Made by a program: the position numbers and the translations under genes
Notes under the pieces: model-generated
What the model saw: the letters and a program-made list of their open reading frames with translations, nothing else
What the model was told of the DNA's origin: nothing
Databases searched by the model: none
Shown here: in pieces, positions 1-64,000 of the stretch
Layout of the letters: each line of letters starts with the position of its first letter
Position numbering within the stretch: position 1 is the stretch's first letter
From: Polytrichum commune
Taxonomy: Eukaryota; Streptophyta; Polytrichopsida; Polytrichales; Polytrichaceae
NCBI GenBank assembly: GCA_950295325.1
Contig: OX485808.1
Coordinates: 27,982,527 to 28,046,526, forward strand
Reading direction: 5' to 3'
DNA: 64,000 nt

Positions 1-2100
1 GCTCACATCCTCCTTCGAGAGGGGTAATCCACAGACCTGGAAGGATTAACACTATCCTACACCTGATAAGAGAGTTATCGGAGGGTCTCTTGAGAGCAGC
101 TCTGCTACTGACCACTCCTCATGTAATACTCATTCCTACTTGCGCACTTCCAATTTCCCGCATCGGAGGGGAACAGACTCTGGGGACCGGGTTTTGCAAG
201 CATCATAGGTCGTTACGGAGTGGTCATGGAAATCTGCCCAGATAGCATGAGCATTGGGAACGGAGCCATGGGGTAAGCTACGGTTGAGCGAAAGCTGTAC
301 GATGCATAACAAAAATGAAAATATATCATGTAGTCTTTCGGTGGACAGCTCTCTGGATCTTGCAGAAGCTCGGCCAAGTGGTACTCACAGGTCAGTTGCT
401 GGCCAGCCTCCGTCTTCGCTCGATGCATGCTTGCTTGCTTGCGCTCTAAAAGATCTCCAACTACAACCGCCCGTAAACCTGGCTTGATGATGTGAGTTGA
501 TGTGTATGCACTTTCACTTCGCAGCAACAGCCGACCTACTTCCTCCCTTCCCTCCTTTCCGAAGGCCTCTCCTCTTATATGTTGAGCAAGTTCAAAAGGC
601 CCAGACGGAGACTGACAAACGACCCAAATGCACGGACAGGAAAGGCGCAGTGACCAGGTGACCTCACAGTGCCGACGTTATGTTAGGTGAGAAAGAGTAA
701 AATCCAAGGAACCCTAAGACAAAGGAAGAATGTATGCACCCTGCTTCTTCATCCCCTACTCTGGAAATCTAAAGTCTGCAACTCACGTGTCTGTCTGAAG
801 AAACAGCGACAAAGGGTTTCAAAGAACTCAAGAGCTCACAGAACATCCTTAAAGTACCTGCCGCCCACCCCCCACCATAACAAAAAGAGCTCCCACACAC
901 ACGCGCACAGCAGTGGCATCGGAGACGAAAGCGACAGATGGCATGGCATCATCAGACTGTCCGATGTCCACTGCCATCCACATCCCCTGATACTTTAAAC
1001 TCAACGCAGAAAGAAACCCAAACCCAGACCAACAATCATCAAGATAAACCAAACAACCTCCGTCACATCACCAAAAGCAACCGACCAACCCCCAAGTGCA
1101 AACTCAGTCACAAGTGACTGACTTCGGTGAAGCTCTTGTGAGCAAGCAAGCGAGTAAAGCGAGCAAACGCAATGGAGTGTAGTTACAAGCTCCCCTCTCT
1201 TCTCCTCTCTTCTCTCCCTCACTCCTTACAAATCCCACATGAAGCCGGTCAATACTTTACTTACACATGCACCTCCATCTACAACCTACTTACTTCCTCA
1301 CGACATCATGAAGCCACAAAAACATCAACACTGTCAGCGGCAGGCAAGCAGGCACCTGTCCCTGATTAAACAAAACCCCAACAAAAGGGAAAACAAATTA
1401 AAAAGGAATAGTAACTCCCCCCCCCCTTCCTCCCTCCCTCCCCGCTCCCCTCGCCTCCCCGGGCGCCCGTCCCCTCCGTCGCTCCGGCAATAGAAAAAGA
1501 GTAAGATAAGTTAAGCTAGTCTAGTACTATTCCCCGTCGTTTTTGCAAATTTTTGTTTTCTTTTAATTTCCTTCCCCACACGTCTGATGAGTCTCCGACA
1601 CAGACAGCAGCCCGCCCACAGGCCCCATTTAAAGGTTCCCTTAAGGCAGCACCGCTGTTACCAGCTTATCACATAAGTATATTATCACTGCATGCCAAGG
1701 AAGAGGACACCTCGCGTCCTTCATTTTCTCTCTTCTCTCTTCTCTCTTCTGATGAACTAGTAGTCCTCCAACCGATCTCTGGTCGAAATCTTACTCTTTC
1801 CCTTGCAACTCAAATCCTTCCACCTTCCTTTCTTCATCGACGCCTAAGTTACCTTAAATTGTTACCAGCTTGGTGCCACTCGAAAAAACATGACCTACTT
1901 ACATGCGCAAGGCTGCGATGATTCTTTCCACCAGTGCGGTGGGAGAAATTTACATGAAGTTTCGACGATGTTCGTTAAGATCGGTAGGCCAGCGGCGAGT
2001 AGGATAAGTTTTGGATCTCTCTAGCTCCCCCTTCTAAGCTTCACTTACCCTCCGCTTCAAGAGCGCCGTCCTTCACTCTTCCCTCCGACCCTTCACCGCT
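1..2100. other. GC- and CT-richer unassigned segment at the left edge
   Basis: This stretch is richer in G+C than the repeats to its right. It has pyrimidine tracts (about 1190-1230, 1415-1475 and 1720-1750, the last with repeated TCTCTTC) and a 10-base C run at 1417-1426. Open frames of up to 122 codons occur (plus 1553-1921; minus 213-527), but none shows a domain or codon pattern I recognise. It could be the leader and promoter of a gene running left out of the window, or a gene end. I see no splice-joined coding sequence. Confidence 0.35.
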
Positions 2101-2136
2101 CCACAACTGGCTCGCTGGCTGGATGCATCCCCCTTT

Positions 2137-2830
2137 TCATCCTTCGGACATTCCCTTCATCCATCCCTGTGCTGCATGGATGGATGGGTCGGACATTCTG
2201 TTCATCCATCCGACCTGGATTGTCCGTGCTCGTTGATGTTGGTGGTGCTTGGGCGAGGTTGCGACACTTGACCCTCGACCTATGTAGGCGGGGAGCCTGA
2301 TTGGTTTGATGGCTTTTGAGTAGAGGAGCCACGTCATCAACTCTCCTTTTTCATCCCTTGCCACTTCCTCCTTTCATCCATCCATGTCCTGGATGGATCG
2401 GCCGGACATTGTATCCATTCGTTTGACTAAATTGTTCATGCTTCTTGTGTCGTGCTTGCAATTGGGACACATGACCCTCGTTCTGTAGGGAGCTTGTTTT
2501 GAGTTTTTAGTAAAGGGCCTTTGGGCAATTTCTTCATCCATTTGTGTGTTCATCACATGGATGGATGGATGGATGGATGGACCACACATTTCATTCATCT
2601 GCTTGAACTGGATTGTTTGTGGTTGTTATGGTCTTTGGGACACATGACCCTCAAACTATTACGGAGCTTGGGTTTTGTGTAGAACGAAGCGACGTCATCC
2701 GCACTCTTTTTCATTCTTTGCACGATTTACATATATTCATCCGTTACTTCACCCAATAAGCTTTTGTTGCATGGACGGAAAAAAGACAACGGGATATTCT
2801 CTTCATCCAAAGTACGGTAGATCTTAGATT
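2137..2830 (+). repeat. Decayed tandem repeat, ~175-200 bp units with CATC/GATG palindromes
   Basis: About three and a half units follow one another. Each has a CATCCATCC...GGATGGATG inverted block, then GGACATT, a TGGATTGT-like block, and the anchor GACACATGACCCTC (starts at about 2263, 2466 and 2639, so spacings of 203 and 173 bases). Each continues with GGAGC..G.TTTT and, in two units, ACGTCATC. The last unit (about 2740-2830) is partial. Open frames across it reflect the repeat, not a protein. Confidence 0.75.
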
Positions 2831-3840
2831 TAGATTTCACATGTGAACTTGAAAGCTTGGAGTAGACTATTTGATGGTTTGTTGGGATTTACGTAGCAGC
2901 CCATTGGATGGGAGACAAGTTGTTAAGTACTTGAGAGGTGGCCATATATTCCCATAGCTCACTCATTTATAGTAGACGTGTTTGCGTGGTCTTCGATGTT
3001 AGAACATTCTAGAGTTACTCAACCCTTAATGGTCCAAGCCAATAACCATTATGGGTCTCAAGACGTCATACGGAGGTGTTTAAGGTTACTTATTTGTCCT
3101 CTTATTGCTATGTTTAGTAAACAACCCCACCTATAATTTGCCCGTTCATTAATCACATAATCTACATCAAAGTATGTGTATATGTAGTATTTTGAAACAA
3201 AAAGATGCATGGATTGTTTAATTGACCTATATTGGAATACATATCATGTATATTTTATCATTAACATGTACATACGACTGCGTTTTCATTTGTTGTTTGT
3301 TTTTTCAGTAGGTTGTACTAGATATCATTCTAAATCCCATAGATGAAGTGGACTTCAAACTAGATACTTATATGGGAGACTATTCCAAATTATCGTGTGA
3401 GCAATAGAACACATGCAAATCCCTCGAAGGGGCGTGTATTACCACATGAATGAAATAAGAAAGAGGAAGGTGGTTGTATGATCACCTCTATGAAATGATT
3501 ATTTTCAATTTGTACCCAAAGAAATTCGTCAGTTCTTTAGTAATGTGAGAATGGTCCATTGACCAATCTCATTACATTTCCGTTAAAAGGGGGACGGTGT
3601 AGTGTTTTTTTTCTTTCAATTTTGGACCCTTTATGTAATGTACAAGTAACTATGGAAAAAATGATCATAACCTAGTCTAGTGTCAACAGAGGCTTGGTGA
3701 TTTTCAAGTTATGGGTTGTTTCAGTATGACGCGTGTGATATGAGTAATGGCATTGTACGAGATGGTTTCCATGAGGTTTTTAAGCTTGTGCTATGAAATG
3801 TCCAAGTCAGCGAGGTGATCATTGAAGGTCATCTTTTTTC
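2831..3840. other. AT-rich intergenic sequence, nothing recognised
   Basis: No open frame above about 60 codons and no motif I can name. The composition matches the repeat-derived DNA elsewhere. It ends in a T-rich/G-rich stretch with a 12-base G run at 3861-3872, just beyond the 3' end of the LINE relic on the minus strand. Confidence 0.5.
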
Positions 3841-6620
3841 TTTTCTTTTGGGGGTGGGGTGGGGGGGGGGGGAGTTCCAACCAAGTTGTTGGAGATGTGG
3901 GATCAAGATGTCATATGTCACATGGTTTCATGTTCTGGCCACGTCAAAGAATATATTGTCATGGTAGGTAAGTTCAATCGTTTGGATTTTGATAAAGTTG
4001 TGCAGGGAGAATGATGGGGTATCCATGGGACTTTTATGCCTACGATGCATAAAATATTGAGGTGTATTCTAGTGAGGCATCTGCAATTTGGGAGAAAGCA
4101 TGAACGCGGGAGTATAGCCAATACGGGAGTGTATGTTATGGATGTCTGTGGATGTCCACGTGATCAAGAGTCAAGTGTCATATGTTGGGATGTGCAAATA
4201 AAGTTTCAGCAATGGCATGGACGGCCTTGTTGTGCCGGTCAGTTTAAAGGTCATCAACATGTTTGTTAATGCAACATGATAGGAGGTGTAGGCACATGTC
4301 ATTTTGATAAAGGCAATAAAGGTTGTTGAATTGGAGAGGGTGTTATCCACGGTTGTTTGTTTGCATAATTCACCCATGGTACATGTTGTATCTAAACTCA
4401 AGAGTTTGCATAATTTCAAGATCCAAGGTATGTTTGGAGCATTAAAAGAGCCTAGCCACTGTGGGGGTCAATGTTTGGGTTATCTAACCATTTTGACGCA
4501 TATGGAAAGATGCATAGAAGACAATATAGCTTTCGTTCACTTGCTTGGTATTTCTTTTAATATTAGAAATGGAGCCGTCATATTGTGTAGATGTAGGTTT
4601 TCATGCATGCCAATAAGAAATTCTATGTCATACGAGGTGGAAGATGATTTAAAAAGGGGGATAGGGTCTCGTGCGGAGCCACCTTTGGCAACTTTATTAG
4701 CTTCATCATTTTCAATGATGTTGTTGTGAGCTTTTAACTTTTGTATTGTAATATGGTGGGGCGTGTTTTGTAGTATGTGGTAGAGGATATGGGCTATCAA
4801 GAATTTGTCCAAGTAGTTATGTTGAAATGATGGGTGGTGGATGTGTAGATTTGTTCAATGGGTGGTGGATGTGGTAGTTGAGAATAGATAGATAGATAGA
4901 TAGATAGACATTATTTTTATACTAAAAAAGTCAATTGTGAGATGTTGGGTGAGTTGTATTGTGAGGAAAAATGCTTCAAATTCAACAAATTTTATTTGGG
5001 TAGCTTGAGAGTTTAGTTGCAACATTTGGTGTGGGTAAGGCCAATGTAAACACCATTGCCATCATTGTCAGGGCAATAAGTTGTTTGTATAGTAAGAGTG
5101 TTAGGTATGGTGTCTTACATGGGGGGTGGTAAAAGATGGAGATAACGGGGGTTGTAATGTGGTTTAGTAGTCCATGAGTGCATAAAATTGTGAGAATGAA
5201 GTGTTATGGAAGGAATGTTTGTATGGCATTGGTGAGAATACATGTGTGTGTTGGGGGGGGGGGTAGGAGGGATGTTATACAAAAGTTGATATGGACTCTA
5301 GTGAGTATTGTGTTGGGTATATAGTAGGGTGAGTAAATGGTTCTTTGGAGGTATAATAGGTGGGAAAGTCTAGAGGAAGGGGAGTGTTGGAGGGTGAGTG
5401 GTGGTGTAGGGTTATGTGATTTATATGAGGGTGATTGAGAATGTCAGAGGTATTTTGAGATCAATCGTTTTGGGAGATGATGAGTATTGAGATGTTGTTT
5501 GGGTGGTGTTGGCTACCATTCTAGCCTACCACATTGCTTTTGGCAAAAGCTTGGAGTGTGGTATACACACATAGCCGTGATTTGTCACTTGAAAGGAGAA
5601 TGTTGATCCTAGTGAGCCAAATATTATGAGGGGAAATGGATTGTGTAAATTGAATTGAGTATGTGAAGAGGGAAGGAGAAATCATAAGACGTGAGTGCAA
5701 AGTTGTGGGAAAGTGGTTGATTAGTGGAAGGACTATATTAGTGGGACGAAGATGTGGTTGTTCAAGACGATTCCAATGATGCCACTAGTGTGAATTATGG
5801 TGTTGATTCATTTTCGAGTTGGTCCAAATATGTGGTATGTTTATTAAATTTATAGAGTGTGGGTGATTTTCTAGGGAGTATTTTGATGTATCTATTCACT
5901 TAGAGGAGGAGTCTTCTAGCAAGATTTGATATGTGTGTGTGTGGGGGGGGGGGGGGGCAATGGTGGTGGTAGGTGTATGATGTTGGAGGCAAAATAATCC
6001 CATAGCCAAAAATATCCTTGTAAGCGAACCACAACAATGTATGTGCCTTTGTGGTTGTGTATCTATGCATAAGGAGGACAAACTCCTATGGTTGATTTAT
6101 TTGTAAGAGTACTTTTGTCAATGTTAAATCCTTTTGGTGTCCGGTGAGGTATGGGATAGTGAGAGGTTGATGTATGTATCTCCAATCTCAAGTTATGGTT
6201 GTGAATATGACTTGTGGAGTTTGTTGTGGAGGTTTCCTTGTTGTGTTTGGTTGTGGCTTGTGCGAGGAGAAGGAGATGGTGATCATATGATATGTGTCCT
6301 ATGAATTTATTTACTTTATTTTCGTGTGTCCATATGTGGAGTGTTGTGGAGAGGAGGCCGTTAGCATTGAATTTTGTATGTCCGCTTAGAGGGACTCCAT
6401 TGATCCTTACATTCTACTAGTTCAAATGAGCTATTTTTTTGAATGTTGCATGGCTTTTGGTTTCGGGGTTGGGATATTTGGGGCGGGTTAAGGATATTTC
6501 ATGGTAGAATTATGTGAAAGTTTTGGTATGTAGTGGGGGGAGGATGCAGAGGGCTTGTGATTTATGCATTTAGGGGAGGGTGGTGATGTCACAGGGAGGT
6601 CACTTCATTGTCAAGTTGAC
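3840..6620 (-). mobile_element. Dead LINE (non-LTR retrotransposon), RNase H and 3' part
   Basis: Read on the minus strand with frameshifts. At about 4700-4810 lies a degenerate RNase H end (KLKAHNNIIENDEANKVAKG, compare the family pattern H-x-G-N-x-x-A-D-x-L-A). At about 4190-4330 there is a zinc-knuckle-like tail (HLLSCCINKHVDDL then DRHNKAVHAIAETL). At about 3930-4000 a further tail block reads IKIQTIELTYHDNIF. The order RNase H, knuckle, tail is that of plant LINE ORF2 3' ends. Minus-strand frames from about 4.8 to 6.4 kb are unusually open for non-coding DNA, but I could not identify reverse transcriptase blocks there. The reading frame is broken in many places, so the copy is inactive. 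The boundaries are approximate. Confidence 0.7.
4884..4907. repeat. (GATA)n microsatellite
   Basis: About six copies of GATA/TAGA in a row, inside the LINE relic on the minus strand. Confidence 0.9.
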
Positions 6621-6860
6621 ACCACGTGCGGACAAAGTTTGCTACCCCTATATTACATGCCATATATAATTTTAAAATTTATGATATTTTTTCTACATAT
6701 ACATAACCGTTGATAGTATCTTTTGTATACTTTTTTGAAATTTTTCGTCATCTTTATTTTTTTTAGTAATTGTTTTAGTTCAATTTTGTGTCATTCTAAT
6801 TAGAAATGGTATGTTTTATGAAACAAACAAATCATCAAATTTAGTTACCACTTTTAATTA

Positions 6861-7177
6861 CTCCCTCTGTTTCAAAATAAAACCGTGGTTTCTATTTCAG
6901 TGCGGGATTAAGAACAGTGACCAGCTTTGAACCACAATGCGTTTTTTAACCAAAATTGGGAGCTGCCGAAAATTAGCAAGCTGGCACGGAGTATACAGTA
7001 TTTACCGAGGCTACTGTAGCTTCTTAGATAAATATACCATATTTATTAGTAGGCCCAGCTGCACTGCCGTTGTTAGCCGTGAATGATAGGCATGAGTAGT
7101 GGTAATAACAAAACCATGGTTTTATTCTGGCACGGAGTTTATGCATAAACCATGGTTTTATTGTGAAACAGAGGGAG
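6861..7177. mobile_element. Stowaway-like MITE (317 bp)
   Basis: The ends are inverted repeats: CTCCCTCTGTTTCAAAATAA on the left, and the complement of the right end reads CTCCCTCTGTTTCACAATAA. The match continues to about 28 bases with two mismatches. TA flanks both sides (6859-6860 and 7178-7179), the Tc1/mariner-type target duplication. The CTCCCTCYGT start is the Stowaway signature. An ACCATGGTTTTATT block occurs twice near the right end. There is no coding capacity. Confidence 0.9.
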
Positions 7178-7325
7178 TATGTCATAGGTACTGTGTATAT
7201 CTACTCATGAAAAAAAATTGATAAAATTTTGACCCATTTTGGTGGTGCAACTTACCAAAAGAAGATTTTATTTGGTCGCACGTGGTGTTCAACTGGACAA
7301 TGGAGTGATCTACCCGTGGGTGATG

Positions 7326-7380
7326 TTAAAAAGGTGTTAGTTAAAAGGTGTTAGTTAAAAGGTGTTAATTAAAAGGTGTT
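7326..7380. repeat. 14-bp tandem repeat
   Basis: About four copies of a TTAAAAGGTGTTAG-like unit, the last ones with small changes (TTAATT). Confidence 0.85.
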
Positions 7381-8371
7381 TTTTTCCAAATAAAAAACAG
7401 AAAATGTGTTGGCTTCTTCTGGGGGTTGTTTGAACATGATAGTATGGATTGTTGTACAATTTTGAGTGTAAAAGGGGGATTGTAGATGGAAGGTGATGTC
7501 AAAAAAAAAACTTCCACAATATTTCTTCCCCTTTATCCATGCAAACTCAGTTGAACAAATGACTGAATGAACCTAATTGATTTTATTAGTGCTCATAGGT
7601 TTTTAACTAAGTAAGATGTAAATCCCCCTTTACAACTTACATACAATCACGCTTTTGTGGAAGGGGGTCATAGGTAGTAGAGAATATGATATTCAAGTGT
7701 TGTTGTTTTTTGATTTTTTGTGTTTGGCATTAATTGAATGCAAAAAAACTAACCACAATACAACCAACACATGGAAACCCAATGTGGGACCCAAGGGGAG
7801 TTAAAAACGATGCTCATCGAGGCCTAACATTAAGTCCTTTGATACACCACACCGAATCAAATTTATAAAGAGGATTTGATATCAACATTTGAAACTTTCT
7901 CTAAATCTAGGAGAGTCCGTTGCCACTCAATAATAATTTGTCAAAGAATCCCAAACAGACCAGTGAATTGTCTCCACTAGCCATGGGGTGTTATTAAAAA
8001 AAAAATCATTCATTTGACACCATATAATCCATGGAAGACCACTTCGCTACAAACCAAATCATGACTAAAACATTTCAATAATTTGTTGACAAGTTTATAA
8101 ATGGATGTTGTAGCATAGGGAAGGAATTTTAAGGACCCAAATTAGACATTTTTAGTAAAGAGTTGCTATATAATGTTAGCAACATATTTCCACACCTATT
8201 GTGCAATCAAACATTGAAGAATATGTTCTCCACCAATTCCATACTTTGCAAATCACAATTTACGCAACACTTGCCGATCTCTACCAAGATCCACCCTCGC
8301 CACTTGTTCACTGCATCTGTTGTGAAGTATTGACCACATGAATGTTGTATTCAATTGATAAATGCTAAAAA

Positions 8372-8372
<1 letters not shown>

Positions 8373-8411
<39 letters not shown>
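8373..8411. repeat. (CA)n microsatellite
   Basis: About twenty uninterrupted CA units, followed by CGTATATA. Confidence 0.95.
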
Positions 8412-8413
<2 letters not shown>

Positions 8414-8504
8414 ATATATTTGCTTGTGTCTCCATGTTAATCTTAGGGTCCCCTCCAAATGAAGTTTATGGAGAATTACACACATTGATAGAGAAAGAGG
8501 AAAG

Positions 8505-8570
8505 CTAATGTACACGGGAGAGGAAATTATTGCACACAAGCAGACCTCTCACCCATCCAACATAGACACT
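8505..8570 (+). repeat. Dispersed repeat copy (shared with 35.33 and 36.49 kb)
   Basis: The block GAGAGGAAATTATTGCACAC...ACCTCTCACCCATCCAACAT recurs at 35325-35400 and, more diverged, at 36480-36545, in the same orientation. No coding content. The element type is unknown. Confidence 0.6.
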
Positions 8571-9259
8571 TGACCTCTTATAGGTTTGTGGCTAAGTCAT
8601 CTTCAAATAACTTAAACTGAATGAATTCAAGGTCTTTAAAGCTATTTTTGGTACCTCATCAACTAAAAATACTACTATATGGGTTGCATATTGTTGCATG
8701 GTTTTTATGTTGAATGAATGAAAGTTACGCCATATGCTAATGTCTCAGATGGAGTTTTATGAGACGATCCCAAGATATAACCACTTTCCTTATAAATCAA
8801 AGCTCACAATTTTTGTTGTCAAATCAACTATAAATAAAACCTCCGAGTTGCAAGCTATTTAATATTTTTTATGTTTGGATGAATGAGTGGTGAGGAAAGC
8901 TAAGACATGAGCGGTGAGCGATAACACGTGAGTAGTGAGTGGTAACATGTGAGCAATAAATTAGAAATAATAAAATTACATGACTATAGATGTATCATCT
9001 AATTTTGGTGATATATCGATTGATTTTATTCAATTGTATAGTGTTAACATTTCAAAAGTTGACAACATAAGGGGGCCTATTACCATGGACTATTAGAAAA
9101 AGATTCAATCAATTATTTTTTCTAATATAATAGTCCAAAACGTTGTTGTGTAAAACCAAAGTGGATTTTAATTAATTAATGTCATCAATTGATATTTTGC
9201 AACATTAAGGTAAACACTATACTAGCATCATTACTCGTGTTCAACAACACCAACAAGCT

Positions 9260-10340
9260 TAATCAGTCAAATGACCTTGTTGTATGTGTGTGTTGGAGCG
9301 TGAATGAACTTGTCATTGATGTAATTCACCTTGGAAAGAAATCCAAACTCACAGTACATGTGTTTGAAATACACCCATTTCTCTTTCTTTCCCAGAGCTA
9401 TGGAGTTTAATTTGATGAAGTTTGGGCATATGCATTGTGGAGTGTCACCAATTGTTATCCTCTTTGGGGACAATGTTGATGATCACTCTGAATCTTGGAT
9501 ACGGAAAAACAATTATTTCCATAAAAGTTTATCCATCCATAGGCTTGCCACTCTCTCATTTGTTTTGTGATTTGCCAATGGTGTTGCTAGATTATGATGC
9601 ACAATCCTTGAAAATATGGAAGTTGGGTGAGGTGAGGGTTTAGCAACACACAAAAAATGTAATTGAGGGATGGGGAGTGTCTCAATTGTTGAGAGCCTAC
9701 GACGAGGCGAAAGTGTCTCCCTCTAATGCATTTGGAATCTTGTGTCCTCGAGTGCCAATACCTCCTTTCCCAAGATATTGGTATAAAACCTCACTAGCCA
9801 TGTGTTGGGTACAATAGGCTAGTCCACTACATGCTTCTCCTTGCTGCCACTCACACAACGCTCATTGTTGTTATGGCAAAACCAAGCTCATGCTCCACAT
9901 TGTTGGTGGAAGGAAACTTCACCTTCACCTCTTTCTATGTTGGAGCAAAGGTGCCATGCTTGCCAATTTCCACTTTGAGATTGCACAAATTCCATGTAAC
10001 ATCTTTTGGCATAGTTGGGTGGCAATCTTATAATGTGCCACTGCAAACTAGGGCCATCAATCTCCAACATTGATCTAGAATGTGCCATGCCACGGCCTGC
10101 ATAATTCAAGGACTCCTCTATGCATGCCTTTTTGCCCAAGTGTCTGGACAAAGAGTAGAATAATTTACTTTATTGGGTTGACGTGAGTCGCATTTGGCAT
10201 TGGGTGGCAAGTCAAGTTTTTGTTTGGTGAAACCAAACAACTCTATGCCCTCTAAGGCACAAACCTTGGTGTTAAGACCTTCTGCCTTTGACAAGACTTC
10301 ATGGACTATGCCATTAGCCTTGGGGCTCCACACTTGGTAG
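9260..10340 (-). pseudogene. Unrecognised decayed open region, minus strand
   Basis: Minus-strand frames at 10118-10333, 9888-10151 and 9267-9473 are open and overlap across frame changes, as though one longer coding sequence had been broken. The predicted pieces have an ordinary protein-like mix, including Trp and Cys (for example GNWQAWHLCSNIERGEGEV). I do not recognise a family. It could be an old transposon protein or a gene fragment. Plus-strand frames in the same interval are equally unrecognised, so the strand is uncertain. Confidence 0.3.
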
Positions 10341-10529
10341 TAGAATCAAGCTTCGATGGCTTTTAAAATACAACCTACACAAGTGGACCCACCTTTCTAC
10401 CATGACCTATCATTTGCGATCTGCATAAAGGTCCATATCAATCATCCATTGTGGCTTTGTATTGACAAGTTATTTTGTTCATGGATTGTTAAAGCCACTT
10501 GTTGTGGACCGTTTCACAAGGTTGCATAA

Positions 10530-11410
10530 GAACAAATGTTTGTAATGTTTGTATTTAGTGTATTGGCACCAAAACACTATATTCGTTTTCTTTAAATGTC
10601 TAGAGAATAAACTCCGCATGAAAGTTCAATTTTTTTCTTTAGAGAATTAAAGTCCAAAATCTTCATGTTTAGTGTCTCGGATCCCAAACACTAGAATCTC
10701 ATTTCATGGGAATCATTCTATAGCCCAAGAACGCATTGTTGGGGTCATTTGGAGCCCACTTGACCAAATTTGATTCAATATTTTCGTGAGAAAAGGTCCG
10801 AAATCTTGATATGTAGTGTCTTGGATCCAAGACATTAATTTCCTACTCAAAAGCATTGTTGGGGTCATTTGATCAATTTGGTTTATTGTTTTTTGTGATA
10901 ATGACAACCCAAAATCTTGATATCTAGCATCTTAGATCTTACACACTAAGTTCTCACTTTGGGGGAACTTTCTTGGGCCTTGGGAAAAGTTGTTGGGATA
11001 ATTTAGGGCCCACTTGACCAAATTTACTTCGATATTTTTCTTAAAATAAAAGTCCAAAATCTTGATATGTAGTGTCTCGTATTCAAGACAACAACCTATC
11101 AATCTTTAATTTTTTTCAAAAAAAAACACTAAGACACATTGGTGGTCCATTTTTGGGTCCTTTGGAAACATCTTGAAAATAAAATCTTGAATGACCATTA
11201 GAATGCCCAAAATTATAGCCTTAACACAAACGCATAAAAATTTCATTTTGGAGTAATTATTGAATGCACAAGGTGCTTTCTTGTGGCTTTGATTTGATTA
11301 TTTGGAGATCACTTGAACAAATAACATTAAAAGATCATAAATTTCATATTTACATAATTCTCGTATTTTGACTTTTGGCACCAAGACAACATGTCCTCAT
11401 TCTTTAGAGA
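10530..11410 (+). repeat. Decayed tandem array, ~145 bp period
   Basis: The anchor AAATCTTGATATGTAGTGTC recurs with changes starting at about 10657, 10801, 10912 and 11057 (steps of 144, 111 and 145). Each is followed by a GATC.AA.ACA block and by GCATTGTTGGGGTCATTTGG...CCACTTGACCAAATTT. A weaker unit precedes it at about 10537, and related phrases (CACCAAGACAACATGTCCTCATTCTTTAGAG) extend to about 11410. The short step points to an internal deletion in one unit. Confidence 0.75.
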
Positions 11411-12643
11411 GTATGTGAAAATGAGTTCCTCTGGAGGAGTGAACCTTTTAAGGTTTGGATATTATTAGTGCATATTTGTGAGAAGGTCTTCACGTGCCTA
11501 ATGTTCCATCACCTCCATATACCATCCCTCCTTGGAACAACCACAAATAGAAGAATATTAAGATTATGTTTGAATTTGCTTTTGCGTATCCCACCGATGA
11601 CGGCCCCTCAATCTATTTGTCTCAAAGAGTAAAGGTGTTAGAGACAATGTAAAAATACTTGTAGTTTTCTATGATTTCGTGCTGGGGAGAGATTGGTGGA
11701 TTTCAACGAGTTGTCGTTGTGTTATACACATGACACATCTTTGACGTGATTACTTCTAAACCCTTATCTCCTTGCTATTTTAAGTTCTTTCTCTTTAGTG
11801 CGTTGCAATGTTAAGTTGTTTTCACGCTACCAACCTTAACACTAAAATTTGTTGCGCGTACTCAATGTTTCCACATCATGATGTTTGTCCATTCAAAGGC
11901 CAATTCGTAGTTCATTTTGGAAAGAAAAAAAAAATGTAGAGTTTGAGGTGGACATACATGCCTTGGAAGTTATTCTTATCTCACATTGTTGAGCATGCAA
12001 CTCATGAACAACAATGTGTTGTAGAGGTGGTAGAGAGAAAAGTTTATGAATAATTACAAATCTTGGTTGACACCTTCACATCTCGTAGATCAATTGTCCT
12101 TGATACTTACGCATCAACTCAATGTTAATATTTCTCATACTCTCGAGGTGTTTCAAGTTACATGGATTTCAATATGGTTGTTGTTCGTGGTTTGTGCAAA
12201 TTTATTGACCTCTCAACATTCCAATGCTAGGTGTGTCTATTTGTGTTTGCAAACGTAGTGGCTGCCATCTAGTCACGCACAAGGAAGACCATGCATTGTT
12301 CAATGTCATCCTATCACCATTGCATGATATAATACCAATTCCTAATTCGTGTGGAACTTTGGCACATGCAACCTCCGTTGATCATGACAAAAAAACATGT
12401 CAAGAAGGTGACAAGGAAAAACCTATTGAGTATGTGAGTTAACCATGCCTCCAAATACTCTCTACATAGTTTGACATCCATGGCTTGAGAAGGGCCCACT
12501 CAAAGTCTATCATTTACAATTTCGTTATACGAAAAAATTAAAAATGTAGTGTGATTTCTTCTTTGCGTTCTAATTGCCTCCATCTGTAAAGGGTGTCGCT
12601 TGGATCATGGCAGAGTCAACAATGTTGGTCTCTTGCCGTAAGT
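11411..12643. other. Gene-free stretch
   Basis: The open frames (plus 12046-12258 and 12224-12442) are short and show no domain. No repeat family was recognised apart from ordinary AT-rich DNA. Confidence 0.45.
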
Positions 12644-12646
12644 TTA

Positions 12647-12949
12647 GGGTTGGTTCACATGGGTCCCAAGTCCTAAGTCCCAAGTATGACATGGATGCAT
12701 ATATGGCAACACTTTTTGGAGGCGAGGCTTGGGAGTCATGTTGAAAGGTGGGTCGAACAAAAAGCTAGACGCAACTCTCCACTCAAGTCCTGTGAACATT
12801 TTTGCATAAAATAATCAAGATCTGCCTTAAATGATAATTAACCATATTTTAATGGTTTCTTGAGGCTCAAAAGTTGGGACTTTGCCTCCATGTTGGGACT
12901 TGCCAACATGAGTGAGACTTGGGACTCGGGACCCCATGTGAACCGGCCC
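12647..12949 (-). mobile_element. Tourist-like MITE, copy 1 (303 bp)
   Basis: The ends are GGGTTGGTTCACATGGG on the left and the complement of CCCATGTGAACCGGCCC on the right. The flanks are TTA at 12644-12646 and TTA at 12950-12952, the 3-bp duplication typical of PIF/Harbinger (Tourist) elements. Subterminal AAGTCC and CCCAAGT motifs repeat inward from both ends. A second copy in the opposite orientation lies at 24872-25237. There is no coding capacity. Confidence 0.88.
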
Positions 12950-12952
12950 TTA

Positions 12953-14380
12953 GACAAAGGGTTTGTCACCCATTCATGGATGACAAGGTGCATGAGTGCG
13001 TTAATCTTCATGATTAGGCTAAATTACTTTTATGATTAGTTTATGGCTACGGAGGTGTTTGTGTGAATGTGTGTAGTATGTTAGTGATTTTGCATTTACG
13101 TTAATAACAAAATGGTAATTGTGTTGTGTGCGCAATTGACATTTTCATCCTATACCCATCTTCTACATGTCATCAAAGAACTCCATTTTGACAATTTATC
13201 CATAACTAAAGTGATAATAACTTCGATTTGTGTAATAATGTCTGGACTTTGGGCTTCCTTTTAAATTACCACAATTTGTGGACATTGATTCGTTTGAGCA
13301 ATTCCCTCTTATACTTCCATCCATGCCCAAAAACTTAAGTTCATTTTTTCCACAATGCCGCCAACAATTCAATTTTCAAACCTATGTGAATTCTAGAAAG
13401 AATGGTTTAAAATATGCTCAACACTTGGAACGTGCTTGCTTTTTTTTTTTGAAGACTTGATTGTTGATCTCAGTTGTATATTCTCACTTGTATTAATATA
13501 AAACAAGTTGCTACAATTTGTGGCAAAATACCATGGATATAGGATACTAGTGAGTGCATTTCCAAATATTTTCCCTCCCCCACCGCTTAGAAGTTACCGC
13601 ACACCACTCACTACTTACTATTCACATGATAGCACGCTCATGTCGAAAGTCGCGGAGGAAAATAGAAATCAAATAGGAACTATAAATCTAAAGTTGTAAC
13701 TTTGTATAAACATAAAAGTCGGCTCCTCACAAAGCAAGCATAAATGAAGAGCCTCTTTGCATGCATGTGTGCCCCTCTCGAGTGTGAGTTCTATGTAGGT
13801 ATCCAACATGAAATTACAAATGAAAAAGTAATTGACGGTAAAGAAGTTTAAAACCTCGAAACTTGTTATTTTGTTTGAAGAGAGATAGGTGTCCTAGTTG
13901 TGTACCCTCATAGGTGTTGGGTTTACCATCCATACCAATGTTTGTTGAAGGTCCGGGTCCGTGTGTAAACTTGGTTTTCAAGCTTCATAAAGAGTTTTTT
14001 TTTATCAAAAGCTCTCAATCCGATTTGAGAGAGAGAGATTAGGTATTAATATTAGGTATTAGAGTCCCTTATACAATTGCCACACTTAGGGATCAACTTC
14101 CCAACTAGCCAATCCGCCCGGTTCGGAACCCTTCACTACATGCGGTGGCGGTCAACCATGGAGCATGGGACAAAGTCTCAAAAGCCAATTGGTTGGTTGG
14201 GCTAGAGCATTTTCCCGTTGGCTCACGTTATACATATATACAATTCCGTCGGCGGTGTTCATTGGAGCAATGGCTAGTGTCCTGCCACATCGAGTTAGCC
14301 CAACCAAATGCCTCCATGTCTAGGGCCATTGACCGGCTGGCCCCAACCAACCCCGGTGTGGTAGGGCTATCGATCATTCT
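12953..14380. other. Gene-free stretch with a dispersed repeat and an inverted-repeat region
   Basis: No gene recognised. It holds one copy of a dispersed repeat (13520-13645) and, at about 14180-14360, a region with GGTTGGTTGGGCTAG and the inverted CCCAACCAACCCC. The latter could be a fold-back element, but its ends were not resolved. Confidence 0.45.
13520..13645 (+). repeat. Dispersed repeat copy (shared with 34.61 kb)
   Basis: The block AATACCATGGATATAGGATACT, then TCCCTCCC..., ACTTAC, and TTCACATGATAGCAC recurs in the same order and orientation at 34608-34720. The element type is unknown. Confidence 0.7.
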
Positions 14381-14383
14381 TTG

Positions 14384-14735
14384 AGAAAACTTTCTATTAA
14401 GAGCTCATTATCTTGTCGTACATTGGAGCTTAATTCGAAAGTTGGGTGAAACTTTTGGGACCTCCTCTTCTACCTCACAAATTTTGAGAGAATATTAGGA
14501 TTGAAATAAGGGTATGGGCACAGGACTCATAGTCCTAGTCACTCATCGGCTTATGCAAGGTTAGCTTGACCCACCCATCCTAGTAGGACAAGCTGGAAAG
14601 TCGACTTTTAATACCCCGACGCCAATTTTTGTGTATGACAATTGAAAACTTGGGTGACTTTGTGTTACGTCTCATAAGCTCGAGGTTTGGGACTAAACCC
14701 CTGCTCTCATCTCCTTTACTTTACAAATAACTCTA
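14384..14735 (+). repeat. Unnamed ~350-430 bp dispersed element, copy 1
   Basis: It aligns by eye along its length with 17037-17465: TTGGGTGAAACTTTTGGGACCTCC, GCTTATGCAAGG, CCTAGTAGGACAAG, GGGTGACTTTGTGTTA, and AGGTTTGGGACTAAACCC. The left end is shorter than in the second copy. No coding content. Confidence 0.8.
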
Positions 14736-14805
14736 TGGTCTCCAAATTATATGGAGAAGTCAGAATCCCAAGCTTGCTATATATGTTTCAATAATTAGTT
14801 TTCTT

Positions 14806-14820
14806 CCCCCCCCCCCCCCC
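14806..14820. repeat. 15-base poly(C) tract
   Basis: One of at least 13 runs of ten or more C or G in the window. It lies just outside the poly(T) end of the SINE. Confidence 0.95.
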
Positions 14821-14848
14821 TTTCCCACCCGGTGCGGTGGTTTTATAC

Positions 14849-15048
14849 CTTTTTTTTTTTTTTTTTTTTTGGTTTGAGACAGAAGGCCGACAGGTCAACG
14901 CCAAAGCACAGGAGGCGATTGACCACCTGGCAAGTTTTCCGTCAAGTAGAGAGGAGATTTCACAGCCGGGATTCAAACCGCCAACCTCTTCCTTGAGATT
15001 TGGAAATCTCTCCACCATCATCCAGTAGTTTAAGGTCATCTTGGACCA
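14849..15048 (-). mobile_element. tRNA-derived SINE, near full length (~200 bp)
   Basis: On the minus strand it carries GGTTTGAATCC (RNA polymerase III B box; GGATTCAAACC at about 14970 on the plus strand). A looser A-box-like stretch (TGGATGATGGTGG) lies about 50 bases upstream. The body follows (CGGCTGTGAAATCTC ... CTGTCGGCCTTCTGTCTCA) and then a 21-base A tail, seen as T at 14850-14870. TTTTATAC at 14841-14848 and at 15049-15056 is a plausible target-site duplication. The body is shared with 37950-38075. It has no protein product, and the open frames over it are incidental. Confidence 0.88.
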
Positions 15049-15056
15049 TTTTATAC

Positions 15057-17036
15057 ATGGTCTTTGATTGCCTTTTTGAAATGCATTTTCTTTCACCGGT
15101 GCCCAAAAATAAACAACATTAACCATGATTTCCCACCTACCACACAATATGCCTTTATGGTACTCCAGTATTCAAGCTTGTTGACCATTTAATCAAACTT
15201 ATAACAATGAATATCTTCGCTTTCAAAGTCGAGGTCGAGCCAATGGCCACGGACCCCCCACGCCCTCCCCGCAACTATGTAAACTCTTTCATTCGAAAAG
15301 GGGAAAGAAAGCAAAGGATACCATTTATGGTATTTAGTGTCACATGCGTAGTAATGTCACTCACTTTAATTTGAGGCACATGCTAGGTTACACTGATGAC
15401 CAACAAGCTCGCCATCAGTGTCACATCGTGACACTTGGCATTCAAGTGTGCAAATGAATTTTTTGGCACGAGTATGTTCAATATCGTCACGAGGCGTATG
15501 CCTATGTTACATAATGGTCTACAAGTTGATAAAGTGTATGACACATGACACTTGCCACTAGTATGCTCAATAATATCCCTCTTTCTCTCTCTCTCTCTCC
15601 CCCCCCCTTGCATATTAAAACACAAATCTATCATCTCAAGTATCCCAGTGTGCTACACTAAATGCCATAATGTAAATGTTTTCTTTTAAATAAATTGCTC
15701 ATGTTGGCAAACAACAGACATGCCAATTTGGAAAACCTCTAGGCATCTAGTTTAGGCCCTTTCGTGAGTAGTGGACGTGACATTGAATGCCATGAAACGG
15801 TTTTCTATTCTAAAGCCCCGAGAGTTACTTGAATAAATTGGTCCGGGTACGGAACCGGGAATATTTTGCCCTCGGTTTCTAATCGATGACATGGGATTGA
15901 GATGCGAATGATTCGCTAGATTTGACTAGAGCCCCTTTCTTCATCCATGATGGATGGATGAATTTTCGTGGTTGGGAGCGACTTATGGCTACCAAGCAAA
16001 TCTAATGTGGTACTTAGTGTATCGGGAGTATGTGCGTGAGCCTTGTCCCGCGTGCCTAGGGTAATAAAGAGGGCGCGTTGGTCCGAGTAAATGTGAGGCG
16101 GGACACATATATCTTTGGTATTATATGGGACTTGTGTGGGAGAGAATGTTTGGCCCCGGGAATCCGAACCACTAATGCGCACATGTAAGAAGATAGGCAC
16201 ATCATAGGATGCGCAACAACCTTTCAAGTTCACTTTGCTTTCTTGTCCTAACACATTAAGTTTAGGGGTGCATGTAGACCTCAAGAGCACATTTCCCGAG
16301 TGGAAGGGGCCGAGAAGATTAACCCTACCCTAGCTAGCTAGGCCACTCATGTGTGACACACGGCACTTTGAATCCACGCACCCGGTGTGGCTATGGAAAA
16401 GAAAAAAAGAAGGGTTGCAAGTATTTGGGATTTGACGGTTTTCCTTAATGCTTTCAATCAAGATGGTATAATTCATGGTTCATCCAAATTCATTCCCTAG
16501 CTAGGACCTTACCCGTGAAAAAAGGGTGTTTGCATTGGGTCCTCGTGGCCACATTGGTAGGAAAGGTGGGTCTATATTCTGGACACTTTGCGTTAGATTG
16601 GCGTGTCATGTAGACCTACCTTTCCTGCTAGTGGCATGTATGGACAACCATTAAATTCCAAAGAAAATTTCAATTGAACTGATGCATATTATAAAATCAC
16701 CTACACCTCGGCTACGTTCTGTGGGATCATGTATCACATGAGCATGATTCTCATTTAATTTCAAGAATCTTCATTTATGGGGAGTACTCATATTGTGCGA
16801 TGCGAACCTTTTCGACGAGCAAGTTATCATTTTTTTTCATCGCGAGCCTCTTTCTTTGGAAAGAGACCATACTTAGTATTGTTGTGAGAGCACCCCTCCC
16901 CCCCTCTCTCTCTCTCCCTTTAAAGCAATACTTTTAAATCCCTCTAGAAGAACATGATATGTTTTATGAGTGGTTGTGTTTGGCTCCCTAGGTTCACAAG
17001 AACCAAAGGCTTGGTTCTCTTAAATGAGAGGGTTCA
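15057..17036. other. Gene-free stretch
   Basis: A 124-codon open frame on the minus strand (15916-16290) has no recognisable domain and overlaps no splice-like structure. A (CT)n run with nine C follows at about 15583-15607. Nothing else was identified. Confidence 0.45.
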
Positions 17037-17465
17037 ATAGAGTTATCCATAAAGTCCTTCAAAGAGGGACCAAATCCGTGGGTTTGATCCTCCAATGAGA
17101 AAACTTTTCGTGAGACGTTCGTTAGCTCGTCGTGTATCGGAGCCTATTTTGAAAGTCGGGTGAAACTTTTGGGACCTCCTCTTTCCACTGCTCAAATTTT
17201 TAGAGAATTTTAGGATCTAAAATAGGTTATGTGCATGGGACCCGTCATCTTAAATCTTGGATTGGCCTATGCAAGGCTAGTCTGGCCCACCTATCCTAGT
17301 AGGTCAAGATAGAAAGCCAATTTTTTATAACTTGACACCGCTTTCCATGTGTGACTTTTTAAAGCATGAAGTAAACGTGGGTGACTTTGTGTTAGTTCTC
17401 ATAAACTCAAGGTTTGGAACTAAACCCATGGTATCATATGTTTAACTATACAAACAACTTTTATA
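17037..17465 (+). repeat. Unnamed ~430 bp dispersed element, longest copy
   Basis: This copy is the longest of three. The left end (TCCGTGGGTTTGATCCTCCAA) and the complement of the right end (ACCATGGGTTTAGTTCCAAA) look like imperfect terminal inverted repeats, which would make it a fold-back or MITE-type element. It shares its whole right part with 14384-14735, and its left part with 30240-30415 in opposite orientation. No clear target duplication was found. Confidence 0.75.
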
Positions 17466-18960
17466 CCCGCCGGGAATCAATTTGGAAGGAGTGTATAACC
17501 CAATATATTGTTGGCATACTACGTAGTACTCCCACAAGTTTGGCTTGGGATTCATGGTGTCCATGTGAACTCATTCATTGTCTCCAAGAAGATTGAGGGC
17601 CGATTCGTTCCAGCTAGACTCCACTACACTAGTTATAGGTTTTTGATGCTACTTATGAAGTCACATTGTCTAAAAACAATCATTTATAGGCTGTAATATA
17701 GTTCATTGTCTATGCAATAAACGAAGTTTACATAGATGCCACAAATCCCTTAGCCGGTCCAAGTTCGCTTCACACTACGCTTGAGGGACCAACGGAGTAT
17801 GTGAATGCAAGATGGATGTAAAGTCTACATGGATTCCTACATGGCATCAAATGGATCATGTTTCATGGTCACTTGGACTGCTTTCAAAAACCACCTCTAA
17901 GAGGTAGGCCTGACACAAAACCGGGAGACCATGGCACTCCAAATTCTCACAACCGTTAGTGTATTCTAGTTTATCGCATGTGAAGACCCGCACGAATAGA
18001 AAATTCATTGAAAAAGCATTTGGCTGAGGGCCCGGTCACACGTGGCTTCACACTACACTCGAGGGTCCGTGACCACACTACATGATGTTGGAGGTGTCTT
18101 GGGACGGCCTTCGGACACGTTCTTTCGGGCTCTCACCATTTCACGGTCACGGCTCTTGGCTCGCGTGGGGAGCGGCCCTAAAGAAATGGTAGTGCATACG
18201 ACCGGGCCCGAAAACATGGCCACTAAGTGACTGGGATGAGGACAAAGCTGGCATCGGGAGCGGAGATTAAGCTACGGAGGGAAACATGGGCCTCAGTATG
18301 GGCATGGCATGAATGAAATATACTCAATCAAATATTGAGTGAGGCCCGGGAGTCACTCCCTCACTCGCACCGAGTTCCCCATAGTTTATAGTGCCTCTAA
18401 TTAAGTAAGTACGTGGCCTCGCTCACTAGTGGTGGCCCCCAATATGAAATTTCTGGGCATAAACTCCAAGGCCCAATGGGCACGCCCCCCCCCCCCCCCT
18501 CCTTCCCTCTCTCGGGCCACAAAGAGACACGCCAAGTCTTTGGGACTCCAAAAAAACATTCCTTCCCACATGCTTACCAACACTCCCCACATGTGCCGGT
18601 GCTATGGCCGGGCTCTTTCGCCCTTGCTTGCTTGTGTAGACACTATTGATTGCCGGAGGGCGACACTATAGCAAGCCGAGGAGGACGAAGAAGATGAAGA
18701 AGCACCAAGCAAGTTCATTCCAAGCACGGCCCCTTAACCAACAAAAGGCGTGGCTAATCGCGTGATTGCCATGACTTGCATGGGCACTAGTGGGGAATTT
18801 TGAGAGCCGAACATTTCACCCGGGATCTATGACGACAACACCACCGCATCCCCCTTTGGATTGTGGGTGGACGGAATGTGTTGAATGGAAAGCACGGATG
18901 TGTCCTCTTGTGGTATGGTTGATGATGATATGACAATCTTCTCTTGGCTTTCCCCCTACC
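17466..18960. other. Gene-free, locally GC-richer stretch
   Basis: The region from 18.0 to 18.8 kb is GC-richer, with a 15-base C run at 18485-18499 and a GAGGAGGACGAAGAAGATGA-like purine tract at about 18680-18705. The open frames (18042-18230; 18413-18671) lack domains. Nothing supports a gene. Confidence 0.4.
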
Positions 18961-18964
18961 GAAG

Positions 18965-19788
18965 TTCACGCGTTAATGGCAACCACAACGGACGGTGGTT
19001 TACACTAAACTCTCTCTCTAAATTAGTGGAACTTGGTACAGTCCACCCTTGATAAATGTTACACTTCTAAACGTTAACTCATTATATTTGTTAACAAAAT
19101 CGTACTCCCCTCATATTGCTAACTATAATGTTAACTATGTTAAATGTTAATAATAATTTACTGCCCTCTTTGTTAATTTGCCACTTATAAATGTTAACCT
19201 ACGAAATACATCCAATACTTTGTGATGACATCCATTACATTGACTCACAACCTTTCAAAGTGGCAAAAGCCACCAAATTTGACTTTTGTGATCAAATTAT
19301 TCATCTAGACTATATTGATTCTTATTTTGTTTCATAAAAATAAAAGATTAATTTGATACACATATTTTATAAATGATAATTTTGCAAAAATCTCCCTCCA
19401 TAATTATAATGAATTTGTATTTGTTAAGCATTCAAAAAGCTCCCTTTATAACTGTTACAATGTTAACTCACTATAAATGTTAGGAAAATTTTACTCCAGA
19501 GCCTAACATTTATAGAGGGTGGACTGTAATGTATCCACTACGAACTAAAGGAGCGGGGTTGTAGTGGTGGCACCTACCGGGGGTAAGGGTTTACGCATGC
19601 TCCTCTAAGTCTATATTTATTCACTGCTTTAATGGCAACCACAACGGACGGTGGTTTACACTAAACTCTCTCTAAATTAGTGGAACTTGGTAGTGTATCC
19701 ACTATGAACTAAAGGAGCGGGTTTGTAGTGGTGACACCTACCGGGGGTGGGGGTTTAGGCATGCCCCTCTAAGTCTATGTTTATTCAC
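18965..19788 (+). repeat. Tandem duplication of a ~166 bp unit; first copy split by a MITE
   Basis: Unit 1 is 18965-19038 plus 19527-19618; unit 2 is 19619-19788. Both run from GGCAACCACAACGGACGGTG through CTAAATTAGTGGAACTTGGTA to GAACTAAAGGAGCGGG, CACCTACCGGGGGT and CTAAGTCTAT.TTTATTCAC. The element at 19039-19526 interrupts unit 1 exactly where unit 2 is continuous, so unit 2 preserves the empty site. Confidence 0.92.
19039..19526. mobile_element. Emigrant/pogo-like MITE (488 bp)
   Basis: The ends are inverted repeats of about 23 bases: CAGTCCACCCTTGATAAATG on the left, and the complement of the right end reads CAGTCCACCCTCTATAAATG. TA flanks both sides (19037-19038 and 19527-19528). The adjacent unit at 19619-19788 shows the uninterrupted site with one TA. 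The CAGT start, the CTCTATAAAT motif and the TA target are those I associate with pogo-type Emigrant/Lemi MITEs. The interior is AT-rich with many GTTAA/TAAATGTTA repeats and no coding frame. Confidence 0.9.
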
Positions 19789-22700
19789 TTCCATTGGGTG
19801 CCGTTGGACTATGTTGGGGGACTATGATTGTGATTTAGGAGTGTTTTTTTTGGATATGAATCAAAGTTCATGGGCTTGTACAATGTGTTTTCATCATCCC
19901 CCTTGGTAGGTTTCACGAAATTTTACATGTTTGTTGTACTAGCATTTTCATTGTCCATGTCATGTGAAACAAATCATTGGTTTAGCATGTGGTGTATCAA
20001 TGCATGGCTTCAATGCATATGATTTACAAATTGATAGCAATTGTAAATTATTATGTAGTTGGTTTGGACACAATTGTAGTGTGGACTGTACATTTATGTT
20101 GCACCTCTAGTATGGCAAATTTCAGCTTTGTTCATGCACCTTGATAATTAGATGAGCCGTCATGTAAGTATATAAACATGTTTGTGAGTGGATGAGGGGT
20201 TGATCACATCAGCTAGTTATGACACCATTTGTCGGCATCTATGGCTGTAATAGTGTGAAAAATGGTGGGCCAAAATCCATTTCTCAACATAATTTCCGTC
20301 AATTACACGGCTGAAATCGGACGGAAAGTTTGGTGCGATCGGGACATCATGAGTCAATAAACTCATAGCTAAGTTGCCACTTGTCACTCGCTTAGGCAAG
20401 TGATATGCTCATTGTGCAAGAAATGAAGGCATATAAACTCAAACAAGCATTTTTTTCTTTTTCTTTTATGTACTTCTTGCTATGCTAATAGACTCATGTG
20501 TCAGTTCGTTGCTTTTAAAAAACATTTGTTTAGATCATGAAAGTAAAGCTCAATGAGTCCAAAGTCAAACTACAAGTTATGAAGAACTTACTCGTGAGCA
20601 TCTAAAAACATTCTTCTATAACGGGCTATTACTAGTGACGTGGTTACTCATTTTGGGTCATAAAAACCTTCCATCTCCCAAAAAAAACATAGTGTAACGA
20701 GGACACCACTCAAAGGCCAAGGCCGATTCAAGGAGAGGCGCGTGCTAGAGGCTACATTTGTAAGCTTCGAATGTGCCTACACTACACACTAAGTTATACC
20801 TACGACATGTTGGGAAGAACTTCAAGAATTCGACGTGGGTCTACCCTTGACTCATGGCCCACACTACTAAGCTAGATGGTGCCAATGATAGCAAGACAAA
20901 CGATATTTGGTCTTCGTAATGCATCATGACTAAGTCATCACGGTAGCCTACGATGCACCCTAAAAACCAAGCGTATGTCAATGATGATATATATATATAC
21001 ATGTGTGTGTGTGTGAACATAAGAAATTGAAAGGAAGAAAAACAACATAGGTGGCCGGGGCCACATATATTTGGCACTTGTCGTGGTGGATGAGGTCGCA
21101 TGTGAGTGGAGTCCGAAAGGATTCAAAGAAAGGGATAACATCGTACACATCAAGGGCAAGGGCGAGTGCGAGGAAAGGCAAGGCAAGGCGACGACTCCCT
21201 CTCCTTACTTGTTTGTGTCCAAACCACAATCATCATGTGCCCGCCGGTTTCCCTAGGATATTTCCGGGACCGTATAATTATAAGAAGGTGGGCCGCTATA
21301 GACCGGGATCTAGATAGAAAGGAAAAAAACATCCCCCCAAAGTGGTTGTCCGTTGTCATAAAAAAGGCTTTTCGTTGGCAATGGAAATAGAAAGGCATCC
21401 CATGACTCGTGGCCTTCATTCGAGGGCCCACGGGCCGGGGTGGGCATATATATGTATGTCGACATGTCATATGCATAAGTGTAAGTTAGGCCTTGGCCTC
21501 TAACTTTGGCAAACGGGCACATCGAGTGACACCCCAACTAATTGTTAACTTATTCCACAAAACGATGCCCCCCCCCCCTTTATTCTTTATTACTTGGATT
21601 CAAACCCCATGGGCCGGAATTGGTCACGCACTAAGTTATACTTACTTCTCGAGCGAGCTTCGAGGATGCACACATGTGGTAGGTTTTTGTCTGAACTGTG
21701 GGGAACTTCCGTGTACCTCCACCCCCCCCCCCCGTCCGCCCTAATTCTACGATCTTCATACCGTGTACATCTTGGGGTGGTCTACCAATTTAGCGTCGAC
21801 TAAGGGAGGGTTTAGTGACAACTACCCTAAACAGTCGTGTTGGTGTGGACCATAGTAACGTTATAGAGCCCGCGCCAATTCTTGTGGTGAAAACGAATGT
21901 GGGTTATGTTAAAATCTTCAACCCACGCTAAATGTTTCTTAGGAAAGTAGTGTGGATTTGGAAAAAGAACGTGGGGTGATTCTTTTTTATTGTGTCCTAC
22001 ATCTAATGTTTAATGTGTTGATCGGAAGCCTTCGTGAAGACTTAGGGGTAAGATCCAGGGTCTTGGACCCACATGAATGCCACCTTGACAATAGGAATTA
22101 GTGTGGCTCACGCTAACGACTCTCCGCCTGCACTAATAGGACCAATTACTGTAGTTGTGGTCCAAAGACCAAGGAAACTCCCAATTTGAACGATCTTAAT
22201 GGTTGAGAGAAAGAAAGAAAAGAAAAGAAAAAATGGCCTATGGAGTTTACATTGGGATCCAAGTTCAAGGTATGAATAAACAACGTGGCACTGTTCTAAC
22301 AAGCCTTGGCGGTTCTCACTTGGGAAAATACCGATATCCTTGGTTGTGAAACCCATCTTCAAGTTCAAATCTCAACCCTGAGTCTGAAACGACATTCCAC
22401 GAAGGCATGTTTTGCAGCCCGTGTTTCTTGGACCCGTACCCTAATGTAAACCCATCTCAAGTTATTTGCATCATTTATTTGCATCACCCTAAACCCTAAA
22501 CCCTAAACCCTAAACCCTAAGGAAAGACAAAAGGAAAAGAAAAAAGTGACGTCCCCTTGTATGTTGTTCTTCATGCCAACACTAGTGTGGGGGTGAGTGA
22601 GCGAGCGAGAGAACCACCAACGGTTCGAATCTCTCCGGCACCGTATATGTAATTACGATAATTATCAAACTAGCTAATTATATAATACATAGACATTGGG

Positions 22701-24868
22701 CCAGGCAAGTGGGAGGAGGAGGCGGGGGGGGGGGGTAAAAACGGGGCCTTCAAACCAAGCGCACCACCACCTAATTATGCACGGGTTTTAGTAGTGCTTT
22801 GCTTACTTTAATCCCTCCCCATAAAACACGGAGGTTGCTTTAATGGGAATATGATGACAACTCCCCGAAAAGGTGGCCCAAGACTAAGTTAGGACAAAGA
22901 ACCTTTGGCACCTTCAATTATAGTCCCACCACCAAAAAACATCCCCCTCTTTATGCCATTACTTTAGATTTGTCGTTGTACTTATTTTTAGTTAGGACAC
23001 CCACTCGGGCCCCATCCATCTGTATCAGCATTCTTCGCTCTTCTTAACCCCCGTACATATATATATATATACCATGTGTATTATACTTGTTTCTAGGACT
23101 CCTCTTCACAACAAACACTTATAGTATGACATACATTGTAGGTGTGCACATTGGAGCTATGAACGATAGTGGAGTCCTTCTTGTATGTTGACTTTGAAGT
23201 TTCATGGTATCTTGAAGACCCAAATAAAGAAGGTTCAAAGCCATGCAAGGGATAGAATGAGGTGTCCAATAACCAACCCTTTCTTTTTTCGCGGCTACTA
23301 GTGACCACTTTACTACGGTGAAGTAAATTGATTCACACGTATGTGTTAAAAAAAGTTGGGGCCCTCCTCTGAGTTGCATTGTGGTGGGGAGCCAAGCGAG
23401 CTCTCCACTATGAACCGTGGATGGAGCCCATTTTCCCATCCAAGGGCTTGTGACAGCCTAGGGTTTAGTTGGGTGGGGTGAGTGGTGTTGCCACCCTCTT
23501 GCTCTCTCAGCTTGTACCTCGTAGCCTCTTGATTCACTTAGTGGTGATTAGTGATGTTGCCTTCTGATGGTAGTGGAGTTTAAGAATTTTGGGTACCAGA
23601 TTTCAGGTTTGGCAGCGAAACGCATTGGTGGTGCTCGAAGGCGTCAACCTCTCTCCCTGTCTAATTGTCTAACCAATGATGCTCATTTTGGGTGCCTTCT
23701 CTTATTTAAGTGGGTTGGTCCTATCTTATCTGGGTGCAAAAATGCATTATGTACTTCAAGTGTATAATGTTTGGATGTTAGTCATCGTATATGTGTGCAA
23801 ATTGGTTCAATTTTGGTGTACATGGATCTTTAAGAGGGTTGGTGCAACACTTGTTGGCCTAACACGTTGCCAAGTGCTTTAAGCATGTGACATGTGCAAC
23901 TTGATCCTCTCATACATTTTGCAAACTAGTTGAACTCGGACGCCTCTAAAGGTTTAAGGGGCTATTGTAATTTTTGTTGGGTGTAGCCAAGTTCCCGCTT
24001 AGCTTGTGGTGTGTATCTCTGTAGACTATGAATACATATATGGGGGCCATTTCTTAATTTATATGTGGGGCCACTATTCACCTTAACAAAACATACATGT
24101 AGCCTTGGATTTCTTCCATGTACAGTTAGAACTCACCACCCGAATAAGTTATGTGCATTCGCCAAATACTCCCTTTGATTCATCTAAATGTAGCCACCTT
24201 AAACTCCATAACAAAGCTTAAGCTCGCCACCTTGACTACTTCCGAACTCAACACGCAACCAAACCTACTACTTTTTAGAAAACAAATAACAAGGATTACC
24301 AACGACCATTTTAACTGTACACACGCATGTTGAGGGATGGGTCACGAAGGACTTTCATAATATTATTCAGATCCATAACAATGTTATGTGAGACTGACAT
24401 TATACAATGGAACGTTCGTGAATATTCCCCACATTGAGACTGAACATGGGGAATGCTCATGAAAAACCACCATGATGGGTACTTTAGCAAGGCCACAAGG
24501 GCCACCACTTAATCCTTGTGTACAATTTTTCTTCCAATGGTTTGAAAACGGGTTTTCGTTGAATTTCAAAACCGGGTCCTAGCCTCTAAGAGATATCAAT
24601 GAGCGGCACTTGCCTCGAGAAGACTCCCATAAGGGACAACTACAAACAAAACCCAACACGAACATGGAAGACTGGGTCACCTACTCCTCCTCCCTTTTGG
24701 TCTTGTTACCAAAACGCCACTTAGTCTAAAATGGGGGGTTGGAACAACACAATGGCTTTGTTAATTTGATATTCTCAATGAAATGAATTGAAATTGGTTT
24801 AGGAGCCCGGGATGCCAAAAGGCTTGAGTGAATAAAAAGTGCGTTGAGATGGTTTTGAAAGGGTTTTT
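19789..24868. other. Gene-free stretch with poly(C) runs and a telomeric block
   Basis: No gene recognised. From 20.7 to 21.8 kb it is GC-richer, with overlapping open frames on both strands (up to 108 codons) that share no domain. C/G runs lie at 21568-21578, 21722-21733 and 22724-22735. TA/TG microsatellites lie at about 20986-21014 and 23059-23072. Confidence 0.45.
22487..22520. repeat. Interstitial telomeric repeat, CCCTAAA x 4.9
   Basis: Four full CCCTAAA units and most of a fifth, without mismatch. This is the Arabidopsis-type plant telomere unit. It lies inside non-telomeric DNA. Confidence 0.95.
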
Positions 24869-24871
24869 TTA

Positions 24872-25237
24872 GGGCCGGTTCACATGGGGTTCCTAGTCCC
24901 GAGTCCCAACACGGAGGCAAAGTCCTAACTTTTGAGCCTCAAGACACCATTCAATTATGATGAATAATCATTGAAGTTGGCTCTTGATTATTTTGTGCAA
25001 AGATATTCACATGACTTTGTTGAGAGTGGGATCTAGCTTTCTGCTCGACCCAACTTTTAACACAAGTCCCAAGCCGCACCTTCAAAAAGTGTTGTCATGT
25101 AGGCATCCGTGTCGTACTTGGGACTTAGGACTTGGGCCCCCTGTGAAGTGGTAAGTCCCAACTCCCATGCTCTCAATGGTTGAGATTGCATGAATTGACT
25201 TGGGACATAGGACTTGGGACCATGTGTGAATTGGCCC
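24872..25237 (+). mobile_element. Tourist-like MITE, copy 2 (366 bp), with a duplicated terminus
   Basis: The ends are GGGCCGGTTCACATGGGG and the complement of CCATGTGTGAATTGGCCC. TTA lies on both sides (24869-24871 and 25238-25240). The body aligns with the reverse complement of 12647-12949. This copy has about 60-70 extra bases near the right end (about 25130-25200) that contain a second, internal ACTTGGGCCCCCTGTGAA block like the terminus, as if one end had been duplicated. No coding capacity. Confidence 0.9.
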
Positions 25238-25240
25238 TTA

Positions 25241-25435
25241 GTATCGAAGTGCATTGGCCTCCATGAGACAGAGGCCCATATCAACTCAATACTCCTCTCG
25301 GAAGGAATAAATAAATAAAGATAAACTTGAGATTTCCTAAAACCATCATTTGCAATAAGGGACATGTTCCGGTTTACATACGAGCTCTTGGGTATGATCA
25401 AGGTGAAGTGTCCCTCAATCACCCCAACACTAGTG

Positions 25436-25472
<37 letters not shown>

Positions 25473-25700
25473 AATAAAGAAGAAAAGTTGTCTCTAATGG
25501 AGTCGTAAAGAAGTCACTTTGACACAAGCGTTACATTTTCAACTACATTATATGAGCAAAAGTGGCCCAATTTGTTATCTATTTTCAATGGCAAGTCTAT
25601 GTTATGAAGTGCATTAAGCACAAACCTTTTTGCTTGAGGGTGATGTCCATGGTTGCCTCAAGTACAATTCATATTCCTAGTTGAGAAAGCCCTTTAGGTG
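25241..25700. other. Gene-free stretch with a (CT)n tract and dispersed repeat
   Basis: It contains GTTTACATACGAGCTCTTGGG...GATCAAGGTGA, which recurs at about 48440-48475, followed in both places by a CT microsatellite. The (CT)n here is about 25439-25470. No gene. Confidence 0.6.
25439..25470. repeat. (CT)n microsatellite
   Basis: About sixteen CT units. The related sequence at 48476-48493 has the same flank and a shorter tract. Confidence 0.95.
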
Positions 25701-27860
25701 AAGGGAATCTAATAATTTCCCTCAAGTTGGGAAAGAAAACTATTGTTTAGCAAGAGAGGAATGCTTGAGAGCATCAAATATGATTTTTGGTGGTATTGGT
25801 GTGTCATTTTTGTTTTTATATATTTGATATATTCACCATTTGTGATGCCTTCCAAATGGTTGTTGTTTTGTGCCAAGTGTCTAATCCTTGTTCAACCAAT
25901 AGTTGAGAACCTGGAGAGAAAGTGAGGTTTGCTTGACATGTTGAGCAAGTTGTTGTTGGAAACTTGTATTTAGCTTAATTGCATACAATTCCTTGAAAAT
26001 TCATCCAAATTTTGGCCACGACATACAGTAAGATATCAAAGAATGCACTTTGACACGAGTTATCATGTGTATACCATCATCATGCCTTCATGAATACCTT
26101 CCAACAACTGTTACCCCCCCCCCCTCTTTGCACCATGTGTAAAACCAATAACCGTCGAAGTTTTAAATAGATGGGATTTGAGTTCACAAAATTCCCCGAC
26201 TACTACTTCTTTCCTTAAGGTGGATATCAAGGCTTTCATACTTGCAATTTGTCACCCCTTGCTCAGTGGCTCAAAGTAGCCATGTTTAAGTATAAATAAA
26301 CCACATGGTCTCTATCATTATGAATTAGCTCTATTTAGTCCATAACATGCAAAACTCTTATACCATGTTGAGGAGTCTTTTTAAGCATGCTTGTGATTTG
26401 GAGAGTAAGACATCATTGTTGGCGTTAAGGACATTGGCAACCACTCCATTGGCCAAATACGGCTAATCCCTATCAATTTTATCCAAATATGTCTCAAGGT
26501 CATCAATATACATGTCGAATAGTTTGCAAGGGACGGGACATCCTTCTTTAACACCAATTTATGACATTACTCCATCATGCATGTCATCATTAATTTGTAC
26601 TTTTGCACAATTTGTGATGTATATGGCCTTTGCAACTTGTTGTCAATGAAGTGTTGGAGGCATTCCTTAATTACACAAAAACGTTTCAAAACTTCTTTTG
26701 AAATAAACAAAGCAAGAATAGAGGTATTGACTAGCAACTTCTGTTAATCAAATAAATTGCATAATGTAAGGACGTGGTCAAAAGTAGATTAATAATCACT
26801 GGAACATACTTATCCTCTTACTTGGCCACCTTTCAATTATGCCCACAAACTAATCAACCAAATACTTTGCCAAATAATGTGGCTAACATAGTGGTCTTAC
26901 AGTTCCACATGGAATTCATTTCATTGGATTTAAAGATCATTTGGAGAATGTTAGGTCCATGCGGTCGGAAATCACCCCTAGTTGTTAAGTTATATAACTT
27001 TGTGAGTGGCTCACATATATCATTTGTTGCCCATTTCTAGAAGCTCAATTTAAAAACCGCAAATATCTCATGTCTTGTGGTTTGGTAAGTATTTTATAGT
27101 GGCCCAAACTTCCTCTTTGGTAAGACTATTAGAAAGTTGAATGTTTGGAAAAAAAATATTCATTAATATTTTGGCATGAAGTGTATATGGTTTTTGCATT
27201 AATCAATTGCTTCCTATGGTGTAAATGGGAGGGTTAGACATGAGGGTTAAAAAATCTCCTCTTCTTCAATTTTTTTTCATATGTATTTACAAGAGGTGCA
27301 GTGCCTCTAGTTGTTTATGTTCCAAGTTAGGGCGTTTTTTTAGATGTGATCATGGTGCAATACTTTTTGAAAGTTGCTCATCAAGTATTGTACGAGTGAT
27401 TAGAGTCTAACACGTTACGATACTTTTGCCAAGCTTCTTGACATTCACCATCAAACTATGTGTTGGTGGTAGGCCTCTTTGTTTACATGGGCATGCTCAT
27501 TTAATGAAGTGTAGGAGTTCATGTTTGACATTGAAAACATATTGATTTGCAATTAGAAGGTTGGGTTCAAGAACATGACATTGACTAAAAGTTTGGATCT
27601 TAAACTCTAACGTATCTTGAAGAAGAGGAGACAAAGGTATGAAGTTGGGTGGTCTGCTACCTTTGGAGAAGTGAAAGATAGAGTTGCGGAGGGAGTTGGG
27701 TTCACATACGAGAAAATTACTACCACCCATCAAGGAGATTTAGGCATAAGTTGTCCTAGACTTAATTAGGAGTTTTATATTGATATATAGTTTAGAGACG
27801 AGATCTTTGAGTATGAAAGTGCAAGCTGACCAGATCAATTATTGTCTTGTATGTTACCCT
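25700..27860 (-). mobile_element. Dead LINE with readable endonuclease end and reverse transcriptase
   Basis: Minus strand, several frames. In order: an endonuclease end at about 27500-27733 (SRPPNFIPLSPLL, where SDHxP is expected); FDGECQEAWQKYR at about 27385-27455; the pre-RT block SLTKEEVWATIKYL at about 27075-27135; EPLTKLYNL at about 26970-27010; ATLFGKVFG at about 26858-26895; ALFIDFKRSFETF at about 26680-26720 (the palm A block, compare F-x-D-F-x-x-A-F-D); GVKEGCPVPCKLFDMYIDDL at about 26475-26555; then NANNDVLLSKSQACLKRLL at about 26365-26430, where YADD should be. The post-RT block MKALISTLRKEVVVG follows at about 26200-26240, and IFDALKHSSLAK near 25745-25790. Stops, frameshifts and the lost active site show it is inactive. 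Confidence 0.9.
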
Positions 27861-27895
27861 GGTTGTTGTCGTCGTTGTTGTTGTTGTTGTTGTTA
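27861..27895. repeat. (GTT)n/(GTC)n microsatellite
   Basis: GTTGTTGTCGTCGTTG then GTT units to about 27894, at the 5' side of the minus-strand LINE. Confidence 0.9.
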
Positions 27896-28776
27896 CAGGT
27901 TGTGCATGGCAATCAAGACTATAGCTTGATTTTGATAATTATTGCTAGTTGCATAAGTTGTTAGTAATGATTGAATTATGGAAATAATGAATAAACAAAT
28001 TGTCTTGTATGGGAATTAACATTGACCGATTAATGAAGGAATTGTTGTGATTTGAACATGCATTGGCCAATGATTACCAAAGACAATTGTGATTCTCACA
28101 AATTATTGTTCTACAATCTCATGATGAGATGGAAACTTATAGTTACTGACACACATACCCTATTGAATGAGAAACAATGAGAGGAAACCTTGAGAGAAAG
28201 GAGAGTAAAAGATGATTAAGTGATGTTTGAGAGTGAAGATAGCAACCCTATTGTCTAAATGATGAACTCTAATGTGACAAATGCATGTAACAGACACTAG
28301 TAAAGCCTTCATTGAGAATCTATACCTTGGGTTTTGGTTTATTTCAGTTATAGCAAAAACCTAACTACAACCATCATCAAATACCACAACTTCTACAATA
28401 TTTGTGTCAAAGAAACAAAACAAAAAACAAACACCGCAATTTCTCCACATATGAGCTTGACTATCTTCCATGTCTTAGGGGTTCTTTCATATTCTCCAAT
28501 TTCTTAGTAGAATTTATTTGTTGAGTTGGAGTTCTACCCTCACCCAATCCAATTTGTCTACGTTCCAGTTTCTTGCATTCATGCAAGTAAGCTCTCTCCA
28601 CCTCCCATATATAAAGCATTTTATGATAATTGGGCAATGTCTAGATTGGTTAAATTTCCTACCCTCCAAGCCTTTGTAACATGTGATGGTCTCTCAAACT
28701 TGTGTTCCAATCTAGATCATATGTAGATTGGTCAAGCCAATTTACGAGCAAGTTGTTTGAGACCATGTTTTTTTAC
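27896..28776. other. Gene-free AT-rich stretch
   Basis: No gene, no named repeat. The 66-codon open frame at 28526-28726 shows no domain. Confidence 0.45.
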
Positions 28777-28778
28777 TA

Positions 28779-29065
28779 CTTCCTCCGTCCCAAAATGATT
28801 CTCATGCCTCTCTTGGATTTTTTGATCCCAAAACGATTGTCCGGTTGATTTGCCAGGCTAGAAATTCGAGGCTCAAAGTCAAATATTTTTGCTCCAAACT
28901 TTCCATCATCAAGAAGTCTTTCAACACCGCAACTTTAGGAGGCATTTCAATGTTGTTGTTTTTATTTATTTTAAGAGTCATACTTATAACTACTCCGTCA
29001 ATGGTCAACGGGCCTTAATCTCACCAAGGTTCAGAACACGGACAATCATTTTGGGACGGAGGGCG
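28779..29065. mobile_element. Stowaway-like MITE (287 bp)
   Basis: The left end is CTTCCTCCGTCCCAAAATGA, and the complement of the right end reads CGCCCTCCGTCCCAAAATGA. From the fourth base the ends match for about 19 bases. TA flanks both sides (28777-28778 and 29066-29067). CCAAAACGATTGTCCG near the left repeats the terminal motif, as if the terminus were partly duplicated. No coding capacity. Confidence 0.85.
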
Positions 29066-29600
29066 TATCACTATCTATAGTAAATAGTGTGGGCATATTT
29101 ATAGTGATGCTTCTTGTGTGCAACTATATAATGTAACCTACAATTTACAATATCACACACCAATCAATATGCAACGCTAATTAAACCTTGGCATGCCCTC
29201 GGGATATACCCACTTTCTTCCTCTAGGTTGGAAGTCCTCAAAATGTATACTAGTCCAAACCAATATAAGCATTGTAACTTACAACGTAGATCTCTAATAC
29301 TAAATATTGGAGATTGATAATTGGTATGCACCCATAATATTATCCACAATGTTTGGCTCATGGAAGTATGCTCGCCAATGTAACCACACTATTTACCATA
29401 ATCAATGTAGTGAAAGCTCCCCGAATTTGAAATTCTCTCAAAGAATGATGGAATGTGTCTACGCATGCAAAAGTGTGATGGCTCTTCATATGTATACAAT
29501 ATACTTGTGAGTGGTAGGGTTACAATATGCTAACTTATTCATTTTGTTTGCGTTTATATAGTCCAGCCCCCCCCCCCCCCCCGGGCGCACACCGTGTAGG

Positions 29601-29830
29601 AAGATAGAAATCAAGAGGACTACAAATTATTGGTAGTTTTATTCCTTTACATTCATATTATTGTGAATTTTTGAAGCCAAAAATTGGCATGAATGTAAAA
29701 CCAATGTATGGAGTTTGCCATAATTGCTCTATTTGAGATAAACACTTCCTCAATTTAGCACTCAAAACCAAGGACATGTGTCATTGCACTATCGATTCCG
29801 GCATGACCAAAATTTAGTCCCAACCATATC
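29601..29830 (+). repeat. Dispersed repeat copy (shared with 36.87-37.14 kb)
   Basis: Shared order with 36870-37140: TTTTATTCCT, TGAATTTTTGAAGCCAAAA, TTGGC.TG, AACCAATGT.T, GCCATAA, GCTC, ACTCAAAACCA, GTGTCAT. Both copies have the same orientation. The element type is unknown, and an old retroelement tail is one possibility. Confidence 0.75.
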
Positions 29831-30239
29831 AAAACACTTGTATTCTATAGATTCATGATGGGGTCTTTGATCAAGAATATGTGGTTTGACTCTGTGGATA
29901 GTCATGCTAGGATGGGTGGGCTGATCCATGATGATGGGCCCTAAGAAAACCCTAATTTAGATCCATAAGTTTTTTTTTAACCCTTAAGTGTCCATGAAGC
30001 CATATAGTGGTTGACGAATGATTTGAAGACGCTTTCCCATTAGAAGGAGGCCTTATAAAAGGTCACTCCATTCATCATTGGATTCACAAGAAAATCCTCC
30101 TCTCAAATGGCATACGTCATGTGGTCAAATGACATATGCATAATTTTGCAAGAAAGAAGGAAGTGATTTATGTTCTTATTCTTATTTTCTAAATAATGTT
30201 CCTTTGTTGGAGAATGTGTTATACAAGGATTTGTAAAGG

Positions 30240-30415
30240 CATTTATGGATTAAAGTTTTTGGAACGGCGAGAGGAGGTCCAAAGAGTTTCACCCAATTCT
30301 TTAAATAGGCTATGACCCAAGACAAAGTCACAACCTCTTTAAAAAAAAATCTCAAACTAGAATAAAACCCACGATTTCATCTCCCTTCGAGGGACTTTAT
30401 GCATAACTCTAGTGT
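30240..30415 (-). repeat. Partial copy of the unnamed element at 17.0 kb
   Basis: The complement reads GTTATGCATAAAGTCCCTCGAA, ATCGTGGGTTTTATTC, GTGACTTTG, then GGGTGAAACTCTTTGGACCTCC. This matches the left part of 17037-17465. The right part is missing. Confidence 0.65.
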
Positions 30416-32153
30416 CACCATAAGTCTCAATGACACATGTAGTAAGCAAAACTAGTTTATGATTTATGGGAGGAAGAATATTACATTTACGTTCCCAATG
30501 TTCCCACTACAATTCTATTGCCCAATGTAGTATAATATGCAATCACTTGTGGTTCCCATGGAATCTAACTTGATGATATGACAAATATGAGTCCCAACAT
30601 ATTGTATACATGCATTGCAAGTGTGTTATATATTGAGTTCAATTGAACCGGAAACTTTGGTGGACATAAGCATTGTGGAGTTAGGTGCCAACGTGGACTC
30701 TACCAAGAAAATATTATCAAAGTACGATACACTAAACTAGATAATTTGTGGCATCTAGACAAATTTCTTCTTTAAAAAAATGGAATTCTAAATGACTGAT
30801 TGGAAACGTGGAGAATATGTGGAAGGCATCAAAGAAGAAACCCCATGCCCTTTTAGGTCAAACCATTTTACAACTTGAAGGTTCGACAACATGCTTTCAT
30901 CCATCCAACATACAAACGGCCTTCACTAGGTTCACAAATGAAACATTACATAGAAGTTCATAGTGCCTTTGCTTCGGTAGGGTTTGAAAAATGCCCCAAA
31001 TGACAATATAAGTATAGTTATGAATGAGAAAAAGCAATGCGGAAACCTTTGTATGATGCTCACAATACCAACACTAAGTTCCATGCAAAATACATAATGT
31101 GGTCCACAATCTTCCTTGTCATCATCATCTCTCTTTTTTTTTGGCACAAATTGAAAATTTAATTGTAGAAAGAACCTAAAATACAACCAACCCGGCTGAA
31201 TCATCCTTGTCATCATCATCATCATTGATTGCTTTAATTGCCTTGCTTTTGAGATTAAGAATGTTGGGTTGGACTTTCATTTACCCTTGGATGTCATCGG
31301 TCCCCTAAACCTTACTAGGTTGAGGACCATGAGGACCATGACCTTTACCCCAAGCGTCCCATATGGACATTTTTGACCAAAAATACTCTAAGTGTAGACA
31401 TTCATCATCATTACATATGGAAACAAAACGTCTCCAATTACCATCAAAATCAACTCTTGTGTTTTGACACCTCATAAACGTACACGTGTTTAGGACACCA
31501 AAAACTTACAACCTAAAATAATGTAGTGTTGGAAACAAAATAATGCTTACACGGAGTTCCATCACATTGTTCAATTGTTCTCATGCGTTCCATTCTAATA
31601 ATATTCAATGAAAATGCTTCACCCGAGTTTATCAAGTTGAATTTGTTGGTAAGAGAATAACCATGATATAGTACCCATTTACTATCTAACAAATTTCCAA
31701 CTCCACCTAGCCTCCGTATTTAGTTGGATAATTTTATGTCACAAGTTATTGAGGACACCAATTGAATGATCGTGCTCTTTAAAATGATATCAACAAGTTT
31801 ACTTGGAGAATTTAGCTCTCTATCCTTGTGGCCATCAATTTATAGCACATGAACAAACATCACGTGTGTTACTATGTGAGAAACCTTGGGTCTTTAAGGA
31901 TGACCCTTAAAGGTTTGACATGCCCTATTTGGGCCTCAAAAGGCCATAAGGAGTGGATGAAGTACACTTCTTGACATTGTTAGCTAAAGTGCCATAAGCG
32001 ACCCTATTCATAAATAGCCATTTAGCAAATATATCATTCCAACTTCACATGAATTTATGTGCAATGATTTAGACTCTCATACATACCATGTATATATAAG
32101 TACTATGGTCATGTATGAAGTTTGTTTCACTTTCTCTTTAAGGTTTCATTATG

Positions 32154-32154
<1 letters not shown>

Positions 32155-32186
<32 letters not shown>

Positions 32187-32194
32187 CACACACA
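32155..32194. repeat. (TA)n(CA)n compound microsatellite
   Basis: About twelve TA units, then about seven CA units. Confidence 0.95.
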
Positions 32195-33769
32195 TTAATC
32201 TAATACTTGTTGACGAGTCATATCAACTATCATGTGAAAACCTATCCTTGGTCTTTTAGGAGTTAAGAGGTGCTTAACCCCACAAATTTTGTACCTACTT
32301 GAAACCCTTCAAATGTCAACATATTTATCTCAATAGTAGAAGAAAACCAAATACCATGAGCGCTTAGTTACCTATAATGATTATCTCAACCCCTGAAGGA
32401 CCGCATATAGAGCAAAGTAACAATTATAATACTTTTTTTTCTTTTTCAATTGGGGACGTAAAAATGGTTGTTTGTTAGGGATTTTCTCGAATCAATCTCA
32501 TTGATTAATTTTGATAGTAAGGAGGGCATAAATATTATACTCTTGTAGCATTCAATGTCATTTTGAACGTCAAGATTAGGCCATGAACCCCCGATGATGG
32601 AATAATACATGGGTTCAGCCCATGTACGTAAACATAAATCTAAAGAAAAAAGACTTAAATTTACATGGCTTACTAGGCTTGTTTTGGGCACATGTCAAAT
32701 ATATGTTGCTCTGAGACCTTTTTTTTCACAAATATGCAGTTTTCTCAAGTAGTCCGACATGAATAGTAGAAAGATAATATAAACATGACTATATTTCATA
32801 AGAAAGTAATATAATTTACTTAAAAACTTTGGGTTTGATTCAATTTATGTTGGATGTATCCACATTTACTTGCCTCTATCTTGAAACACATCCAAAATGT
32901 TAAAAGATGTGTCCAAGAAACCAAATATCTTCATGTTTAAACATTATAACTTAGTGTTTTGGCCACATTATAAAGCATGACCATACTGAGTCCCTATTTT
33001 TTTACAAATCATTATTGGGACTTACAACAAAGTTTGCATGCTAATAACATACATGTAAAATGCTAGCTATACCCTTATGGTCCTTCAGGGGTTGACATGT
33101 TGATTCTCTCAAATTTAAAGTGGTGTCGGGAAACATAAATGACAACCAATGATGATTGTATAGATAGTAGAAGTGCCATGATGAGCGGGCCCACCATGGC
33201 CAATATTGGCTTTCATATCCATGCATGCCATGTGGCATTATGGACTTGAACTCTAACCCTTATTCTCCCAAGGGTTTTATGTATTTTAAAGATTAGTTAT
33301 AAAGCAATATTTGCAAGCTTGCTTTATGAAACATTCATGATGCAAAATTGTTGACACAAAGTCAAAGATGATATCTGCATGGTTGAGCCTTCTATACAAG
33401 GTCACGAGTTCTATGTAAGCATTTTCAATGCAAAAAAACTTGAAATGAAGATGACATTAGTTTGCATGTATATTTTGTAGTAATGGTCATCCTATAAAGA
33501 CTTATGACTTCTTCTAAAGTGCATGGAAGACATGGTCCTATGTGTAGAGCGTGAACAACATTTGTTTAATGAAATTAAAAACTTGTCATTCAGATCGGCA
33601 AGGTTGATGTTTGATTTCTATCTTCTTATCGTGCATACAAAATCATTTTGGTGATATACACACCTAATTTGAAACAAAGCAAATACAAATCACAATTCTT
33701 ATGAATTATTTAAGTTTGACTCTTTCAATGGATTAAATCTATTTGATTGATTATTTCGTAGGTTTTGTT

Positions 33770-34090
33770 TTTTGTGTGCACAGAGAAAAACATTCCCAAC
33801 AACTTTTCTCTAGAGAAAACATAATTTGAAGATTGCAAGTCAATGAATATAGTGATTCCATTGGAAAAATTCAACAATTGACCCTGAGCTTAAAAAAACC
33901 CTAATAATAAGGAAAACTCGAATCCATTTTGCAACATCATTATGATATAACCCCTGCACAATCTTCCCCCCCTCCTCCCCAGAGAGAAAGAGAGAGAGAG
34001 AGAAAAAAAACCTTTGACCGGTGCTAAAGGGAGTACAACCTCAAACCTGAGACCATATTGTGGTCTCTTGGGATATTAGGGGTCAATCAT
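33770..34090 (+). repeat. Dispersed repeat copy (shared with 46.40-46.73 kb)
   Basis: Shared landmarks in the same order in both places: GAAAAA.AT.CC.AACAACTT, GA.GTCAATG, GAGCTTAA, CTCGAATCCA (CCCGAATCCA in the other copy), a CTCT or GAGA stretch, AAAAAAAACCT, AGTAC, GAGCTTGAGAC-like or CCTGAGACCA, then GTGGTCTTG or GTAGTCTTG and TTAGGGGT.AAT. The age is old and the alignment gapped. The element type is unknown. Confidence 0.6.
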
Positions 34091-34607
34091 GTGGAAAATA
34101 CCAACTGCGGCCCGTTTCATATTACTTTATGTTCTTGCTACAAAGTTATTATCCTCTTTCTCAAAAACACAACCATGATAAATTAATTCAAATTGTTTAA
34201 GAAGATGATTAGTAGATCAATTAGTTCAAATTGTTCAAGAAGATGATTAGTATGTGCATGCAATGGTGAGATCCATAAGTTATGTCCGTTGGTGAGGGCT
34301 CTCAACACACTCACCAGGATAATGAAACCTTACTTCGGGATGTAAGTTGAGCCAAATCTAGCCTACTCAATTTCATCATCCTCGGTAAAACTTGGTGAGT
34401 TTGTTACGAGAGACCCAATCTCATGTGTTTTGCCCTTGCAATTGAATTTGTTTTCAAATTTGTGCCAAAAGAAGAAGATGAGAGGTTAAAGCTAACAAAT
34501 ATATTAAAGCCTCCGGATTTTGATTTTAAATTTGGTATAAGGCATTCATTAGATTGTGTAGACTCTCTTTGAACTCTACATGCATATGTGTGTGTGTGTA
34601 TAATTAT

Positions 34608-34720
34608 TTGTGCCTAAATACCATGGATATAGGATACTCTTGGGTGCATTTTCAAAAGAAAAAAATCCCTCCCTAATTGCTCATGTGTACTACTTACCGT
34701 TCACATGATAGCACTTCCCG
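34608..34720 (+). repeat. Dispersed repeat copy (shared with 13.52 kb)
   Basis: AAATACCATGGATATAGGATACT then TCCCTCCC and TTCACATGATAGCAC, as at 13520-13645. Confidence 0.7.
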
Positions 34721-35324
34721 AGAAATGAGTGATGGTCCCCCTTTATTTTACATAGGGTCACCATGAACGGAAATGACCCTAAGTAAGCATGTCAGAAAAT
34801 AAATGAGAAAGTGACATGCAAGTGACATGGAATCCTACATGTCCAAAGCTATATAATGTTTGGTGGTCACTTGGAATCTGTGATGAGAGAACCCAAAATG
34901 GTTGTCTCAATAAAAAACGAAGACGATCATGCTAGAGAATAGTATGTTGTTGTTAATGTTTATTCTACCATATTCGCATGTTTAGTTGTATCGTAGAGGG
35001 CTTGCTATTTTGACACAAAATAAGTATCTTCCCCTCAAGTTTGCCACGTGTCATGCTCACATTGACTCATACCCACTTGTATCCCGTGTGGAAACTCCAT
35101 TCATGCAGAGACGTAAGATGAAATAAAGAGCCCTCTATGGTGACAGGAAACCAACAAGCACTAATAGTTTGAATCATGTTTGCTCGGTCGTTGGTTGAAT
35201 TGAGTCTACATGGATAAAGAGGAAGAAATATTTGGTGGCAGCTTAGAGTAATTTCCATAGCAATTACAGTAGATCCTTGTGGGTAAATGGAGTACAAATG
35301 CTTTGCTTATGAGATGTGTATAAC

Positions 35325-35400
35325 AATGCAGCGGAGAGAGGGAATTATTGTACACAATCATACCTCTCATTCATCCAACACAAAGGCCCTAAAGCAATGT
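35325..35400 (+). repeat. Dispersed repeat copy (shared with 8.51 and 36.49 kb)
   Basis: GAGAGGGAATTATTGTACAC...CATACCTCTCATTCATCCAACA. It lies inside a 102-codon open frame (35287-35595) that has no recognisable domain, and this overlap argues against a gene there. Confidence 0.6.
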
Positions 35401-36479
35401 GCAACCCATAGGCTACATTTTTTAGTTGATTTGACACCGGAAGACATTAACTTCTATGACCCCAAGTTAGTCTCGTCTAGCTCACTTGAGATGAATGAAG
35501 CAACAAACCTATTGGAGGTCAGGTTTTTATGTTGGATAGTGAGAGGTGCTCTCATTTGTGATAATTCCTTCTCTCCCAAAGACAATATAGTGTAAGTAGG
35601 TCTCATAGGAAGGCTAGGAAACAACCACCCATCCTTATGTAAACATAATCATTCGCATGGGCATAGAATATGCATTTTTATGTTGCCCTTCTCTCTATTT
35701 CATATATCACGAGACGTGACAAATTACTCAACAACCTCATACCAAAAAGAAAAACATATGTCAAAACTATCAACTCCCTTAGTATATTTACGATGCTCCT
35801 CGTACAATAGTTTAGCATGGGCAACCACTCACATTGGCGGAACAACTATGTCAAAGTCTAAATTGACAAATACACTTTAAAATCTAACATGTAGTGTGAC
35901 TTGTGAAGAAAAATAAAATAAAAGAATAGAAAAAACTCGTAGTTGAAACATTCGAAAGTGAAATGACATGTACCACTAAACAAGTGACGTTGAAAGTAAC
36001 AATTTAGATTAAAATATAGATTTTTAATGGACATTCAATTTTGTTTTTGAAATAGTCACATAACACTTTGAAATTGAAATTGAACGTCAAAGGAAAATTG
36101 TCAAACATACAACCTATTTAGGAGGGTCAATGAAGAGTACATTTGTTTGACTACCCATAATGACATGACCGGCAACATGCTCTCTCTCTATATATATATA
36201 TACATATACATAGTAACGATCTTGATTTGGTGCTTGTGGACTCATACATTAAAGTACCTAAGTTACTAACTTACACTTTGCCGAGAATCATGCACTTTGA
36301 CCTAGGACATACAAGAGGAGTCCATGTACCCTCCATCCATGGTTAAGTTGAGACTTGACCACTCTTCAATAACAAAATGAGAACCGTGACATTGGACTCT
36401 TGAGCTATGGGACTTTGTTTATTTGCTTACCATGGCATTAGGTTTCAAGTAGTTAGGGTTTCCAATCTACCCTCTAAGG

Positions 36480-36545
36480 CATAGGAGAGAGTGAAGTTTT
36501 GCATACAAGCGTACCTCTTATTCATCCAACATATAAAGCCTTGAA
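36480..36545 (+). repeat. Dispersed repeat copy (shared with 8.51 and 35.33 kb)
   Basis: GAGAGAGTGAAGTTTTGCATACAAGCGTACCTC...ATTCATCCAACATATAAAG. This is the most diverged of the three copies. Confidence 0.5.
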
Positions 36546-36869
36546 AGAGCATGCATCCTGGAAGTTCCCTTTTTTTGATCGATTTGAATCATTTCAAGTT
36601 TCAAATCCAAAGTTTGGATTGTGCCAAAAAATAACAAAATCAAAAATCTAGAGTTAGGATGAAAAAGTTATAAAAAGGTAAAAAAGTCATTTTTTTCTCT
36701 TCTCATTAAGTGATCACATAAGTCTTCCAATTGTGTTGGTTATGAACCTAATATGACTAGCAACAATATGAACACACAGAGAAGAGGCAACCATAACCGA
36801 TCACTTATGATATTTTCCACTAGATCTGGAGAAAGAATAAGGCATTGCAAAATTTATCCTTGTAGAAAG

Positions 36870-37140
36870 ATATAAATAAAGAGAATCACAAATTTTTTGA
36901 TCATTTTATTCCTCAAATTGGAATTACTCTGAATTTTTGAAGCCAAAAGTTGGCCTGCACAAAGAACCAATGTCTCAAGTCTGCCATAACCGCTCATCTT
37001 AACTACACATTCCTCCTCGTTTTAACACTCAAAACCACGCCCCGTGTCATGCCACTGTTGATAATGGCCTAGTTGAAATTCATACCTAGCCTTATTGAAA
37101 TTTCATCCTAGCCTGATCGAAATTCAATCCCAACTTTTTG
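36870..37140 (+). repeat. Dispersed repeat copy (shared with 29.60 kb)
   Basis: Same landmarks as 29601-29830, ending in GTGTCATGCCACTGTTGAT. Three CCTAG..GAAATTCA phrases follow at about 37065-37135 as a short tandem repeat. Confidence 0.75.
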
Positions 37141-37186
37141 AAATTCCAGTACCCTATATATTGCCAATGGGATACCCTAATCGGGA

Positions 37187-37934
37187 ATGGACGCCTCTAC
37201 TATGAGTGTAATCCCATGGCCTTCTCTTGACCTACCGTTGGATATTACCTTTATCAATCATCCCTACACACCATTTTTGATCTTCCAAAATGTGTGTTTC
37301 TTCATTGGGAACGGGCCCTCCCCTCGTGCTCTTTTCCGGACCACCATTCGTGTAGTAGTTGTTATCATGGGCATGCGGACAAACGGACTTGTTCCTCGAC
37401 ACCAAGAGCTTTTTGTGGGCTCCATTCATATGATTGGAATTTTCATCACCTATGTAGGCTAGGGTATCCTCTCGCAAAGCATAAAGTTAAGGGGCCCAAA
37501 AAGTCTCGCCTCAATCGCCGCTACTTGACCCCTCCGACTACGTGGCCACAAAATCAAAGCTTGGAATCGGCTAAGTGGTGGAGTTGACCATTGAAATTTG
37601 ATTCATGAAGTTTTCATTTTCAATTTTTTTTTAAATTTAAAGTTTGTTTACTCTCTTGTTGTTTTATGGTTGCACTCGGTCCTCGATGCCCAAGTTATAT
37701 CGACGAATCTTTGCGTGTGTACGTGGGACTTTTACCATTGTCTCTTTATGTTTCGACGAGCTTTCATGTTGTCATTTATCACACACAATCAAATGCCTTT
37801 TCAAGTTGATACCCACAACTTTTGGGTATATACCTAGGTATGTATCCTTCATTTGTGCGGATGAATGTTCAATCCCCATGGATGAACGTAATAATGACAC
37901 ACAACTTGATGTTGTGAAAACTACTCAAGGTTGT
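37187..37934 (+). other. Open but unrecognised stretch beside a SINE insertion
   Basis: Plus-strand open frames of 91, 97 and 116 codons (37187-37462, 37294-37587, 37644-37994) overlap in different frames. The last one runs into the SINE at 37950, so its end is not native. The pre-insertion sequence may have been a gene or transposon fragment. I recognise no family and cannot join the frames. Confidence 0.3.
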
Positions 37935-37949
37935 GAATGGTCAATTCCT

Positions 37950-38075
37950 CCCGGCTGTGAAATCTCTTCTCTACTTGACGGAAAAACTTGCTAGGTGGTC
38001 AACTGCCTCCTGTGCTTTGGCGTTGGCATGTCGGCCTTCTGTCTCAAGAAAGAAAAAAGAAAAAAAGAAAAAAAA
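37950..38075 (+). mobile_element. 5'-truncated SINE with 15-bp target-site duplications
   Basis: It begins at CCCGGCTGTGAAATCTC, i.e. just after the B-box region of the fuller copy on the minus strand at 14849-15048, and shares its body (CTCTACTTGACGGAAAAACTTG ... GTCGGCCTTCTGTCTCA). It ends in an A-rich tail broken by G. GAATGGTCAATTCCT (37935-37949) and GAATGATCAATTCCT (38076-38090) differ at one base and are the target-site duplication. Truncation at the 5' end plus an A tail indicates target-primed reverse transcription driven by a LINE. Confidence 0.95.
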
Positions 38076-38090
38076 GAATGATCAATTCCT

Positions 38091-41000
38091 TGATACCACA
38101 CTTGCGAATACACCTTCCAACCACCGCCAACCATATGGACATTATCTTAAAGTTATTCCCAACGAGATTTATTTATGAGAAAGATGGTTTTAGAAGTCAT
38201 TAAGCCTTTCATCTTAGACCAACTTACATTATTCAAATCACTTACACACACGTACATGCCTTGGACCATTACATGATGTCTTATAAACTACCAAACAAAC
38301 CAACCTATATTATTAATTTGATGACCCATGTAAGACGTGTGTTAAGACATCATTTTGTGCATGTTTTGCAACTTGAAACTCCATGTAGAAGACTCGGTGA
38401 TATGATAACGAGTTTTCACTCACTTTGGACGAGCTCTAAGCTTCATTCTCGTAAGTGTGAAATTTCAAATCTTGTTGAAGGGTTCGATCTTGAAGTGGTT
38501 GAAGTTGGTGTGTACATGGATTGGGAGACTTTGGATGTTAATAGGATCTGAGGTTTCTTGTTCTCTATAAAAACATACATTAAGTATATTGTTGGACTGA
38601 AGATTTACGGCAGGCATGTAAAGGGTCTTGTGACAAGAAAAGAAGAGAAAAACCAACGTCGGGCAATCTGACGTGAATTTGAGCCTGTTGGCCCTATCTT
38701 GCTTCGAAATCCCCTTGGTGCAGGGTGGGATGTACTACCTACCTTGCGGTGGGTGGGCTCTTGTTTGTAGAAATAATAATGTTGATATCCGTTTAATATG
38801 TGGGGGGATTACTGGTTTTTGTTTATTCTCTAGTTTTCTCTTATTATGTACTAGGTGTGTGAGATATTTGGTGGCTATTTGGTGGATGGTTTTCATTAAA
38901 AAAAATCCTTAGTGATGTGGAGATATGTAGGTTCTCAAGTAGACAATGTGTGTTATAGGGTTGTGATTGATGCATGCATCCACAACAATGGCTTGTCAAT
39001 GTTGATTCAGGGTTAATCTAGTATACAAAGAATATGAGTTGACAATGGTTTTCCAATGTTTCACATTTTGTCTTACCACAAAGTCATGGCCTTTCGTTTT
39101 CAAGCACTTCCACTTTAAAGTCTCACATGTTTCAAGTAAGTTCAAATCTATACACAATGGAAGTGGTGGTGGTGGTGGTGGTGGTGGTGAGGTTGTCGCC
39201 CCAACATTCTTGTCCAAAAAACATAAAAGGTGCAAAGAAAAATGACCACATGCCCAATGAATAGGGACATCTAGCCACTGCATTGATTATCCCAACGAGT
39301 GTGTATTGCTAGTCAGAGTCATGGAGTGCTTTAATTACTTTATGAGATTGTGATAGTTTACCAAGCAAAGTCATTTATGTCCAAACAACCATTTGAAATT
39401 TTCAATTGGAAAAATTAAAGTCTTTAGTAAGACGTTATTGCTCTACATAACTCCAAATAGTAGCACACACTAATTGGGACAATTAGTGTAGTTACATATG
39501 AACTAGTTGAGTTTGAGAAATAACCAGTTGAAGTTCAAGACTTCAAAAAAAACCACCGATCGTTTTAGAGGAACCTATAAAGTATATCCCACATTAATGA
39601 AGGAAAACCAAATTATGTCAACATGTAACCATTTGAACTTGGAAACACTAGGATCTCGATTGATTCTGCCTCAAATCTCCTTGAAAATTGCATGTGCCAA
39701 ATGTCCTTGCAAAAACAAACACGTGACAAAAGAAAGAGGAAACAATTATGGAAAGGTGGGGGACGACAAGTGCAAGAGGTGGGTATGGAGCAAGGTGACA
39801 ACATGGGATGGGCAATAGGACAAAGTAGGACAATTTCATTTCATAATGCCCCCCCCCCCCGGTTAAAGGGCTCCATGGGACATGATGGTGGGTCATGGGC
39901 GCCTATGAACATGGGCATGGACATAAATGCATATTGCATCTAAGCACATGGATGGGAGGCATATAACACACATGCATTTGATAGCATAGGTGTATGGAGT
40001 TGGGTTCATTTGGGATATTAAATTCACATGCACGTGTCCAAGCCAATGTTCTACAATTAGCAAGTTCTTCGTCGTTTGCTACATGTTTTAAATCGACGTC
40101 AAAATTAATCCTCAAAACTTGAAAATGTGTAATTGCAATAGTATGTAAATACTATATCATCTTAATGAATTTGGATCATTTGGCATGGTGAGTGTCACCA
40201 TGTCAATAACAACCCATATCAGCCTACTTCTCAGTCAATTAAGACCCGAACATCAAATTATAGGATTGGTACACTCCCATCAATTAAAGAGATGTTGCTA
40301 AAAACCACAAAAACACTTTAAAATAGTAAACCATTGATTCAACATTCATCCAAAAATGCATAGAGCATGTGTCTTTCAAACCCACAAACCCCAAAGCTTT
40401 TGTATACATTGTCTTTCTATGACCAAACCTTACTTGCAATGGTACTAGGAATAGGGGTTGTCATTCATGTTGGACATTCCAAGCAACAACGGTGTTGTGA
40501 AAGGTCGCGACCATGATGTTGATGTTGATTTTGTGGTGATGATAAAGTCGTTTGTGAGTAAAGTCTCAAATGGGTTGCGGGTTCTTTGTTGGCTTATAAT
40601 TTGACCAATGTTGGTTTAGTCTAGGTCTTCTTTGGTTTCTTTGGTTTCTTTGTTTGGTCATGAAAATGACAAGAAGATATGTGTGATGAAGAGAATGACA
40701 ACCATGTTATGACTTCCAACCATTTGAAAACTTAATCAAATTTTGGATGTAATTGCCACCTAGAGGGCACCTTCGCAAATTGGTTAGAAAATTGATTCAA
40801 TATATACTTGGAACCTTGAGATTCCAAGGCCATGGGTGGCTAAGAACCTCGTTTTGTTGTCAAACCACCACCACAAAAAGGTACAATATCTTCAACTCTT
40901 CCACATATAATGTCATGAAGAGGAAAAACTTGAGCTTTCAAAAGGTATGGTGTTGGTCCTACGCCAATGCAACCTATTTAGACAGGGAAATAACATGTGA

Positions 41001-41670
41001 GGGCATTGAAGCATTTGTAAGAGTATAAGACACTCATATTAGCACAACAAAAACATTCATGTGTCACATTCGCCTAAGCAAATGTGATCCATTTTCATTG
41101 TTATCCCCTTGCACCTTGGACCAAACCTCAATGCAACACACATTACGTTGATTTTGTTAGAGTGAAGTGCTACACAAAGGTCAATAACATATGCAATCAC
41201 CTCTTCCATTGAGGTCATGTCCAAACACATTAGAAAACTATGTGTGATAAAAGTTTGCTGCTCTTGTATAACATTCTATAAATTACTTGAAATAAACCAT
41301 GAAATTCTTATTGGTTAAAAATCATCGACACCATATTTTGTATATCGTTTTGATTTTTTTGTAGTGATTTTTTTGGTTGAAATTGATGTCATTCTAGTTA
41401 GAAACAATGTATTGTATACAAAGAAGAGATCATTGAATTTGGTTACTTATTTTTCTATGTATTAGATATATCTATACATCCTTTCTACTACTTTTGACAC
41501 AAACACAAGCCATAACCCTTGTACCTCATATACAAACCTCTTTTGTGCCTTGTACTTTGCTCAACCTTGAGCTCGCTAGTAGCATGTGCTCAAAAACCAA
41601 ATTGTATTGTGTATCGTCACGTGTCATCCTAGCTCATTGCACCTAAGCATATAAATCAATATTTGGCAAC
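38091..41670. other. Gene-free stretch
   Basis: The open frames (for example 38261-38551 and 40753-41028 on the plus strand, and 103 codons at 39507-39818) have no domain I recognise. It contains a (GGT)n run and a 12-base C run at 39849-39860. Nothing supports a gene. Confidence 0.45.
39164..39189. repeat. (GGT)n microsatellite
   Basis: About nine GGT units, which give a poly-Gly or poly-Pro stretch in incidental open frames on either strand. Confidence 0.95.
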
Positions 41671-41679
41671 CTTATGTCC

Positions 41680-42240
41680 ATTCCACCTCATTGCACTCAT
41701 GCACATACATTAATATACCGGGTTAATCCAACCCATGCAACCATTTGCCCTCATGTCCATATGCCCATGCCCACATGCACCCATCATATGCATGCATGCT
41801 CATGCCCATGTTCACAAACCTCTCATAACCTGCCACCGTCGAGGTTGGATATGGATTGTGTAGTCGGTCTTGTTTTGGTTCCACTGTGCATACATTATAT
41901 AATTTCTTCCAAAGCAAGATCAAGAATTTATTTTCCATATATGGGAAACATCCTTCCCATAACAAAAACTCTTCTAATTTACGTCCTTGATCCCTCCCAC
42001 AATGCTCCGCCCCAATATGTTTATTATTATAAATATAGAGCATGATATCACCCAAGTTAGTATACATATGACATTGTCATATGCACCAAATGCAATGAGG
42101 CATAACGTGCACTCATGTGTTAGGATACCTTTTAAATAATTGCATTCAAATTTGGACACTCTTATCGTAATGAAAACATCAAGTAGAAGATCTACTGCAA
42201 CCGATTAAAACCACAAATGAATGAACCAACCACTTAGCAT
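41680..42240 (+). mobile_element. Possible LINE 3' tail fragment
   Basis: Plus-strand frames resemble the sequence that follows the zinc knuckle in plant LINE ORF2 tails: a Cys/Pro/His-rich stretch at about 41740-41830, then IAFKFGHSYRNENIK and KPQMNEPTT at about 42140-42230. The match is weak and rests on memory of the family. It could be chance in low-complexity CATGCC-rich DNA. Confidence 0.28.
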
Positions 42241-42630
42241 ACTCCACGCCTCTCACCCAATGCTTGATTCCCTCACGAACATAAGGGCTTTATATTTGGT
42301 TTAAAACTTATGCATGTGTGTCTCCACTTGATTGTAAGCAAGCCCAACATTTGAAAAGAAGATATAAAGTAAAGTTCGGAAGCGTGGGGTGGGGTGGGGT
42401 GGTGGATGAGTTGGTTATGTGGTGTTATGTGCCCGATTGGGTGGGCCGGCTGGGCAACCTCCGGAGACCGTGGGGGGAGATATAATCACATGTGACCTAA
42501 CTTCCAAGGCCCATGCCGGCCACATTGTCAACATGATGTTTGGCCCTTACCCTAGTGGACCTATTCTCGGCCAGTCAAGGCCAACCGCCCTAAAATGTGG
42601 GCGTTGAAAATAAACAACGATAACATCCAC

Positions 42631-42672
42631 CACACCAACACCAACACCAACACCAACACTACACTACACTAC
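42631..42672. repeat. (CACCAA)n / (ACACT)n tandem repeats
   Basis: About five CACCAA-type hexamers, followed by three ACACT pentamers. Confidence 0.9.
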
Positions 42673-44214
42673 AATATTAAGTCCTCGGAAAAGGACTTTG
42701 AAAAAAGTGTGCCATGTACTTGTGCGAGATCTTGGAGCTTGTGTTGGTGATGTACATTCACCGAGATTAATTTATTCGAGAGCATTGTTCCTCAACGACA
42801 CCACCGTGGCCCACCATAATTCTATTGCGAAGAATACCCGGGTAAGGAGAGGATTACATGGACGGCATGATCCTAATGATCCAAAAAGGGAGGGAGGATG
42901 ATGAAGTGGATAAGAAAACATGCGTCGTTGGGGGTCTTTTAACGTGTGTGTGGAGGTTGGGGGGGGGGGGGGGGGAGTCAAGTGTCGGTCGATTTCATAG
43001 CTTGTGTATTTGAGCTATGTCCTTGCAACAAACGGCAAGAAAATGAAGCACACTTGCAATTGCCTTGTGGTTGTGGCAACTCAAGGTTGCCATTGAGAAA
43101 CATCAACAACTTTGGTGAAGTATTGGCAGTCGTCTCTAATAAACTTTATGTGAAGGGTGGACTCTTCATTGAATCCTAAATGACACATGGGGTGACTCCC
43201 AAACAAGTCTCCCTCCATGTATACAAGAAAACTATTTAAAAAAACATAATGTTTAAATAGTAATGATATGCTAGATAATAGGCTCGTGTGTTTGTATCGA
43301 AGTATGTTTACTAAGGCCTCTCATCATTGGGGACAATAACCAAATGACTGTGGTGGATGACAACGTACTTTCTGGATGTAACTAGCACACTTGTTGTTAG
43401 TTTCTTTTCTTCTAAACCTTGGTACTTCTTTTTGCACATCTACCTCTACTTTGAAATACATAGGAGCCTTTTTATATGCATGCACTAGAGAGAAACAACA
43501 CCTCCTCCTTTTGTATACTATGTAGAATCACGTCATTAATAATACCCTTTTTTACACTAACATTAGTTCGAATGTGGTATAAGGAATCCATCAGGGGGGA
43601 TGTTTTTGCTAAGTCACACAATTTTATGTGTGACTTGAAATAAGCCGAGTGCAAGTAAATCAGACAATGACTCACCCAATTCTAACACGTTGATATCCAA
43701 AAGAAATCAACTATGTGTAGTTTCACTTCACAAATCACAAAACATCCCCCCTTAATATACTATATTACAATCCATTATAGTAAGATCGAATAAAAATTCC
43801 CTTTAATTTGGATTTGGAAATATTCATTTATTTCACCGAACCTCTATAGATGTTGACACAAACATAGGCTCTAGAAATTTTGGATGAGTGGTCTAAAATT
43901 TTAGCCCAAGTGCTTCGATTCAAGCTCCAAATCTCTACATAATTGCAACATCCATAGAATCTGATACACACACAATCTTCGCATATGTTGGCCACGTGCT
44001 ATAAAATTTCGCTCTACATTTCAAGTTTTTTTGCAGAATGCTAGCTAAAGATTCCGGCTCCATGCCATGAAGAAGTTGCAAAGTGCTATAATTTTTAGCA
44101 AACACGTAGTCTTTGCTATCAAATGCTTCAGATTTCAGTAAATGAATTGGCACTAGATAACGCAAATTGGCATTAAAATAGTTTGCAGGCACCAAAATGG
44201 TTTCATAGCATTGT

Positions 44215-44290
44215 TTGTTGCTATCAGTCAGTCCATTCTAATAATAACCATTGGCAGTGATTCACCCAAGTTTATCATGTTGAGCTTGCT
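44215..44290 (+). repeat. Dispersed repeat copy (shared with 31.56 kb)
   Basis: TCCATTCTAATAATA, then TTCACCCAAGTTTATCATGT and TTGAGCTTG, compared with TCCATTCTAATAATA, TTCACCCGAGTTTATCAAGT and TTGAATTTG at about 31585-31645. Confidence 0.65.
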
Positions 44291-45225
44291 TAGATAAGCG
44301 TTCATAAGGTGTCATTCTAGCACCTTACATAGCATATATTCAGCCCCACCCAACCCAATCGATCAGTTGAATGTTAATGTTATGTTCCATTCGCCCTGAG
44401 GTCAGTTGGGAATCATCACTTAACCTATAAAATCTTGTTAAAATGGTTTCATTCCAAAACAACATCCCGTGTACCATTTGTACGATTGAAAGCACAATTG
44501 TTTGAGGCATTTCAACGAAATGTTAACAAACTAACATTGAATTTCAACTATAGAAAATTCATGCATTTGCGGCAAATGACTCTGCATGACATGTTCAAAC
44601 AATAAAGTATGAACCCTAATATTTGTCAAAAAAATTGTGCACTTAACCGGGAATCGTACTCCATTGGGTGCATACTTAAGCGGGAGATTATTGTATAAGT
44701 GGAGACCCTCCGCAAGAAGTGTGAGGCAAAGGAATCTAGAGAGGGTTTTTTTTTGTCAAAAACAATGAGAGATTGGCCCTTGGAGGTACATGGGATGTTG
44801 TTTTGGAATGAAAGGTCTCGATTTGGGTCACGTGTATGTTTAAGGCTTATATGTCCACTTTCTTTTATTGACATGCTTATGTCAAACAAAAATAGGTAAA
44901 TGACATTCTTCATCATCATTATTAGCACTTTCACATTCCCATAATTGAGCCATAATTAAGGTGTCAACATCATGATTATTGTAGATGTATAACAATGTCT
45001 TCGTAACGTGATGTACCTTGGCGGTACTTTCGTTTAACTCTCTTATATATTGATTAATCCATGAAGAATGTTGACTAACGTATTTTGTTGTACTTAGCAT
45101 GTGAGTGTACAAGTAGTCAGATAACTCCCAAAGAAGAATAAATTCTTGAACTTGGGTTAGACAACCCAAGAACGGGTTGTAAACGAGGGCTATACAACAT
45201 GTGAATGAATTATGCACGTGACTCG

Positions 45226-45590
45226 GACAAGTCTTGATGAAAGATCTTCGCATTGGAGTTAGACAAGTCTTGATGAAAGATCTTTGCATTGGAGTTAGAC
45301 AAGTCCAATTGGGAGAGACCTCTGCTCATGTAAGGTCTTAGTGTTGGAGTTAGAAAAATCCAACTAGAATATATGTGAGTTAGACCTATTATGATGTAAG
45401 ATCTTAGTGTTGGAGTTAGAGACATCCAACTAAAATATATGGGAGTTAGACTTGTTTGGATGTAAGATCTTAGTGTTGAAGTTAGAGAAATCCAATTAGG
45501 ATATACGGGATTTAGACCTCTTATGCTGTAAGATCTTAGTGTTGGAGTTAGAGATATCCAACTAGGATACATGGGAGTCAAATGAACTCA
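45226..45590. repeat. 66-bp minisatellite with a 36-bp sub-array
   Basis: The anchor GATCTTAGTGTTGGAGTTAG recurs at exactly 66-base steps (GGTCTT 45334, GATCTT 45400, 45466, 45532). Upstream, two shorter units start at 45243 and 45279 (36 bases apart). Both periods are multiples of three, so the minus strand reads as one 123-codon frame of 22-residue repeats (SLTPTLRSY...) and 12-residue repeats (DLSNSNAKIFHQ). Each unit also has a short inverted pair (TTGGAGTT ... ATCCAA). Coding is possible but not supported by any flanking gene structure. Confidence 0.9.
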
Positions 45591-46394
45591 AATGGATGGA
45601 TGTATTAGTTTGAAGTAGACAACTCCAATTGGAATGATGTGGTTGAGCCAAAAGACAATATCTAAATAGTAGACTATGGTAGAGGATTTTCCTATATGGG
45701 ACTTAGAAAGTATAATCAATGTTATTACTATAAGAAGTAGTTTGGGAAAAAATAGAGGATTTTTTGGTCTCTATCATATGCTTGGTTGGTTTGAAATCAC
45801 GGATATTGCCCCCATATTTGTGTAATTGTCCACTTTTCTTGACATTAATATGCAATTTCACCAATGAAAGCCAAACTCTTAACTTGTTATGAATAAACAT
45901 AAAGAGATCTAGGCATCACTAGTTTACATGTGTAGGGGTCCACAAAGCATGTATTCTCTATTGATTATTGTTGTGTACACAAAGTAGAATTTCGATGATT
46001 AACATATTCATAAGAATACTGATGCATTTTATTTCACAATTTCTATTTGTCATTGTGTAATCTAAATATGAAATCACGTAGTCAAATTACTTGATGAATG
46101 TAAATGATTTCAAAAGCGTGTCCAGAAGTGAACATCATGATTTTAAGAAAGATATTTAGTTAATCAAAGTGAACTCGTAGTGTCCGAAAGCTCCACTAAA
46201 TTTTCCCCCAGTAACATGTACCATTTAAATGGTGGCAAAAGGTGGGTTGTCAACAATGCACAATCACCCATTGTCTTGACTGTATGTTTTGTTTTTTTTG
46301 TATTTGAAAACCCAACATCATGAATGATTTCAATTTCATGTTTAATCCCATAAATAATAACACTGTGATTTTCATTATTTTATTTTATTGTATA

Positions 46395-46730
46395 ATATTG
46401 TGTGAATAGGAAAAATATACCTAACAACTTCTTTTTGGAAATTGACACCAATAGAGGATTGAAGTCAATGCTTTCTATGGATATAACAATTTCACTCATA
46501 AAATTATTCACTTGCTGAGAGGTTGGCCATGAGCTTAATGAATAATCATAAATAATATGGTAAACCCGAATCCACTTTTCAAAGCATCGCAATAAAATAA
46601 ACTTTGCACACACACCCAAAAACACATTTTCTCTCTAAAAAAAAACCTCCAGCCATGCTCTTAGGGGGTAGTACCCCTGAGCTTGAGACGACTTGTAGTC
46701 TTGAATAACTTTAGGGGTTAATGTCGAGTG
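46395..46730 (+). repeat. Dispersed repeat copy (shared with 33.77-34.09 kb)
   Basis: It has the same landmarks and order as the copy at 33770-34090, ending in GTAGTCTTGAATAACTTTAGGGGTTAAT. Confidence 0.6.
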
Positions 46731-48439
46731 CAATTGATTTGACTACCAATTAGGAGACCACTTGCGCTCAATTGCCACAACATACTTGACACATGCTCTG
46801 CTAGTTTAACTTAACAATCTCATTGAGGTCTAACTCTCTTTCCAATGTGAACACCTCATCGTTGCCTATCTTTGGACAAAACCTAGTCAATCTACCATAC
46901 GTCAACTTAAAGACCTTGACCAAAAAATATCACCAAATGTTTGTTTTCCACGAGTGCTTTCTAGGGTGAACACCCATTACACTACTAAGGGTCCACTGCA
47001 CACCTGGTTAAGGCTCCGGTTAGAGTGAGTAACCACTTGTATTAGTTATATTATGCCCACATTGCCTGGATTAGAGAATTAGCTAACATATGAGATAGCT
47101 AACCTACATAAGAGCTAATCTATCTCACATCCACACCACCTAGTTATAATTAAGGTTTAAATAAAGTTCTCAAACTAGAAGTTATCTAACTTTTGGGATC
47201 TTGCTTTTGTGAAGAAACCTTAAGTTCATCCACACCCCTATTGCTAACTAACTTGTATAAACGAGTAGCCCAAGGTTTTTTTTTCTTGAATGCTTCCCTT
47301 TCATTTTCTCCATGCCTTCTTTGTTCCACTACAAGTGGACGGCATTAATTCCTACATCACCCTAAATTATTAACTATATTACAATAACAAAACTACAGTG
47401 CAGTGATAAACTAGTATAATTATCACTCTTCAATGTCCACATTTAGAAAATAACATTATTTAATCATATGATATATAATTATTATAGGTTAATCATAATA
47501 AAACACAAATGGTGTGGGCCACGCCATTATATTGTATCATAATTAGTGTCATGTTCAAAGCTTGGACAAGTTGAACAAAACTTTGACCGGTCAATCTTTG
47601 GTTTATTAGAAGGCAGGTATAATATGTAGATATAACATATTGATGAGCATAATTTAAGTAGTTTACTAACTATAAATAATAAATAAATGCTACAAATTGG
47701 CATGCAACCAATGAACATTTTTCGCTAGTTGAATGCAATGAAATCACAAATTCATTAACCAAATGCCTCTTCTAAAAAGATGTGATAAGTGAGGTTTTAT
47801 ATGAGATATTCTTGAAAATCTCACAAAACTTGGACCCTATAATGTCCTAAGTTTGGTACACAAGTTTGAGTGTATAATATATAGATAATTATCATCAATT
47901 CTCATATTTTGATACAATATAAAAGTGCAAGTGCTCGACACATAACTATTTAAGCTTGATTTATGAGAAACTTATTTACTTTGCGGCTAAAAAAAATTTC
48001 CATAGAAATGATTCGAACACATCAAACCGTATGTTGGTGAGTGTTAAAATGGTCTAAATACATTTGATCCGCATATTCGGTACTTTGTAGCCTTGCAACC
48101 TCCGTTTCAAAACACGTGAACAACGTGTGTTCCTATGTGAGAAAAAAGGGCTTGGGCATCTAGGGGTTAAGTTGGAACATGCAACGTCATTGAAACGTAT
48201 GGGTATATGGGATCCAATGAATCAAATATGAAGATAGAGAACAAAATCTTTACCACACAATTGTAACTTCCACGCCATTTGTTTGTTTGTATATTTGTTT
48301 TTGGATTTTCGGTTTTTTTTTGGGTTTCTAAGCCTTTTGCAATCATTAACTATGTGTCAAACTATTGAATATTTTCACTTTGACTTTCTAGGGACTCATA
48401 CATATTCTTGAAAAAAACTTGGTCGTTGACCCTGTCTCA

Positions 48440-48495
48440 AGTTTACATATGAGCTTGTGGTTGCGATCAAGGTGATCTCTCTCTCTCTCTCTCAT
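48440..48495 (+). repeat. Dispersed repeat copy with (CT)n (shared with 25.37 kb)
   Basis: GTTTACATATGAGCTTGTGG then GATCAAGGTGA and a CT run of about nine units. Confidence 0.6.
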
Positions 48496-51169
48496 GTTTA
48501 GCCATTACTATAAAAGAACCAAAACAATAACTTAAACTAAACCCAAGGTAAAGTTACTTTAGGGTTAGGTTAGTTTCAACTAATGAATATCCACCATAGA
48601 TCAAGGCATTTGCATCTATGGCCACAATGGATTACCTAGTCCTATATTAAGTAAAGAGGACATGAGAACCTCCTTTCACTGGTTAAACCGCGGTGGTTGT
48701 TTACCCTAAGTAATTCTTAGGTTTAGTGTAAGATTATGCAAGTTAGTTGTGGTGGGAGGTATATGCAACCCAACTTTTGCTTCGGCTACATAAGGTTCAA
48801 ATGGCTAAGGAACAAGTAGAATACTCTATGGAAGTATGTGTATTCTTTGATGCAAAATGTATTTTCATGATGTACATAATCGTGTGACATAGATAATAAT
48901 TGGGTTATGTTGTTATTCACCTTGTGTGTGTTACTAACCCTCTCTTTGGATTTGGTTGGTGGCATGGGCACAAGTGAGGCAGACCCTTCACAAGTTTGAC
49001 AACATACTTAGGTTTTGCTTATCATCTTTTCAAAAAATAAATGTGTACATAGTACTTAGACTTTCCTTGATAATGAGGAATGTTATGCAAAGTATTATAG
49101 TGTGATAGGACTTTGGAGTATTTTGATACAAGTGTTATATACCGTTTTATACTTGATTTTGCAATGTTTGGGTATGATGTGCAATACTTTGCTTGAGGGT
49201 ACAAATAATAGAACCTTAGTGATGGGATTCACTTTTGAGTAGTTACTTTATTAAAAAACACACAAAGAGAAAGCAATGACATTAAAAAGTGATGTTAACG
49301 TAAGGAAGTGGATATATGAAATGATCCCACCCACGTCCTGGTTTTGAAAGGTACATGGATATGTCAAAGAATGGTTTGGCCTCTTGTTAAGAGGATGTAT
49401 TACACAAGAGCTAAGATTGGTAGTAAGCATAGCACTAAGCAAGAAAAGCCCAACTCTCTGCTTATGCTTTGAAAAAAATACCAACCACATAGTTTTTGCC
49501 CATATGATCTACCCGGTAATCTCATTTTCTGCAATGATATGCTCCAACTAAAATTGCTTCACATGTCAAGCATCACGTAGGTGATTTCCGAAGTAGGAAC
49601 AAGAACAACACTCCTAACTACATCACTAGACAAATTAAAAAGTGCAGTGCAAAAATTATCAACAAAACACATTAGCAACTTAATGTCATAGAAAGACCAT
49701 CCATGCAAAGAACACATGCTCCAATTTGAGAAACCTTGGGGTTGTGATGAATTTACCTTCTTTTTTCAAAGCTTTATCACAATTACAAGTGTTGTAGCAT
49801 CATCTAGATGCACAGGTTATCACTTCGACATAAAGCACTTGTTTATCATGCCAACGATTGTTTATGTACATAATGCAAAAAGACATCTATCAAGAATTTC
49901 GCTCCCAAAACATACACACGAGATGGGGACTGTTCCGCCTAGTTGTATACAAATAAATAAGGCAATACAAGTTTTGGGGGAGAGGTATGTGTACCCTAAG
50001 GCCCCCTTGAAGTTCCTCACAAGAGGCGTTTATTTATGCTCATCCGTGAAGCAACACTTATCATTCCTTGTGTCATACTTCAATAATTTTGGTCAATGAA
50101 AAATGATCTATGAGAATATATACAATGCACTGCTTATATGATTTCCTTCCAATGCCTTATATTTTGTATACATGATCGAGACAATTACTCCAAAATCTCA
50201 AAATTGTTGTATACACATATGCTATTACTGTGTAGTCTATGATTTGCATATGTGATCTCCATTTTTTGGTCATTATTTATTTATCTATATGTTTGTATGT
50301 ACGAGGGGTTTTAACAAGGAGTAATGCACATGTTTTCAAAGAAGAGTGCTCTCCTTCCTTCCTCGTGGTTGGAGAGATAAGTTTCGGAAGAGGGCAAAAG
50401 CTCCTTGCATGTCGGACATGTTGGACAAGTGGCTAAATAACGTATAAATTGGTTAGTAAACTGACCTAAGAAAGTGAGTGAACTAACAACCCTCAAAACT
50501 CCTTAAAACTCCATAAAACTAACAACTTGGTTGCCTAACCATATTCAGTGCCGATTCAATTTTGTTATCAAGCATGTAAGCGAAACTAAAATGGCAAGTT
50601 AACAAGTAGTGCAACTGGCCCCTTAGTTTCAAATCCATTTGGGACAATGGTTTTTAAACGGCTATGGGCCATTTGCAAGTTTACAAATAGGAAACATAAT
50701 ATCATATGAATATTTGGAAGTAAATAGCAAAAAAAGTCCCCCAAAATCATACAAAGTGGATGAAATTGTCAACTTTGGGACGAATGTGTATGCAATTGGA
50801 TCAAATTTTGTTTTATCATTTATACGTGGATGTAGCCAATGCTCCGCTCTTGAACACTTGAAATAAAAATCAGGAATTTGGGTTTCCTTAAGGACCACCT
50901 CACACATGAACCAAGAACCGCGACCATGTAATTGTGAGGGCCCTTGATTTTCATTCACATACTTAATCATTGACGTGGTTTACTGGAATTTGCGTCAGGC
51001 CTACCTCTTGGAGATGGACGTAACACAAATTCTGACATATCATGAAAACATACTCGTAGTGTGTCATGTAAGCAGCACCCATGTAGACTTTTCATCCGTG
51101 ATAATTTCTTTGGGTCCTTAGGCCTTCACCTTGTAGTGTGAAGTGAGCTAGACGGTCTCGGGCTTTTCA

Positions 51170-51716
51170 ACCAATGAGAGATCGTCGAATGCAACGGTCA
51201 CGGGCCTTCAGTCTCGTGTGTGAAGTGGCCCTGAGTCCTGAGCACTGGAGACGAGAGTGGATAGGTATGATGAACAGGAAGGGAGAACTTGTCATCCGAG
51301 ACCACATAGTTCATCCATCCATCCGGGCGTCACAATGCAATCCTCCACTCGCTCGCCAAGACTCCTCCACTCGCTCGCGAATGGCCATGCCGTGTCGTGA
51401 TTCCAGCGTCAGACTCGGAATTCGCAATTCTCCTCTGCAACAAACTCACGGCAAGGAATTGCTCACCTCCTCCTCGCACCGGGCACCGTCTTAATTCTGC
51501 TTGCCCTTGTGGTGTTGTTGCGGGAGTGCGAATTCGTTGTCGCTCCGTTCCGTGGTTTGTAGAGGAGGGATGGTGGAAATTAGGGTTCAGTAGCTCTGAA
51601 GGGAGCTGTAAACCTGCGAGGGATTTGGGATGTGCTTGCTCATGTGAGGAGGGATTGCGCGCTTGGGGAGGGACGGCGACGGTGGTGCGTGATTCCGCTG
51701 GCTTGCACGCATCCCC
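51170..51716 (+). promoter_or_regulatory. Probable core promoter and 5' leader of the CNNM-like gene, with two uORFs
   Basis: Base composition changes near 51.2 kb from AT-rich repeat DNA to GC-richer, CT-containing sequence, as expected at a gene's 5' end. A CCAAT motif lies at about 51171. Two short upstream reading frames precede the main ATG: one starts at 51570 (7 codons before TAG at 51591-51593), and another begins near 51629 (5 codons). They could lower or condition translation of the main frame, but that is inference. No clear TATA box was seen and the transcription start cannot be placed from sequence alone. Confidence 0.5.
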
Positions 51717-54700
51717 ATGGCGCAGAGTTTGGCAGTGAGCTTGAATTTGAGGTCAGCCTTTGCGGGGGGGAGCGTGGTTAGGGTACGCAGCAGGCATGAT
51801 GGAGCGTGGGAAAGAAGGAGGAGCGGGAGAATTGCTACGGTGGCATGTGGATTGCAGCAGCGGCGCAGGGTGTGTGGAGTGCAATCTTTCGTGGCGGAGA
51901 ATAATGTGGGCGGAATTGGTGAATCAGGAGACACGGGTTTGGGTCGTTTGGAAACCTTAGGGTTATGGAGAACCTCACATAGGAATAGGTGCACTTCGTC
52001 CCTCGAGGCCGCGAAAAGTCCTTGTGTTCCTGCAGAGGCAGCGTTTCCGGAGAGTGCAGGACTGGCCATTCTGGCGGGTGCATTGTTGCGGTTGGCTATA
52101 TGTAAGTTTTTTCAGTACGCAATTTGTTGCGGTGAGCTTATTATAGTTTGAGAAGCACATTTTGATATTGCTCCTGATCAATTCTCGAATCTTACATTGT
52201 CTCTTCTGTCGATGGAACAGCACTACACCAGTTTGCGTTCAATCAAAAAACCTTACAGTCGAGGAATTGCGAAGTCTGGAATGAGGTTAGACCCTATACA
52301 GTTTCGACTCTGTATGGAATCATGAAGCAATTGCATTATAAGGAGGTAGTTGCACAGATCTGGCAAGTTCAAATTAGTATAGCAAAACCTCATAAACCCA
52401 AAAGCACCGTGAACAGAAAAGATGGTCTATAGACCTCCTCGTTGACACTAATGCCCTTGGGGTTCGGGATGCACTTCACTAGTAAAGAATGCGCTGAACT
52501 CATATCAGAGCAGAAACTGGAGAGTAAAATTGTTACATTCTTCCAAATAAGAAGCAGCTCATTCATGAGTTCATTAGAGGTGGATTTCTAGCTGTGGATG
52601 AGCTGCTGTGCTCTTATGATTTCATACCTCAAAGTAACTGCCTTTTTGGTTCATGGGTTTTGTACACTTGCGAACAATGTGTAGAGCATCTATTTTACTG
52701 TAGTATGACAGTAGAGCATGTGTCTTTAGACTTTACTATAAGACGATGGTTGGTTTCGTTGCTAAATTATAATTTTAACGAACCTGTGCAATATATGTAG
52801 CTGGTAAACCTGATTAAATCTGGATTTCTTACTACATCAGCTGACAGGGTTTTGCAGGGGTTATAGAGGCACCAGCAGATGTGCATTTGAAGAATCTAAA
52901 TAGTCAAGTGAATGAAAATGCATCCCACTGGAATCGACCTGGAAGATTGGCCAGATATATTTTCTGGATATGGACTGCAGCAGTATGTGTTGCTTTGTGG
53001 GCAGGAGGTAAGAATTTATGGCTTGGCTGTTTAAAGAATGTTATAGGCTGAGATAGGGTTGATAGCCTGCTAAAATCATAACAAGAAGACTGAATAAGTT
53101 GTATTACATTTTGTTGGCGCACATTGTTGGATGTGAGGCATGTCGGTTAAGGCCAAATTTTGACAATTTGCCAAAATCAAGGAGGCTGTTTCCTTCTTGG
53201 ATGTGAAAAGTCTTATGTCACCTAGACTGTCAGACATCATCACATATTCAACAAGTTATCCTGCATAGTAGGTAACTGGGCTTTAATTGCAGGTAGGACT
53301 TGCAATTTTAGTACTTCAAAACTTGGGCTTCAGCCAGGTTCTGCTTTATGGTTGGCACACAAATTATTTAGGGTTGAAAATGTGCAGTATTGTAAATGAA
53401 AGATTCTCTTTGATTCTTCTGTCTAAATACTGCTGTTCTGATTCGCATCTTCTCTTTAGGCTGAACTTACGAGTTCATGTCATTACCAGCAGGACTACTC
53501 TGTGTGCCATTGTCTCAGTAGAGGCAAATAGCTTGCTGGTAGTTTGAAGTAGTGTGAGACCTTCCTGCCTCGGTGATGCAGTTTGCACAAATATGTCAGT
53601 TGCCGTTGATCACTTTTCTGCTTAAAAGTGTTAGAGTAGAACTGGGGCACCAGCTGACAGAATGTTGTCAATTCAGCTTTGTAGTGTTACATCATGTCAT
53701 TGGATACAGTGGGTGATGCTTTGACAGGAGGTGGTCTAGCACTCGCATCTGACAGCAGCGCAGGTGCACTGTTGCCGCCTCTTGTTGGAGATGCTAAGTC
53801 TTCTATAAAATCAACATTAACAGCTATGTGGCCCAAAACAAAGCAGGTTCTTGAGGTGTTAAGAGATCAAGGACTTCTCTTGTCCATTCTTCTCGGCTTG
53901 TCTGCTTTTTTCTCTATGGCAGAGACTTCTATTACTACTCTCTGGCCTTGGAAGGTACGAATTCTATGTAGTTCCTTCAATGCCATCTCAGAAAATATAT
54001 TTGAAGTGCCTTGCCAATAGTGTGTTAAAGTATTGTAATGGTGAGGTTCTTGTAAGGTGAATACCTGCAAGATATTGGTCAACCAGGACCACTTGGGCTT
54101 TAGTCATCAGGTTTTGTGGACTATCAGGTAAAGTTTGGTTTTTGGAACCTTCCCACACTAACTCTGTGAGAAGATTGTGCTCGTGGTGGTTGTTGTGGAT
54201 AGAATCTACGCTCTGCTACAAGATTATGTTTGATGAACAAGATTTTGAATGTGAAATAGTTCTCATTGTCAACAGTCTTGAGACATTAATATGAGGAATG
54301 CAACATTTCTGTAGCCAGTGTCTATGGTAGTCCTGACTTCTAACGATTTGTGAGTGATGATTGTCTTGTTTTAACATTGCTGCTTTATTCTCTACAGGTG
54401 CGAGAGCTGGCAGAGAAAGAGGGAGAAGGTGGAGTTTTTCATGTACTACGCCAAGATGTTACACGTTTCCTCACCACAATTCTGATAGGCACAACGTAGG
54501 TTCTTCACTTTTTGTACCTCACTTTGTTTTTCAAATCATTGTTTCCAATGAAGCTGAATTTTCGTCCCATGGCTGTCAAATTTTTCATTGGGGGCAGCCA
54601 GCTCACAAGTCAGTGTTCACCAGTGACAACTTGAGCAGATTCTAATTATGTGCTCCACTTATAAATGTCTCTGTGCACCTTTATAACCTTAAGAACGGAA

Positions 54701-57700
54701 TCATATATTGTTCTGTTGTTATGCAATTGACAATAATGAGATTGTTAAATGGTTCAACAGGGTTGTCAACATTGCAGCAACAGCAATGGTCACCGAGGCA
54801 GCCACAGCCCTTTTTGGAGAAGCAGGAGTTACAGCAGCTACAGGTGTCATGACGGTGAGTGATATAGTCACTCTTGTCTCCACTTGTCCAACAAGAGTAG
54901 GTAGGTTAAATTGAACGTTGCATCTTGCATGTGATGGTTTGTATTATTACGTTTACTGTCAAAAGACCTCTCATTAATGTACTAAATGTTGCTGAAGATA
55001 GGGGTCTAGCTGTTAGAGGCTCCTGATAATTAATGACGACCATGAGGTAGTGCTGGTTGCTTCATTTTGTTTGCAAGCTTATGGGAAACTCCATCTGTTA
55101 TGGATGCCAAGCAGTGAGCAGAAAATAACATATAATTAGCTATAGGTGGTTGGAATTCCGCCAATAGGAGCTGGATGCCAGCAGAAAAACTTCAGTAGAC
55201 GACTTAATTGAAGCCTTCAGATATGAGGAATCCGTGGCAAAGACTAGGCAGTTGGATTATCTCATTGTGGAGGTTAGACTTATGAAGATTCAGGCCTCCA
55301 AATGTTGTGTGTGCTAGGGTTTCAATTACAGAGTTTAAATCGACAAACTACATGTAGTATTTATCATATAGGACTGACGGGTTGCCTTAAGAAACATTTA
55401 GGGACTGTTACATAGATGGCAGGCACACATTCTTGATAATATCTAGAAATTGTCAGATAATTAGGACTGTTTGGACTGGCTGGAAGAACTCATGTGGGTT
55501 TTTCTTACTTGGGTTTTTTTTTGTGGACCTACCTGGGGACTTTTCCTGTCCGCTAGACTGTAGTCCACACAAGATGGATATTGTAACTGCTTACCTTCAG
55601 TAGTGCCCTACGTTTTTAGATCTACTTGTGTTGTATTCCCTCTTTGTTTTGTAATTTTTGTAATTTGTTCTTTTCCTTTTGGTGCAGGTTGTACTTCTTT
55701 TAGTGACAGAGATTGCTCCCAAGAGTATTGCTGTGCATAATGCAACAGAAGTGGCACGTGTTGTGGTAAGTTGTCTCTGAAAATGTGGGGGTTCTTGGAG
55801 CTGATAAGAACTGAATATTGTAGTCAATAATGATGTGGGTATTATTCTGTTGACTGAAAAAGTTGTTCTTAATTTTTCAAATTGAGGCTAAAGAGTGAGT
55901 TGTTTGAGATGCAGGTGCGGCCAGTTGCATGGCTATCCATAGTCCTCTACCCAGTAGGACGTGTAGTGACTATGATGTCCACAAGTCTCCTAAAGCTATT
56001 AGGTTTAAAGAGCAGTGGGTAAGATTATATATTGTATTCTCAAAATTTTCAATAGAATCATGCTTTGAATTTAAGACCTAAGTTTTCACCTGACTTAATT
56101 GCAGTTGCCCTTCTTTTTAAGCTGTCTTTTATATTGAATGGACAGTTCAATAGCAACATGCTTATAACCTCATTGTAAATACTACAATGAGCATGACCTC
56201 TAGGTGCTTACAGCTAATCGTCTTTTGATCTGTAGGGAGCCATTTGTAAGTGAAGAGGAGCTCAAGCTGATGTTACGAGGAGCAGAACTCAGTGGGGCCA
56301 TTGAAGAAGAGGAGCAGGTATTGCTTATTGTTCATAGGGTTGATTGACCAGCATCATGTTAGTATCTCTAGTCAGTTTGTACAGTAGTCAAATGAGGGCA
56401 GCTCTGATTAACCCATTCATGTCGCAGGACATGATAGAGAATGTGTTGGAGATCAAGGACACATATGTCCGCGAAGTGATGACTCCTTTGGTAGATGTGG
56501 TGGCCATTGATTCAGCTGTACCCTTGATGGAGTTTCGTAATCTTTGGGTCAAGCACCAGTACTCAAGGTAATCAGTTTGGGTTTTTGAAGTACCAACAGT
56601 ATTTTTTCTATCTTTGGGATGCTTGTGGATAATCATAGAACCTATGCTAGGGAGATCTAGATTACTTTTGAGAAGATAAACAGTCATAGAAGGTACCTCC
56701 AGGAATATATTTGAATAATTGTGAGAGACTCTTAGAAGAGGTTGTGTGAGTACAGATGGCTTATAAGAATTCTAGGGGGATTATTTATCTTTAGCTCTGT
56801 ACTTAAAAAAAATGCAATATTTACTCCTATGTATGGTATTCATGAAATGCAGAGTACCAGTTTTCGAACGGCGTATAGACAACATTGTTGGGATAGCATA
56901 TGCCATGGATATGCTTGACTATGTAGAGCAGGTGAGATCCTTGGTGAAAGATCTACAGATTTTTGGGAGGAAGCCTTGGTAGATGATTTAAGCTTTTGTG
57001 GTGCCTACTTCTAGTTTGGGAGGCTTTTCCTCATCTGCCTACTCTGCATTTCGGTAATTGTTCAACACACTGTAGGTGTTCTTTGATGTATATTGCTCCT
57101 CATAAAATTTGTACCCTCAATAAATACTACAGCAGTGATGACTGTTTGAATGTTATTCTTATAGTACCTTGACATTGCTCATCATGGCAGGTGGAATTGT
57201 TGCAAAGAATGAATGTGGGACGAATTGCTCATAGGCCAGCTTACTTTGTTCCAGGTAATTGGTCATCTGAGACCTAATGGCGGAGGCATAAGATTCACAT
57301 GCTTCCTTTTAGGTCGATGTATAAGTAGTTGATAGGTTCCATGTGGATAATGACCTAGTCAGTGTTATTCTTGTTGAAATGATCCCATTTGCGGAATTGT
57401 TGTGCAGACTCGATGTCTGTATGGAATTTATTGAGGGAATTTAGGATACGTAAAGTACACATGGCGATTGTGCTGAATGAGTATGGTGGTACTGTCGGGG
57501 TGAGTTTTATTTTTCAAGGCACTTTGTGTTGATGTAAGGAATGTATTAGTATTTGACTTAGTTATTTTTATGCAAGCTAAGGCAAATTTCAAGGTGCAGC
57601 TCTGAAATCGGTGTGTCAAATCTTCTGTAGTTGAAGATAGATGGCTCTTCCTGCATGTTGCAGGTCTATGTTCTAAATCTTCTGTGTCTGGGGTGACTCT

Positions 57701-59738
57701 ACAGGTTGTGACTTTGGAGGATGTTGTAGAAGAGATTGTAGGTGAAATATTTGATGAAAATGACTCCAAGGTTTGTCATATTTCTGCCCGATGGTGTCAT
57801 CGCTTTTGCCTGAGTGTCTACCTATGATCTGTGTGATATGCTTGTTGCCGGAGTGATCATCACTTTTTAAATTACGAACTTATGATTTCGTATTGAGAAT
57901 TGTGAGAAAGGATAGCACTTCACTGCAAATTAATGTCAAAGTATTTCATTCTTCTAGTCTTTTCTTCATTGCCACTCCTGCATGAGTGTTGTTTGTTAGT
58001 TATGGCTTCCCATGCTCACTATATATGAAATGGCCAATTTCCCAAATTATGAAAAGTGATAGAATGTCTTGTTGTAGGATATTCTACTGTGAGGATCTGA
58101 TAAAGTGCAATGGATGTAGTGGATCGAACACATTGTAGGCGTGTTGTTGCTGAAGCTCTTTGGTCAATGAGAGACCATCAGACTGTTTGTTCTAATTTTG
58201 CATGTTTATCTACAAGTTCTGTTTATCTTAAAGACTACTTCTAGGTATATATTCATCTGTTACCATTGTCCCCCTCAATTTATGAAAGCATTGAAATTGA
58301 TGCTGGCCGTTTTTAAATGCAGGAGGAAATTCGGAAAAAAACTGGTTACGTGGTACAAAGAGCTGATGGGGTTTTTGACGTGGATGCCAACACATCTATA
58401 GAGGACCTTGCTGATTCACTAGAGATAAAACTTCCTGAGGTGGGTTCATGAACATTATGTATTGTTTTCACTCAAATTAGTTTGGGGATTTTATTTGCTG
58501 GTCATTGACTGCAATTAATGGAAGGTTTTGTTTTCTTACAAATTTGAACTTGCTATCTTTTGCAGGGTTCACACCACTATGAAACCGTGTCAGGGTTTGT
58601 TTGTGAGGCCTTTGGCTACATTCCTCGTACTGGAGAGAGCACCAAGGTTGTACTGCGGAAAGCAGATTTTGAAGAAGGTGAGAGGCGAGATGGAGATGGT
58701 GAACATCAGCAGGAGGATCGGAGAGACAAATTTCAGAAATATCGATTGGATGTATGTGAAATCACGAACTCAAGACAAAACCTAGTATTATGTCTTCCAT
58801 TATCTGTGTGGCCAAATAATGTTCTGGGAAACTACTGATTGTTGTGACCAATTGAAATTATGTTCAGATTCTTGCTGGCAATGCTCGAAAGGTAGGATCA
58901 GTTCGGTTTGAGAGAATGGAAACAACAAATCAAAGTAAGGAAGAGAACGAAAGAGGGCTCCCACGTGCTTTGCGACGTGGTCGAGAGGAAGCCAATGGCA
59001 ATGAAGACATGTAAGAAAGTCATCTATGACAACCTCTATATGACAGCCAACTTGTTGATGAGGAACATTGCTCAGCATTTCATGAAATTATTAATGTCTT
59101 GTGCACATCATTATTGCTATCGTAAATGTTGAATTGCAATTGAGAAGTATGTAATTGAAGACAATTCTGGATATGCAAAATCATGCAATCTTGGCATTGT
59201 CAACTTCCTCACATCTTACGCTTGAATGACATTTGACAGGTCTGATTCAGAGGAACCTCACTGGCAGGAGCCTGAGGGGAGTGCTTCAGAAGCTGATTCT
59301 GATGATGAGGGGTGCCGCCCATCTGATGAAGACTCCAGGGACAGACCAAGTTACTATCTCCCAACGTTTTCTGACTGCAGAAATGAGACAGCTGCAGTCA
59401 CTGCAGATGGGCTGTCAATGATGGGTACGCAAGACTGGGACTTGGACACAGTCGAAGAAGTTATAAGAGAAGGGGTGGAATTGGACAATGGAGCTGATGA
59501 AAGCACTGCAAGCATTGTGGCTAAATTGACAGACAAGTGGGAGGAAGAAGAGGCACAACTTGAGAGGCGCCGTAATAGGAGGCGGAAACAATCTGCTGAA
59601 GCTGCAGCGGAGCTTGCAAGACAGAGAAGGTCAGATCTGCGACGACGAGAGGCTGAGGCCGAGCTTGCCATGTCTGCACCCAGAAGGGGCAGGGAGGAGC
59701 AAGCAGAGCCAGAATCATATCAAGAACCTGGGAAATGA
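51717..59738 (+). CDS. Plastid CorC/CNNM-type protein (DUF21 + CBS pair + CorC_HlyC), 17 exons
   Basis: Exons by splice-site reading: 51717-52101, 52858-53007, 53710-53954, 54398-54495, 54761-54854, 55688-55765, 55915-56018, 56236-56317, 56428-56567, 56853-56931, 57191-57254, 57408-57499, 57705-57770, 58323-58439, 58566-58751, 58868-59010, 59240-59738. All introns are GT-AG and all phases agree, giving 873 residues. The ATG is in good context (ccATGG) and follows an in-frame TGA. Residues 1 to about 60 are Arg/Ser-rich, as in a chloroplast transit peptide. Hydrophobic stretches lie near 115-128 and 160-178. DUF21/CNNM spans about 233-385 (FFSMAETS, ILIGTTVVNI, TEIAPKS). The CBS pair is about 425-560 (REVMTPLVDVVAI, NEYGGTVGVVTLEDVVEEI). 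The CorC_HlyC domain is about 575-690 (GNARKVGSVRFER). From the family, I infer Mg2+ or divalent-cation transport at a plastid membrane; Arabidopsis At1g55930 and At3g13070 look orthologous. The tail (708-873) is extra. The weakest calls are exons 1-2 and the exon 3 acceptor. Confidence 0.93.
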
Positions 59739-60690
59739 CCTCCTTCAAACTGCCATTCAAATCTTTAGTGTAGAATTGTCTTGTCGGATCAAGGTTTCAG
59801 AAAATCTGCCCTTGTTCTGCGGAGGCTGGGGTTTGTGTGCATCATATAGCGACCATTAATTTGTAAATTCTGAGATTCATGTCCTTAGGTTGCTTTGTGC
59901 CTCGATCGTTCTCAGAAGTCAAGTATCCAAAGTGCAGAATGTCTAGGTGCATTTTTGTCTGCAGCATAGTCTGTTCCTTGGTTAGTTGGCTTGTCCAGGT
60001 ATAGGACTATTTCAGTCCTGGTTGTATTTGTCATCACGGATGTGTATCATAGTGCATTTATCCTTCTATCGGCTGAAAGTGCAAACTCATGGATGCACGC
60101 TTTTCTTTATGGGTCATAAGCTCTGATTCAAGATTCATTTGTGTCTGTTGTGCAGTGGATTGTGAGACTACATTTCCAAACTACAATATCAATATCAGTT
60201 TGCTATGAGCAAGGGTTTACTGAAAAAGGAAACCAAAAGAAATCAAACCTGGCTCTTTATTGAAACGTAATTCCAAAAATTACTTGCACAAAATCCCGAG
60301 GGAGAGAATGAGAGACTGGGAGTCAAGGAGACGGGTTGAAACAACTAACCATAAGAATGAGCGAAGAGTCTCTTGGACCACACCGGCTCTTAGTAACCAG
60401 GAATTCAAGAATCCAGGACACATTCAACCAATGAAGGAGAAAGGGTCGGCCACAGTTCATGGTGTGTGGGAGTTTGTGAGGAAGAGAATTTACCTGTTTT
60501 TGGACCTATAAGTCTGATTCGATTCAGTATCCCAAAGTCAAAGCACATCGACTTGGAGAATCTTGTATATTTCCGGCACTTGTAATCATAGGTAGTATAT
60601 ACATGGACTTAGATCCTCGGCAGATGCCATGTTATTTTTGATGTATGTCCTTGGCATTTCTTAATAAAAACTTGTACATTTGCAAAAATT
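59739..60690 (+). promoter_or_regulatory. Probable 3' UTR and polyadenylation region of the CNNM-like gene
   Basis: After the TGA at 59736-59738 the sequence keeps the gene-like, mixed composition of the introns for about 800-900 bases. It then turns AT-rich and repeat-like. A canonical AATAAA lies at about 60663-60668. A plus-strand open frame at 60260-60511 has no recognisable domain and is probably chance. The length of the UTR is inferred from composition and that single signal. Confidence 0.4.
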
Positions 60691-60779
60691 CCCTCAATAT
60701 TGGGCAAGCTCATAGAATATTTTCCAAACATCCAACAAGTCTAATATCTTAAACTTACATTTAATTCATTTGGCATGTG

Positions 60780-61260
60780 AGTTCTAGAGACCTCGCCAAA
60801 AATGGAGAAGATGGCATCATGTGCTGTTTGGTGGCATGCATTTCTTGAAAATACGTAGAGGCATGTGGCTCTCCACAAACACACTCAATGGCCACCAAAA
60901 AAGCATATATGGCCAACCACACACCCAAGCCCAAATTGCACATTATGCCCAAATGATGCAACAAATACTTGGTCATATTTATTGTCCATATGTTCAAATC
61001 AACATATAAAAGGACTCCGAATAGGTCACCATAATAACGCGGCCCACCAAACAGTGCATACACTCCAATCAAACAAGCATACACGCTATTACATCCTTAT
61101 CAACATAGGAATCCAGAACTCTAGGCCCCAAGATGTAGCAATCCCAAATGGGTATTTGAATGTACATGCATATTTACATCCAAATACCCATTCTTTCAAT
61201 CACATTCCACTTTCATGTGTATATGTTATTATGAGGCCTTCATTATACATCTCACCTTGA
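60780..61260 (+). mobile_element. LINE 3' fragment with zinc-knuckle tail
   Basis: The plus-strand frame at 60865-61260 contains NCTLCPNDATNTWSYLLSIC then NQHIKGLRIGHHNNAAHQTV and KHTRYYILINIG. The C-x2-C...H...C spacing and the LRI..HN.A.H block are those of the zf-RVT tail of plant LINE ORF2 proteins. The same kind of block is seen in the minus-strand relic at 4190-4330. Nothing upstream of it (no RT or RNase H) is present, consistent with a 5'-truncated insertion next to the 3' end of the CNNM-like gene. Confidence 0.75.
61133..61200. repeat. 17-bp inverted repeat
   Basis: AATGGGTATTTGAATGT and, about 10 bases later, ACATCCAAATACCCATT form a near-perfect hairpin (one mismatch) within the LINE fragment. 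Confidence 0.8.
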
Positions 61261-64000
61261 TATTTTTATATTTGAGTACCTAACACAACAGTAATGGCTA
61301 CTACAACATCATCCAATTTAAACAACATTTGTCTAAAATTTGAAGGTGTTTGACCCAAAAGTCATGGTTTTCATATACTGGAGCACCTTTTTGGTCCACT
61401 TTACCATGCTTGCAACCTTGGCACATTTGAAAAAAATGGAATTCTGTAGGGTGGAGTGATCTGCGTTGTGATTGGTAAAATGTTCTCTCGAACCGATGCC
61501 GATTCTTCGACCATACATGATACTATAATTTTGTGAGTGGGGGTCTAATGCCAAAAAGTAGCAATCTCAACTACCAAGTTTCTCATCTAGTGTAATGCGC
61601 AAGGTCTTGATGTCCCTGAGGGTAAATCCACAATACCTAGAATTGGTCCAACATGAATGAGATTGAGAAGAGACTGAGTTTGGTGTCATTGAGAGACTCT
61701 TCAACATTGAGGGTACATGCACAGTTCGGGCACCCCTACAAGAACCATGGATTTAATTGTTTTTTAATTGGGTAATTGATGTAAGGAATCCAAAAATGCC
61801 TTCCCAAGAGAAATTTGTAACACTCAAAGTTAGCAAAGATATAACAACAACTTTTTGACTCAAAATATTTCAATAACCACAAATGTTAAATTTCCAAAAT
61901 TATAATTTTGAGGCATCTGGTGCTTTGAGATGAATAATTTATACATATTTTGTATGTGTTTAATATTACTTTAGGTATGTATCACCCCCTTACATACTAA
62001 ATTGTTTGAATATATTTTGAAACCACCAAATATAATAAAAATCAAAGTCTTTTTACATGTTGTCCTATTGTGCATAATCTATTGCCTTCATTTAGAATCT
62101 AAAATTTATGAAACATGGATTTTTACATGTTTTGCATGGTTTGCATGTTGATATTTATAGATTGGTTGAACTATGTTGTATCTTACGATGTATGTTCTCG
62201 CACTAAAGTTGTTCCTTTGCTTTCCCTTAAGAAAAATATGTAGATGCGACAAGTCCTTACTACAATAAAAAGGACATGCAAACTAAATGAACTTCATAAA
62301 TACCTTTCGTTTTTATCAAAACATTATATAAGGTTTACAAAGGACTATCATTTTTATAAGTCTATAAGAACGTGGATTGGTGACCTCTATCAAAGTGTCA
62401 AAAAATTGATAGTTCTGGTGTAAGACATTCCCTTGGGTGCCCTGACCCTAAATGCCCCCTTGATAAAAACCCGCGATTGTGAATGTAAATTTGAGAGATT
62501 GACAAACTCTATAGCTTGAAATAAGAACTAGAGGCACAAGGGTGAGGTGAGGGCTATAGACAAGGAAAGGATGGGAGCAACCAGGGAGAAACATGACATT
62601 CATTCTTCTTCAACTTCATATTGTTGCCCTCAAGCCTCCTCTCCACTTAGAACTCCGCGAAAAACGCAAGAACCACATGCAATAAACTATAGGGTCTTAC
62701 ATATTAATTGTGGGTAAAATTGTAAAATAATTAAACATAGTATAGGTTTCTCAAGGTGTGTGAAGCATTACTATGTAATATAATAATGTTATTTAATATA
62801 ACATTTGACTTAACATCATAAAATTACTTAAGTGATACTTAGAAATACCATGGAAATAAGGGGCTAAATATGAAAAATCATGTACCTTGCACTTCAATTG
62901 TGGAGAATGGATGGATAATTGTTGATTTTTTTGTAATATATTGAAGGATGAATGAAATCACTCACTCATGAATACCCCCATCGGATTCTAGATTAAGGTT
63001 ACATGGATGTTTCAATTCTACATGTTTTGTAGAAGATATGTTTTTTGCAAATACCATGTCTCTTTGTCTTAATTTGATGTGCTCCCTTGCATTGATTGTA
63101 CATTATTCTTGTCCATCTTATCAAGTTTTGTTTGGCTATGGCTTCTTTGACTGGTATTGTGGTTGGAGCAAACAATTTTAAGTTTTGTGTGTCATTATGG
63201 CCGTTATTAGCGTTGTTGTTAGTGTATTGCAAGTGTTTTGTAAATTATGCCACTACATAGTATATGGATTGTATTTTGTTGGGCCTATTGGAACCTTGTA
63301 ATATGGTTGGCCTTGAAGCATCACATCTAGAGGGTCACTAACTTTGCCTTGCTTTTGGATACCCCTAAATTATGTTAATGAACACGGAACTTTTATTTGT
63401 TGTCTTGTTTTGTTTATGACATGTACATGCAATTCATTGTTTTTGTTAATATATTACTATGTGGCTTTGCAAGGGGCTTGATTGTGATTTCAAATCATAA
63501 ACCCTAAATCCTAGAGAAGGCTTGTTTTTCTTGTTCTGTACATGTGTTTCTTGTGAGGCTTATAATCAATCATATACCTTAAGGACTTTGGAGGATTGGG
63601 GGATTTTATTTTATTTTATATTTTTTACGTGTAAGTAATATATGGTAGTACCAGTAAACCAATCATCCAACAAATCATAATTACCAAAGGGTGCCAAATA
63701 GTAACAAATATTTACCATTATTTTGAAAATGAGCATGCTTTATAATCCATTCACGTTGGTAAATAACCCTCTATAAAATACTACGTTAACGTTGGTGTAT
63801 ACTTATTCTAAGAGAAAAAAACCTCCTTGGGCCTCTCCATAGCTTAAGGTTGGGTGATTCATACCACATAAGCTCCTCTTACCTACCATATTATTTAAAT
63901 TTGCTACACCGTTTCAACAGTCTTACGTCATGGCCGCTTCCAATTCTACAAGCACTATCTAAAATTTATGTTGGCTCATGAATTACCTAGTTTGGTTTGC
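61261..64000. other. Gene-free AT-rich right end
   Basis: The open frames are short (61333-61554 and 62999-63232 on the minus strand) and carry no domain. A CATAAACCCTAAATCCTA phrase at about 63496 recalls the telomeric unit but is not an array. Nothing else was recognised. Confidence 0.45.

Follow-up and report, generated by a model that had tools for sequence, protein, structure and literature searches.

A MITE-like element beside its empty target site in a tandem duplication of Polytrichum commune

The window, a stretch of 64,000 nucleotides (64 kb) of Polytrichum commune DNA, contains two tandem copies of a short unit, and the first of these is interrupted by an element of 488 bp (Table 1). 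Unit 1 extends over 18970–19625 and comes to 166 bp once the element and one TA are removed, while unit 2 is 164 bp long. The alignment thus bears out the preliminary description of this DNA, which had reported a tandem unit of about 166 bp carrying the element in its first copy only. The motif TTCAC, present at the left edge of the duplication, recurs at 19620–19624 and 19784–19788, so that it marks all three edges; at both right-hand edges it is followed by an extra T (TTCACT vs TTCAC at the left edge). Tandem duplications that arise through microhomology usually show such shared bases at their edges.

Table 1. Coordinates of the tandem units, the inserted element and its parts (positions within the window)
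Feature	Position	Strand	Remarks
TTCAC, left edge of tandem duplication	18965..18969	+	
Unit 1, left of insertion	18970..19038	+	1 substitution and one 2-bp indel vs unit 2
Left TA	19037..19038	+	end of the left part of unit 1
MITE-like element, without Pfam match	19039..19526	.	488 bp, 28% GC
Left terminal inverted repeat	19039..19061	+	23 bp, starts CAGT
Inner TIR motif ATAAATGTTA, 5 copies, up to 1 mismatch	19140..19482	+	all copies on this strand
Right-end inverted pair	19466..19520	.	arms 19466–19484 and 19502–19520, 17 nt between
Right terminal inverted repeat	19504..19526	-	23 bp, + strand end is ACTG
Right TA (target duplication)	19527..19528	+	
Unit 1, right of insertion	19529..19625	+	9 substitutions vs unit 2
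Unit 2, uninterrupted	19626..19789	+	164 bp, empty target TA at 19691–19692

Aligning the two units and counting their differences had been proposed beforehand. Over 164 aligned columns there are 10 substitutions (7 transitions and 3 transversions; 6.1% different), together with a single indel of 2 bp inside a CT run. The Kimura two-parameter (K2P) distance of 0.064 corresponds to about 2.5 to 16 million years when rates of 1.3e-8 to 2e-9 per site per year are applied, an age that would date the tandem duplication and not the insertion. Substitutions are unevenly distributed about the insertion site, with one to its left and nine to its right (Fisher p = 0.05, calculated on 67 columns to the left and 99 to the right, the latter falling to 97 if the TA is not counted). 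Gene conversion of the left half, halted by the insert, would produce such a split, but at this borderline value it is not claimed as the cause.

The ends of the element are formed by terminal inverted repeats (TIRs) that match at 21 of 23 positions, with outer ends CAGTCCACCC. A pattern built from these repeats, with the two differing positions left open and up to three mismatches allowed, matches the window twice, at the two ends of the element itself; with the same settings there are no matches across 100 shuffles. A scan for inverted pairs lying 100–1000 bp apart, bounded by TA, agreeing in their first four bases and matching at 18 or more of 23 positions, finds two in the window, namely this element and one that is Stowaway-like. 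Neither the TIR pattern nor blastn (E up to 1) reveals a second copy of the element in the 64-kb window, the blastn matches outside the element being short and partial (14–28 bp). The same pattern has no match in viral_contigs or in genome_contigs, which is unsurprising because these collections consist of viral and prokaryotic DNA. No Pfam domain, and specifically no transposase, is matched in the six frames of 17500–21500 at E values up to 0.1, and Rfam (gathering scores) and ARAGORN gave nothing over the whole window. At 20078–20091 on the minus strand lies a lone sequence that agrees with the element's outer end, TA included, at 13 of 14 bases, with no partner end seen.

Internally, the element repeats the inner part of its TIR. 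Copies of ATAAATGTTA with at most one mismatch start at 19140, 19187, 19369, 19448 and 19473; these five in the element core compare with a mean of 0.34 in shuffled sequences, and none of 300 shuffles reaches five. At two mismatches the excess is weak (7 vs a mean of 3.3, with 13 of 300 shuffles reaching 7). Seven pairings of a motif with a mismatch limit were compared in this way, each with 300 shuffles: in three of them no shuffle reached the observed count, in three others one did, and ATAAATGTTA at two mismatches, with its 13, is the seventh. Near the right end, the right TIR and its inverted partner could pair as a hairpin. Folded as a single strand, the element has a z-score of -5.0, and 0 of 100 shuffles are as stable.

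The filled site in unit 1 reads CTTGG-TA-(CAGTCC...GGACTG)-TA-ATGTATCC and the empty site in unit 2 reads CTTGG-TA-GTGTATCC. There is accordingly a TA on both sides of the element and a single TA in the second copy, as first described, and the TIR pair lies where the alignment of the units is broken, which upholds the view that the ends and the TA duplication can be defined within this one window. Five placements of the break are equally compatible with unit 2, with 2 mismatches each over 30 compared bases, and four of the five yield identical joined letters. Several placements fit because the element has GTA ahead of its left end and again at its right end; the symmetry of the TIR ends identifies the duplication as TA and not GTA.

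Extra bases in unit 2, an excision footprint that the preliminary description had named as refuting its reading, are absent: the break shows the single TA with no added base and no remnant of the TIR ends. A boundary mismatch, which it had named alongside, is present, in that the base directly after the TA is A in unit 1 and G in unit 2. This difference is read as an ordinary substitution rather than an added footprint, because the length of the alignment is unchanged there. In both units the site has the form TA-NTG-TA (ATG in unit 1, GTG in unit 2), and this could possibly be a remnant of some insertion that predates the duplication.

As far as sequence features can indicate, the CAGT...ACTG ends, the TA duplication and the repetition of the inner TIR point to the Tc1/mariner-pogo group. 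Two traits of that group are found here, a TA target duplication as defined against an empty site, and short TIRs. The element is also short (488 bp), AT-rich (28% GC) and, with no Pfam match, non-coding, which together with its TIRs and TA duplication lends support to the original interpretation as a MITE. The word MITE implies a multicopy family, of which the element, with one copy within the 64-kb window, is a candidate member. Tourist elements (PIF/Harbinger) produce a 3-bp duplication of TAA or TTA. Membership of that group was considered and rejected, since the left flank ends in GTA and the right flank begins with TAA, so that only TA is shared when the ends are symmetrical.

Among known MITEs the closest is probably Emigrant of Arabidopsis, which is of similar size, with a TA duplication, ends starting with CAGT and a CTCTATAAAT-like inner part; several outer bases of its end are unlike those found here, and the likeness of the ends is tentative. 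Loot et al. are reported to have described, in 2006, subterminal repeated motifs that are bound by proteins of the pogo-like Lemi1. The present element likewise has subterminal repeats, in its case of the inner TIR, to which a transposase may bind. By analogy, the likeness to Emigrant suggests that a transposase of the pogo/Lemi type would act on the element. A literature search for the end sequences returned, among the matches listed, no transposon paper as judged by title.

In one study of pogo elements, TA duplications are given for families other than Fot and Fot-like, TIRs of 40 bp or less for most families, and land-plant members (Lemi) for 23 eudicot species (PMC7386202). Plant pogo clades are reported in Selaginella and in dicots in another study (PMC7325037). 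Among mosses, Tc1-like elements with CAGT...ACTG ends and TA duplications are described in PMC4054914; PpTc1 and PpTc2 of Physcomitrella resemble the present element in both respects, and related empty sites were used there in like manner, but they are 1,584 and 1,709 bp long, have TIRs of 33 bp and encode a DD34E transposase. Stowaway MITEs are similar in being short, non-coding members of the Tc1/mariner group with a TA duplication, but according to PMC1925063 their ends are CTCCCTCCRT. Membership of Stowaway was rejected on the basis of these ends, those of the present element being CAGTCCACCC. That the locus holds a CAGT-ended MITE of the pogo/Lemi type, with subterminal inner-TIR repeats on one strand, in a plant lineage without a recorded pogo element, is a rather doubtful proposition.

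The element is very probably a non-autonomous Tc1/mariner-pogo MITE that was inserted by cut-and-paste transposition into the TA of the first of two units already in place. The tandem unit would have arisen first, through microhomology-mediated duplication. The element would then have been carried into unit 1 by a transposase from another locus, most likely a pogo/Lemi-type enzyme, acting through the TIRs as binding sites and perhaps through the inner repeats as well; unit 2 would never have carried it. Duplication followed by insertion is the simplest reading, being the order with the fewest events, and its basis is parsimony. The 6.1% divergence between the units is consistent with this order, in that the element would have had time to insert once the duplication was in place, but does not prove it.

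The preliminary description had offered two histories, an insertion after the duplication, or before it with precise excision from the second copy. The first stands as the simplest. Beside the second there is a third, in which the filled and empty units originated together when a chromosome carrying the element underwent unequal exchange, or template switching, with one lacking it. The TTCAC motifs at the three edges suit a microhomology junction whichever chromosomes were involved, and are compatible with such an origin; however, the insertion must then have been polymorphic when the duplication formed, and nothing observed in the window calls for this, making it an unlikely course of events.

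Quite improbable, too, is that the element predates the duplication, that both units were once filled and that it left unit 2 precisely. Unit 2 is indeed clean, and exact restoration of a site, and so a clean empty site, can be obtained by repair from an empty homologue. Such a loss requires one event more than insertion into a pre-existing unit, and the losses described for the group in PMC1925063, those of Stowaway elements and the excision of Osmar5 in yeast, leave footprints of 1–4 bp of TIR beside the TA, whereas unit 2 carries none that is not also present in unit 1. That no transposon is involved, and that the locus reflects an AT-rich insertion by chance or an error of assembly, might be argued from the single copy in the 64-kb window of one genome, but is practically negligible given 23-bp TIRs and flanking TAs where the tandem unit is interrupted and a strand that folds better than all 100 shuffles.

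With insertion into the first of two existing units as the favoured history, the locus exemplifies a familiar type of event, an unexceptional MITE-like insertion, and the element is new at most as an unnamed representative of an established type. Its value lies in the arrangement: a filled site beside an empty paralogue defines the ends and the target duplication without recourse to a second genome, and the pair provides both an order of events that is testable in relatives and a local measure of divergence. What is gained is of practical rather than conceptual use, in annotation and as a probe for what may be an unnamed MITE family.

Other repeats are scattered over the window. A Stowaway-like MITE lies at 6861–7177, with ends CTCCCTCTGTTTC that match at 22 of 23 positions and a TA on both sides. 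A second one occupies 28779–29065 (CTTCCTCCGTCCC / CGCCCTCCGTCCC) and is adjoined by a further inverted-repeat pair at 29076–29400. At 44447–44813 there is an inverted-repeat pair of 29 nt, 97% complementary and 309 nt apart, without TA at its ends, which is possibly a MITE of another type. A repeat found at 14850–14971 (minus strand) and 37949–38073 (plus strand) is 89.6% identical over 125 columns; the one copy examined contains a GGTTTGAATCCC stretch and a poly-A tail, resembling a tRNA-derived SINE. Two more dispersed pairs, of unassigned type, are 79% identical (12654–12950 and 24871–25147) and 74% identical (14382–14732 and 17096–17459).

Exon-like pieces of a CNNM/CorC_HlyC protein are found on the plus strand at 51600–60900, where the three plus-strand frames were scanned; the CorC_HlyC piece scores above its cut-off, and the two CNNM pieces are just or well below theirs. 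Proteins of this kind are not confined to plants. A tandem array of a 66-bp unit, in 3.8 copies, is located at 45328–45578, with a 36-bp array adjoining it at 45226–45305, and the telomere unit ACCCTAA, of the plant type, is repeated five times at 22486–22520. GC skew reaches 0.51 over the 2 kb at 4001–6000, the highest value among the 32 steps of the window.
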